A DNA stretch of 53,014 bases, taken from Gammaproteobacteria bacterium (lineage in GTDB: Bacteria > Pseudomonadota > Gammaproteobacteria > SZUA-229). The stretch spans positions 1 to 53,014 of the forward strand of contig JAJRUQ010000174.1 of NCBI GenBank assembly GCA_024277705.1. Direction: 5' to 3'. Numbering within the stretch: the stretch's first letter is position 1; each line of letters starts with the position of its first letter. Below the pieces are notes generated by a model. It had not been told where the DNA came from and ran no database searches. It saw nothing but the letters and a program-made list of their open reading frames with translations. Position numbers and translations under genes: made by a program. Below are positions 1 to 53,014 of this stretch, one piece after another.

Positions 1-1
1 A

Positions 2-238
2 CAGATTGATCGCCTCGCCTGTTACCCCTGGGTTGACCGCGGCATCTGTGGTGCCTGCGTTGCGGTCTGCCCTCTGGGAGAGAAAGCCATCAGTTTTAAA
101 ATGTGGAACCAGTACCGCCCCATCGTTCACGATGCCTGTGTCGGTTGCGGTTTATGTGTAGAAATTTGCCCTCATCCGAGTTTACCGATTAAAATCGTTG
201 ATCGCTCCAAAGGCACTTTGACGAGTCATTCAATATGA
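2..238 (+). CDS. NapG-like 4Fe-4S ferredoxin, C-terminal fragment (starts outside window)
   Basis: Frame 2 reads QIDRLACYPWVDRGICGACVAVCPLGEKAISFKMWNQYRPIVHDACVGCGLCVEICPHPSLPIKIVDRSKGTLTSHSI*, with two Cys-rich CxxCxxxCP-type motifs. Confidence 0.8.
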   Translation, partial: QIDRLACYPWVDRGICGACVAVCPLGEKAISFKMWNQYRPIVHDACVGCGLCVEICPHPSLPIKIVDRSKGTLTSHSI

Positions 239-355
239 AGTACCCGGATAAATTATTACTACAGAAAAAATGTTTCACCACAAACAACGCAAATCATTTA
301 GAAATAAAAACTTTATCTTTATGTTTTTCCATATTCTGCTTACCGGTGAACAACA

Positions 356-955
356 ATGATGAATAAATACTTCCTTTTCTTATTCATTCTTTTTACCTTA
401 CCCGTGCACGCACACCATGTACTGGGGCGTCCGGCCTATAGCTTGAATGAAGATTCAAACACACCACCAAGCATGCAGGTAGAAACTCAAATCGGTAACT
501 ATTTTGTAACCTACATGATTTTCCCCGCTTTTCCCAAGGCCGGTGAACGTGGCCGGGTCAACCTGTATGCCACCCGTATTGATAACGGTGAAGCATATAA
601 CGGTGAAGTCACTTTTAGCGTGAGAGACGATGTTTATTTTGGTGGTGCTGAAGCTGAAGTGCTCGGCACCCAACCACCTGACGACAGTGTTTTCCGCCAG
701 GGCTTTGAATTCAGCAATAACGGTGACTATATTATTACCGCCAGCTTCACCGCCAATAATGAACCGTACAATATCGACTTCCCGCTAAGAATCGGGCCAC
801 CCGCGGCCATTGGCCCTATCGGTATTGCGGTCGCTGCCATCGTTGTTATTCTGGTCGGTGTTAATCTGGTGCAACGCAAACGTTTACTTCGATCAAAAAT
901 TCTCAATGCGCACGAAGAAACGCAAACAAACAACGTATCAAATAAATCATCATGA
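356..955 (+). CDS. Exported, membrane-anchored protein with YtkA/FixH-like beta-sandwich character
   Basis: N-terminal signal peptide (MNKYFLFLFILFTLPVHAHH), extracytoplasmic domain, C-terminal TM helix (AAIGPIGIAVAAIVVILVGVNLV) with basic tail; overlaps the next gene by 4 nt. Confidence 0.6.
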   Translation: MMNKYFLFLFILFTLPVHAHHVLGRPAYSLNEDSNTPPSMQVETQIGNYFVTYMIFPAFPKAGERGRVNLYATRIDNGEAYNGEVTFSVRDDVYFGGAEAEVLGTQPPDDSVFRQGFEFSNNGDYIITASFTANNEPYNIDFPLRIGPPAAIGPIGIAVAAIVVILVGVNLVQRKRLLRSKILNAHEETQTNNVSNKSS

Positions 956-2499
956 CCATGACTCACCCCGGACTGCCCGACTACTGGGGTGTGTTTATCA
1001 TCGGTTTCATGCTGCTCAGCAGTCTCTGGCTTATCGCCAGGCCATCGCCGAAACATATCCACAGCTCGGTATTAAGTCTGGTGAATATTCCGTTCATTGG
1101 TAGCGGTATTCGTCGACTGGTTAGCAGCCGCTGGGTACTGCTTTCACTAAAAATTTTCATGGTGGCTTTATTTCTGCTAATTATTATTGCCGGTTTATTT
1201 GGCACACCGATTGCGGAACGTAATATTGCCACCTTACTGACCTGGAATCTGTGGTGGTCAGGACTGGTATTCTCGGTTTTCTTTTTAGGTTCCGCCTGGT
1301 GTGCAGTTTGTCCCTGGGATGCTATTGCACAATGGCTGGTACGACGTAAATTATGGTTTCGAGCAGAACCCAATAACAGCCTGAATATAAAAGTACCCAG
1401 ACAACTGGCCAATGTATGGCCGGCACTTTTCATGTTTATTGCACTCACCTGGCTGGAACTGGGTGTTGGTATTACCACCAGCCCTTATGCAACCGCTGCA
1501 GTGTCATTATTAATGGTGGTACTGGCTACCGCCTCACTGGCCATTTTTCAGCGCAAAGCCTTCTGCCGTTATTTTTGCCCGGTCGGCCGTACCGTAGGGT
1601 TTTACTCACAGCTGGCACCAATAGAATTACGTCCGATAGACAACGATACCTGCTCCCGCTGTAAAACGCTGGACTGTTATCATGGCAATACAGACATCGA
1701 ACCCTGCCCCACCTGGCTGGTGATGGGACGGTTAACACAAAACAGTTATTGCACCTCCTGCGGTAACTGTACACAAAGCTGCCCGCATCAGAATATCGCC
1801 TGGCGATTTCGTCCTCCCAGTGCCGAAGCCTTACACAGTGGACGGCCACACTGGGATGAATCCTGGTTTATGATCGGCCTGCTGGCACTAACCGGTTTTC
1901 ACGGATTAACCATGATGCCGTTCTGGGAAAGCTGGATGAGTCAGCTGGCACAGTTTATCGGCGACTCCGGCCGATTATTACCCAGCTTTACTATTGGATT
2001 GATAGCCTGCCTGATTACGATCGCTGTTATTTACTCATTTTTCATTGAAATTACCCGTAGAATCAGCAAAACTGATATGGAATACAAACGTCTGTTTGCA
2101 AGCTTTGCCTTTGTATCACTACCGCTGGCGTTTGCCTATCACATGGCACATAATCTTAATCACCTGATCAGAGAAAGCGTGGGCATGGCAGCAGTATTCA
2201 GCAACCCCTTAGGCATCGATACAGTACCATTAAGCATGATGGAAAAACATGAACGCCACATGACCATGTGGATGTCACAGGATGTACTGTTTGCTATTCA
2301 GACCGGTTTAATGATTTTCGGTTTCTGGATAGCGATACAGGTAATTCGCTACCGTGGACGAAATCTTATTGATGCCGGCTCCGTTAATGGTAAACCAGGC
2401 GCCGGCGTAGTGAAGTTACTGCCCATGCTGGTTTTTGCAGTTGCCATGACCGGCTTTCATTTATGGTTATTAATGCAACCCATGATAATGAGGATGTAA
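952..2499 (+). CDS. NapH/NosR-like membrane polyferredoxin
   Basis: 515 aa, multiple TM helices, CAVCPWD and CRYFCPVGR motifs plus C-terminal CxxCxxCxxxCP cluster (YCTSCGNCTQSCPH). Confidence 0.8.
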   Translation: MTMTHPGLPDYWGVFIIGFMLLSSLWLIARPSPKHIHSSVLSLVNIPFIGSGIRRLVSSRWVLLSLKIFMVALFLLIIIAGLFGTPIAERNIATLLTWNLWWSGLVFSVFFLGSAWCAVCPWDAIAQWLVRRKLWFRAEPNNSLNIKVPRQLANVWPALFMFIALTWLELGVGITTSPYATAAVSLLMVVLATASLAIFQRKAFCRYFCPVGRTVGFYSQLAPIELRPIDNDTCSRCKTLDCYHGNTDIEPCPTWLVMGRLTQNSYCTSCGNCTQSCPHQNIAWRFRPPSAEALHSGRPHWDESWFMIGLLALTGFHGLTMMPFWESWMSQLAQFIGDSGRLLPSFTIGLIACLITIAVIYSFFIEITRRISKTDMEYKRLFASFAFVSLPLAFAYHMAHNLNHLIRESVGMAAVFSNPLGIDTVPLSMMEKHERHMTMWMSQDVLFAIQTGLMIFGFWIAIQVIRYRGRNLIDAGSVNGKPGAGVVKLLPMLVFAVAMTGFHLWLLMQPMIMRM

Positions 2500-2547
2500 T
2501 GATAGAGTTATAAATTGTAAGTTACAGGTTTTAACTAAAAGCATGTA

Positions 2548-2575
2548 ACTTACAACTTACAACTTACAACTTGAA
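2548..2575. repeat. Heptamer tandem repeat (ACTTACA)x3 plus a degenerate fourth unit
   Basis: acttaca acttaca acttaca acttgaa directly before the next gene; overlaps the right arm of a hairpin (ttgtaagttaca 2515-2526 / tgtaacttacaa 2544-2555). Confidence 0.85.
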
Positions 2576-2579
2576 ACCC

Positions 2580-3170
2580 ATGGACCGTAGAAATTTTTTC
2601 AGATCAGCAGTAAACAAAGGCGGTGATGCCGTGGGCAAGGCTGTGGTTAAAAGTGTTGATGCCAGTGTTAACAAACAGGCATCACACTGGATACGACCGC
2701 CGTTTGCTATCAATGAACTTGAATTTTTGCTGGCATGTACCCGCTGCAGTGACTGCATCGATGCCTGCCCTCATAATGTAATATTCGGCTTATCAGCAAG
2801 GCTGGGAATGAAGTTTGCCGGCACACCGGCTCTCGATTTACTTAATAAAGGCTGTCACTTATGTGAAGACTGGCCCTGTGTATCCGCCTGTGAGGCCAAT
2901 GCACTGCTGTTACCAGTACAAACTGACGAGGAAGACAGGCAAATCAGTCCGCCTCTTCCAACACTGGCAAAAGCTGTTATCGATGAAAAAAACTGTTTAC
3001 CGTTCAGTGGACCGGAGTGCGGTGCCTGCATCAGCAGCTGCCCGGTCGAAGGTGCACTGAAACTCGATATGGCCAAACCCGTAATAAATCAGGGTTTATG
3101 CACGGGTTGTGGTTTATGTCGTGAAAATTGCATAACGGAACCAAAGTCTATCAACATTGCCTCATTATAA
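2580..3170 (+). CDS. NapF-like 4Fe-4S ferredoxin
   Basis: MDRRNFFRSAV N-terminus, CTRCSDCIDACPH, CHLCEDWPCVSAC, CGACISSCP and CTGCGLCRENC cysteine clusters. ORF track starts at TTG 2571; ATG at 2580 is preferred. Confidence 0.8.
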   Translation: MDRRNFFRSAVNKGGDAVGKAVVKSVDASVNKQASHWIRPPFAINELEFLLACTRCSDCIDACPHNVIFGLSARLGMKFAGTPALDLLNKGCHLCEDWPCVSACEANALLLPVQTDEEDRQISPPLPTLAKAVIDEKNCLPFSGPECGACISSCPVEGALKLDMAKPVINQGLCTGCGLCRENCITEPKSINIASL

Positions 3171-3194
3171 ACGTCCATATCAAGGTATAACGAT

Positions 3195-3208
3195 TTGATA
3201 TAAATCAT
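3195..3208 (+). promoter_or_regulatory. FNR/DNR-type box (TTGAT-ATAA-ATCAT)
   Basis: One mismatch from TTGAT-N4-ATCAA, upstream of moaA. Confidence 0.6.
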
Positions 3209-3234
3209 GTACTATTCACAAAATATCTATAATA

Positions 3235-4248
3235 TTGCAGACAATGAAATCATACCCACACAGTAAACAAAGTTCTCTGATTGATGCCTTTGGTCGAAAG
3301 ATCGAGTATGTACGCCTGTCACTAACCGACAAATGTAATCTGCGATGCTTCTACTGCATGCCAAAGAATTTCAAAGATTTCGAACAACCGGAACACTGGC
3401 TGACATTTGCTGAGATCACACGTGTGATCAGAGCCTTCACCGAACTGGGAGTAGCCCGAGTACGCCTGACCGGCGGTGAGCCACTGGTACGAAAAGATAT
3501 CACCACGCTGTCATCACAACTTACCGCACTGCCCGGTTTAAATGATTTATCTCTCAGCACCAATGCTACACTGCTGAAAAAATATGCTTCCGGCCTGCAG
3601 CATGCCGGCATTTCAAGAATTAATGTCAGCCTCGATACCTTAAAACCGGAACGCTTTAAACAAATTACCGGCGGTGATTTACAACCGGTTCTCGATGGCC
3701 TGATGGCTGCTAAAAAAGCCGGATTCAACCCTATAAAAATTAACATGGTTGCCATGAAGGGTATTAATGAAGATGAATTTGAAGACATGGTTGAATTTTG
3801 TCTGCAACAGGATTTCACCCTGCGGTTTATCGAAACCATGCCGATGGGCGCTACCGGTGATGATGCAAACGAGCATTATCTCGATTTACAAATCGTTAAA
3901 AAACAACTGGCAGAACGTTTTGATCTCATTCCAGGCGTCATGCCCGGCGGTGGTCCGGCCCGTTATGTGCAAATAAAAAACACCCGTTTACGCATCGGTT
4001 TTATCACCCCGATTTCTCAACATTTCTGTGAAACCTGTAACCGTGTCAGAATATCGGTTGATGGCACTCTCTACTTATGTCTGGGACAGGACGATAAAGT
4101 AGAGTTGCGACCACTGTTACGTGCCGGCATCACTGACGATGAATTAAAAAATGTAATTATCAAGGCCATTGCCTTAAAACCTGAAAAACATGAGTTTAAG
4201 GATAAACCCGAACAGGTCGTGCGGCTAATGAGCATGACGGGTGGTTAA
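3235..4248 (+). CDS. moaA: GTP 3',8-cyclase MoaA (molybdenum cofactor biosynthesis)
   Basis: Radical SAM CNLRCFYCMP motif, LTGGEPLVRKD, C-terminal FCETCNRVRISVDGTLYLCLG cluster. Confidence 0.95.
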   Translation: MQTMKSYPHSKQSSLIDAFGRKIEYVRLSLTDKCNLRCFYCMPKNFKDFEQPEHWLTFAEITRVIRAFTELGVARVRLTGGEPLVRKDITTLSSQLTALPGLNDLSLSTNATLLKKYASGLQHAGISRINVSLDTLKPERFKQITGGDLQPVLDGLMAAKKAGFNPIKINMVAMKGINEDEFEDMVEFCLQQDFTLRFIETMPMGATGDDANEHYLDLQIVKKQLAERFDLIPGVMPGGGPARYVQIKNTRLRIGFITPISQHFCETCNRVRISVDGTLYLCLGQDDKVELRPLLRAGITDDELKNVIIKAIALKPEKHEFKDKPEQVVRLMSMTGG

Positions 4249-4324
4249 TTTTTTCCGGTCAGGTGACTATCATTCATTATCCAGATCTACTACTCATTAG
4301 CTGGTAATAAAAAACTTAAAAATA

Positions 4325-4351
4325 AAAATGCCGGCTGATGCCGGCATTTTT
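4325..4351. terminator. Bidirectional Rho-independent terminator between moaA and pstS
   Basis: aaaatgccggctgatgccggcattttt hairpin between convergent genes. Confidence 0.8.
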
Positions 4352-4383
4352 ACAAATACAGAAGTCTGTTTATAACAGTCTGA

Positions 4384-5388
4384 TTATAAAGTACCTAAGT
4401 ACTTCTCAACAACCTTTGCCGGCAGTGGAATATAACCGTCTTTAATAACCACTTCCTGTCCCTGTTGTGAAAGAATTAATTTAATAAACTCTTTTTCCAG
4501 TGGTGCCAGTTCCTTATTTGGTTGCTTGTTTACATAAACATATAGAAAACGTGACAGTGGATATTTACCGGAGACTGCATTGTCCGGCGTTGCTTCAATG
4601 AACTTGCCACCGGTTTTTTTGGTTAATGGCACAGCACGTACACCAGATGTTTTATAACCGATACCGGAATAACCGATACCATTTACAGATGTCGACACAG
4701 ACTGTACTACAGAAGCAGAACCCGGCTGCTCATTGACATTATTTTTAAAATCACCTTTACACAGAGCTTTCTTTTTGAAGTAACCATAGGTGCCGGAAAC
4801 AGAGTTACGACCGTAAATCTGGATATCACGGTTTTTCCAGGCACCACTCATACCAAAACCACCCCATTTATTAATATCATCATCAATACCACATTTACGG
4901 GTTGAAGAAAAAACAGCATCAACCTCGGGAATAGACATGCCCTGTATCGGGTTATCTTTATTGACATAGACTGCCAGCGCATCAATAGCGACAGGAATAG
5001 CGGTTGGCTTGTAACCATAACGGTCTTCAAATGCCGCAATTTCTTTTGACTTCATCTTGCGGCTCATGGGTCCGAAGTTCGATGTTGCTTCAGTAAGGGC
5101 CGGTGGTGCAGTCGATGAACCCGCTGCCTGAATTTGAATATTGACATTAGGGTATGCACGTTTGAATGATTCAGCCCATAATGTCATCAGGTTTGCCAGT
5201 GTATCAGAACCAACACTGGATAAATTACCGGAGATACCACTAACCGTATTATATGAAGGGATTTCTTTATCAACAGAAACCGCATAAGAATTAGCCGCTG
5301 CCAGCAGCCCCAGCCCCATAACTGAAGTTTTTAAAACCGTTTTTAATACGGATGTTGCTGTGTGCTTTAGCATGATTTTTTGTTGCAT
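4384..5388 (-). CDS. pstS: Phosphate ABC transporter substrate-binding protein PstS
   Basis: Signal peptide, [11 protein letters not shown] phosphate-binding loop, [12 protein letters not shown]. Confidence 0.92.
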
Positions 5389-5441
5389 TGTTTTAACTCA
5401 AAATGAATAAGTGTGAACATTTTGTAGTAGTTTTATGAAGA

Positions 5442-5474
5442 GAAAATGACGGAGTTATGACGATATTGTTACAG
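5442..5474 (-). promoter_or_regulatory. Putative triple Pho box upstream of pstS
   Basis: Minus strand reads CTGTAACAATA TCGTCATAACT CCGTCATTTTC: three 11-bp spaced Pho-box-like half sites. Confidence 0.65.
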
Positions 5475-5520
5475 CGCAATAAAACATGATGGTGACATGA
5501 GAAAACAGTGCTTGTCTATC

Positions 5521-6810
5521 CTAATGCTCCAGTTTTGAACGAGGAAAATCACAACGAAACAGGCTGCCTTTACCATATTCACTTTGAATTGCCAGATTTG
5601 CGCTATGACGGTCTAGCACATGTTTCACAATAGCAAGGCCAAGACCCGTACCGCCGATTTCTCTGGAACGTCCTTCATCAACCCGGTAAAAGCGTTCTGT
5701 TAACCTTGGAATATGTTCATATTGAATACCCACTCCGGAATCCTGTACAGCAATTGAGATAACGGTGTCATTTTCCGAAACAAATAATTTTATGTCTCCA
5801 TCTGGTGGAGTGTAACGTATAGCATTGGTCATCAGGTTAGAAAATACCATGCGCAATTCATCATAATTTCCATATAAATACCGGGCGTCTTTATGCTTCA
5901 GATCATCAGTATCAATATCCAGCACTATGCGGTGTTCATTGTTATCCAGTGACAATGCTTCATTATAAACATCCTGCAACAAGGCATTGATCTCAACTCT
6001 GACTGAAGAATCAATGGTTGCAGATGATTCGATTTTTGCCAGTTCAATTAACTCAGAAATAATTTTATTCATTCTGACGATCTGTTCTTCAATTTTTTCA
6101 AGCGGCACTTTTATATTGTCACCGGCATTATGAGACAGAAATTCAACATAGCCGGACATTACAGTTAAGGGTGTACGTAGTTCATGTGATGCATTGGAAA
6201 TAAAATCACGGCGCATGTTCACTACCTGACTCATGGCAGTAATATCACGGGCACTCAGTAAATACTGGCCTTCGCTGTATTTTGTTATGTTTAAAATTAT
6301 TTTCTTTTTATGCAGAATAAATTTCAAGGGTTGTTTGAATTTTTTATGCTGGAGGTATTTGGTGAATTCAGGCAAACGTATCAGATTATCTATACGCTGA
6401 CCGATATCTATTCGTTTATGCAGGTCAAACATTTGACTGGCAGCAGGGTTAAACCACTCAATTTCATTATATTGATTTAAAATAATGGCCGCATACGGTA
6501 ATGCCTGAGTCGACTTCTGAAAGCGATTGAGAATATCGGTCAGTTTTCGTCTGGCTTTGCGCTGGCGTTTATAAAGATTGTACAACTGATAATACACCTC
6601 ATCCCAGACACCTATGGATTCCGGTGAGTGCTTTGAAGGCTTCGCCAGCCACTTACTCAGTTTATTGAGGTTATACAGATTCCACGCAACATAAGCCAGT
6701 AATCCGGCAAGCAAAAATCCGGTAACAGAATTAAATACAGCTCCCAGTATCAGCATAACGAACAGCCATGCAGCTAATACCACCAGCTCACGTTGTAACG
6801 GTGCGGTCAT
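5521..6810 (-). CDS. phoR: Phosphate regulon sensor histidine kinase PhoR
   Basis: SNASHELRTPLTV H-box, GGTGLGLAIVKH ATP-binding motif, PAS domain, adjacent to phoB. Confidence 0.92.
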   Translation of the reverse strand: MTAPLQRELVVLAAWLFVMLILGAVFNSVTGFLLAGLLAYVAWNLYNLNKLSKWLAKPSKHSPESIGVWDEVYYQLYNLYKRQRKARRKLTDILNRFQKSTQALPYAAIILNQYNEIEWFNPAASQMFDLHKRIDIGQRIDNLIRLPEFTKYLQHKKFKQPLKFILHKKKIILNITKYSEGQYLLSARDITAMSQVVNMRRDFISNASHELRTPLTVMSGYVEFLSHNAGDNIKVPLEKIEEQIVRMNKIISELIELAKIESSATIDSSVRVEINALLQDVYNEALSLDNNEHRIVLDIDTDDLKHKDARYLYGNYDELRMVFSNLMTNAIRYTPPDGDIKLFVSENDTVISIAVQDSGVGIQYEHIPRLTERFYRVDEGRSREIGGTGLGLAIVKHVLDRHSANLAIQSEYGKGSLFRCDFPRSKLEH

Positions 6811-7493
6811 GCCAGTCTCGAAAAACGATAACCACTACCATGCACGGTTTGCAGCAGGCTGTCCAGCTGATGAACCGAAAGCTGCTTTCTCAAACGACGT
6901 ATATGGACATCAACGGTTCGCTCCTCAACATAAACCTGTGCCCCCCACACCTGGTCAAGCAACTGTGAACGGGTAAATACACGATCGGTATGCGACATGA
7001 AATAATGCAATAAACGAAATTCAGTCGGTGAAAGGTTCAATGCTGTTTCTTTTATTTTTACACGATGACTGGCGGGATCAAGATATAAGTCGCCGATCTG
7101 TATCACCTGCTCATCCGGCATAACCCGCCGTAAAACAGCCTGTATTCTTGAATTAAGTTCACGTACCGAAAAGGGTTTTGTGACATAGTCATCGGCACCG
7201 ACATCCAGTCCCAATATGCGATCTTCCTCTTCTGTTTTTGCCGTCACCATAATGACCGGCAACATTGAATGATATTTTCTAATTCGATGTAACAGATCAA
7301 TACCACTGTTATCAGGCAACATCCAGTCTAGCAAAACAAGGTCAATTGCTTTGTTTTCGATAATTTCCCAGCCCTGTTTTACGGTATACGCCTGAAACAA
7401 AGTATAAGCTTCTGCCGAAAATGAATACTTGAGCATATCCTGTATACCCGGATCATCTTCAATAACCAGAATATTTGCATGTTTCATTATCAA
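6807..7493 (-). CDS. phoB: Phosphate regulon response regulator PhoB
   Basis: Receiver domain (DLVLLDWMLPD) plus winged-helix DNA-binding domain (RTVDVHIRRLRKQL). Confidence 0.93.
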   Translation of the reverse strand: MIMKHANILVIEDDPGIQDMLKYSFSAEAYTLFQAYTVKQGWEIIENKAIDLVLLDWMLPDNSGIDLLHRIRKYHSMLPVIMVTAKTEEEDRILGLDVGADDYVTKPFSVRELNSRIQAVLRRVMPDEQVIQIGDLYLDPASHRVKIKETALNLSPTEFRLLHYFMSHTDRVFTRSQLLDQVWGAQVYVEERTVDVHIRRLRKQLSVHQLDSLLQTVHGSGYRFSRLA

Positions 7494-7499
7494 CCCTCA

Positions 7500-8228
7500 T
7501 TAGGAGAAAATATTTTTCTCAACTTCTTCCAGGTCAAGATGACGAATATCTTTTCCTTTCACCAGATAAATAACATATTCACCAATATTCTTGGCATGAT
7601 CTCCAATACGTTCTAATGCACGTGCTGCCCATACCACATCCAGTGCCTCGGAAATGGTTCTTGGATCCTCCATCATATAAGTAATCAGCATACGAATTAA
7701 ATCCTGATACTCTCTGTCTGTTTCTTCATCATCACGAACAACTTTAATGGCAGCATCAACATCGAGACGGGCATATGCATCGAGCACTTCATGGACCATA
7801 CGTTTTACCAGATCTCCCAAGCGGTTGATACCGGCATAGCGGGTATTGAACGTGGCATCGTTTTCGGCAAGGTTAACAGCCATCTTGGCAATTTTTTCAG
7901 CTTCATCACCAATCCGCTCAAGATCAGTAATCGTTTTAATAACAGCCACCACCATGCGTAAATCAGAAGCCGCCGGCTGTCGCCTTGCCAGTATCTGGGT
8001 GCAGGATTCATCGATGGAAACTTCAAGCGCATTAACTTTATGGTCATCACGAATTATTTTTTCTGCAGCAGTAACATCCGTATTCTGCAAGGCCTGAATA
8101 GCACCACCAATTTGCTGTTCAACCAGCCCTCCCATCTTTAACACCTTGTGACGAAGACTTTCCATTTCCTCATCAAACTGATGCGAGATATGCTGACTTG
8201 TACCATTTGTGTTCATAAATAACCTCAT
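7500..8228 (-). CDS. phoU: Phosphate signalling complex protein PhoU
   Basis: DLRMVVAVIKTITDLERIGDEAEKIA and ALERIGDHAKNIGE PhoU motifs. Confidence 0.93.
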   Translation of the reverse strand: MRLFMNTNGTSQHISHQFDEEMESLRHKVLKMGGLVEQQIGGAIQALQNTDVTAAEKIIRDDHKVNALEVSIDESCTQILARRQPAASDLRMVVAVIKTITDLERIGDEAEKIAKMAVNLAENDATFNTRYAGINRLGDLVKRMVHEVLDAYARLDVDAAIKVVRDDEETDREYQDLIRMLITYMMEDPRTISEALDVVWAARALERIGDHAKNIGEYVIYLVKGKDIRHLDLEEVEKNIFS

Positions 8229-8325
8229 CTCATTATTTTACTGTTGCTGCAATAACGCAATATTATATTCAATGACTATATATTTTCGGTCATAAAATAA
8301 ACAAACAAAATTTTTACTGTATAAG

Positions 8326-9159
8326 CTAACCGTAACGGCCGGTAATATAATCTTCGGTCTGCTTTTTTAACGGGTTTGTAAATATCTGGTCAGTATTGCC
8401 AAACTCGATCATTTCTCCTAGATACATAAAAGCAGTTTCATCAGAAACACGAGCCGCCTGTTGCATATTATGGGTAACAATAAGAATGGTATATTGCGAT
8501 TTTAATTCGTATATCAGTTCTTCAATTTTTAAAGTAGAAATCGGGTCAAGTGCTGAAGCCGGCTCATCCAGCAATAAAACCTCAGGCTCAATTGCGATTG
8601 CGCGGGCGATGACCAGTCGCTGCTGCTGACCACCCGACATACCCAAAGCACTTTCATCAAGACGATCTTTCACTTCATCCCATAAAGCAGAACCTTTTAG
8701 TGCCCATTCAACTTTTTCTTCCAGAGTGCGACGTTTTTTAATGCCCTGCAAGCGTAAACCATAAGCCACATTTTCAAAAATGCTCATCGGAAACGGGTTG
8801 GGTTTCTGGAACACCATACCAACACGCTGGCGTAATGAAGTAACATCAACATCCGGTGCATAAACATTTTTCCCGTCCATGACGATTTCACCTTCCACCC
8901 GGACACTGTCAACCAGATCATTCATCCGGTTAAAGCAACGCAACAGAGTAGATTTACCGCAACCACTTGGACCAATAAAAGCAGTAACACGATTTTTCTT
9001 CATCTGAAAACTGATGTCTTTTAATGCCTGTGATTCACCATAAAACAAATTAAGCTTGTTTACATCAAGACAAATTTCATTGCTCTCAGTGCTATCATTC
9101 GCACTGAACAATGACTCATCAATTTTTGTTTCTACAGATTCATTCATAATTTGTTCCAC
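8326..9159 (-). CDS. pstB: Phosphate ABC transporter ATP-binding protein PstB
   Basis: Walker [18 protein letters not shown]-like signature ([14 protein letters not shown]), [12 protein letters not shown]. Confidence 0.95.
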
Positions 9160-9190
9160 ACCATACGGTGTTATTCTTTAACCACGGATA

Positions 9191-10864
9191 TTAACCATCA
9201 AGCGCACGATATTTTTCACGCAACCTGTTTCTTAAATTAATTGCTGTCAGATTCAAACTGACAATAACCAGTACCAGTAAAAACGATGTAGCATAAACCA
9301 GTGGTCGTGCGGCTTCTACATTCGGACTTTGAAAGCCAACATCATAAATATGAAAACCCAGGTGCATGAATTTTCGATCCAGATGCAGAAATGGGAAATT
9401 GCCGTCCAGCGGTAAGCTGGGGGCAAGTTTTACCACACCAACCAGCATCAGCGGTGCCACTTCACCGGCAGCACGGGCAACGGCCAGAATCAGGCCGGTC
9501 ATGATTGCCGGGCTTGCCATTGGCAGTACCACATGCCATAAGGTTTCCGCCTTGGTTGCTCCCAGCCCAAGACTCGCTTCACGCAGGCTGACAGGGATGC
9601 GTGACAGACCTTCTTCGGTCGAAACAATAACCACCGGTAAAGTAAGCAAAGCCAGTGTTAAAGAAGACCACATTAAACCCGGTGTACCAAACGTTGGCGC
9701 CGGCAGAGCTTCCGGGAAAAACAGGGCATCAATATTACCGCCCAGAAAATAAACAAAAAAACCAAGACCGAAAACACCATAAACAATCGACGGCACCCCG
9801 GCAAGGTTATTGACCGCAATACGGATAATACGAATCATTACCCCCTGTTTTGCATATTCACGCAGATAAACGGCAGCAATAACTCCAAACGGTGTTACCA
9901 GTACCGCCATTAACATGACCATCATCACTGTACCGAAAATGGCCGGAAAAATTCCACCTTCAGTATTGGCTTCTCGCGGGTCTTCAGTAATAAATGACCA
10001 CAGACTATGCATATAAAACCCGAGTTTGCTTATGACTGTCATGTTGTTCGGCTGCCAGGCTTTTACCACTTTCTCCAACGGCACCATCACCGTGCTGCCA
10101 TCCATTACCGTTGCACTAACAGCATCACGTTTTATCTGCTGGTACAGTTTTTTGGTTTCAGCAAGCAAAACCTTATAATCATGATCCAGTTGCTTGCGTT
10201 CAGCAGTAAAACTTTTAATTATAGCTTGCGTTAACTCGCCATCCATCTGCAAGCGTTTTTCTTTTAAACGTAAACGCTCCAGTTGATAGTTAATAGCACC
10301 AATCTTGCCCTGTTCAAGATGCAATATTTGTTCACGAATTTCATTGGAACGCTGCAGACGTTGTTTAAATTCCGGCCATGCATTATCGCCTTCGGCAACC
10401 ACTTCACCATTTTCATACACAGCATTAAGATAACCGTAAAAATTACCCCATTCGATGCGTTCCAGCACCATGACATTTTTCGGGTGCTCGCGTTTTTGTA
10501 GATCAATATCATATAACCAGCGAAAATCACTGCCCAGAATATCACGGTTACCGGTTTTAACCAGATAACGTGTAACATTCCCGTTAACATCTCCCTGACT
10601 GGCATCAATGCTATGTACCGCTGCTACCGGTACACTTTCCGATTCAACAATTTCGGCAATCACGGTGATTGCATTTTTATCATTTTCAAAATAAAAAGCT
10701 TCAACATCTGCCGGCCAGAAATGACTCATGCCGCGAAATAAAATAAGCAGCAACAAGCCAAACACAGCAACCAGTGCAATCGCGATCGCTCCGGCATTCA
10801 GCCAGATCCATGGTGTACCGCCCTTGAACCAGGCGCTTATTTTATAATTCTGACGTTGTTTCAT
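9191..10864 (-). CDS. pstA: Phosphate ABC transporter permease PstA, long form with extracytoplasmic insertion
   Basis: C-terminal permease (NNLAGVPSIVYGVFGLGFFVYF) with a Gln/Lys/Glu-rich insertion of about 200 aa after TM1; 557 aa. Confidence 0.88.
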   Translation of the reverse strand: MKQRQNYKISAWFKGGTPWIWLNAGAIAIALVAVFGLLLLILFRGMSHFWPADVEAFYFENDKNAITVIAEIVESESVPVAAVHSIDASQGDVNGNVTRYLVKTGNRDILGSDFRWLYDIDLQKREHPKNVMVLERIEWGNFYGYLNAVYENGEVVAEGDNAWPEFKQRLQRSNEIREQILHLEQGKIGAINYQLERLRLKEKRLQMDGELTQAIIKSFTAERKQLDHDYKVLLAETKKLYQQIKRDAVSATVMDGSTVMVPLEKVVKAWQPNNMTVISKLGFYMHSLWSFITEDPREANTEGGIFPAIFGTVMMVMLMAVLVTPFGVIAAVYLREYAKQGVMIRIIRIAVNNLAGVPSIVYGVFGLGFFVYFLGGNIDALFFPEALPAPTFGTPGLMWSSLTLALLTLPVVIVSTEEGLSRIPVSLREASLGLGATKAETLWHVVLPMASPAIMTGLILAVARAAGEVAPLMLVGVVKLAPSLPLDGNFPFLHLDRKFMHLGFHIYDVGFQSPNVEAARPLVYATSFLLVLVIVSLNLTAINLRNRLREKYRALDG

Positions 10865-13059
10865 AAGCCGCTATATTTTTTACGTAAACGATGGCGAATA
10901 AGTTCTGCCAGCGTATTAAAAACAAAAGTGAACAGGAATAAAATTAATGCCGCAAGAAAAAGTACACGATAATGGGTACTGGCAACCTCCGCTTCCGGCA
11001 CTTCCACCGCCAAGTTGGCGGCGAGAGTGCGCATTCCCTGAAACAGACTCATATCCATTAACGGAGTATTACCGGTCGCCATCAAGACAATCATGGTTTC
11101 ACCGACCGCACGGCCAAAGCCCATCATTACGGCAGAAAAAATACCGGGGCTGGCTGCAGGCAATACCACACTGGTCATGGTTTGCCAGCGACTGGCACCC
11201 AGTGCCAGTGAGCCGCGAATTAAATGCTGCGGCACACTGAACAGGGCATCTTCGGCAATAGAGAATATTGTTGGAATAACCGCAAACCCCATGATCAGGC
11301 CAACCACCAGTGCATTTCGCTGGTCATAATTCAAACCCCATTGTGTACTCATGTAGGTTCGCAGATCACCGTCAAAAAACAGATTTTCTATAGGTGCACT
11401 CAGTGTCATTGACAACCAGATTAAAAACAGCACTACCGGAATCAGTACGGCGGCTTCCCAGCCTTCGACAGCGGCTTTATTGGGAACGTAGCCCCACAGC
11501 CACGCACAAAAGATAAAACCCAGTGGTAAAATAATCAGCAGAGTAAAAACCCCGGCAAGATGCGTTTCCACATAAGGGGCTAACCAGAGACCGGCAAGAA
11601 ATCCCAGAATTACGGTTGGCAGCGCTTCCATGATTTCAATCGCCGGTTTGACTGTCTGCCGCATTCTTGGTGCCATAAACTGGGCGGTAAACATGGCGCC
11701 TAAAATAGCAATCGGCACCGCGAATAACATGGCATAAAATGCCGCCTTGATGGTGCCGAAGGACAATGGCATTAAGCTGAACTTGGGCTCGAACTCATTG
11801 GTCGAGGCCGATGACTGCCAGATATAATCCGCTTCATCATAACCTTCGTACCAGATCTTGCCCCACAGCACGTCCCAGGAAATTTCAGGGTATTCGTTAT
11901 GCACATCATACACATGGATTTTATTGTTACTGTCCGCAACAATGAGATTCTGTGCGCGTGCCGACCAGGCCATGGTTTCAATCGCAATATCAGCACTATT
12001 GATATTAGCCAGTGTGCGCTGTGACGTTGAATAATATAGGGTGATTTCACCGGAGGTATCAGCAACAGCAAACCCTTTGCGCTGCTGCTCGGTTGCCATG
12101 CTGATAATTGATTTTTTATTCTGATGAAAATTCCGGATATAGGTCAGTTTGCGACCACCGTCAACACGCACCGACATCCATTGCTGCACTTCACCGTTCT
12201 GTAACCCCACCAGTAAGGAATTTCCTCCCAGTAAAAGTTTTAAGCGGCTGATTGCATGTTGAAAACCGATTTCCTCAACCTTGCCGTCAAAGCCCTCTTC
12301 ATCCAGTGAATAATCCAGCAGAACGCCATCGTTCTTTGCCGCATAAATATGACCCAGGGCTGGCGACAGTACCAGCGAATTAACACGCCCTGTAAACGCA
12401 ACATTTGACCGGGACTCCAGTTCATTCGTCACCTCACCGCTGATAAAAGACTCTTCGCGAATGTAACGAACAAAAACCAGCCGCTGATCATCGGTGGTCG
12501 CTGCCAGCCCGACACCGTCTTCATTTAACTGAATTGCCAGTTGTGTCAGTGCATGGCCGGATTCATCGAGTTCCAGCATATCTTCCCCCAAAGGATATTC
12601 CAGCCTTGGTGTTAAGGTACGAACATCATTGGGATAACTTAAATCAAACTTGTAACGAACCGCCAGTGCCGTGCCGTTCTCCAGCCCCAGCAAAACCAGG
12701 TCAAGATTAGCCGCCACACTGCTTATGCCAGCAGGCAAGTCCAGTTTTTCATCCTGAACAATTTCACCGCTAGCCGTATTAAAAAATATTACATGACCCG
12801 TATCGGTAAATCTGACAGCAATCGTAGCCTGCTCTTCCAGCCCGAGATGTATCGTCCGGTCTTCACCCGGTGCCAGGTAACTGGTACTTTCAGTCATCTC
12901 TGCCGATTCAAACATCGGCACAACAACATACAACAAATAGAAGAAAATCAATAAAATAGCAATAATGACACTGATACCACCGGAAGCCACAAAATACCGT
13001 ACCATACGGTCCTTAAATGCTCGCTGGTTATACCGAAGTTGTAGTGACTGGTTTTTCAT
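10861..13059 (-). CDS. pstC: Phosphate ABC transporter permease PstC, long form with large periplasmic domain
   Basis: 732 aa; C-terminal PstC permease (EIMEALPTVILGFLAGLWLAP, SVVLPAASPGIFSAVMMGFGRAVGETM); repetitive beta-propeller-like region between TM1 and TM2. Confidence 0.88.
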   Translation of the reverse strand: MKNQSLQLRYNQRAFKDRMVRYFVASGGISVIIAILLIFFYLLYVVVPMFESAEMTESTSYLAPGEDRTIHLGLEEQATIAVRFTDTGHVIFFNTASGEIVQDEKLDLPAGISSVAANLDLVLLGLENGTALAVRYKFDLSYPNDVRTLTPRLEYPLGEDMLELDESGHALTQLAIQLNEDGVGLAATTDDQRLVFVRYIREESFISGEVTNELESRSNVAFTGRVNSLVLSPALGHIYAAKNDGVLLDYSLDEEGFDGKVEEIGFQHAISRLKLLLGGNSLLVGLQNGEVQQWMSVRVDGGRKLTYIRNFHQNKKSIISMATEQQRKGFAVADTSGEITLYYSTSQRTLANINSADIAIETMAWSARAQNLIVADSNNKIHVYDVHNEYPEISWDVLWGKIWYEGYDEADYIWQSSASTNEFEPKFSLMPLSFGTIKAAFYAMLFAVPIAILGAMFTAQFMAPRMRQTVKPAIEIMEALPTVILGFLAGLWLAPYVETHLAGVFTLLIILPLGFIFCAWLWGYVPNKAAVEGWEAAVLIPVVLFLIWLSMTLSAPIENLFFDGDLRTYMSTQWGLNYDQRNALVVGLIMGFAVIPTIFSIAEDALFSVPQHLIRGSLALGASRWQTMTSVVLPAASPGIFSAVMMGFGRAVGETMIVLMATGNTPLMDMSLFQGMRTLAANLAVEVPEAEVASTHYRVLFLAALILFLFTFVFNTLAELIRHRLRKKYSGL

Positions 13060-13081
13060 GGCCGCTATTTTATCGCCGCAA

Positions 13082-13110
13082 TGTTACAAAGATGTTACAG
13101 AATGTGACAA
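13082..13110 (-). promoter_or_regulatory. Putative Pho box upstream of pstC
   Basis: Minus strand TTGTCACATT CTGTAACATCT TTGTAACAT: three TGTMAC repeats at 10-11 bp spacing. Confidence 0.65.
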
Positions 13111-13256
13111 TTTCATGAATACTAACAGAACACTGTTATGCACCAATAATAATCCACTGGCTTACCTATAAATTTTTACAAGGTAACATAACGGACGGCT
13201 CAATCAGCAGAATTCATTAGACAAACAGCCATAACTATTACCTGGAAAACACTTAA

Positions 13257-13416
13257 GGAACCTCTGATTAATTATGAATGAAGTAGATTGTAAGCTGAAT
13301 GATTCAGGTTCAAGGCGTAAAACGCCCGTAATAGCTAGCTATTGCGAAGTTTTACAACGCCGAAAATGGATTGTTCAGCTTACAAGATACGATTTCACTA
13401 ATTGATCAGAGGTTCC
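13257..13416. mobile_element. MITE-like element, 160 bp, TSD TTAA
   Basis: Terminal inverted repeats GGAACCTCTGAT...ATCAGAGGTTCC flanked by TTAA (13253-13256 and 13417-13420); internal palindromic sequence (cgtaaaacgcccgtaatagctagctattgcgaagttttacaacg), no coding capacity. Confidence 0.8.
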
Positions 13417-13423
13417 TTAATTA

Positions 13424-13437
13424 TTGATTTATATCAA
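13424..13437 (+). promoter_or_regulatory. Perfect FNR/DNR box (TTGAT-TTAT-ATCAA)
   Basis: Exact TTGAT-N4-ATCAA palindrome about 60 bp upstream of the downstream ATG. Confidence 0.65.
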
Positions 13438-13495
13438 TGACCCATATTACTGAATGCGTTATTTAAAACATTCAATCAACATGGAGGGATCTGAA

Positions 13496-14194
13496 ATGAA
13501 ACTGTTAAAAAAATCTACCCTGGCAGTTGCATGTATCACGATATTAAGTTCCGTTGAAGCTAATGCAGCATTTGTACCTATCGATTTCTCGGCAATTCAC
13601 AACTCACGAATACAAAGCCGGGTTTCTGTCGTCCCTGAAGGTAACGGGGTACTTCTAGGTGGTGTGCCTTTTAATATCCCAGCAGGTGGAAATAACGAAT
13701 GGCGTAGCATCAACCAGGGCACAGGGCTTAATATAGTGGACATTCCAATCAATGTGTACGGGGTAAGTGATGTCAACACACTCATGAATACCGACTGGGG
13801 AAGCAGCTCGGGCAGCACCTCGTTTACTATCGATTTCATAGGGTCTGACACAGGTTTTTACAGCGTCACTCTGGTCAGCAATGATGATACACGGGACTGG
13901 AATCTTTTCTTTGCCAGTAACATTAATGGTATAACAACGGTCGAAGTCGCCCGTGAAGTACCTGGCATGAATAACAACCCTGATGTTCTTGATAAACAGT
14001 TTATCAGTTTGCCAGCCGATTTTCTTGATGAGACCTTAATCACCATGCGAGTTATCGATAACTGCGTATCGGGATCAAGTTGTGCAATCCTTTCCGGGGT
14101 CACGGTAAATGCGGTACCCATACCAGCCGCCGCATGGTTGTTCGGATCAGGCCTTATCGCTCTGATCGGACTAACTCAACGCAGAACGGTATAA
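13496..14194 (+). CDS. Exported PEP-CTERM-like (VPxPAAxWLFGSGL) protein
   Basis: RBS ggagg before ATG 13496 (ORF track starts at 13454), signal peptide, C-terminal VPIPAAAWLFGSGLIALIGLTQRRTV sorting-type tail. Confidence 0.8.
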   Translation: MKLLKKSTLAVACITILSSVEANAAFVPIDFSAIHNSRIQSRVSVVPEGNGVLLGGVPFNIPAGGNNEWRSINQGTGLNIVDIPINVYGVSDVNTLMNTDWGSSSGSTSFTIDFIGSDTGFYSVTLVSNDDTRDWNLFFASNINGITTVEVAREVPGMNNNPDVLDKQFISLPADFLDETLITMRVIDNCVSGSSCAILSGVTVNAVPIPAAAWLFGSGLIALIGLTQRRTV

Positions 14195-14211
14195 TAACGA
14201 CAAATAAACGA

Positions 14212-14234
14212 ACGACGGCCTCGGGCCGTCGTTT
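14212..14234 (+). terminator. Rho-independent terminator
   Basis: acgacggcctcgggccgtcgtttt hairpin plus T-run after the PEP-CTERM gene. Confidence 0.75.
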
Positions 14235-14305
14235 TATGTTGCGCAAGGCCAGAGAGCATCTGAACTTACAGACTATTTTCTGAAATGAATCAGAATTGCC
14301 TTAAT

Positions 14306-14962
14306 CTATCGGCATCTACATTTATTTTTACGTGTTGCGAAACCAATCAAACCAAGCAGACCAGATCCAAATAGCCATACTGCTGCCGGAACAGGGACAG
14401 AGCTTATGTCTCGTACAAGTGCACTCCCTAAATAGGTTTGAATATGATCGGGATTTCCATAGGCATTAATACGATCAGTACCACTCGTTGCCTCAGCGTT
14501 TCCCTCTTCAGTATTGCCGCTACCTGGAACCCACAGCAAACCGGTCCCTATATCTGCGGTATAAAAGTAGCCAAACTGACCATTAATATCATTGATACCC
14601 CAAATATCCGCATTCCAAAGACTCATTAGATTGCTTACTGCAGTAACATTTGACGCTGTTCCCCCGGACCCTACATCAACATCTGGTATCCCCGCGTTAG
14701 TAAACAGGGTAAGTACACTGGCGCGCGTCGCGTAACTGAATCCTGCGTAAAGCCCCCCAAGCTCTGCAGATACCTGATTAAAGGACTGGCCTGCAGTCTG
14801 ATTTAAAGCCAACCACTCCAAACCGGAATCAGTATCCTGCATGATTGATCCAACGCCAAAAACTGGGTCGTCAACGACGACCAGTGTTGCATTTGTTGAA
14901 TAAGAGAAAAGGCTAATAACGCATGCGCTAAAAGCTGCCAGTAAACGTGATTTATTCATCAT
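14306..14962 (-). CDS. Exported PEP-CTERM-like protein
   Basis: Signal peptide, DTDSGLEWLALNQTAGQSFNQV segment typical of this exoprotein class, C-terminal VPVPAAVWLFGSGLLGLIGFATRKNKCRCR. Confidence 0.8.
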   Translation of the reverse strand: MMNKSRLLAAFSACVISLFSYSTNATLVVVDDPVFGVGSIMQDTDSGLEWLALNQTAGQSFNQVSAELGGLYAGFSYATRASVLTLFTNAGIPDVDVGSGGTASNVTAVSNLMSLWNADIWGINDINGQFGYFYTADIGTGLLWVPGSGNTEEGNAEATSGTDRINAYGNPDHIQTYLGSALVRDISSVPVPAAVWLFGSGLLGLIGFATRKNKCRCR

Positions 14963-15003
14963 AATACTCCGTTAACCCATGATAGTTTAAACTTTACTTA
15001 TAA

Positions 15004-15071
15004 AGAACCTCTGATCAACTCATGAAACTCTATCTTGCAATCTGAATCATTCAGAATTAATCAGAGGTTCC
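15004..15071. mobile_element. Short MITE-like element, 68 bp, TSD ATAA
   Basis: AGAACCTCTGAT...ATCAGAGGTTCC, flanked by ATAA at 15000-15003 and 15072-15075; same termini as the 13257-13416 element. Confidence 0.75.
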
Positions 15072-15656
15072 ATAATTATCACTGCAGGTTTACAAATAAA
15101 AAACATGCAATATCTGTGCCCTCTTTATTAAATCAATAACTTATAAGCTATTAGTGTCTTTAATTGTAAAATTTAACGGCACCGAACACCATGTAACTGC
15201 ACTGCTGTACAGCTCAATGAGACCTATTTATTAGTAAATACAGTGACATAGCGGGTTAATACTCACTGTAAACAAATCTAACAGTAAATTTAAGGGTATT
15301 AGGTATCCAGGATATCGGGGCTTGCCAGGCTGGAGATACAGCAGACCTGTCAGGGCCGTAATTTTATCGATGTTAATAACACCAACCTTCGTATTACTAC
15401 ATTCTTTTAATACCAGAAAAACCTGTAACCGGAAAATCAGTATTCAGACCGTTTGCCTGTACCTCCAACTTGTTACTTTATACTGCAGCTTTACTATATC
15501 AATAAAAACAACTGAAACGGATGACAGTGATGCGTATAAAAAAAACCTTGTTAAAACATCAAATTTATTAAATTATCAGCCCTCGCTCAAGTATACTTTC
15601 ACCGAAATATGTACCCGTAATTTCTTTAGCCATAGACAAAAGTTGAGACAATAAAC

Positions 15657-16181
15657 ATGAAAATAATACTACTGCCGCTATTTGGATTATTATTAATTAT
15701 CAATGGTTGTAGCACTATGTCTGCATCGGATAAAGAACAGCAGCGTAAACAGCTTGATGTTATGGCTGGCGGCACCATTACACGCCTGATCAAACAGTTC
15801 CCTGATTTATTATCCGAGATTGAAGATGCTCCGGGTTATATGGTTGCCCGTATTACACCGCCGGCTAATGCTGGTGAAGGCGTACTAATTGCCAATGGCT
15901 CTGAACAACGGCATTATTTCACCATTGGCAGACTTGAAATGGGTAGCGGCTGGGGAACCCGTTCATTTAAAATATTACTGCTATTAAAAACCCGTGAAAT
16001 GCTGGATGATTTCAACGATGCTATGCAGAAAAACAAATCAGATACTGTCACTGACAAACAGCTGTCTGCTGCCACCGGTAATGAATATACTGTGTATGTA
16101 ATGTCCGGCAGTGGAGTTGCAGTCACTGCGGCCGTGAAAATAAAAGATATTAAAATAAATGATACCTTAAGCGAGCACTAG
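15657..16181 (+). CDS. Lipoprotein of unknown function (possible distant SYLF/Ysc84-like domain)
   Basis: Signal peptide with lipobox-like LIINGC; 174 aa; domain assignment tentative. Confidence 0.55.
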   Translation: MKIILLPLFGLLLIINGCSTMSASDKEQQRKQLDVMAGGTITRLIKQFPDLLSEIEDAPGYMVARITPPANAGEGVLIANGSEQRHYFTIGRLEMGSGWGTRSFKILLLLKTREMLDDFNDAMQKNKSDTVTDKQLSAATGNEYTVYVMSGSGVAVTAAVKIKDIKINDTLSEH

Positions 16182-16397
16182 CGCTCTGCTTTGGTTAATA
16201 ACATTCCTTATCATTTTATTGCCAGTCAATAATGTTTAACCATAAAAAGCAGCCTTCTGTTCAAGCTGAAATTTATAACCAATAAAATACAGCTCCCGGA
16301 ATGGCTTATTCGACTGATCATAATAGTAGCGTTGCCGACGGTTAGTTGTTTTGCTTATTACACGCTTGATTTTCTGTAGGAAAAGAAAAGCAGTATT

Positions 16398-16553
16398 GTG
16401 CTACTGGTCATAATCTCCTATCCTCTTGCGCTAATTGGTCTTGTCGGCCTTTTCCGGGCGCTGACAGCAACAACGTATAATAAACTGGCAATATCTTTCT
16501 GGGGATTGTGTATTGTTATATCTGCCATAATAATTATCCTGGTAAGGACATAA
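16398..16553 (+). pseudogene. Possible remnant of a small membrane protein (downstream part of an ORF interrupted by TAG at 16377-16379)
   Basis: Hydrophobic frame ...PEWLIRLIIIVALPTVSCFAYYTLDFL*EKKSSIVLLVIISYPLALIGLVGLFRALTATTYNKLAISFWGLCIVISAIIIILVRT* on both sides of the stop. Confidence 0.3.
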
Positions 16554-16678
16554 AGGACGGGGAAACAGATAGCATCCAGGCCTTCATGTTGTACCAAAAA
16601 TCGTACCGAAAAAAAACTGACGATTACTCACTCTGGCTTTCCAGTACTTTAATCTTATTCGGCTTTTAATCTTCTTGA

Positions 16679-16692
16679 TTGACCCACATCAA
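16679..16692 (+). promoter_or_regulatory. FNR/DNR-type box (TTGAC-CCAC-ATCAA)
   Basis: Matches TTGAY-N4-ATCAA upstream of the CBS-domain gene. Confidence 0.6.
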
Positions 16693-16755
16693 TATTATTA
16701 TCTTCACTATCGGCAAACTTGTATTAGTGTAATTCAATAAGCGGAAGGTGAACAA

Positions 16756-17274
16756 ATGATTTCTATAAATGAGTTTATGACGTCAGAGCCTTATACATTA
16801 CGTGAGATTGACTCATTGAATGACGCAAGGAAAATCATGACCGAAAAACATATACGTCACATCCCGATTACAGACCAGGACAAACATTTGCTTGGTCTGG
16901 TCACTCAGCGGGACATTCTTGCAGCAACGGTACCTGAATCAAAACAACAGACCAGAAGCGCACCGGACAAAGGTGACACCGATATCAAATTGTCGGATAT
17001 TATGAATCGAAACATTAGCGTCATTCATCAAACTGATTCTTTACGCCATGCAGCAATGTATCTGCAATCACACAAGTATGGATGCTTGCCGGTACTCTCG
17101 GCCAATCGTCTGGTCGGGATTATTACTGACAGTGATTTTATCGACATTGCTATCAATTTACTTGAGCAGGTAGAAATAAACGAAGATGAAGCAGGACTTG
17201 AACTTGAACTTGAGCTTGGCATCAAAGATGATATGAGCGAACTAAAGCACCGGCATACTGAAACGGTCGGCTAA
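16756..17274 (+). CDS. CBS-domain pair protein
   Basis: Two CBS motifs (HIRHIPITDQDKHLLGLVTQRDIL; KYGCLPVLSANRLVGIITDSDFI). Confidence 0.85.
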   Translation: MISINEFMTSEPYTLREIDSLNDARKIMTEKHIRHIPITDQDKHLLGLVTQRDILAATVPESKQQTRSAPDKGDTDIKLSDIMNRNISVIHQTDSLRHAAMYLQSHKYGCLPVLSANRLVGIITDSDFIDIAINLLEQVEINEDEAGLELELELGIKDDMSELKHRHTETVG

Positions 17275-17300
17275 ACCTTCTCTGCCTCATCCACAAAAAT

Positions 17301-17328
17301 CAGCGCCCGCATTATTGTGCGGGCGCTG
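17301..17328 (+). terminator. Hairpin after the CBS-domain gene, probable terminator
   Basis: cagcgcccgcattattgtgcgggcgctg; weak T-tract. Confidence 0.5.
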
Positions 17329-17495
17329 TATTGTGCACTCTATTAAACACTGCCGGATAAGCTGTGGCAACACCGGCAACGGCAATATAAACCCCGTTAA
17401 CACTACGAATTATTCCCGAAAAAACAAAGCTTTCTTGATCCACCTCAATATTCTAATTTATTAACATTGGATGACAACAAATCCGCCTTCCACCC

Positions 17496-17509
17496 TTGAT
17501 GTAAGTCAA
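17496..17509 (+). promoter_or_regulatory. FNR/DNR-type box (TTGAT-GTAA-GTCAA) upstream of nirS
   Basis: TTGAT-N4-GTCAA 77 bp upstream of the nirS ATG. Confidence 0.7.
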
Positions 17510-17519
17510 TCACATTTGA

Positions 17520-19298
<1,779 letters not shown>

Positions 19299-19306
19299 GC
19301 AGACAC

Positions 19307-19339
19307 TGCGGACAGGTTTTTTAGCCTGACCTGTCCGCA
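19307..19339 (+). terminator. Hairpin after nirS, probable terminator/processing site
   Basis: tgcggacaggt...acctgtccgca. Confidence 0.55.
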
Positions 19340-19385
19340 GATAACTTCAACATAATATTATTTAATGAACAGGAAGGCAGACTGA

Positions 19386-20177
19386 ATGAAAAAAACCGGT
19401 TTTGTTTCACTTGTCGGTGCAGGCCCGGGCGATGCCGAGCTGCTAACCATTAAAGCACTGCGTTTATTACAAACCGCAGATGTTGTTGTTTATGACCGGC
19501 TGGTATCCAGTGAAATACTCGAACTAATTCCAACAGGCATTAGCCGTATCGCTGTTGGCAAAACCAGCGGCCATCATTGTGTCCCTCAATTACAGATAAA
19601 TGAAATCATTATTAACCTGGCTAAATCCGGGCGTCGTATTGTGCGGCTTAAAGGCGGTGATCCCTGCATTTTCGGTCGTGGCAGTGAAGAGGCTTTAGTA
19701 TTAAAAAAACACCATATTAATTTTGAAATCGTGCCCGGCATTACTGCTGCTTCCGGCTGCAGTGCCTACAGCGGCATCCCGTTAACCCATCGTGGTTTGA
19801 GCCGCAGGGTTCAGTTTATTACCGGTCATTTTAACGATGATCAGCCACTTGATTTGAACTGGCAGTCAATTGCCGACCCCGACTGCACTCTGGTCATCTA
19901 CATGGGGCTGGCAAATCTGCCACAACTTGCACGATCATTAATGGCAGCAGGACTACCTGCCAGCACACCTGCTGCAGCCGTACAAAACGGTACTACGATT
20001 TCACAGCAATGTGTTATTTCCCCGTTAGCGCAAATAAATGATGCCGTTCAACAGGCACAGATGAAAGCACCGGTCATGATTATTATTGGAAAAGTAGTTT
20101 CACTGGCCGATGAACTCGACTGGTTTCAGCAAAGCATTAATGAGGAATGCTATGAGAACAATGCTGTTGGTCATTAA
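19386..20177 (+). CDS. nirE: Uroporphyrinogen-III C-methyltransferase (NirE/CobA-type)
   Basis: VGAGPGDAELLTIKALRLLQTADVVVYDRLVS, RLKGGDPCIFGRGSEE; position in heme d1 cluster. Confidence 0.88.
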   Translation: MKKTGFVSLVGAGPGDAELLTIKALRLLQTADVVVYDRLVSSEILELIPTGISRIAVGKTSGHHCVPQLQINEIIINLAKSGRRIVRLKGGDPCIFGRGSEEALVLKKHHINFEIVPGITAASGCSAYSGIPLTHRGLSRRVQFITGHFNDDQPLDLNWQSIADPDCTLVIYMGLANLPQLARSLMAAGLPASTPAAAVQNGTTISQQCVISPLAQINDAVQQAQMKAPVMIIIGKVVSLADELDWFQQSINEECYENNAVGH

Positions 20178-20502
20178 TCTGCTGCTATACCCGCTTGCAG
20201 CCACAGCCGGGGATACTGAAGTACCCGCCGCCCGGCAGTATGAGCTATTGTATTTTCTCAAGCATGACTGTGGTTCATGTCATGGCATGACCTTAAAAGG
20301 CGGCCTGGGCCCACCACTTCTACCGGAAAACCTGACAGGTAAACCAAAACAATACCTGGTAACAACCATTATGGAAGGACGGGAAAACACCGCCATGCCA
20401 GCATGGAAAAGCTTGCTTAACAAAGATGAGGCCTGCTGGCTCAGCGAACAATTACAGAACGGTCGGATTTTAAAAACAGAAATCACCGAAGGTAATAAAT
20501 AA
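20152..20502 (+). CDS. c-type cytochrome, NirC-like
   Basis: Signal peptide MRTMLLVINLLLYPLAATA and CGSCHG heme motif; ATG 20152 overlaps end of nirE (ORF track starts at 20110). Confidence 0.75.
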   Translation: MRTMLLVINLLLYPLAATAGDTEVPAARQYELLYFLKHDCGSCHGMTLKGGLGPPLLPENLTGKPKQYLVTTIMEGRENTAMPAWKSLLNKDEACWLSEQLQNGRILKTEITEGNK

Positions 20503-21677
20503 TGCCCATGAAACACTTACTGTTGTTAATCCTGCCTTTAACGATACTGCTATCGTCAAATATCAACGCCCGTGGAACCGGCGACCTCGGCATCGTCATC
20601 GAACGTGCTGACGGCAGTGTTCAGTTAGTCGAAACCAGTAACAACACCATCCTGGGCAGGATTGAAGGTCTGGGTGATTTATCACATGCTTCTGCTGTGT
20701 ACTCACGAGATGAACAGTTTGCCTATATCTTCGGGCGAGATGGCGGCCTGTCAAAAATCGATATCATCAATAAAAAACTGGTTAAACGCATCAAACAGTC
20801 CGGCAACAGTATTGGCGGTGCTATTTCACAGGACGGCAGACTGGTCGCTGTCTCTAATTACAAACCCGGCGGGGTAAAAATATTTGATGCTGACAGCCTG
20901 GCGCTGGTGGCTGACATTCCCGCGACTTACGGTAATCAGGGCTTGCGTTCAAAAGTGATCGGTCTGGTTGATGCTCCCGGACAAAAGTTCGTTTTCAGTC
21001 TATGGGATGCCGGTGAAATATGGGTGGCCGATTTATCCAGCACAGAAAAACCAGTCATCCGAAAGTTTAAGAATATCGGAAAAAATCCCTACGATGCGCT
21101 GATTACCCCGGATGGCCGCTATTACATTGCCGGCCTGTTTGGTGAGGACGGTATGGTATTACTCGACCTGTGGAATCCTGATGCCGGCAGCAAGCGAATT
21201 CTGGATGGCTATGGCAAAGGTGAAAAAAAACTGCCGGTTTATAAAATGCCGCATCTTGAAGGCTGGGCCATCGCCGGTAACCGGGCATTTGTACCGTCAG
21301 TCGGACACCATGAAGTGCTGGTCATCAATACCCTGGACTGGTCTGAAGCCGGCCGCATCAAGGTACATGGACAACCGGTGTTTGTCATGGACCGTCCCGA
21401 TGGCCGTCATGTGTGGGTGAATTTTGCTGTACCGGATAACGATACACTACAGATCATTGACACCGAATCCTTAACCCTGATAAAAACCCTGAAGCCCGGT
21501 AAGGGTGTCCTGCATATGGAGTTTGAACCCCGTGGTGAAGAAGTCTGGGCTTCGATACGTGATGAAGATCGCATTGTCGTCTTTGATACCGAAACCTTCG
21601 AACCGCTCACCAGCATTAAAGCAAAAAAACCCAGTGGTATTTTTTTTACCGTCCGCGCACACCGTACCGGTTTATAG
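20502..21677 (+). CDS. nirF: Heme d1 biosynthesis protein NirF
   Basis: cd1-type propeller without cytochrome c domain, position between nirC-like gene and nirD. Confidence 0.85.
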   Translation: MPMKHLLLLILPLTILLSSNINARGTGDLGIVIERADGSVQLVETSNNTILGRIEGLGDLSHASAVYSRDEQFAYIFGRDGGLSKIDIINKKLVKRIKQSGNSIGGAISQDGRLVAVSNYKPGGVKIFDADSLALVADIPATYGNQGLRSKVIGLVDAPGQKFVFSLWDAGEIWVADLSSTEKPVIRKFKNIGKNPYDALITPDGRYYIAGLFGEDGMVLLDLWNPDAGSKRILDGYGKGEKKLPVYKMPHLEGWAIAGNRAFVPSVGHHEVLVINTLDWSEAGRIKVHGQPVFVMDRPDGRHVWVNFAVPDNDTLQIIDTESLTLIKTLKPGKGVLHMEFEPRGEEVWASIRDEDRIVVFDTETFEPLTSIKAKKPSGIFFTVRAHRTGL

Positions 21678-21686
21678 GTATAAATC

Positions 21687-22160
21687 ATGAAACATTCAAA
21701 TCATAAATTTTCACAACTGGAGCAACACCTGTTAAATGACTTTCAACGTGATATGTCATTATCAGCAACCCCCTATGCCGATATGGCAAACAAACTTAAT
21801 GTCAGTGAAGACGATGTTTCTCAGGCATTAACATCATTCCAGGAACGGGGTGTCATCAGTCGAATTGGCCCGGTATTCAGACCAAACAGAATCGGAGTCA
21901 GCACGCTGGCCGCAATGTCAGTTCCACCACAGCAGCTGGAATGTGTTGCCCGCATTATCAGTGCCTTCCCGGAAGTTAATCACAACTATGAACGCGAGCA
22001 CGAATACAACCTGTGGTTTGTTGTTACCGCATCCAGTGAAGAACATCTTGATATTGTGCTGAATGAAATCGAACAGCATGCAGAGTGCCCGTTACTGTCA
22101 CTACCGATGCTGGATGATTACTTTATTGATCTGGGTTTCAAACTCAAGTGGGCCAACTAA
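21687..22160 (+). CDS. nirD: Siroheme decarboxylase subunit, AsnC/Lrp-like (NirD-type)
   Basis: 157 aa, RIGPVFRPNRIGVSTLAAMSVP and YNLWFVVTA motifs. Confidence 0.8.
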   Translation: MKHSNHKFSQLEQHLLNDFQRDMSLSATPYADMANKLNVSEDDVSQALTSFQERGVISRIGPVFRPNRIGVSTLAAMSVPPQQLECVARIISAFPEVNHNYEREHEYNLWFVVTASSEEHLDIVLNEIEQHAECPLLSLPMLDDYFIDLGFKLKWAN

Positions 22161-22162
22161 AA

Positions 22163-22738
22163 ATGTTAAACAAGAGCAACAGTGCAGAATTAAACCAGCA
22201 GGTTGTGCAGTTATCAACAGAAGACCGGGCGTTAATAAAAATAGTGGAACGTGGACTGCCGATTGTCAGCCGCCCCTATGCAAAAATTGCCGAACAACTC
22301 AATACCAGTGAACAGGATATTATTTTACGCCTGCAGCACTTTTTTGATATTGGTGTCATCAAACGTTACGGCGTGGTCGTGCGCCACCGGGAGCTGGGAT
22401 ATACCGCCAATGGTATGGTGGTATGGAACATCCCGGATGATCGTGTTGATGAACTCGGTAGCTGTATCGGCAACTATGACTGCGTCACGCTCAGTTATCG
22501 TCGCCCTCGCCGGCTGCCTGACTGGTCATATAATTTATTCACCATGGTGCATGGGCGCAACCGTGAGGAAGTAACAATAAAGGTGGCAGAGATTGTTGAG
22601 AAATGCGGTCTGCATAATATTGAACACCGCATTTTATTCAGTAAACGGCGCTTCAAGCAACGTGGCGCGAGTTATACTGAAAAGCATTATCCCGCACAGA
22701 AAAACAAAAAATCTTCAACGCTTCACCTGATCAGATAA
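22163..22738 (+). CDS. nirL: Siroheme decarboxylase subunit, AsnC/Lrp-like (NirL-type)
   Basis: IKRYGVVVRHRELGYTANGMVVWNIPDD, CVTLSYRRPRRLPDWSYNLFTMVHGRNRE; ATG 22163 preferred. Confidence 0.75.
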   Translation: MLNKSNSAELNQQVVQLSTEDRALIKIVERGLPIVSRPYAKIAEQLNTSEQDIILRLQHFFDIGVIKRYGVVVRHRELGYTANGMVVWNIPDDRVDELGSCIGNYDCVTLSYRRPRRLPDWSYNLFTMVHGRNREEVTIKVAEIVEKCGLHNIEHRILFSKRRFKQRGASYTEKHYPAQKNKKSSTLHLIR

Positions 22739-22746
22739 ATACTTTT

Positions 22747-23742
22747 ATGCAGCTATCAAACTTACAAACGGCTTTTATCAATAACTACCAGGGTAACCTA
22801 CCTTTACTGGAGCGGCCTTTTTTAACCATGGCAAAACAACTCAGCTGTTCTGAAGATCAGCTGCTGGCAACAGTTAAGGCAATGCAGGAAAACAAGCTGA
22901 TAACACGTTTCGGTCCGTTATATGACAGCAGCCGTCTTGGTGGCGGCTTGACACTGGCAGCGATGTCAGTGCCGGAAAACAGATATGAAGCAGTCACACA
23001 TCTGCTTAACACTTACCCGGAAGTGGCTCACAATTACAAACGTAAACACAAACTCAATATGTGGTTTGTACTGGCGACAGAAACCCCGGTGGAAATCATA
23101 CAGCTTGTCTCCCGTATTGAGAAAAATACAGGGCTTACTGTTTATAATTTTCCGAAACAACAGGAGTTTTATATCGGCCTCTGGCTGCACCTTTCCAGTG
23201 ACGGTAAAGTCACAACCATACCGGTACCGGCTGCGGATTATCAGTGTACCAATACAGACAGTATTAAACTTGATGATATAGACAGAAAACTGGTCGCCGT
23301 TACCCAGAGTGGCTTACCCGTTAACCACACACCTTATCAAAGCATAGCAGAGACTACAGGTATCAGTCAGCATGATGTTATCCAGCGTTTAAAAAACATG
23401 CTGTCCTGTGGCATCATTCGCAGGATAGGAGCAGTACCTGATCATTATCAATTTGGGCTGACGGTTAACGGCATGACGGTATGGGATATAAAGGACAAAA
23501 AAGTATCTGCCCTGGGGGAAACCATAGGCCAGCTTGATTTTGTCAGTCACTGTTATCAACGGCCACGCCATCCATGCGTATGGCATTACAATCTTTTTGC
23601 CATGGTACATGGAACCAGCCAAAAGGAAGTGAATAATAAAGTAAAACAGATAAAAGGTTTACTGAAAAAAAACTGCAGAGCACATGAGATTCTGTACAGT
23701 TCAGCCATCCTGAAAAAAACCGGACTACGGTATGTAGCCTGA
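22747..23742 (+). CDS. Fused two-domain siroheme decarboxylase-type protein (NirG/NirH-like fusion)
   Basis: 331 aa; N-half resembles NirD/NirG (RFGPLYDSSRLGGGLTLAAMSVP), C-half resembles NirL/NirH (RRIGAVPDHYQFGLTVNGMTVWDI, YQRPRHPCVWHYNLFAMVHG). Confidence 0.78.
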   Translation: MQLSNLQTAFINNYQGNLPLLERPFLTMAKQLSCSEDQLLATVKAMQENKLITRFGPLYDSSRLGGGLTLAAMSVPENRYEAVTHLLNTYPEVAHNYKRKHKLNMWFVLATETPVEIIQLVSRIEKNTGLTVYNFPKQQEFYIGLWLHLSSDGKVTTIPVPAADYQCTNTDSIKLDDIDRKLVAVTQSGLPVNHTPYQSIAETTGISQHDVIQRLKNMLSCGIIRRIGAVPDHYQFGLTVNGMTVWDIKDKKVSALGETIGQLDFVSHCYQRPRHPCVWHYNLFAMVHGTSQKEVNNKVKQIKGLLKKNCRAHEILYSSAILKKTGLRYVA

Positions 23743-23772
23743 ATAACAATCTACACAGCACACAGGTTTATT

Positions 23773-25020
23773 ATGTTTCGATTAAGTCAGTACTTACAAG
23801 CAGTAAACGAGCAGTCACAGAATAAAACATCTCGTGCTGTTTACGGGCAACATGCATCCGGAATTAAAGTGGCTGGACCGGTAGTCATCTGGAATTTAAT
23901 ACGACGCTGCAACCTGACCTGTAAACATTGTTATGCAACTTCAGCAGATAAAGATTTTCCCGGTGAATTAAATACCGCCGAAGTCTTTCAGGTCATGCAG
24001 AACTTAAAACAGTTTTCTGTGCCGGTACTTATTTTGTCAGGGGGGGAACCGTTAATGCGGCCTGATATTTTTGAAATTTCCCGGCATGCTAAAAACATGG
24101 GCTTTTATGTTGGCCTGTCAACCAACGGCACATTGATTACTGAAAAAAATATCGACAGGATAAAAAGGGCTGCATACCATTATGTCGGCATCAGTATTGA
24201 TGGCATGAAAGAAACTCATGACAGGTTCCGCCGCAAACAGGGAGCCTTTGATGAAGCCTTAAACGCAATACGCCTGTGTCGTGAAGCGGGTATTAAAGTG
24301 GGCCTGCGTTTTACCCTGACCCGGGACAACCAGCACGACCTGCCGGCTTTACTGCAATTAATGGATGATGAGAATATCAATAAATTCTACCTTTCACACC
24401 TTAACTATGCCGGCCGTGGCAATAAAAATCGCGCTGATGATTTACATCACCGCATGACACGCGATGCTATGGAGCTTTTATTCAACACCTGCTGGAACGA
24501 TATATTACATGGTAAAACACGTGAATTTGTTACCGGCAACAATGATGCTGATGGTGTTTTCCTGCTGCTATGGGCGCGAAAAAATCTTCCCGAACATGCA
24601 CTGCAAATAGAACGCATGTTGACCCGCTGGGGTGGCAATGCCAGCGGTGTTAATATTTCCAATATCGATAACACCGGTAATGTTCACCCCGATACCATGT
24701 GGTGGGACTACACCATCGGCAATATCAAACAACGTCCGTTTTCTGAAATATGGATGGACACCTCTGATCCGTTAATGGCCGGTCTCAAACAGAAAAAACG
24801 TCCCGTTGAAGGGCGTTGCGCCGACTGCCATTATCTTGACCTGTGCGGTGGCAACTCGCGCACACGCGCCTGGTCTCTAAGCGGTAATTTCTGGGCTGAA
24901 GATCCCGGCTGCTATCTGAGCAATGCCGAGATAGGTGTTGCTGACAATATTCATCGTTTACAACTAACACCATGGCAACGAAAAAAAACTATTGAAAAAA
25001 CGTCACCCGCCGCATGTTAA
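23773..25020 (+). CDS. nirJ: Heme d1 biosynthesis radical SAM protein NirJ
   Basis: CNLTCKHCYATSADKDFPGEL radical SAM motif, C-terminal CADCHYLDLCGGNSRTRA cluster. Confidence 0.9.
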   Translation: MFRLSQYLQAVNEQSQNKTSRAVYGQHASGIKVAGPVVIWNLIRRCNLTCKHCYATSADKDFPGELNTAEVFQVMQNLKQFSVPVLILSGGEPLMRPDIFEISRHAKNMGFYVGLSTNGTLITEKNIDRIKRAAYHYVGISIDGMKETHDRFRRKQGAFDEALNAIRLCREAGIKVGLRFTLTRDNQHDLPALLQLMDDENINKFYLSHLNYAGRGNKNRADDLHHRMTRDAMELLFNTCWNDILHGKTREFVTGNNDADGVFLLLWARKNLPEHALQIERMLTRWGGNASGVNISNIDNTGNVHPDTMWWDYTIGNIKQRPFSEIWMDTSDPLMAGLKQKKRPVEGRCADCHYLDLCGGNSRTRAWSLSGNFWAEDPGCYLSNAEIGVADNIHRLQLTPWQRKKTIEKTSPAAC

Positions 25021-26588
25021 GCCGAAACTTATTTATTGTTTTTGTTCTGTTTCCCTTATATGCAAATGCCAATGCAAATGCAGATAATGATTCAACAGTG
25101 GATGCGCTGTATCAGCAACACTGTGCCGGTTGCCACGGGGCGGACCGACTCGGACGCATGGGACCTGCCCTGCTACCGGAAAACCTGAAACGCCTGCGTA
25201 AAAACAGGGCTGTCAAGGTTATCAGTGATGGTCGCATTGCCACCCAAATGCCAGCCTTCAGCGACAGCTTAACGACTGAAAATATTCAGGCTCTGGCCGG
25301 ATTGATCTATACCCCTTTACCGGAAATACCGGTCTGGGATCAAGACCGGATTAACGCCAGCCACATTATTATCAAACCCGAATACACCCATGGCAATGCC
25401 AGCAGCCTAAAACCGGTGTACGACGCTGATCCGTTAAATCTTTTTCTGGTGGTCGAAAGTGGCGATCATCATGTCACCGTACTGGACGGTGATAAAATGG
25501 AAGCCATCAAACGTTTTAAATCCCGCTTTGCGTTGCATGGCGGCCCCAAATATTCTTCTGACGGACGTTTTGTTTATTTTGCTTCCCGTGATGGCTGGAT
25601 CAGCAAATTTGATATGTATACACTGGAAACGGTGGCGGAAATTCGAGCGGGCATCAACACCCGCAATGCGGCAGTCTCTGCTGATGACCGTTATGTCATG
25701 GTCGGCAATTATCTGCCGAACAACCTGGTAATTCTGGATGCGACAGATCTTAGCCTGATAAAAATTATTCCGGTAATTGATGACAAAGGCAACAGCTCAC
25801 GTGTCAGTGCCGTTTATACCGCCCCGCCTCGTAACAGCTTTATTGTTGCGCTGAAAGATCTTAAACAGGTATGGGAAATAAATTATACTGATAACCCGCC
25901 GGTGATTTATCGTGGCTATGTACATGATTACAAAATGGGTGAAGGTCTGGCCGAACAAGGCCGCTTTCCTGTCCGTCGTATTGCGCTCAATGATTATCTG
26001 GATGACTTTTTCTTCGACCAGTCTTATGAAAATCTGATCGGTGCCTCCCGCAACAGCAACAATGGCCAGGTCATCAATCTGATTGTCGGCAGAAAAATTG
26101 CCGACATCGATCTTCCCGGTATGCCGCATCTGGGTTCTGGCATTACCTGGAAATACAAGGATACCAGAATTCTGGCAACACCCAATCTCAGAGAAGGCAT
26201 CATTAGTTTTATTGATATAAACACCTGGAAGACCATTAAAAAAATCAACACCGATGGCCCGGGGTTTTTTATGCGCAGCCACGAAAACTCACCTTATGCC
26301 TGGGTTGATGTCTTTATCGGCCCGCATAAAGATGAAATGCACATTATTGATAAAAACACACTTGAGATTGTTAAAACCCTGAAGCCGGTCCCCGGAAAAA
26401 CCTCCGGTCACATCGAATTTAATCGTGACGGCAGTCGGGCCTTGCTCAGCATATGGGAAATGGACGGCGAAGTGATTGTCTACGACAGTCAGTCACTGGA
26501 AATCATCAAGCGTCTGCCAATGAGTAAACCCGTTGGCAAATATAATGTTTACAATAAAATCCATCGTTCCGAAGGTACCAGCCATTAA
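25014..26588 (+). CDS. nirN: Cytochrome cd1-like NirN (dihydro-heme d1 dehydrogenase type)
   Basis: Signal peptide, CAGCHG heme c motif, cd1 propeller; paralogue of nirS in the heme d1 cluster. Confidence 0.82.
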   Translation: MLSRNLFIVFVLFPLYANANANADNDSTVDALYQQHCAGCHGADRLGRMGPALLPENLKRLRKNRAVKVISDGRIATQMPAFSDSLTTENIQALAGLIYTPLPEIPVWDQDRINASHIIIKPEYTHGNASSLKPVYDADPLNLFLVVESGDHHVTVLDGDKMEAIKRFKSRFALHGGPKYSSDGRFVYFASRDGWISKFDMYTLETVAEIRAGINTRNAAVSADDRYVMVGNYLPNNLVILDATDLSLIKIIPVIDDKGNSSRVSAVYTAPPRNSFIVALKDLKQVWEINYTDNPPVIYRGYVHDYKMGEGLAEQGRFPVRRIALNDYLDDFFFDQSYENLIGASRNSNNGQVINLIVGRKIADIDLPGMPHLGSGITWKYKDTRILATPNLREGIISFIDINTWKTIKKINTDGPGFFMRSHENSPYAWVDVFIGPHKDEMHIIDKNTLEIVKTLKPVPGKTSGHIEFNRDGSRALLSIWEMDGEVIVYDSQSLEIIKRLPMSKPVGKYNVYNKIHRSEGTSH

Positions 26589-26671
26589 GCCGGTTTTTCA
26601 TATTATTCAGCATACTCACCGTTTAAGGTGACCGCTGTTTGTATTGATAGTTTCCAGTCTTTCAGCCAAGC

Positions 26672-26685
26672 TTGACCTAAGTCAT
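26672..26685 (+). promoter_or_regulatory. FNR/DNR-type box (TTGAC-CTAA-GTCAT) upstream of norC
   Basis: TTGAC-N4-GTCAT 60 bp upstream of norC ATG. Confidence 0.6.
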
Positions 26686-26744
26686 TTACCCGAGCGCAGG
26701 ATACAAGCAAACTCCTTTTAACCTTAAAACGGGAGGATCCTGGT

Positions 26745-27179
26745 ATGTCTCAAACATTTACAAAATCGATGGCGCGCAACATCTTTTACGGTGGCAGCGT
26801 GTTTTTCTTTTTACTCTTTCTCGCACTCACCTTTGACTCAATGTCAGCATTACCGAAACGTGATAACAGTGAAAACATCACCGAACAGGTCGCGCTGGGC
26901 AAAAAAGTATGGGAGACAAACAACTGTATTGGTTGCCACACACTGCTGGGTGAAGGCGCTTATTTTGCACCGGAACTGGGTAATGTCTACATCCGTTTCG
27001 GTAACAGTACCGAAGCGATTAAGGCCTTTATCAAAAGCCGTCCGGTCGAAGGTATACCCGGTCGTCGCAGCATGCCACAGTTCAACCTGTCAGAGGAAGA
27101 ACTGGATGCCATTGCTGAATTCCTGAAATATGCATCAGGCATCAATACCAGTAACTGGCCACCTAATATTCAGGGTTAA
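26745..27179 (+). CDS. norC: Nitric oxide reductase subunit C (cytochrome c)
   Basis: Single N-terminal TM, NNCIGCHTLLGEGAYFAPELGNVY. Confidence 0.95.
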   Translation: MSQTFTKSMARNIFYGGSVFFFLLFLALTFDSMSALPKRDNSENITEQVALGKKVWETNNCIGCHTLLGEGAYFAPELGNVYIRFGNSTEAIKAFIKSRPVEGIPGRRSMPQFNLSEEELDAIAEFLKYASGINTSNWPPNIQG

Positions 27180-28574
<1,395 letters not shown>

Positions 28575-28666
28575 GCCGCGTGCAATGAACACACAAACAG
28601 CATATTTAAATGGGCAGGGAAGCTCATCTTGTGCGATTATCCTGTTACTGAAGCATACCGGATAAG

Positions 28667-29497
28667 ATGATGGATATGAGCACAACGCGAAAAGCAACTT
28701 AAGACGACCATCGGCAGAACAACGAACTTCCCTACTACCGGGCAAGTGGCGGCGAAATTGAACTGTTCGAACAGGCCTTTCATAATCAGCTGCCCATGCT
28801 GATCAAGGGACCGACCGGATGTGGCAAGACCCGCTTCATTCAACACATGGCTGCCCGTCTGGGTCGCCCCCTTTATACCGTTGCCTGCCATGACGACCTG
28901 ACCGCATCCGATCTCGTCGGTCGACATCTGATTGGCGACCACGGTACCTACTGGAGTGACGGTCCGCTCAGCAGAGCCGTACGTGACGGTGCCATCTGTT
29001 ATCTCGATGAAGTTGTCGAAGCACGCAAAGACACCACCGTTGTGCTGCATCCATTAACCGATGACCGGCGTATTCTACCCATAGAGCGCACCGGTGAAAC
29101 ATTATCAGCACCCGATAACTTTATGCTGGTCGTTTCCTATAACCCCGGTTACCAGAACCTGCTTAAAGGCATGAAACCCAGCACACGGCAGCGCTTTATC
29201 GGCCTGAGTTTTGATTTTCCACAGGCTGACATCGAAGTGGAAATACTGATGGGGGAAACCGGTGTAAAATATGAGATGGCAAAGCGCCTGGTAACACTGG
29301 CCAATGCCTTGCGAGCGCTTAAGGAACACGATCTGGAAGAAGCCGCATCTACCCGCTTGCTGGTTTATGCCGCCACCCTGATCAACAGCGGTATGGCCAT
29401 TCAGCAGGCCTGTCATGCAGCGCTGATAGAGCCGCTGACCGATGATGAAGAAACCATTAATGCACTGGTCGAGGTCGTCAATGCAACACTCGGTTGA
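28667..29497 (+). pseudogene. norQ: NorQ AAA+ ATPase; conserved N-terminus separated from the plausible ATG by in-frame TAA at 28700-28702
   Basis: ORF from 28796 encodes LIKGPTGCGKTRF... NorQ/CbbQ. The same frame upstream reads MMDMSTTRKAT*DDHRQNNELPYYRASGGEIELFEQAFHNQLPMLIKG; no ATG/GTG/TTG between the TAA and 28796. Confidence 0.8.
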
Positions 29498-29936
29498 TTA
29501 TAACAACACAGAAAAAAGCCAGAAGCCAGCGCCACCGGGGCAAGGTTTTGCAATTATGGTGGAGTCACTGTATATCGCCAACCTGCTCATCCTGCCGGTT
29601 ATTTCTTTTATCATACTGGTTTATCTGTTTTTACAAAAACACGGTGAGCTGCCGACTCTGGCCAAATCCCATCTTGAACAAACCATCTCTGCCGGACTGT
29701 GGATTGCGCTTATGTTTCTGCTCGGCGGCGTCACTATTATGATCATGCGATTAAATGGTATAGAAGATATTACCCTGTGGCTAATCGTCATTATTACATT
29801 CACCCTGTTACATGCCACCATGGTTTTATTCGGCATTGTAGGTTTATCCAAAGCCCTGTCCGGAAAATGCTGGCCCTATCCTCTGGTTGGCAAGTCCATA
29901 CCCTATGGCTGCAACTGTGATAACACATCAAACTAA
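29481..29936 (+). CDS. Small multi-pass membrane protein in nor cluster (possible DUF4870/Tic20-like)
   Basis: Three or four hydrophobic helices; ATG 29481 (MQHSVDYNN) overlaps norQ end; family assignment tentative. Confidence 0.55.
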   Translation: MQHSVDYNNTEKSQKPAPPGQGFAIMVESLYIANLLILPVISFIILVYLFLQKHGELPTLAKSHLEQTISAGLWIALMFLLGGVTIMIMRLNGIEDITLWLIVIITFTLLHATMVLFGIVGLSKALSGKCWPYPLVGKSIPYGCNCDNTSN

Positions 29937-30018
29937 GCATTATGTAACATAATGCCGCAACAGTGCTGCTCAGCATAATCACGCTAACACTAATGATTAA
30001 TTTTTGAAAAAAACAAGC

Positions 30019-31023
30019 ATGAAACCACTACCTGTAAAAGTCCGGAGCTACGAAAAAAATACAGGTAAAACCGGTGTTCAACAATGGCGTGCACTCACCC
30101 AGACTGGTTTTTTTATACTGTTTATTGTTGCCCCGCCGCTGAATATTTTTCGTTATGATATGACACTGGGACACTTTATCATCCTCGGTTATGACTGGAC
30201 CTTGCAGATTGATGCCCTGCAAACAGATAACAGTACAGCTGCTTTCAGAGTACTGACCCTGGGCCTGCTGCCAGTGTTCAGCGTGGCAACCGGTTTTCTT
30301 TATATCGCCTGGCGCTGGGGACGGATTTATTGCGGCTGGTTATGCCCGCATTATTCGGTCATTGAAATCATCAATAAACTAATGATACGGGCCAGTGGCA
30401 AACCCAGTATCTGGGAAAAAAACAGGCTGCCGCAACAACAGAGTGATCAAACACAATTAATACCGAATCCGATTTACTGGTTACCAACTTTCATCACGGC
30501 TGTCAGCTTTGCTTTTATCTGGGCCATTAGTCTGCTCAGTTACCTGCAGCCGCCGTTTGAAATATACAGCAACCTTGTCAATGCGGAACTGACACGAAAT
30601 CAAAGCCTGTTCATTGCGGTTGCCACCCTGGTTTTATCTATCGAATTTTTATTTGCCCGCCATTTGTTCTGCCGCTTTGGCTGTGCTGTCTGCTTATTCC
30701 AGAGCCTTGCCTGGATGGCGAATAAACAGGCCATGGTTATTTCATTTGATAACACACGCTCGGCAGCCTGCAAAGACTGCAACAATGCCTGTGACAATGC
30801 CTGCCCTATGCGTTTAAAACCACGGACCATAAAACGTAAAATGTTCACCTGTACCGAATGTGGCGAATGCATCTCTGCCTGCACCCGGGTACAGCAATTC
30901 AACAAAGACCATAGTCTGTTGCACTGGGTACAGGGTGAAGCCGCCGCCCGAATATCTGATCCACCGATGAGTGCCTCACAGGTAAAACCTGTCAGCGTCA
31001 CTACCGGCAACAGGAGACAATAA
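30019..31023 (+). CDS. CcoG/RdxA-like membrane 4Fe-4S polyferredoxin
   Basis: YCGWLCPHYSVIEIINKLM, FCRFGCAVCLFQ, CKDCNNACDNACPMR, CTECGECISACTR; ends without the usual CcoG C-terminal Ig-like domain. ORF track TTG start 30004. Confidence 0.78.
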   Translation: MKPLPVKVRSYEKNTGKTGVQQWRALTQTGFFILFIVAPPLNIFRYDMTLGHFIILGYDWTLQIDALQTDNSTAAFRVLTLGLLPVFSVATGFLYIAWRWGRIYCGWLCPHYSVIEIINKLMIRASGKPSIWEKNRLPQQQSDQTQLIPNPIYWLPTFITAVSFAFIWAISLLSYLQPPFEIYSNLVNAELTRNQSLFIAVATLVLSIEFLFARHLFCRFGCAVCLFQSLAWMANKQAMVISFDNTRSAACKDCNNACDNACPMRLKPRTIKRKMFTCTECGECISACTRVQQFNKDHSLLHWVQGEAAARISDPPMSASQVKPVSVTTGNRRQ

Positions 31024-31025
31024 AG

Positions 31026-32870
31026 ATGGAAGAACAGGTTGGCGAGCTATGGCATAAACTGATTACCCGGGCAGCGGATAATCAATATCCGGCCGCGGCT
31101 GTATTTCTGCATGACCTGCAAAAAAGTCTTGCCATTTATTTCCGCGCGCTGGGTGGAGACAGCGGCCTGCAAATTGAAATTGCCGACAGCACACGTAATC
31201 TTGCCCGCCGCAACCTGCTACAACGACTTGCCGGCAGCAATGCAAAAATTCAGCTGGCATGGCGTGATGAACGTTCTTTAAAACTGCCAGCCAGTATTGC
31301 CTGGTTTGAAAACAGCTCACTTAATACCGACCTTTATTACTGGCTCGCCAGCCTTGCTGCAGTACAGGATTCTGTCGAAAACAGTCTGCCTGATAGCAAC
31401 TGGTTCAGCCTGAACCAGCGCATGACACTGACCGCTTTTTCCCGATTCCCGGGAATAAAGCCACGTTATCAGCGGTTGTTGCAGGCGCATATAAAACAGC
31501 GGTCCGATCCTGCAAAAATGAAGCCGCTGGATGCCGGGATAGAGCTTGCCATTCAAAAAGCACTGACTTCACCCGGCAGTGTACAGCTGGTGACAGGTGC
31601 AAAATTACCACCACAGGCAGTACCACTATGGCTGCATCCGGATCCCCCGCTTAGCGCTGACACTCAAATTCCTGATGACGACTCAGTGCCGGCACAAAGC
31701 GGACAGTCACGGGAAATTGAAGAGCTTGGTCATCGCCAGGCGGAAAGAGTTGAAAAGCCCGAATCGGAACGTGGTTTAATTACCGTACGCATGGAAAATA
31801 TTTTTACCATGGGAGAATTTGTCAATGTGGACCGGGGCTCTGAAGATGAAGACGATATTGACCGGGCAGAAGATGTTGCTCGTGACCTTGATAAATTATC
31901 GGTGGCACATAATGGCAAAGCGTCAAAAACCCGGCTCAAGTTTGACCTGGATTTACCCTCTGCGGCGGCTGATGATGCCGTTCTCGACAGTGGAATTTTA
32001 TTACCGGAATGGGACTGGAAAAAACAAAAGTTATTAGCCAACCGTTGCCGGGTAATACAAATGCAGGCTGAAAATACTGCACCTTGTGCTCTGCCGCCAC
32101 ACCTGAGCCGGACCGCAAAACGTTTACGCAATCAGTTTCAGGCCATGACACCGGCACGCACATGGCATCACGCACAGATGGATGGACAGGATATCGACCT
32201 TGACGCCTATATTAAATACCTCTCTGACCGTGCTGCCGGGCAACAGGTTACGGCAGAAAAGCTGTACCGTGAAATGTGCAGCGGTGCCCGGGATCTTGCC
32301 TGTATGCTGCTCGCTGACCTGTCATTGTCCACCGATGCATATATCAATGATCATCAGCGTATTATTGATGTGATCCGTGACAGTCTATACCTGTTCGCGG
32401 AAAGTCTGCATGCTACCGGTGACCGCTTTTCAATACTGGGCTTTTCTACACGTCGGCGGGATCCGATCAGAGTTCATAACATAAAAGCCTTTAATGAAAC
32501 CTATAATGGTGCTATCCGTGGCCGTATTGCCGCCATAAAACCGGGGTATTACACCCGCCTGGGTGCCGGCATCCGTCATGCCAGTCAACTGCTGATGAAC
32601 GAGGGTAATGGCCGACGCCTGTTATTAATACTCACCGACGGAAAACCCAATGATCTTGACCAGTACGAAGGCCGTTATGGTATTGAAGATACACGCCAGG
32701 CAGTCATCTCTGCCAAACAGTCAGGCCTGCTGCCCTTCTGCATAACCATCGATAAAAAAGCGAATGATTACCTGCCTCACCTTTTTGGTAAAAACAATTA
32801 TGCGGTGATTCATCAGCCGGAAAAACTGCCAAAAGCCCTGCCTCGTTTATACAGTCAGCTAACCCGCTAA
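31026..32870 (+). CDS. norD: Nitric oxide reductase activation protein NorD (VWA domain)
   Basis: MIDAS-like DLSLSTDAYI, LTDGKPNDLDQYEGRYGIEDTRQA; next to nor genes. Confidence 0.9.
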   Translation: MEEQVGELWHKLITRAADNQYPAAAVFLHDLQKSLAIYFRALGGDSGLQIEIADSTRNLARRNLLQRLAGSNAKIQLAWRDERSLKLPASIAWFENSSLNTDLYYWLASLAAVQDSVENSLPDSNWFSLNQRMTLTAFSRFPGIKPRYQRLLQAHIKQRSDPAKMKPLDAGIELAIQKALTSPGSVQLVTGAKLPPQAVPLWLHPDPPLSADTQIPDDDSVPAQSGQSREIEELGHRQAERVEKPESERGLITVRMENIFTMGEFVNVDRGSEDEDDIDRAEDVARDLDKLSVAHNGKASKTRLKFDLDLPSAAADDAVLDSGILLPEWDWKKQKLLANRCRVIQMQAENTAPCALPPHLSRTAKRLRNQFQAMTPARTWHHAQMDGQDIDLDAYIKYLSDRAAGQQVTAEKLYREMCSGARDLACMLLADLSLSTDAYINDHQRIIDVIRDSLYLFAESLHATGDRFSILGFSTRRRDPIRVHNIKAFNETYNGAIRGRIAAIKPGYYTRLGAGIRHASQLLMNEGNGRRLLLILTDGKPNDLDQYEGRYGIEDTRQAVISAKQSGLLPFCITIDKKANDYLPHLFGKNNYAVIHQPEKLPKALPRLYSQLTR

Positions 32871-32887
32871 ATTCACAAATAAAATTC

Positions 32888-32997
32888 ACGACTGTCCCGT
32901 TAATGCTGAAAGAGATGAGTTACCGGCGCTTGCTGAGACCGCATGCCGCATGATAGCTGCATGCGAACGCACATGGATGGGTTTATCACGTGTCACA
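32888..32997. repeat. Dispersed intergenic repeat, copy 1
   Basis: acgactgtcccgttaatgctgaaagagatgag...catggatgggtttatcacgtgtcacagc, aligns along its length with 52565-52665. Confidence 0.5.
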
Positions 32998-33080
32998 GCA
33001 AACACAAAAGTCACTCATCAATATGATTCAGCTTGTGTTCATGGCATACTTCACCTTACATAAAAATCAAAAACAGACTT

Positions 33081-33767
33081 ATGCCTCAAAAAAATATCAG
33101 CCGGATTAAAGAAAACCTGAAACAGCACCATCTGTTTTCCAGATTGACAGAGTTGCAGCTCGATAGAGTTTATCAGCACTGTCAGTTACACAAGCTGGAC
33201 GATGGTCAGATATTATTTAACCAGACGGAAGAAGTCACTGCTTTTTATATGGTACTTAAAGGCAAAATGAAACTTTTTCGTTTATCTCCCGATGGCCAGG
33301 AAAAAATAATAGAAATCATCAAGTCTGGAGAAGTTTTTGCTGAAGCACTGATGTTCAGCGACCAGACCGACTACCCGGTAAGTTCGGCAGCCCTCTCAGC
33401 CACCGAAGTGATCAGCATCGATGCAAAGCATTTCAAAAACATGTTGTGGGACTCAACGGATACCTGCCTGTTATTACTCGGTGACATGAGCTTTCGTTTA
33501 AGAAAACTGATCAATGAAATTGACACCTTAACACTGCATAGCGGAACCTGCCGTGTTGCATCCTACCTGGTTCAGGAAATTTCGGAAGATAAAAATGAAT
33601 TTGAACTGGATATGGCAAAAAATATTATTGCGGCAAGGCTATCGATAAAACCCGAAACATTTTCCCGTATCATCAAAAGGCTTAAAAACCAGGGCATACT
33701 GAGTATCAATGGCAACAGTGTTATTATTCATGACCTTGAGGCCTTAAAAGAACAGAGCATCATTTAA
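33081..33767 (+). CDS. Crp/Fnr-family regulator, DNR-like (no N-terminal Fe-S cysteines)
   Basis: cNMP-binding fold (VLKGKMKLFRLSPDGQEKIIEIIKSGEVFAEALMF) and HTH (IIAARLSIKPETFSRIIKRLKNQGILS); ATG 33081 preferred. Confidence 0.85.
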   Translation: MPQKNISRIKENLKQHHLFSRLTELQLDRVYQHCQLHKLDDGQILFNQTEEVTAFYMVLKGKMKLFRLSPDGQEKIIEIIKSGEVFAEALMFSDQTDYPVSSAALSATEVISIDAKHFKNMLWDSTDTCLLLLGDMSFRLRKLINEIDTLTLHSGTCRVASYLVQEISEDKNEFELDMAKNIIAARLSIKPETFSRIIKRLKNQGILSINGNSVIIHDLEALKEQSII

Positions 33768-33774
33768 CCGTCAG

Positions 33775-34968
33775 CTACACCGCCAGCTCTGCATAACTTT
33801 CAGCAAAGGCTGCAATGGCGCTATCCAGATCCTGTTTGCTATGCACTGCTGAAATCTGCGTGCGTATTCTGGCTTTACCCTTCGCCACCACCGGAAAGAA
33901 AAAACCGATGGCATACACGCCGCGTTCAAGCAACTTTTGCGACATTCTCTGTGCCAGAACCGCATCACCTAACATTACCGGCACGATGGGATGATCACCT
34001 TCATCAACAGCAAACCCCGCAGCCTGCATACCCTGTCGAAAATAACGTGTGTTTTTTTCCAGCTGGTCACGCAGTTCGGTAGAGTCAGAAAGCATCTGCA
34101 GCACTTTAAGACTGGCAGCACAAATTGCCGGTGCCACCGTATTTGAAAACAGATACGGGCGGGAACGTTGCCGCAACATGTCAATAATTTCAGAACGGCC
34201 CGAGGTATAACCACCGGAGGCACCGCCAAGAGCTTTACCGAAAGTGCCGGTAATAATATCAACACGATCCATCACCCCGCAGTATTCATGAATACCGCGA
34301 CCGGTTTTGCCCATAAAGCCAACCGCATGGCAATCATCATGATGTACCATGGCATCATACTTATCCGCCAGATCACAAATTTTATCCAGTTGAGCAATGG
34401 TGCCGTCCATTGAAAATACGCCGTCAGTAGTAATTAATATTCGGCGCGCACCGGCCGCTTTTGCTTCTTTTAATTTCAGTTCAAGGTCAGACATGTCATT
34501 ATTTTTATATCGATAGCGTGCAGCCTTGCATAAACGCACACCATCAATAATGGAAGCATGGTTAAGTTCGTCAGAAATAACAGCATCCTCTTTGCCCAGA
34601 ATGGTTTCAAACAAGCCGGTATTGGCATCAAAACAGGCCGCATAAAGAATGGTAGCCTGCATCCCTAAAAATTCACTGACTTTATCCTCCAGGGTTTTAT
34701 GGATAGTCTGTGTACCACAGATAAAACGCACCGATGAAAGCCCGAAGCCCCAGTGATCATAACTGTCCTTCGCGGCCTGTATCACATCAGGGTGATTAGC
34801 CAGCCCCAGATAATTATTGGCGCACATATTAATAACCTCACTGCCATCTGCAAGGGTAATATCGTTATTCTGCGGCGAAGCAATGATACGTTCGGTTTTC
34901 CATAAACCCGCATCTTTAATTTCAGCCAGATCTTTAGTTATACTTTCTTTTGCGCTTTTAAAACTCAT
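33775..34968 (-). CDS. kbl: Glycine C-acetyltransferase (2-amino-3-ketobutyrate CoA ligase)
   Basis: [35 protein letters not shown]-lysine motif, next to tdh. Confidence 0.95.
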
Positions 34969-34983
34969 GATTAACTCTGTGTG

Positions 34984-36033
34984 TTATACATTATCCAGCC
35001 AGTTAAGAATGACTTTTCCCGATTGACCGGAATTCATTACATCAAATCCCTGCTGGAAATCGCTATAGTGAAAACGATGGGTAATAATTTTTTCCAGCGG
35101 GATACCGCTTTGCACCATCATTGTTCCTTTATACCAGGTTTCAAAAATTTCACGGCCATAGATGCCTTTTATAAACAGGCCTTTAAAAACCACCTGATTC
35201 CAGTCGATGCCGGTACCATCCGGCATAATAGCAAGCATGGCAATACTGCCGCCATTAATCATCTTGCTTAACATATCTTTAAAGGCATGCGGTGAACCTG
35301 ACATTTCAAGGCCAACATCAAAGCCTTCAAAAATACCAAGATCACACATAAAGTCTTTAGTAATCGGACCGTCATTAACATTTAAAGGAATCGCTTTTGG
35401 CACTATCTCTTTAACCAGATCAAGTCGATACTGGTTCAGATCGGTAATCACAATATTACGGGCTCCACAATGTGCGGCTACCATTGCTGCCATAATACCG
35501 ATAGGACCGGCACCGGTAATCAGCACATCTTCGCCCACCATATTAAATGACAGAGCGGTATGTACTGCATTACCAAAAGGATCAAAACAGGCCAAAAGAT
35601 CGGTCGACATGGCACGGCTGGGTTTATAAACATTTTTAGCCGGAATTGATAAATATTCGGCAAACGCACCGGTACGATTAACCCCGACACCAATGGTGTT
35701 CGGACACAGATGGCGACGACCGGCCAGACAGTTACGACAGCGTTCACACACAATGTGCCCTTCACCTGAAACGATATCACCGATTTTCAGGCCGCTGACA
35801 TTTGACCCCATCTCCACAATTTCACCGGCAAATTCATGACCGATGGTCATCGGTACCGGTATGGTTTTTTGCGCCCAGTCGTCCCAGTTATAAATATGAA
35901 TATCAGTACCGCAAATGGCGGTTTTATGTGTTTTGATTAAAACATCGTTGTTACCCGTTTCCGGAACAGGAACATCCTGCATCCATATACCCTGTTTAGC
36001 ATGGCTTTTTACCAGAGCTTTCATTGTTTTCAT
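34984..36033 (-). CDS. tdh: L-threonine 3-dehydrogenase
   Basis: Zn-[37 protein letters not shown]; partner of kbl. Confidence 0.95.
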
Positions 36034-36080
36034 ATTGTTGACCAGTACTTAATATTGTTAGTTAAATATAACAGAAAATA

Positions 36081-37658
36081 TTAGCGTAACATCTGTTGCT
36101 GACGTTTATTAGCAACACCGATACGGGCAACTTTATCTTTACGATGAGAAATAACCGACTCAAAAGATGCTTTTTCATTGCAACGCTGATAGTCCAGCTG
36201 CATTTTTTTCAGCAGCAGCGGCTTACTTATATCCTCTCGGGTTTCTAGATTTTCATAAATCAGAAAAAACAAACGTTTCAGGGAAATTTTCCAGGTACGG
36301 CCACTGCTTTGATAAAGGCTGTCGCTTAACTGCATAAAATAGTTAAAAGGGGAATCGCTTACAATCAAAGGCAGAGTGTTTTTAAAACGCCCGGAATTGG
36401 CAATCATATCCCAGAAACGTGCAAAACGGTTCACCCGCTGCATACCTGTAAAATCAATATCCCGTGTCGTTAAAATATTATAGGGTGCTTGCGGATTATA
36501 ACGTAACTGATATTGCTCATTATGGCGATTAAGCGGCACCCCGCGCAAGCGCTTTAATATACCTAACTGGATTTCATGCGGGTTCAGGCTTGCTAACTGA
36601 TCAAAACTTCGGGCAAAATTTTCCAGAGTATCGGAAGGCAGGCCAAAAATCAGGTCAGCGTGAATATATGCATTGCTGGCTTCACGCAACCACTGTAAAT
36701 TTTCACAGGTTTTTTTATTGTTCTGTTTTCGGCTGATTAAAGCCTGTATATTTTCATCAAACGTCTGCACTCCGATTTCAAACTGTAAAACATGTTCAGG
36801 AAATCTGCTGATAACGGCTTTTAATTTATCCGCCAGATTATCGGGAACAACTTCAAAGTGCAGATACAGGTTTTCAGTCATGCGCTCAAGAAAAAACTCA
36901 AGGATAGCGACACTGCTGCTGACTTTCAGGTTAAAGGTCCGGTCAATAAATTTAAAATTTCGCGCACCACGCTGATACAATCTGTCCACCTCCTCAAGAA
37001 ACAGACCCAGTTCAAACGGCTTTGATGTTTTATCCAGCGAAGACAGACAAAACTCGCATTTAAACGGGCAACCCCGTGAAGCTTCCACATAGATCAAACG
37101 GTTTTTTATGTCATCATCGCTGTAATACCGGTATGGCAGTTTCAGTTGATCCAGTGCTAATTCATGGCTTTGAATATAACGCTCAACAGGTTTGTTGCCA
37201 GACAACAATAACTGACATAATTCACGAAAACTTTTTTCTGCTGCCCCCATAACAATGTAATCAGCCAGCTCAGCTACCGCTGGCATGTCCTCTATAAAAC
37301 TGACCTCAGGACCGCCTAATACAATAATGGTTTGTGGTGACACCTGTTTTAACAGTGCGATCGTTTGACTAACTTCGGATATATTCCAGATATAAACACC
37401 AAAACCGATTATTTCCGGCTGAAACGTTAACAGTTTTTCTGCAATATCAATGGGGCGCTGCTGAATGGTGAATTCTTCAATACAGGCAGAGGACTGTAAC
37501 TGACCCAGATTGGCATACAGATAACGCAGACCAAATGCGGTATGCATATAGCGTGAATTCAATGTGGTTAGTACAACCTGCCTGGCCGGTGCCGTTTTCA
37601 TAAACTGCATTATAACAGTTGCCAGCCTTATTCCCGAAAAACACCGACCCAGCTGCAA
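36081..37658 (-). CDS. B12-binding domain radical SAM protein (DUF4080-like)
   Basis: B12-binding N-domain (FQPEIIGFGVYIWNISE, IVLGGPEVSF) and CPFKCEFCLSS radical SAM motif. Confidence 0.85.
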   Translation of the reverse strand: MQLGRCFSGIRLATVIMQFMKTAPARQVVLTTLNSRYMHTAFGLRYLYANLGQLQSSACIEEFTIQQRPIDIAEKLLTFQPEIIGFGVYIWNISEVSQTIALLKQVSPQTIIVLGGPEVSFIEDMPAVAELADYIVMGAAEKSFRELCQLLLSGNKPVERYIQSHELALDQLKLPYRYYSDDDIKNRLIYVEASRGCPFKCEFCLSSLDKTSKPFELGLFLEEVDRLYQRGARNFKFIDRTFNLKVSSSVAILEFFLERMTENLYLHFEVVPDNLADKLKAVISRFPEHVLQFEIGVQTFDENIQALISRKQNNKKTCENLQWLREASNAYIHADLIFGLPSDTLENFARSFDQLASLNPHEIQLGILKRLRGVPLNRHNEQYQLRYNPQAPYNILTTRDIDFTGMQRVNRFARFWDMIANSGRFKNTLPLIVSDSPFNYFMQLSDSLYQSSGRTWKISLKRLFFLIYENLETREDISKPLLLKKMQLDYQRCNEKASFESVISHRKDKVARIGVANKRQQQMLR

Positions 37659-37705
37659 AATTATAAGTTCAATGACCGACAGTGAGTCTTAAGAGAAGTT
37701 GTAAG

Positions 37706-37750
37706 TTTAAAAGCTTTAAAAGCTTTAAAAGCTTTAAAAACTTTAAAAAC
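37706..37750. repeat. Nonamer tandem repeat (TTTAAAAGC)x3 + (TTTAAAAAC)x2
   Basis: Five consecutive 9-bp units. Confidence 0.9.
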
Positions 37751-37755
37751 AATGG

Positions 37756-37871
37756 TCCGCGAATAACGCAAAAGACGCGAAAAAAGCGCGAAGAAGAGCA
37801 AATAACAAATTAAATTATTTATTGTTTGCGCGTAGCGTACAAATAAAAATGTCTTTTGCGTTATTCGCGGA
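37756..37871. repeat. Perfect 21-bp inverted repeat with 74-bp spacer
   Basis: TCCGCGAATAACGCAAAAGAC (37756-37776) and GTCTTTTGCGTTATTCGCGGA (37851-37871). Confidence 0.9.
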
Positions 37872-37879
37872 CTCATTCA

Positions 37880-37949
37880 GGGGTCGGAGTCATTTTAATA
37901 ACCAACACAGCATAACAACTGGTAAGTAGTTAAAGATGACTCCGACCCC
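37880..37949. repeat. Perfect 14-bp inverted repeat GGGGTCGGAGTCAT...ATGACTCCGACCCC (REP-like)
   Basis: Arms 37880-37893 and 37936-37949. Confidence 0.85.
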
Positions 37950-38020
37950 GGTGGTTCAATTTTTGACTTGCTACTTACAACTTAAAGCTTCTCTTCCTGG
38001 CCGATCTGAGTTATTTCAAG

Positions 38021-38875
38021 TTAAACAATAAACTTGCCCTTCTCACGCAGGTGGTTCTCCATCAACTCGATTTCGCGGGCGCCGGAATAATAGATATTTT
38101 CATCAACGGTGTAATCCAGACTCATATTACGGTTTTCATAATCCACCTTGTTTAATATACTTTTTACCGCATTAAGGTGTGCCTTGTGTTTTTCATTACT
38201 GCGGATCACGGCCCAGGGGCTGGTATGGCTGTGCGTGCGTTTCAGCATCTGGTATTTCATCTCGGTGAACTCGTCCCATCGTTCCTGCATCTGTACATCA
38301 ATTTCTGACAGCTTCCATTTTTTCAGCTCATTGGTTTCGCGGTCATTAAACCGCTGCGACTGCACTTTTTTGGACACTGAAAAATAAATCTTGTGAAAAA
38401 CAATACCGTGTTCGACCAGATCATCTTCAAACTGTGTCACGGTTTTCATAAAAGTGGAATACTGCTGCTGGGTACAGAAGTTAAAGATCGGCTCGACCAT
38501 GGCACGGTTATACCAGCTTCGGTCAAACAGTACGATTTCACCACCACGCGGAAACTGCTCAACATAACGCTGGAAATACCACTGACTCAACTGTACGTTT
38601 GACGGTTTTCCCAGGGCGACGACACGGTAATGTTTTTCATTCATGTAACGGGTAATGCGACGGATACTGCCACCCTTACCCGCCGCATCACGGCCTTCGA
38701 TAAGAATTATCATTTTTTGCTGATGTTTTTCCAGGTGTTCCTGTAATTTAATCAGTTCGGCCTGATACGGTCTTAATGACAGATCATCCTGGTAGCGGTT
38801 ATAACGACGAAAAACCTTCTGTTTAAAATCTTCATCACCTTGCTCAAATTCGGCTAAAAATTTCTGATATTCCAT
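38021..38875 (-). CDS. ppk2: Polyphosphate kinase 2 family protein
   Basis: LIEGRDAAGKGGSIRRITRYMNEKHYRVVALGKPS, FPRGGEIVLFDRSWYNRAMVEPIFNFC. Confidence 0.93.
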   Translation of the reverse strand: MEYQKFLAEFEQGDEDFKQKVFRRYNRYQDDLSLRPYQAELIKLQEHLEKHQQKMIILIEGRDAAGKGGSIRRITRYMNEKHYRVVALGKPSNVQLSQWYFQRYVEQFPRGGEIVLFDRSWYNRAMVEPIFNFCTQQQYSTFMKTVTQFEDDLVEHGIVFHKIYFSVSKKVQSQRFNDRETNELKKWKLSEIDVQMQERWDEFTEMKYQMLKRTHSHTSPWAVIRSNEKHKAHLNAVKSILNKVDYENRNMSLDYTVDENIYYSGAREIELMENHLREKGKFIV

Positions 38876-39099
38876 TTTTCTCTTCGTTTTATTGGTTTAC
38901 ACAAATGTGATAATACAGCTAAATGCCTTCATTTTTGCTGATACAGTGCAAAATAAGCACTATTCGTGGATATTAAGCATTGATTTTATTGCTTTCAGCG
39001 GCTGAAAACAGGAAAATACGCGGCTGAATTTTATCACATGTAGTCCTGCCTATGCCGGATCAACATGTTACCTTTTTATTACACTTTCGAGGAAATCTC

Positions 39100-39738
39100 A
39101 TGAAACTAATCTTATTGGGCGCACCGGGTGCTGGCAAGGGCACAGTTGCTAAATTACTGACTAAAATGGACGGTTCTGTTCAAATTTCTACTGGTGACAT
39201 TTTACGTGGCGCCGTTGCCGCTGGCACCGAGCTGGGCAAACAGGCAGAAGCTGCCATGAAAGCCGGTGATCTGGTCTCTGATGATTTAATCATGGGTATT
39301 ATGGAAGAACGCCTTAAAGAAGATGACTGTAAAGCCGGTTATCTGTTAGATGGTTTCCCCCGCACCATTCCACAGGCTGAAGCACTGAAAGTATTACTGG
39401 ATAAAATGGGTGAAAAACTGGACTGTGCGGTTGAAATTGATGTTCCCCGTGACGTTATTCTTGACCGCTTAACCACACGCCGTACCTGTACCGGTTGTGG
39501 TGAAATCTATAACGTTAAGTCGAATCCACCAAAAGTTGAAGGCGTTTGTGACAAGTGCGGTGAGCCCGTAGTACAGCGTGACGATGAAACTGAAGAAGCA
39601 ATCAGCAACCGCCTGAATGTTTATAACGATCAAACTGCACCATTAGTCGGCTTCTACAAAAACGAAGGCCTGCTGCTGTCAGTCAATGCAACATCTTCTG
39701 ATGCTGTGATCAATGCCATTAAAGAAAAATTAGCGTAA
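39100..39738 (+). CDS. adk: Adenylate kinase
   Basis: MKLILLGAPGAGKGTVAKLL, LDGFPRTIPQAE, Zn-binding CTGCGEIYN...CDKCG lid; ATG 39100 after ggaaatct. Confidence 0.95.
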   Translation: MKLILLGAPGAGKGTVAKLLTKMDGSVQISTGDILRGAVAAGTELGKQAEAAMKAGDLVSDDLIMGIMEERLKEDDCKAGYLLDGFPRTIPQAEALKVLLDKMGEKLDCAVEIDVPRDVILDRLTTRRTCTGCGEIYNVKSNPPKVEGVCDKCGEPVVQRDDETEEAISNRLNVYNDQTAPLVGFYKNEGLLLSVNATSSDAVINAIKEKLA

Positions 39739-39760
39739 ATAATTTTTTCTGCTAAAAATA

Positions 39761-39795
39761 AAAAAGCCCGGATGTTTTCACATCCGGGCTTTTTT
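39761..39795 (+). terminator. Rho-independent terminator after adk
   Basis: aaaaagcccggatgttttcacatccgggcttttt. Confidence 0.9.
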
Positions 39796-39848
39796 ATTTA
39801 TTCTAAAAACGGTATTAAGTGTTGTATAGAATTCAGCTATACAGGCAA

Positions 39849-40319
39849 CTATTTCGCCAGCAGTTTTCTCAGTAAGTCCATCCTGCTGTTGACCTTTTCC
39901 TCGGGTATAAAACGCTGAGGATGATCGATGACATAGATACCTTCTTTAGCGGCTTCTTTACGCAAGAACCACAGACCTTTCTGTCCGCGATGAAAGAATA
40001 TATCATCGCTCTTGCGCATGCTACCGGCTAACCGGGGCAACTGTATATAGATAACTTCCTGCTGATTACCCTTTAAAGTGTTCTCGACATCCAGCACACC
40101 AAGATGCAGGATTTCGCCATCCACTTTCAGGCTCACATCAGCGCCACCTATATAAACAGCATTAACAATCAGCGATGAAGCCTCAACCAACTCTGCATCT
40201 GACATGCCAGCCCACATCGCCTGAACGCTTCCTGCACCGCTCAGTGCGAGAAACAGAAGAAGCAGTCGACTGCTGAAGCGTACATGAGAAACAGCATCAA
40301 GGGATGGCAACATAGCCAC
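39849..40319 (-). CDS. Exported protein of unknown function
   Basis: 156 aa, signal peptide-like N-terminus (LLLLFLALSGAGSVQA); same strand and directly downstream of the matrixin-like gene. Confidence 0.5.
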   Translation of the reverse strand: MAMLPSLDAVSHVRFSSRLLLLFLALSGAGSVQAMWAGMSDAELVEASSLIVNAVYIGGADVSLKVDGEILHLGVLDVENTLKGNQQEVIYIQLPRLAGSMRKSDDIFFHRGQKGLWFLRKEAAKEGIYVIDHPQRFIPEEKVNSRMDLLRKLLAK

Positions 40320-40354
40320 CCCCGATGTGATTGAATTGCACTATAGCTATAATC

Positions 40355-41188
40355 TTATACGCGGCTTTTTCTACGACCGAAAAATCCAAGTGCGCCTAAA
40401 CCAGAAAGCAGAAGATAAGCGGCAGCAGGTACAGGTACTGCAGTACCATAAATAGACTGAATACCAGCAATATCGTCCAGACCAAGAGCTGTTTGACCAC
40501 TGTAGTATGGCTACATAATGGAATTAACATCAGTACTGTGGCCCAGACCTAAAGAATGTCCCAGCTCATGAACCAGTACGGCGCTCAGGTCAAAACCACC
40601 GGTTCCCCAGTTTTCATCCTTATCAAGATGCACATCACCGGTGATGGTGCCACCGGCACCAAAAATCGCTTCAGTACCCGGCTGATAAGCATGTGCCAGT
40701 ACGTTACTTGAGCCGTCGATATAAATTGCACCAATTCGGATATCACCCAGTTGACCACCAACTAATTCAGAAGCACCCATGCCAACATTACCATCGGCTA
40801 CCTGACCAAGATTACTAAAACCGGAAACGCTTGCCCAGGCATTCAAGGCATTATCAACCATAGCCTCAACAGCATTCTGCGTAAAACCCAGTGAGGTAAT
40901 ATCAGAGGTTGCAGCGTTACTATGTGAATCAAAACCAGAAGCATCAGACAGACCGGCACCCATGATACTCCAGGTTGCACCACCTTCAGCCGGGAAACCA
41001 CCAACTCTGGCAGTGTTTGCGCCTGGATCCCATGCGGTTGGTGTCGTGAAATAGGTGTACTCATCACTTTGCGGGCCATTAGGGTTCAGATAACCAGCAT
41101 TCGCTGTGGTTACCATTGCAGACATTAATACGCCGACTGATAGTACTGTCGAACATAGGCTTTTACATTTAAGCATTGTTTTCTCCAT
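40355..41188 (-). pseudogene. Matrixin-like (M10) metalloprotease with PEP-CTERM-like tail, interrupted by in-frame TAG at 40511-40513
   Basis: HELGHSLGLGHSTDVNSIM then TAG, then same frame PYYSGQTALGLDDIAGIQSIYGTAVPVPAAAYLLLSGLGALGFFGRRKSRV* to 40355. Confidence 0.88.
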
Positions 41189-41701
41189 GTTTATCTTAAT
41201 TCATTTATACGTTATTGTGACGAAACGTTATTCGCAAAAAATACTATGCAACATACAAGCCAAAATAATAAACTTTATATATATCAACCATATACAAAAA
41301 CATTAGCAATCACTAATTTAATTACATGTAAAAAATACTGACAACAATAATGACAAATTAACTTCTTTCAATCAATACCTGCCCTTATTAGAAAATATAA
41401 GCGGTTAAACCGGCTAACAGGCCACTTCACACCGGGAGCCGTGCTCTTTTTACACAGCATATCCGGTCGACAACCCCCACCGGTCAGCCTTTAGACCAAA
41501 AACAGAAAAATGTATCCATTATCTTAAGCTGCCACAGTGACAAAACATAACAAGAACTGGCATCATGTAAATAAAGCTGACACCTGAGATCAGCAGCAAA
41601 TGTGCTTTAAAAATTAAAACTTCGTTAAATCAAAAACTTACGATCAAAAAACAAAGAAAGAAAATTCGACATCGTGGTAATCTGAAACTCGCTCAAATAA
41701 A

Positions 41702-42913
41702 TCAACCATCTCTGCCATCAACTCTTGCAGTCAACAGCATCGGTGCATAAAGCACAACAAAAATAGTAAAGGCAAGCATCCATAACAACTGCGATATGGC
41801 TACCCAGTAAACGTATAATTCCATACTGAATAACGGGAAAATCACACGAAAAACAACACCGAGAACAAGCGCAGCAAAACTCCAGAAAACCATGGCAGGC
41901 GGTTCAAAGACACTGCGCCCGGTATGTCCCAAAGCAACACGCGACATCATACCGATGGTCAGTAAACCGATACCACCGGCAGTAAAGGCATGTACCGATA
42001 AAAACGGAGAAATACCAGCCGTTATTGATAACACTTTTAACACAAACCCCAGAATAAAACAGGCATAGGCAAGCAGCAGTATCCATACCAGTGGTTTACT
42101 CCATATTTTTCTACTATACCAGCCGGCTAATCGTAAGCCGTGTAATAAAGCCAGAAGCGCTGCAAGCACGGCAGTCAACTGATCATTACCGGTAAACACA
42201 TCACTTATCCACAAAGCCAGTAACAGTACCAGGCTGGAGTTATCAACCCAGGCACGATTTTTTAGCGCTACATCACCATCAACACCGTTTTTAATAAACA
42301 TCGGCACAACCCGGCGCATCATGACAAAAATCAATGCGATAATCATGTACAGAGCAGAATACAGTCCCCACTGTACACCATCAGCAATAATCTCAAGAAG
42401 GCCAAGGTAAAAAACAATATTGCAAAGCATCAATAAAAATAATTTAGAAATAATACCAATCTGTTTATATTGTTTCACTTTCAATACAGGACGTAAGCAA
42501 GCCAGTGCCAGAAACAATAAAAAAGCCACATCAACCAGTGCAACAATGACTACCGGTATCATCAACCCCGTCAGTGGTAATAAACGTGCAAATAACCAGA
42601 GAAAAAATAGAAAGGCCAGTGCTTTACCACGCAGCACCTCTTCTCCTGTCCAGTTTTTGATTGCTGTCAGCAAAAATCCGGCAACAACAGCCATCACATA
42701 GCCAAAAATCATTTCATGTGCGTGCCACAGCACTGGTGATATTCCCAGAAAGGTAAAGTCGACAGAAAAAACAAAACTGGCCATCCAGACAAGCATGGCT
42801 ACAATAGAAAAAATACCCGCTGCTAAAAAGAAAGGTCTGAAACCCAAGCGTAAAACAGGAAGGCCGAAGTCCTTCGGTTTTGCATCAACAATTTCCCCTT
42901 CAATATTTAACAT
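41702..42913 (-). CDS. nnrS: NnrS family membrane protein
   Basis: About 12 TM helices, LRLGFRPFFLAAG N-terminus, WHAHEMIFGYVMAVVAGFLLTAIKNWTG. Confidence 0.92.
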   Translation of the reverse strand: MLNIEGEIVDAKPKDFGLPVLRLGFRPFFLAAGIFSIVAMLVWMASFVFSVDFTFLGISPVLWHAHEMIFGYVMAVVAGFLLTAIKNWTGEEVLRGKALAFLFFLWLFARLLPLTGLMIPVVIVALVDVAFLLFLALACLRPVLKVKQYKQIGIISKLFLLMLCNIVFYLGLLEIIADGVQWGLYSALYMIIALIFVMMRRVVPMFIKNGVDGDVALKNRAWVDNSSLVLLLALWISDVFTGNDQLTAVLAALLALLHGLRLAGWYSRKIWSKPLVWILLLAYACFILGFVLKVLSITAGISPFLSVHAFTAGGIGLLTIGMMSRVALGHTGRSVFEPPAMVFWSFAALVLGVVFRVIFPLFSMELYVYWVAISQLLWMLAFTIFVVLYAPMLLTARVDGRDG

Positions 42914-43077
42914 CTAATGCTAACTCCTTGTTTAATTGTTTCATTCATCTACCCGTTATGCCACGATGCTGACTGCGCACCTGTTTAATTAATATGCAAA
43001 TATTACACATCAACATACCAGCAAAAACCCCACCTGAAGGTGGATTATCATCATTATTCTGATTATTTAATCACTCT

Positions 43078-43091
43078 TTGACTTACATCAT
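43078..43091. promoter_or_regulatory. FNR/DNR-type box (TTGAC-TTAC-ATCAT) between nnrS and ubiT
   Basis: TTGAC-N4-ATCAT in divergent intergenic region. Confidence 0.55.
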
Positions 43092-43185
43092 GATTAGACA
43101 ACCGTAAACTTATGAATATGGACCCGCACATTAGCCCAATGCAGTGCCAAAGACTTAATCCCGTTCAGCTCGAGCCCCAGGAATC

Positions 43186-43698
43186 ATGAAAACATCAAAC
43201 AAAACAGATAATGTCCACCCGGTTTTTCCAGCAGCCCTTTCGTTACCATTAAAAATACTGCCCGCTTTCATACATAGCAACGTTTTAGTCGCCAGCCTGA
43301 ACAAAATATTTGCCAATGAATTAAAACAGGGTGAACTGGATTTTCTACAGGGAAAAACTGTCCATATTTCCATTGAAGATGCCGGCATAACTTACCGTTT
43401 CACTTTAAGCGGGAATAAACTGATTGCTGCAGATAAAAATGAATTAGCCGATCTGACTTTACAGGGAACATTATATAACTATTTATTACTGGCCAGTCGC
43501 CAGGAGGATACCGACACTCTATTTTTCAGCCGGCGTCTGCATATGCAGGGGGACACCGAGCTGGGACTGTATGTCAAAAACTTTCTCGATGGTCTTGATA
43601 TGGAGTCCCATAAAATATCAGCTCATCTTGAATCTGTACTGCAGAAGAGTCTACCCGTGTATAAGCGATTGTTTGGCAAACGAAAACCAGTAGCCTGA
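43186..43698 (+). CDS. ubiT: SCP2-domain protein, UbiT-like (anaerobic ubiquinone biosynthesis)
   Basis: SCP2 fold (GKTVHISIEDAGITYRFTLSGNKLIAADKNELADLTLQG, FFSRRLHMQGDTELGLYVKNFLDGLD); ubiUV are in the same window. Confidence 0.8.
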   Translation: MKTSNKTDNVHPVFPAALSLPLKILPAFIHSNVLVASLNKIFANELKQGELDFLQGKTVHISIEDAGITYRFTLSGNKLIAADKNELADLTLQGTLYNYLLLASRQEDTDTLFFSRRLHMQGDTELGLYVKNFLDGLDMESHKISAHLESVLQKSLPVYKRLFGKRKPVA

Positions 43699-43780
43699 TA
43701 TTCTGTTTTGCCTTTTAAGCAGCCATAAAACAATAAGTAAATAATACAAATTCTTCCAGCAATAAATTATTATCCTATAA

Positions 43781-43826
43781 TAAAGCAATGCCAATGAGGT
43801 AATAGCGCCTCACTTGCATTGCTTTA
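43781..43826. other. Strong imperfect hairpin, 20-nt arms
   Basis: taaagcaatgccaatgaggt / gcctcacttgcattgcttta immediately upstream of the GGDEF-EAL gene. Confidence 0.6.
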
Positions 43827-43855
43827 GCCCGCATTTCATATAATAAGCAAGGATT

Positions 43856-46800
43856 ATGAATGATTTGAAACAGGATATTCTCAAACATTTTCTGACCCCC
43901 GTGCTGTCCCTGCTGTTTCTGGCATTTATCCGCTGGCAGTATGGTGTCATCCTGTTTCACACACTGGCAGAACTGTTTTCCGTTGCTGTTGGTATTATTA
44001 TGATGGTCATCGTCTGGAATACCCGGCGCTTCACTCACAATGATTTTCTGGTCTACCTTGGCACAGGCTATTTCTGGATAGCAGTACTGGACAGCTGGCA
44101 CACTTTTACCCTCAAAGAAATGCCTTTCTTTGATATCAACAACTCGGGAGTAACATTACACTTCTGGATTTATACACGTATTCTTGAAGCGCTACTACTG
44201 TTAACCGCACTGATATTTCTAAAAAGAAAACTGAATGCCCGATTAATGGCCAGCTGCTGTGCAGCATTGACACTACTGATTGTCTGGGCCTCACTGTCAT
44301 TAAAACAACCGGTAATGATTACCAGCGAAGGACTGACAGCGTTTAAAGTGAATGCAGAATACCTGATAATATTTCTACTTGCTGCCACCTTTTTCGCCTA
44401 CATAAAACAAAGAGAGTACCTGGCTCCCAAAGTCCTGCTTTATGTACTCATTTCACTGGTATTAACCATTTTTGCCGAATTATCCTTTACCCTGTATGAC
44501 AACTTTGAAGGTATGGCATTTGTCATTGGCCATCTGTTTAAATTTCTCTCCTTCTGGATGATATATCTGGCGATTGTACGAACAACGTTAATAGAACCCT
44601 TTAGTGTACTGGCAAAAAATTCAAGTAGTTATGTCGCCATTCCCCACCCCGCCATTGTGGTCGACAGCCGCGGAACCATCTCACAGCTTAACCGTGCGGC
44701 TGAAAAATACAGCGGGAAAGCATCTCACCAGCTCATTCATAAACCTGTACATGATTTTTTTCACCCCAGTACACTCTCTGAAAAAAATTGCGAATTATGT
44801 ATTGCTATTAAACAGGGACGTGCCCTGAAAAACCATATTGTACTATTTCCGGAAAAAAGACAGTGGTTTCTGGCATCACTGGCACCGATACAGCTTAATG
44901 ATAAAAACAGCGGTATGGTGCTGTCATTAACGGATATTACCGAACGTAAAAATATAGAAAAAGAACTGCTTTTATTAAAAGAAAAAACGGAAGCCAATGA
45001 ACGTAAGTTTAAAGCGATAACCAATCAGTCCAGCGAAGGTATCACCGTTGCCGACCCCGCAGGTAACTATACTTTTGTCAATGATACTTTTTGTAAAATG
45101 ATGGGCTACTCGGAACAGGAACTTCTGCAAATGACTGTTTTTGATATGAAAGCACCTGAGCAGGATACCTCATCATTCGATCGTTCGAAAAGCAGTGAAG
45201 AAGGTTTACCGGTGCAGGTATTATTGCAACGCAAAGACGGTAGCACTTTCATCTCCGAAGTTATTGGAAAAAGAATTGAAATACACGGTGATGATCAGGT
45301 GCTAGGCACTATCCGGGATATAACACAGCAGGTAAATGCTGATAAAAAACTTAAAAAGAGTGAAAAAAATCTGGCAGAAGCACAACAGGTAGCACAACTG
45401 GGGTGCTGGGAGCTTGACATAACAAAAAATGAACTTAGCTGGTCAGCAGAAATATTCCGTATTTTTGAAATAGACCCGGATAAATTCACCGCATCTTACG
45501 AAGCTTTTATAGCAGCGGTACATCCGGAAGACCGGGCGCTGGTTAAAAAAGCCTATACCGATTCCTTAAATAGCGGCCAACCATATAATATTGAACACCG
45601 CCTGTTGATGAAGGATGGCAGAATCAAGCATGTCAACGAACGATGTGAGACCAGCTATGATGAAAACAACAAACCGGTAAGATCCATTGGCACCGTGCTT
45701 GATATTACCGTTCGCAAACAACAGGAAGAACATATTTTACATCAGGCACATTTTGATGCGCTGACCGACCTGCCCAATCGATTTCTGGCACTTGACCGCC
45801 TGAATCAACTATTAAACGAAGCAAAACGTAAAAATGAAAAAGTGGCTGTACTATTTCTGGATCTGGATGACTTTAAAAAAGTTAACGACACATTGGGTCA
45901 TGAAATGGGAGACAAGCTTCTAATAGAAGCTGCCGAACGACTGCGCAGCGTATCACGAAGCGGAGATACCGTCGGTCGCCTGGGCGGTGATGAATTTATT
46001 ATGCTGCTCAGTGGCCTCAAAAATACCACCGATGCCAGCCCGGTTGCAGAAAATCTACTCAATCAATTTAAAGACTCATTTAAAATTGATGACCGGGAGC
46101 TTATTCTGACCATGAGTATTGGCATCTCTGTATTTCCTGATGATGCTCATGAAACAACTGAACTTTTGCGTAACGCCGATTCCGCAATGTATCATGCCAA
46201 AGAACTGGGGCGAAACACCTATTCATACTTTACCTCCGCCATGAATCTGGAAGTATCAAGACGACTGGCACTGGAAGAGCAGATACATGGCGCACTCCAC
46301 CGGAATGAATTCAGCGTGCTCTACCAGCCACAGGTCATTATCAACAGTAGAAAAATATTTGCTGTCGAAGCTCTGGCACGCTGGAACAATCCGGTACTGG
46401 GCCAGGTTTCACCCGAGGAATTTATTCCCATCGCGGAACAGACCGGATTAATTACAGCGCTCGGGCAGTTCGTATTAACCCGGGCGCTAAACACTACTGC
46501 CCGATGGCAACAGGAATTAAATGAAAAAATCCGTATCGCCGTCAACCTGTCTCCCCGCCAGTTCCGTGACCCTGAACTGGTTAACTTTATCGAACAAGCA
46601 CTGAAGCAGGCTAACGTATCAGCTCAGTTGCTGGAACTGGAAATTACAGAAGGTGTTTTGATGAACGGACATAAGCAGGTAGCTGAAGCACTGACAACAT
46701 TAAACAAGCAGGGAATAAATATTGCCATGGATGACTTCGGTGTAGGGTATTCATCACTCAGTTATCTTCGTCAATACCCTTTTGATGTATTAAAAATTGA

Positions 46801-47038
46801 TCGCAGCTTCATTCACGATATAACAGAAGATATTAAAGACCGTGAACTGATCAGTGCAGCTGTAGCAATGGCGCATAGCCTGAAACTCAAAGTTGTTGCT
46901 GAAGGTATTGAAACCGAAGAACAACTCGCCTATTTAAAACAGCTTGCTTGTGACTATGGCCAGGGTTATCTTTTTAGTCAACCGGTGAGTGCAGACGAAA
47001 TTACTAAATTATTAAAACAACAACGATTATCTGATTAG
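43856..47038 (+). CDS. Membrane MASE3-like, multi-PAS, GGDEF-EAL c-di-GMP protein
   Basis: N-terminal TM sensor, PAS domains, RLGGDEFIMLL and EALARWNNPVLG / DDFGVGYSSLSYL motifs, 1060 aa. Confidence 0.93.
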   Translation: MNDLKQDILKHFLTPVLSLLFLAFIRWQYGVILFHTLAELFSVAVGIIMMVIVWNTRRFTHNDFLVYLGTGYFWIAVLDSWHTFTLKEMPFFDINNSGVTLHFWIYTRILEALLLLTALIFLKRKLNARLMASCCAALTLLIVWASLSLKQPVMITSEGLTAFKVNAEYLIIFLLAATFFAYIKQREYLAPKVLLYVLISLVLTIFAELSFTLYDNFEGMAFVIGHLFKFLSFWMIYLAIVRTTLIEPFSVLAKNSSSYVAIPHPAIVVDSRGTISQLNRAAEKYSGKASHQLIHKPVHDFFHPSTLSEKNCELCIAIKQGRALKNHIVLFPEKRQWFLASLAPIQLNDKNSGMVLSLTDITERKNIEKELLLLKEKTEANERKFKAITNQSSEGITVADPAGNYTFVNDTFCKMMGYSEQELLQMTVFDMKAPEQDTSSFDRSKSSEEGLPVQVLLQRKDGSTFISEVIGKRIEIHGDDQVLGTIRDITQQVNADKKLKKSEKNLAEAQQVAQLGCWELDITKNELSWSAEIFRIFEIDPDKFTASYEAFIAAVHPEDRALVKKAYTDSLNSGQPYNIEHRLLMKDGRIKHVNERCETSYDENNKPVRSIGTVLDITVRKQQEEHILHQAHFDALTDLPNRFLALDRLNQLLNEAKRKNEKVAVLFLDLDDFKKVNDTLGHEMGDKLLIEAAERLRSVSRSGDTVGRLGGDEFIMLLSGLKNTTDASPVAENLLNQFKDSFKIDDRELILTMSIGISVFPDDAHETTELLRNADSAMYHAKELGRNTYSYFTSAMNLEVSRRLALEEQIHGALHRNEFSVLYQPQVIINSRKIFAVEALARWNNPVLGQVSPEEFIPIAEQTGLITALGQFVLTRALNTTARWQQELNEKIRIAVNLSPRQFRDPELVNFIEQALKQANVSAQLLELEITEGVLMNGHKQVAEALTTLNKQGINIAMDDFGVGYSSLSYLRQYPFDVLKIDRSFIHDITEDIKDRELISAAVAMAHSLKLKVVAEGIETEEQLAYLKQLACDYGQGYLFSQPVSADEITKLLKQQRLSD

Positions 47039-47121
47039 ATTTCTGCAGATACCGCAAAACAAATAACGACCGGTAAACAAAGATTTGTATATTCGATTAT
47101 GCTGTACTTATGGTGTGGCTT

Positions 47122-47277
47122 TCAGGCGGTGAAATACATCCATGCCGTCATAAATACTAAAAACAGCAGAAATGTCACCATCCCAACAACAAAATCACTC
47201 GCTTCTTTAGTCCGCTGATTCTGTTTATTCTTCTGGTCGTGAGCAGTCCCCTGCTTAATATCATCATTCTGCTTCAT
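47122..47277 (-). CDS. Small single-TM protein
   Basis: Likely MKQNDDIKQGTAHDQKNKQNQRTKEASDFVVGMVTFLLFLVFMTAWMYFTA; the longer ORF to 47418 overlaps sixA. Confidence 0.35.
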   Translation of the reverse strand: MKQNDDIKQGTAHDQKNKQNQRTKEASDFVVGMVTFLLFLVFMTAWMYFTA

Positions 47278-47375
47278 GCTAGTACTTGTCTGTTCATTAA
47301 TTAATCGTATAAGTCTCTGCGGCTGAAGTCTACAGTAGCGGGCAGAAAAGTTAAAAACTTTCAGCCTTCGCAGCT

Positions 47376-47882
47376 TTAAACAATCTCTTTCGGCCTGATC
47401 AAATCCTGCAACCGGCATTGCCCACCACGGTTTAATGCCTCGACTGAAGTAACACTAAAACAGGCCGCCGCGCAGGTTGTCATTAATTTCCCGCCAGGCG
47501 ACATTGGCGGTGGTTCAGCAGCAAGATAACTCACCAGATAGTCCATACCGGGATTATGCGCAAGCAGCAGCAAACGTTCATCAGGTTTCGCATAGTCCAC
47601 AATAATGTCACACAAGGTTTCTCTGTCTGCCAGATAAAGTTCTTTATCAACCACAAGCTGTGGTTCAGTACGCTGAAAACATTTCAGCAGTAACATAGCC
47701 GTCTGTTGTGTACGCTGCGCCGGCGAAACAATCATCTTATCCGGAACAATACTTTTCTGCTGCATCCAGGCAGCCATACACTCTGCATCCCGTACGCCGC
47801 GCTCATTCAATGGACGATCTATATCCGCAGTATGGCTGTGCCAGTCAGCTTTGGCATGCCGCATCAGCATTAACTCAAACAT
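47376..47882 (-). CDS. sixA: Phosphohistidine phosphatase SixA
   Basis: LMLMRHAKADWHSHTADIDRPLNERG, LLLAHNPGMDYL. Confidence 0.9.
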   Translation of the reverse strand: MFELMLMRHAKADWHSHTADIDRPLNERGVRDAECMAAWMQQKSIVPDKMIVSPAQRTQQTAMLLLKCFQRTEPQLVVDKELYLADRETLCDIIVDYAKPDERLLLLAHNPGMDYLVSYLAAEPPPMSPGGKLMTTCAAACFSVTSVEALNRGGQCRLQDLIRPKEIV

Positions 47883-48803
47883 TCAGGTACCGGCGATACG
47901 CTGATAATAACGCATTCTATACAATAAACGTTTATGCTCATCATCCTCTTCAAACCCTGAACGATCATGCAAAACATTGTTGCTGATCAAGCCCTGGCCG
48001 GACTGCAATGTCCCCCGGTATATATAGGGTGAGTCGGTATGCAGATAATCGTGCAATAACGCCACCGCTTCATCAACCAGCGGACTTTTTTTCCATTCAA
48101 TACTACGTGTTCTGGCGGTATAACGCATATGAAGATCCCCCGCTGCTGAAACAGAGAATACCGGACCGTATCGATCCGGCCGGATAACTTCACCATCTTT
48201 ACTGATATTAGCCGGAATCATCATCACATCCGGCTGCATTAAAACACGAATATAATCCGGGTTTTGCTGGCGCAGACGAATATATATAATTTCATGGTCC
48301 AGTAAAGCATTCTCCCCGCCACTGGCTGCTGGAGTAACACAATGTAAAAAAAGTGCATTAATCTGATGCTCCAGAGTATTGTAGTAACCATCCGTGTGCC
48401 AGTGAATAGATCTGTTTGTGTAGGGAATATATTCACCACGCCATTCATCGTTAGCGACTCTTAGTGCAGTAATACCGTCATCTGCCCCGCGATTATCATC
48501 GGGTATATACAGTTCAAATTGCCGGGCCAGTTGATCAGGAATAGCTTTATCGGGATTGTCACCGGTATTGCCAGCATAGATGGCCATATTGGTTTTTTTA
48601 AGCAGAGCATGAATGGCTTTGTATTCCGCGGCAGTCAACTTTCCCGGATCATTAACTTCAACAATAATATCTTCAATATTCTGCGGATAACGATCCATTT
48701 TATCTTCAAGCCATGCATGATAAGCCGTATCATTATCCAGTATAAAGGGACTGCCTGAAGGATATTTATCACTGCTGTTAATGACTGTCTGTGTTGAATT
48801 CAT
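47883..48803 (-). CDS. TauD/TfdA-family dioxygenase-like protein
   Basis: SIHWHTDGYYN (HxD), distal SNNVLHDRSGF; ATG overlaps ubiV stop (TGATG). Confidence 0.8.
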   Translation of the reverse strand: MNSTQTVINSSDKYPSGSPFILDNDTAYHAWLEDKMDRYPQNIEDIIVEVNDPGKLTAAEYKAIHALLKKTNMAIYAGNTGDNPDKAIPDQLARQFELYIPDDNRGADDGITALRVANDEWRGEYIPYTNRSIHWHTDGYYNTLEHQINALFLHCVTPAASGGENALLDHEIIYIRLRQQNPDYIRVLMQPDVMMIPANISKDGEVIRPDRYGPVFSVSAAGDLHMRYTARTRSIEWKKSPLVDEAVALLHDYLHTDSPYIYRGTLQSGQGLISNNVLHDRSGFEEDDEHKRLLYRMRYYQRIAGT

Positions 48804-49729
48804 CACGCATAACCCTGCTGTTTGTTTATTGTTGTCATATCCATACCTGCCTGGTCATGCCAGTAACCATCACACTCACCTGTCATAATAAATGCCTGCA
48901 ACAACCTTTCCGCTTCATCACCACCTGTTTTTCCATGCAGACAGTTATCAAAAACTTCAATGATCTGTTCGGTATTTTTTGACTGCGGACTGATACGTAG
49001 TACATCAATTTCAAGTTTTTTAAAATCGTCAATATCACGGATCAAATTCTGTGTTTTGGCAGACTGTGTCTGTATGCCGTTAAGTACCAGAAAACTTTCA
49101 TCCTCCCGTGTTTTTAACATCAAACCATCGGCATAATCCAGACAGCGAAACTGACAGTCATCTTTTGCCAAATTGTGTGCCCGTGCAGTAAAACACCGGG
49201 CCGAGTATGCCAGCGGCAAGCGACCAAAAACAAAAACTTCTGTTTCAACATCCAGTGACCGGTTCTGATGTAATTCGGTTAATGTCTGTTTTGACAGTTC
49301 CACAGGCAAGGTCCAGCGTTTCAAACCGGAACGCACCAGCACCTCAAGGGTACGTGAATTATAAATATTAACCGCCGGCCCGGTAACAAATGATTTATTG
49401 CCTGACATTAACTGTACCGCAGCCATATCGTTGGCTTCAACCATATACTGTTCATTACGACAGATTTTTGTCAGCGCACTCAGTTCTGAACTGGCTTCCA
49501 GCAGGGTCAATGTCGACAACACCACCTGTTTACCCGCTGCTGTTAACAAGTCAGCCAGCTGCAACCAGTCATCCGGCCTCAACAGGCGTCGTTTTGAACA
49601 GACGGTTTCCCCCAGATAAACAATATCGACCGCAGTACCGGCAATCGATTCGTAAAATGTAAACACATCGTCACGTGACCAGTAATAAAGCAGTGGACCG
49701 AGTGAAAGTTTAGGTAGTTTTGTTGTCAT
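48803..49729 (-). CDS. ubiV: UbiV (U32-type, O2-independent ubiquinone hydroxylation)
   Basis: SLGPLLYYWSRDDVFTFYESIAGTAVDIVYLGETVCSKRR, CFTARAHNLAKDDCQFRC cysteines. Confidence 0.9.
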   Translation of the reverse strand: MTTKLPKLSLGPLLYYWSRDDVFTFYESIAGTAVDIVYLGETVCSKRRLLRPDDWLQLADLLTAAGKQVVLSTLTLLEASSELSALTKICRNEQYMVEANDMAAVQLMSGNKSFVTGPAVNIYNSRTLEVLVRSGLKRWTLPVELSKQTLTELHQNRSLDVETEVFVFGRLPLAYSARCFTARAHNLAKDDCQFRCLDYADGLMLKTREDESFLVLNGIQTQSAKTQNLIRDIDDFKKLEIDVLRISPQSKNTEQIIEVFDNCLHGKTGGDEAERLLQAFIMTGECDGYWHDQAGMDMTTINKQQGYA

Positions 49730-49747
49730 TAATGCACTCTGAAAATG

Positions 49748-49805
49748 TGTTTTATGTTTTATGTTTTATGTTATTAAACTTATAACTTATAATCTATAAT
49801 CTGTA
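49748..49805. repeat. Two adjacent heptamer arrays: (TGTTTTA)x3 and (ACTTATA)x2(ATCTATA)(ATCTGTA)
   Basis: 49748-49768 perfect 7-mers; 49778-49805 four degenerate 7-mers; in the ubiU-ubiV gap. Confidence 0.85.
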
Positions 49806-49817
49806 ACAAACCCGAGA

Positions 49818-50813
49818 TCACTGCCAGGGCCGGTGATAAGCACCCAGTGTAGTCTGAGAGCCTTCTGAAACTTTTTCCAGTGCTGCCAGCCAGTCAGGCT
49901 GTGCCTGAAAACTGTCCGGTGACTGTTCACACAGATCAATTGCCTGACGCCATACTTTCGTTACCTGTGCCACATAAGCCGGGCTACGCTGACGGCCTTC
50001 AATTTTTATCGCGGCCACACCGACCGCCTGTAATTGCGGCAGCAGTTCCAATGTATTCAGACTGGTGGGTTCTTCAATAGCATAATAGGTGTTACCGGCA
50101 ACATGAAAGCGTCCCTTGCACAAGGTTGGATAGCCTGCCGATTCACCTTCGGCATGTTTATCAATCAGAATATTGTTCAGCCTGGTTTCAAGCCCGTCCG
50201 GCGTTTCGTTCCAGCTCACCGCATTGGCCGGTGAACAGGCACCAAACGTATTGGGCGATCTGCCGGTGACATAGGAAGATAATATACAGCGCCCCTCCAC
50301 CATCACACACAGGCTGCCGAAACCAAAAACTTCAATAGGAACCGGGCTGCTCTGAGCCACCTGCTTTACCTGTTTAAGCGACAGTACACGCGGTAAAACC
50401 ACACGTTGAATAGCAAAATTCCGGTGATAAAAATTAATCGCTTCGGCACTGGTTGCCGAACCCTGTACCGACAGATGCAGACGCAGATCCGGCCAGCGCT
50501 GACGGGCATAATCCATCACCCCGATGTCTGCCAGTATCAGAGCATCCACAGCCATCTCCGCAGCATGGTCAACCGACCGTTGCCAGCGTTTCCAGCCGGA
50601 AGGTTGTGGAAAAGTGTTAATGGCAACAAAAACTTTTGTACCACGATCATGTGCATACTGAATGCCCTGCATTGCACGCCTGTCATCAAAATTCAGACCG
50701 GCAAAATGACGGGCATTGGTATCGTCTTTAAAGCCCATATACACTGCACTGGCACCGTTATCAACCGCAGCTTTCAGTGAGGGTAGATTACCCGCAGGAC
50801 ATACAAGTTCCAT
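49818..50813 (-). CDS. ubiU: UbiU (U32-type, O2-independent ubiquinone hydroxylation)
   Basis: MELVCPAGNLPSLKAAVDNGASAVYMGFKDDTNARHFAGLNF, CVMVEGRCILSSYVTGRSPNTFGACSPA. Confidence 0.92.
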   Translation of the reverse strand: MELVCPAGNLPSLKAAVDNGASAVYMGFKDDTNARHFAGLNFDDRRAMQGIQYAHDRGTKVFVAINTFPQPSGWKRWQRSVDHAAEMAVDALILADIGVMDYARQRWPDLRLHLSVQGSATSAEAINFYHRNFAIQRVVLPRVLSLKQVKQVAQSSPVPIEVFGFGSLCVMVEGRCILSSYVTGRSPNTFGACSPANAVSWNETPDGLETRLNNILIDKHAEGESAGYPTLCKGRFHVAGNTYYAIEEPTSLNTLELLPQLQAVGVAAIKIEGRQRSPAYVAQVTKVWRQAIDLCEQSPDSFQAQPDWLAALEKVSEGSQTTLGAYHRPWQ

Positions 50814-50826
50814 AATTTATTCGCTC

Positions 50827-51483
50827 TTAAATTTTTACAAACCGGCAGTAAACAAAACTTTGTATATGACCATCCGGAGTTTCATGTTTTTCTAATTTTG
50901 TTTCTATCAACTGAAAACCTTCCCCCAGGGTAGCCGCCATGGTTTCAGGACTGTAGCGCACGATATCAAGACCACTGCACTTTTCCGGACCATCAAGATT
51001 AAAAGTAGCCATTATGGCGTGACCTCCGCCCTTTAATGCATCGTTCATTACCTGCAGATAAGATAAACGATCCTTTTCATCGGTAAGAAAATGAAAAACA
51101 GCACGGTCATGCCAAACATCAAATGCTGCTTTCATGCTGAATTTTGTGACATCCTGTTCCAACCATTCAACTGCTTCGGCATGTGACCCAAGGCGGGCTT
51201 TGGCCTGTGCAATGGCGCTATGCGCAATATCAAGCACTGATATATTCTGATAACCTGCAACCAGCAAAAAATCAACCAGTGTTGAAGCGCCACCACCCAC
51301 ATCAATAATAAACGCGGACTTTTCAACCCCTGTCGCTTTGATCAGATCAATTGAACACTCGGGGCATTGTTGATACCAGCTGACTGCTGTTGATTTTTTA
51401 TCCGAATAAATATGTTCCCAGTGATCTTTGCGGATAAAGTCAGCCTGTTTAAGTTCTGCCTCGCCTGTTTTTTTATTTGTCAT
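50827..51483 (-). CDS. Class I SAM-dependent methyltransferase
   Basis: FIIDVGGGASTLVDFLL, FDVWHDRAVFHFLTDEKDR. Confidence 0.85.
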   Translation of the reverse strand: MTNKKTGEAELKQADFIRKDHWEHIYSDKKSTAVSWYQQCPECSIDLIKATGVEKSAFIIDVGGGASTLVDFLLVAGYQNISVLDIAHSAIAQAKARLGSHAEAVEWLEQDVTKFSMKAAFDVWHDRAVFHFLTDEKDRLSYLQVMNDALKGGGHAIMATFNLDGPEKCSGLDIVRYSPETMAATLGEGFQLIETKLEKHETPDGHIQSFVYCRFVKI

Positions 51484-51495
51484 GAAGATAAATTC

Positions 51496-52467
51496 TCATA
51501 CGACTGAAAATGCCAGATTTTCTGAAACCGGTAAAAATACTGTTTCGTTTTCGGCTTGACTGTTACCAGCCATGTTTTCCTGTCTGGCCAGTGCGGCTGT
51601 TATCGCATTCAGTACCAGCCATTTTTTTGAACACCACTCAGGTGCCAGCAAAACCTTCGATGATGCGGTTCCGGTAAGACGATGAAAAATTACTTCATCA
51701 GGTGTTTGTTGAATCAGCTGCACCACATCACTGACGTAGTCATTCATGGTCAGGGGCTGGTATTCTCCTCGCCGCCACTCATTTGCCAGTTGTGTTCCTT
51801 TCACCACATGCAGCGGATGAAACTTGAGCCCGTCAACACCAAGCTCTAACACACGCTGCAGCGATGCCAGATGATGTTCGCTGGATTCACCCGGCAGGCC
51901 CAGAATAAGATGTGTACAAACCTTGATTCCACGACTGCGTGCTTTCAATACGGCCTGTTTATATTCAGCAAAACCATGGCCTCTATTAACACGTTTCAGC
52001 GTTTCATCAAACGCAGACTGCAAACCGAGATCCAGCCAGACTTCATAACCCTGCTGCTGATAATCAAGCAGTAAATCAAGAACTTCATCCGGCACACAGT
52101 CAGGCCGGGTGCCAATATCCAGGCCGATAACATCAGCTTGTTTCAATGCTTCACCATATAGCTGGCTGAGCTCACGAACATCTGCATAGGTATTGGTGTA
52201 AGCCTGAAAATAAGCAATATATTTTTTCGCACCGGTACGTTTTCTGATCACCTGGCGGCCGGATTCAATCTGCTCAGCAATGTTATTCGGTCTGCGCCCG
52301 TTCGGACTGAAGGAAACGTTATTGCAAAAGGTGCAGCCTCCACGACCGATACTACCGTCACGGTTTGGACAGGTAAAACCGGCATCGATAGCAATCTTGT
52401 GTACGCGTTCACCGTAACGCGCCAGCATCGCCTGACCAAAAGTATTTACATATTGCGAAAGAATCAT
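51496..52467 (-). CDS. TIGR01212-type radical SAM protein (YhcC-like)
   Basis: IAIDAGFTCPNRDGSIGRGGCTFCNN motif, GLDIGTRPDCVPDEVLDLL. Confidence 0.9.
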   Translation of the reverse strand: MILSQYVNTFGQAMLARYGERVHKIAIDAGFTCPNRDGSIGRGGCTFCNNVSFSPNGRRPNNIAEQIESGRQVIRKRTGAKKYIAYFQAYTNTYADVRELSQLYGEALKQADVIGLDIGTRPDCVPDEVLDLLLDYQQQGYEVWLDLGLQSAFDETLKRVNRGHGFAEYKQAVLKARSRGIKVCTHLILGLPGESSEHHLASLQRVLELGVDGLKFHPLHVVKGTQLANEWRRGEYQPLTMNDYVSDVVQLIQQTPDEVIFHRLTGTASSKVLLAPEWCSKKWLVLNAITAALARQENMAGNSQAENETVFLPVSENLAFSVV

Positions 52468-52564
52468 TTAAAACACAGAATATCAAAAGTCTGTCATTTT
52501 CTATGAATACAGTAAAAAATTAATGATCTATGTCAATCGAGGACTTTATTTATATAAATAAGGG

Positions 52565-52665
52565 CACGGCTGTACCATTAACGATGAGAAGCATGAATGG
52601 CGGTCAGTTGTTGTGAACGGATGTGGCATTCGAGAGCACCTGGATGTGTTAACAGCGTGTCACCC
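52565..52665. repeat. Dispersed intergenic repeat, copy 2
   Basis: acggctgtaccattaacgatgagaagcatgaatggcgg...ctggatgtgttaacagcgtgtcac, aligns with 32888-32997. Confidence 0.5.
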
Positions 52666-52699
52666 GCTATATTTAAAGAAATCTGTTTTTCGAAGCTAG

Positions 52700-53014
52700 G
52701 GTAACTCTGAATAAGTCAGCAATTCTGGCATAATAAAGACAAATCAACAAACAATCAGAAAGGCAGGCAAATGGCGGAACAATTATCTTTCTCAGAAGCG
52801 GAATATAATCTGAAGAAGCGTAAAACACGACGGTAAAAGTTTCTTGAACAGATGGAAGCCTTGCTTCCATGGAAGCGGCTGGAAAAGAAAATACGCCCCT
52901 ATTACGCCAAAGCTGGAAATGGACGCAAACCCTACCCGCTGAGTGTCATGTTACGCGTACACTGCATGCAATTATTTTATAACCTCAGTGATCAGGCAAT
53001 GGAAGATGCTTTAT
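52700..53014 (+). mobile_element. IS5-family insertion sequence, left end (truncated by window)
   Basis: Terminus GGTAACTCTGAATAAGT next to CTAG (52696-52699), followed by IS5-type transposase reading frame. Confidence 0.8.
52771..53014 (+). pseudogene. IS5-family transposase, N-terminal part, in-frame TAA at 52834-52836
   Basis: [80 protein letters not shown]. Confidence 0.88.

Follow-up and report, generated by a model that had tools for sequence, protein, structure and literature searches.

A probable consensus error explains an in-frame TAG in a secreted bacterial matrixin gene, which neighbours a candidate inhibitor gene

The TAG codon interrupting the matrixin gene in the window (the whole stretch of 53,014 nucleotides that was analysed) is probably a consensus error of the draft assembly and likely absent from the gene of the organism; we put the probability of this reading at about 0.7. 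Assembly error is ranked first because similar stops hit genes that cannot be dispensed with. The gene itself encodes an ordinary secreted matrixin carrying a C-terminal VPLPA sorting signal, and a TAG acting as a regulatory stop most likely does not exist. The gene downstream of the matrixin is more interesting than the stop codon, which is unrelated to the pair that the two genes form.

Matrixin gene and its internal TAG codon

The matrixin (M10A) gene is located on the minus strand at 40355..41188, starting with ATG at 41188 and ending with a natural TAA at 40355-40357, and comprises 277 codons when the TAG is counted as a residue. It encodes a signal peptide and a VPLPA-CTERM tail. Codon 226, immediately 3' of the methionine of the Met-turn, reads TAG in the sequence (40511..40513, minus strand), in the context ...DVNSIM-TAG-PYYSGQ..., where the methionine closes ...HELGHSLGLGHSTDVNSIM, and the frame stays open for 51 codons afterwards. 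The preliminary description of this locus, with an in-frame TAG in a matrixin-like protease gene bearing a PEP-CTERM-type (VPLPA) tail, is therefore confirmed in these respects. It had also placed the stop on the Tyr of a SIMYP motif: the stop does follow directly the Met of S-I-M, but the Tyr was inferred, and the closest orthologue carries Phe (TTT) there.

If the TAG terminates translation, a product of 225 amino acids is made (40514..41188, minus strand), which includes the signal peptide, the N-subdomain, the zinc motif and the Met of the Met-turn. The zinc motif HExGHxxGxxH, with its three His and Glu, reads HELGHSLGLGHS and is invariant in seven relatives; it lies ahead of the stop and would still be made, as had been proposed. 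The Met-turn and C-terminal helix were said to be lost together with the tail. The Met itself is kept, while the loss begins at the next residue and does take in helix C and the tail.

The 51 codons 3' of the TAG (40358..40510, minus strand) were characterized by profile matches, codon signature and alignments, and encode in order the segment after the Met, the C-terminal helix region, a VPVPAAA sorting motif, a hydrophobic stretch and a basic RRKSR end. Their codon signature falls at the 28th percentile of gene windows and the 90th percentile of random frames, which is within the range of real genes, i.e. the coding signal goes on beyond the stop. Read through the stop, the protein matches PF00413 (Peptidase_M10) at 100.1 bits (cut-off 24) over residues 102-248, with the alignment reaching the last profile position, and a genome search reading through stops gave 98.3 bits for the same gene. 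Moreover, the tail scores 33 bits against TIGR03370 (VPLPA-CTERM; cut-off 25.35) and is the top match of this profile genome-wide. Because it combines coding-like codons, the C-terminus of a matrixin and the top-scoring VPLPA-CTERM signal, the continuation is far beyond chance. For the pattern S-x-M-[YF]-P, SIM is encoded, then TAG, then PYYSG...DDIAGIQSIYG, so that a complete Met-turn with helix C exists only with read-through or if the real gene has no TAG.

Separate translation of the tail was rejected, as the 51 codons contain no ATG, GTG or TTG and encode no signal peptide. No second matrixin copy was found in the genome, and the DNA of the locus was not found in viral contigs. An AlphaFold model of the matrixin, with a pLDDT of 55, was set aside as poor.

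Conservation beyond the TAG codon in related matrixins

The closest orthologue, from a genome of the same genus (G006, locus L004), is 71% identical and uninterrupted, the comparison covering residue 53 onward, where the G006 contig begins. At the TAG site it reads ATG TTT CCC, i.e. a Phe codon follows the Met. In further relatives from other families the residue after the Met is F, Y, N, G and F, and in human MMP-1 it is Tyr, so the TAG that was to be looked for in related genomes is a sense codon in these genes. Compact-type relatives extend past the Met to a C-terminal tail, and all seven related genes encode, beyond the TAG site, the segment and the C-terminal helix needed for a complete matrixin fold. 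Homologues ending at this point had been named as evidence that would overturn the preliminary description; among the relatives examined, no uninterrupted one terminates at the site. Most genomes of the genus are without a matrixin orthologue.

Six columns in the lost 51 residues (D238, D239, I240, G242, Y247 and G248) are invariant in 7 of 7 relatives, and their counterparts in the MMP-1 alignment lie where its catalytic domain ends. The matrixin profile aligns to MMP-1 ...ALMYPSYTFSGDVQLAQDDIDGIQAIYG, and therefore what is lost is a portion of the catalytic domain. The stop does not separate the catalytic domain from the tail, as had been suggested, for the cut lies within that domain. The smallest matrixin described as active needs helix C (PMC3406945). 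With helix C and the invariant residues lost, a released and active short form, the function proposed for the truncated product, is unlikely.

Between the window and G006, NG86 dN/dS is 0.181/1.169 (0.15) before the stop and 0.233/0.836 (0.28) after it. With G297 as outgroup, window-specific versus sister-specific changes are 12:10 before the stop and 2:1 after it. The tail is without decay and its frame is intact, which indicates that the stop is either very young or not real.

Internal stop codons elsewhere in the genome

TAG is an ordinary stop codon in this genome (G000), since an RF1 gene is present and a search for a tRNA reading it was negative: 26 tRNA matches were located in a genome that is 82.5% complete, and none of the genes around them has a CTA or TTA anticodon. 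TAG ends 85 of 452 ORFs of at least 200 amino acids in the genome sample, and it stands at the normal ends of conserved genes in the window, e.g. the ORFs ending at 5521, 8326 and 33775.

We scanned 816 kb of G000, the window included, for stops with coding signal on either side, with 805 kb of the same-genus genome G011 as a control. About ten in-frame point stops were detected in G000, and the interrupted genes are matrixin, nirS, bamA, glyS, ubiH, tolA, ppiB, ttcA, a BatB-like VWA protein and a rhodanese protein. The ttcA gene was named from its PP-loop domain match and the known sequence of the protein, and the name is presumably correct. The second in-frame stop of the window lies in nirS (cytochrome cd1 nitrite reductase; 17586..19298, plus strand), where TAA at 19119-19121 occupies a Glu site (GAG or GAA in relatives) and is followed by 58 conserved codons. 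The nirS gene of another genus genome, G003 (L112), also contains a TAA, but the Glu codon affected is not the same one, by which a stop shared between the two genomes was rejected. Aligned with solved structures, BamA, GlyS, PpiB and NirS of G000 cross each stop without gap or shift.

The bamA and glyS genes are present in 18 of 18 genomes of the genus, and their internal TAG codons (L104:2948, minus strand, and L161:9352, plus strand, respectively) occur in G000 only. E. coli and other well-studied relatives cannot live without either protein, and real nonsense alleles are therefore not expected in their genes. What we observe are the stops, their conserved positions and their absence from bamA and glyS elsewhere in the genus, and from these we infer that the stops arose in sequencing or assembly. 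The matrixin TAG would then be one of about ten point stops per 816 kb, others of which fall in bamA, glyS, tolA, ubiH and nirS. With a nonsense share of 4%, a rough estimate from the ten stops is one wrong base in about 3 kb of coding sequence. Such a pattern is characteristic of consensus errors. The genome statistics (82.5% completeness, 5% contamination, 202 contigs) make it very probable that G000 is a metagenome bin, and consensus errors would agree with this. In-frame stops of this genome should accordingly not be taken as biology.

The residues replaced by the stops are mixed (E, Q, S and probably Y). TGA accounts for none of the ten stops (0/10 vs 21% expected, P about 0.09); its absence is not significant, and the stop types agree with random substitution. 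A HipA-like gene in G000 may carry an internal TGA. A CGN codon directly follows 5 of the 10 internal stops (L104:2948, L134:9125, L136:6654, L157:3534 and L161:9352), compared with about 5% expected. Random errors do not explain this excess; a sequence-specific error or a mutation bias is possible. Natural gene ends with TAG-CG also occur, e.g. in an outer-membrane protein gene of L094, and therefore the excess does not point to a hidden code.

The control genome G011 shows such stops most clearly in an alkylsulfatase-like frame, which two TAGs interrupt (L171:758 and L171:878), and there are a few weaker candidates, possibly including a DUF1566-like gene. The reciprocal comparison of G000 and G011 yielded a small number of shared genes besides numerous antisense shadow frames, and only nirS and ubiH were usable.

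Possible explanations of the TAG codon

A recent and real nonsense mutation, leaving a truncated and probably unfolded or inactive protease as a young pseudogene or strain polymorphism, is the reading that we would consider after assembly error, and we regard it as rather unlikely. The matrixin is accessory, being missing from most genomes of the genus; its remaining frame is intact, as for a young event; and a few non-essential genes are interrupted in G011 too, showing that real nonsense alleles occur in the genus. However, the background of false stops is high, and the same assembly has such stops in indispensable genes. We think it very improbable that the 225-residue product has protease activity and is released for want of its sorting tail. 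Such a truncation would keep the three His, the Glu and the Met, all of which are ahead of the stop, but the cut falls inside the catalytic domain rather than at the border between domain and tail, it removes helix C (PMC3406945) and residues invariant in 7/7 relatives, and no uninterrupted relative terminates there.

The internal stops might also be tolerated, even in essential genes, through an ochre or amber suppressor tRNA or through read-through of stop+CGN, and to this we give an equally slight chance. About ten internal stops exist, the firm cases are all TAA or TAG with essential genes included, CGN follows five of them against about 5% expected, and a suppressor tRNA could be encoded in the missing part of the 82.5% complete genome. 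Against suppression, RF1 is present, neither anticodon was found around the 26 tRNA matches, TAG terminates 85/452 long ORFs, the stops replace more than one kind of amino acid, the missing TGA is not significant and the HipA-like gene may hold a TGA. Context read-through was rejected in particular: the CGN counts are suggestive, yet natural TAG-CG gene ends exist. Reassignment of TAG to an amino acid is the least credible of all. The conserved sequence that goes on past the matrixin TAG would agree with it, but it is contradicted by the tests made, and a change of genetic code was rejected on the presence of RF1, the TAGs at normal gene ends (5521, 8326 and 33775) and the TAA codons that interrupt genes as well. 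A consensus error thus remains the preferred reading of the matrixin TAG.

Sorting signals and exosortases

Two PF09721 matches (245 and 185 bits) represent exosortases in the genome. Together with these two, 39 VPLPA-CTERM-like tails were found genome-wide at an E of 0.1 or less, and 21 score above the cut-off. By these sequence matches, G000 appears to encode a large set of sorted surface proteins. The presumed route of the matrixin, taken from what is known of the family, would lead from a Sec signal peptide through export to recognition of the tail by an exosortase, and then to attachment to the surface or to exopolysaccharide. The background paper on sorting tails and exosortases (PMC1569441) is itself a hypothesis paper.

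The gene downstream of the matrixin

About 35 bases downstream of the matrixin lies a conserved neighbour of 156 amino acids (39849..40319, minus strand), which ends in TAG and has a probable signal peptide ending in SVQA. The two genes are also adjacent in three other genomes (G006, G297 and G046). In a class-wide sample of 369 genomes, the partner occurs only where the matrixin is present, except for one weak match that looks spurious. It has no match in Pfam or NCBIfam.

The best of five AlphaFold models of the partner reached a pLDDT of 69.7, the others being much worse. Foldseek of this model against PDB gave agrin NtA, TIMP-2 and TIMP-1 as the best matches (E 7.6e-4 to 1e-2, probability 1.00), and no viral structure match was found. 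Compared with TIMP, the partner sequence profile scored 17.4 against a shuffle maximum of 17.9, i.e. there is no sequence match above noise. The mature protein is predicted, by eye, to begin with [MS]-W, its second residue being an invariant Trp; the conserved columns contain no Cys, and the N-terminal Cys-x-Cys and disulfide pattern of TIMPs is absent. The predicted fold and the gene neighbourhood suggest that the partner is a candidate cognate inhibitor of the matrixin, a good lead rather than a result.

More tentatively, the two genes could form a secreted module of environmental bacteria, in which a matrixin is paired with a TIMP-like (NTR-fold) inhibitor that would lack cysteines and be related or analogous to animal TIMPs, and whose invariant Trp could enter the S1' pocket; we consider this possible but doubtful. 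TIMPs have been described as a eumetazoan family (PMC10755359). If true, a TIMP-fold inhibitor beside a bacterial matrixin would allow MMP/TIMP control to be studied in a simple bacterial model, and would bear on the origin of the MMP/TIMP pair.

Comparison with known systems

With MMP-1 and bacterial karilysin (matrixins, M10A), the present protein shares HExGHxxGxxH and, when read through the TAG, the Met-turn and the following region up to the final DDIxGIQxIYG, and the matrixin profile matches the two at E 2.5e-34 and 7e-33, respectively. It differs from both by its C-terminal VPLPA sorting signal, the lack of a hemopexin domain and the TAG after the Met. Like PEP-CTERM/VPLPA-CTERM proteins, which go with exosortases (PF07589, TIGR03370, PF09721), it has a signal peptide, VPVPAAA, a hydrophobic stretch and an RRKSR end, but its tail stands behind a stop codon in the present assembly.

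The partner resembles TIMP/NTR-domain proteins (agrin NtA, TIMP-1 and TIMP-2) in its predicted fold, whereas it differs from TIMPs in having neither N-terminal cysteines nor a sequence match above noise. The potempins of Tannerella forsythia inhibit the neighbouring KLIKK protease, and provide a bacterial example of a matrixin that is encoded with its own inhibitor (PMC7296668). The likeness to these pairs is that a small, probably secreted protein is encoded beside a matrixin-type protease, with inhibition as the candidate function of the partner only; in contrast to potempins, the partner follows the protease gene, has no lipoprotein Cys and has a predicted TIMP/NTR fold.
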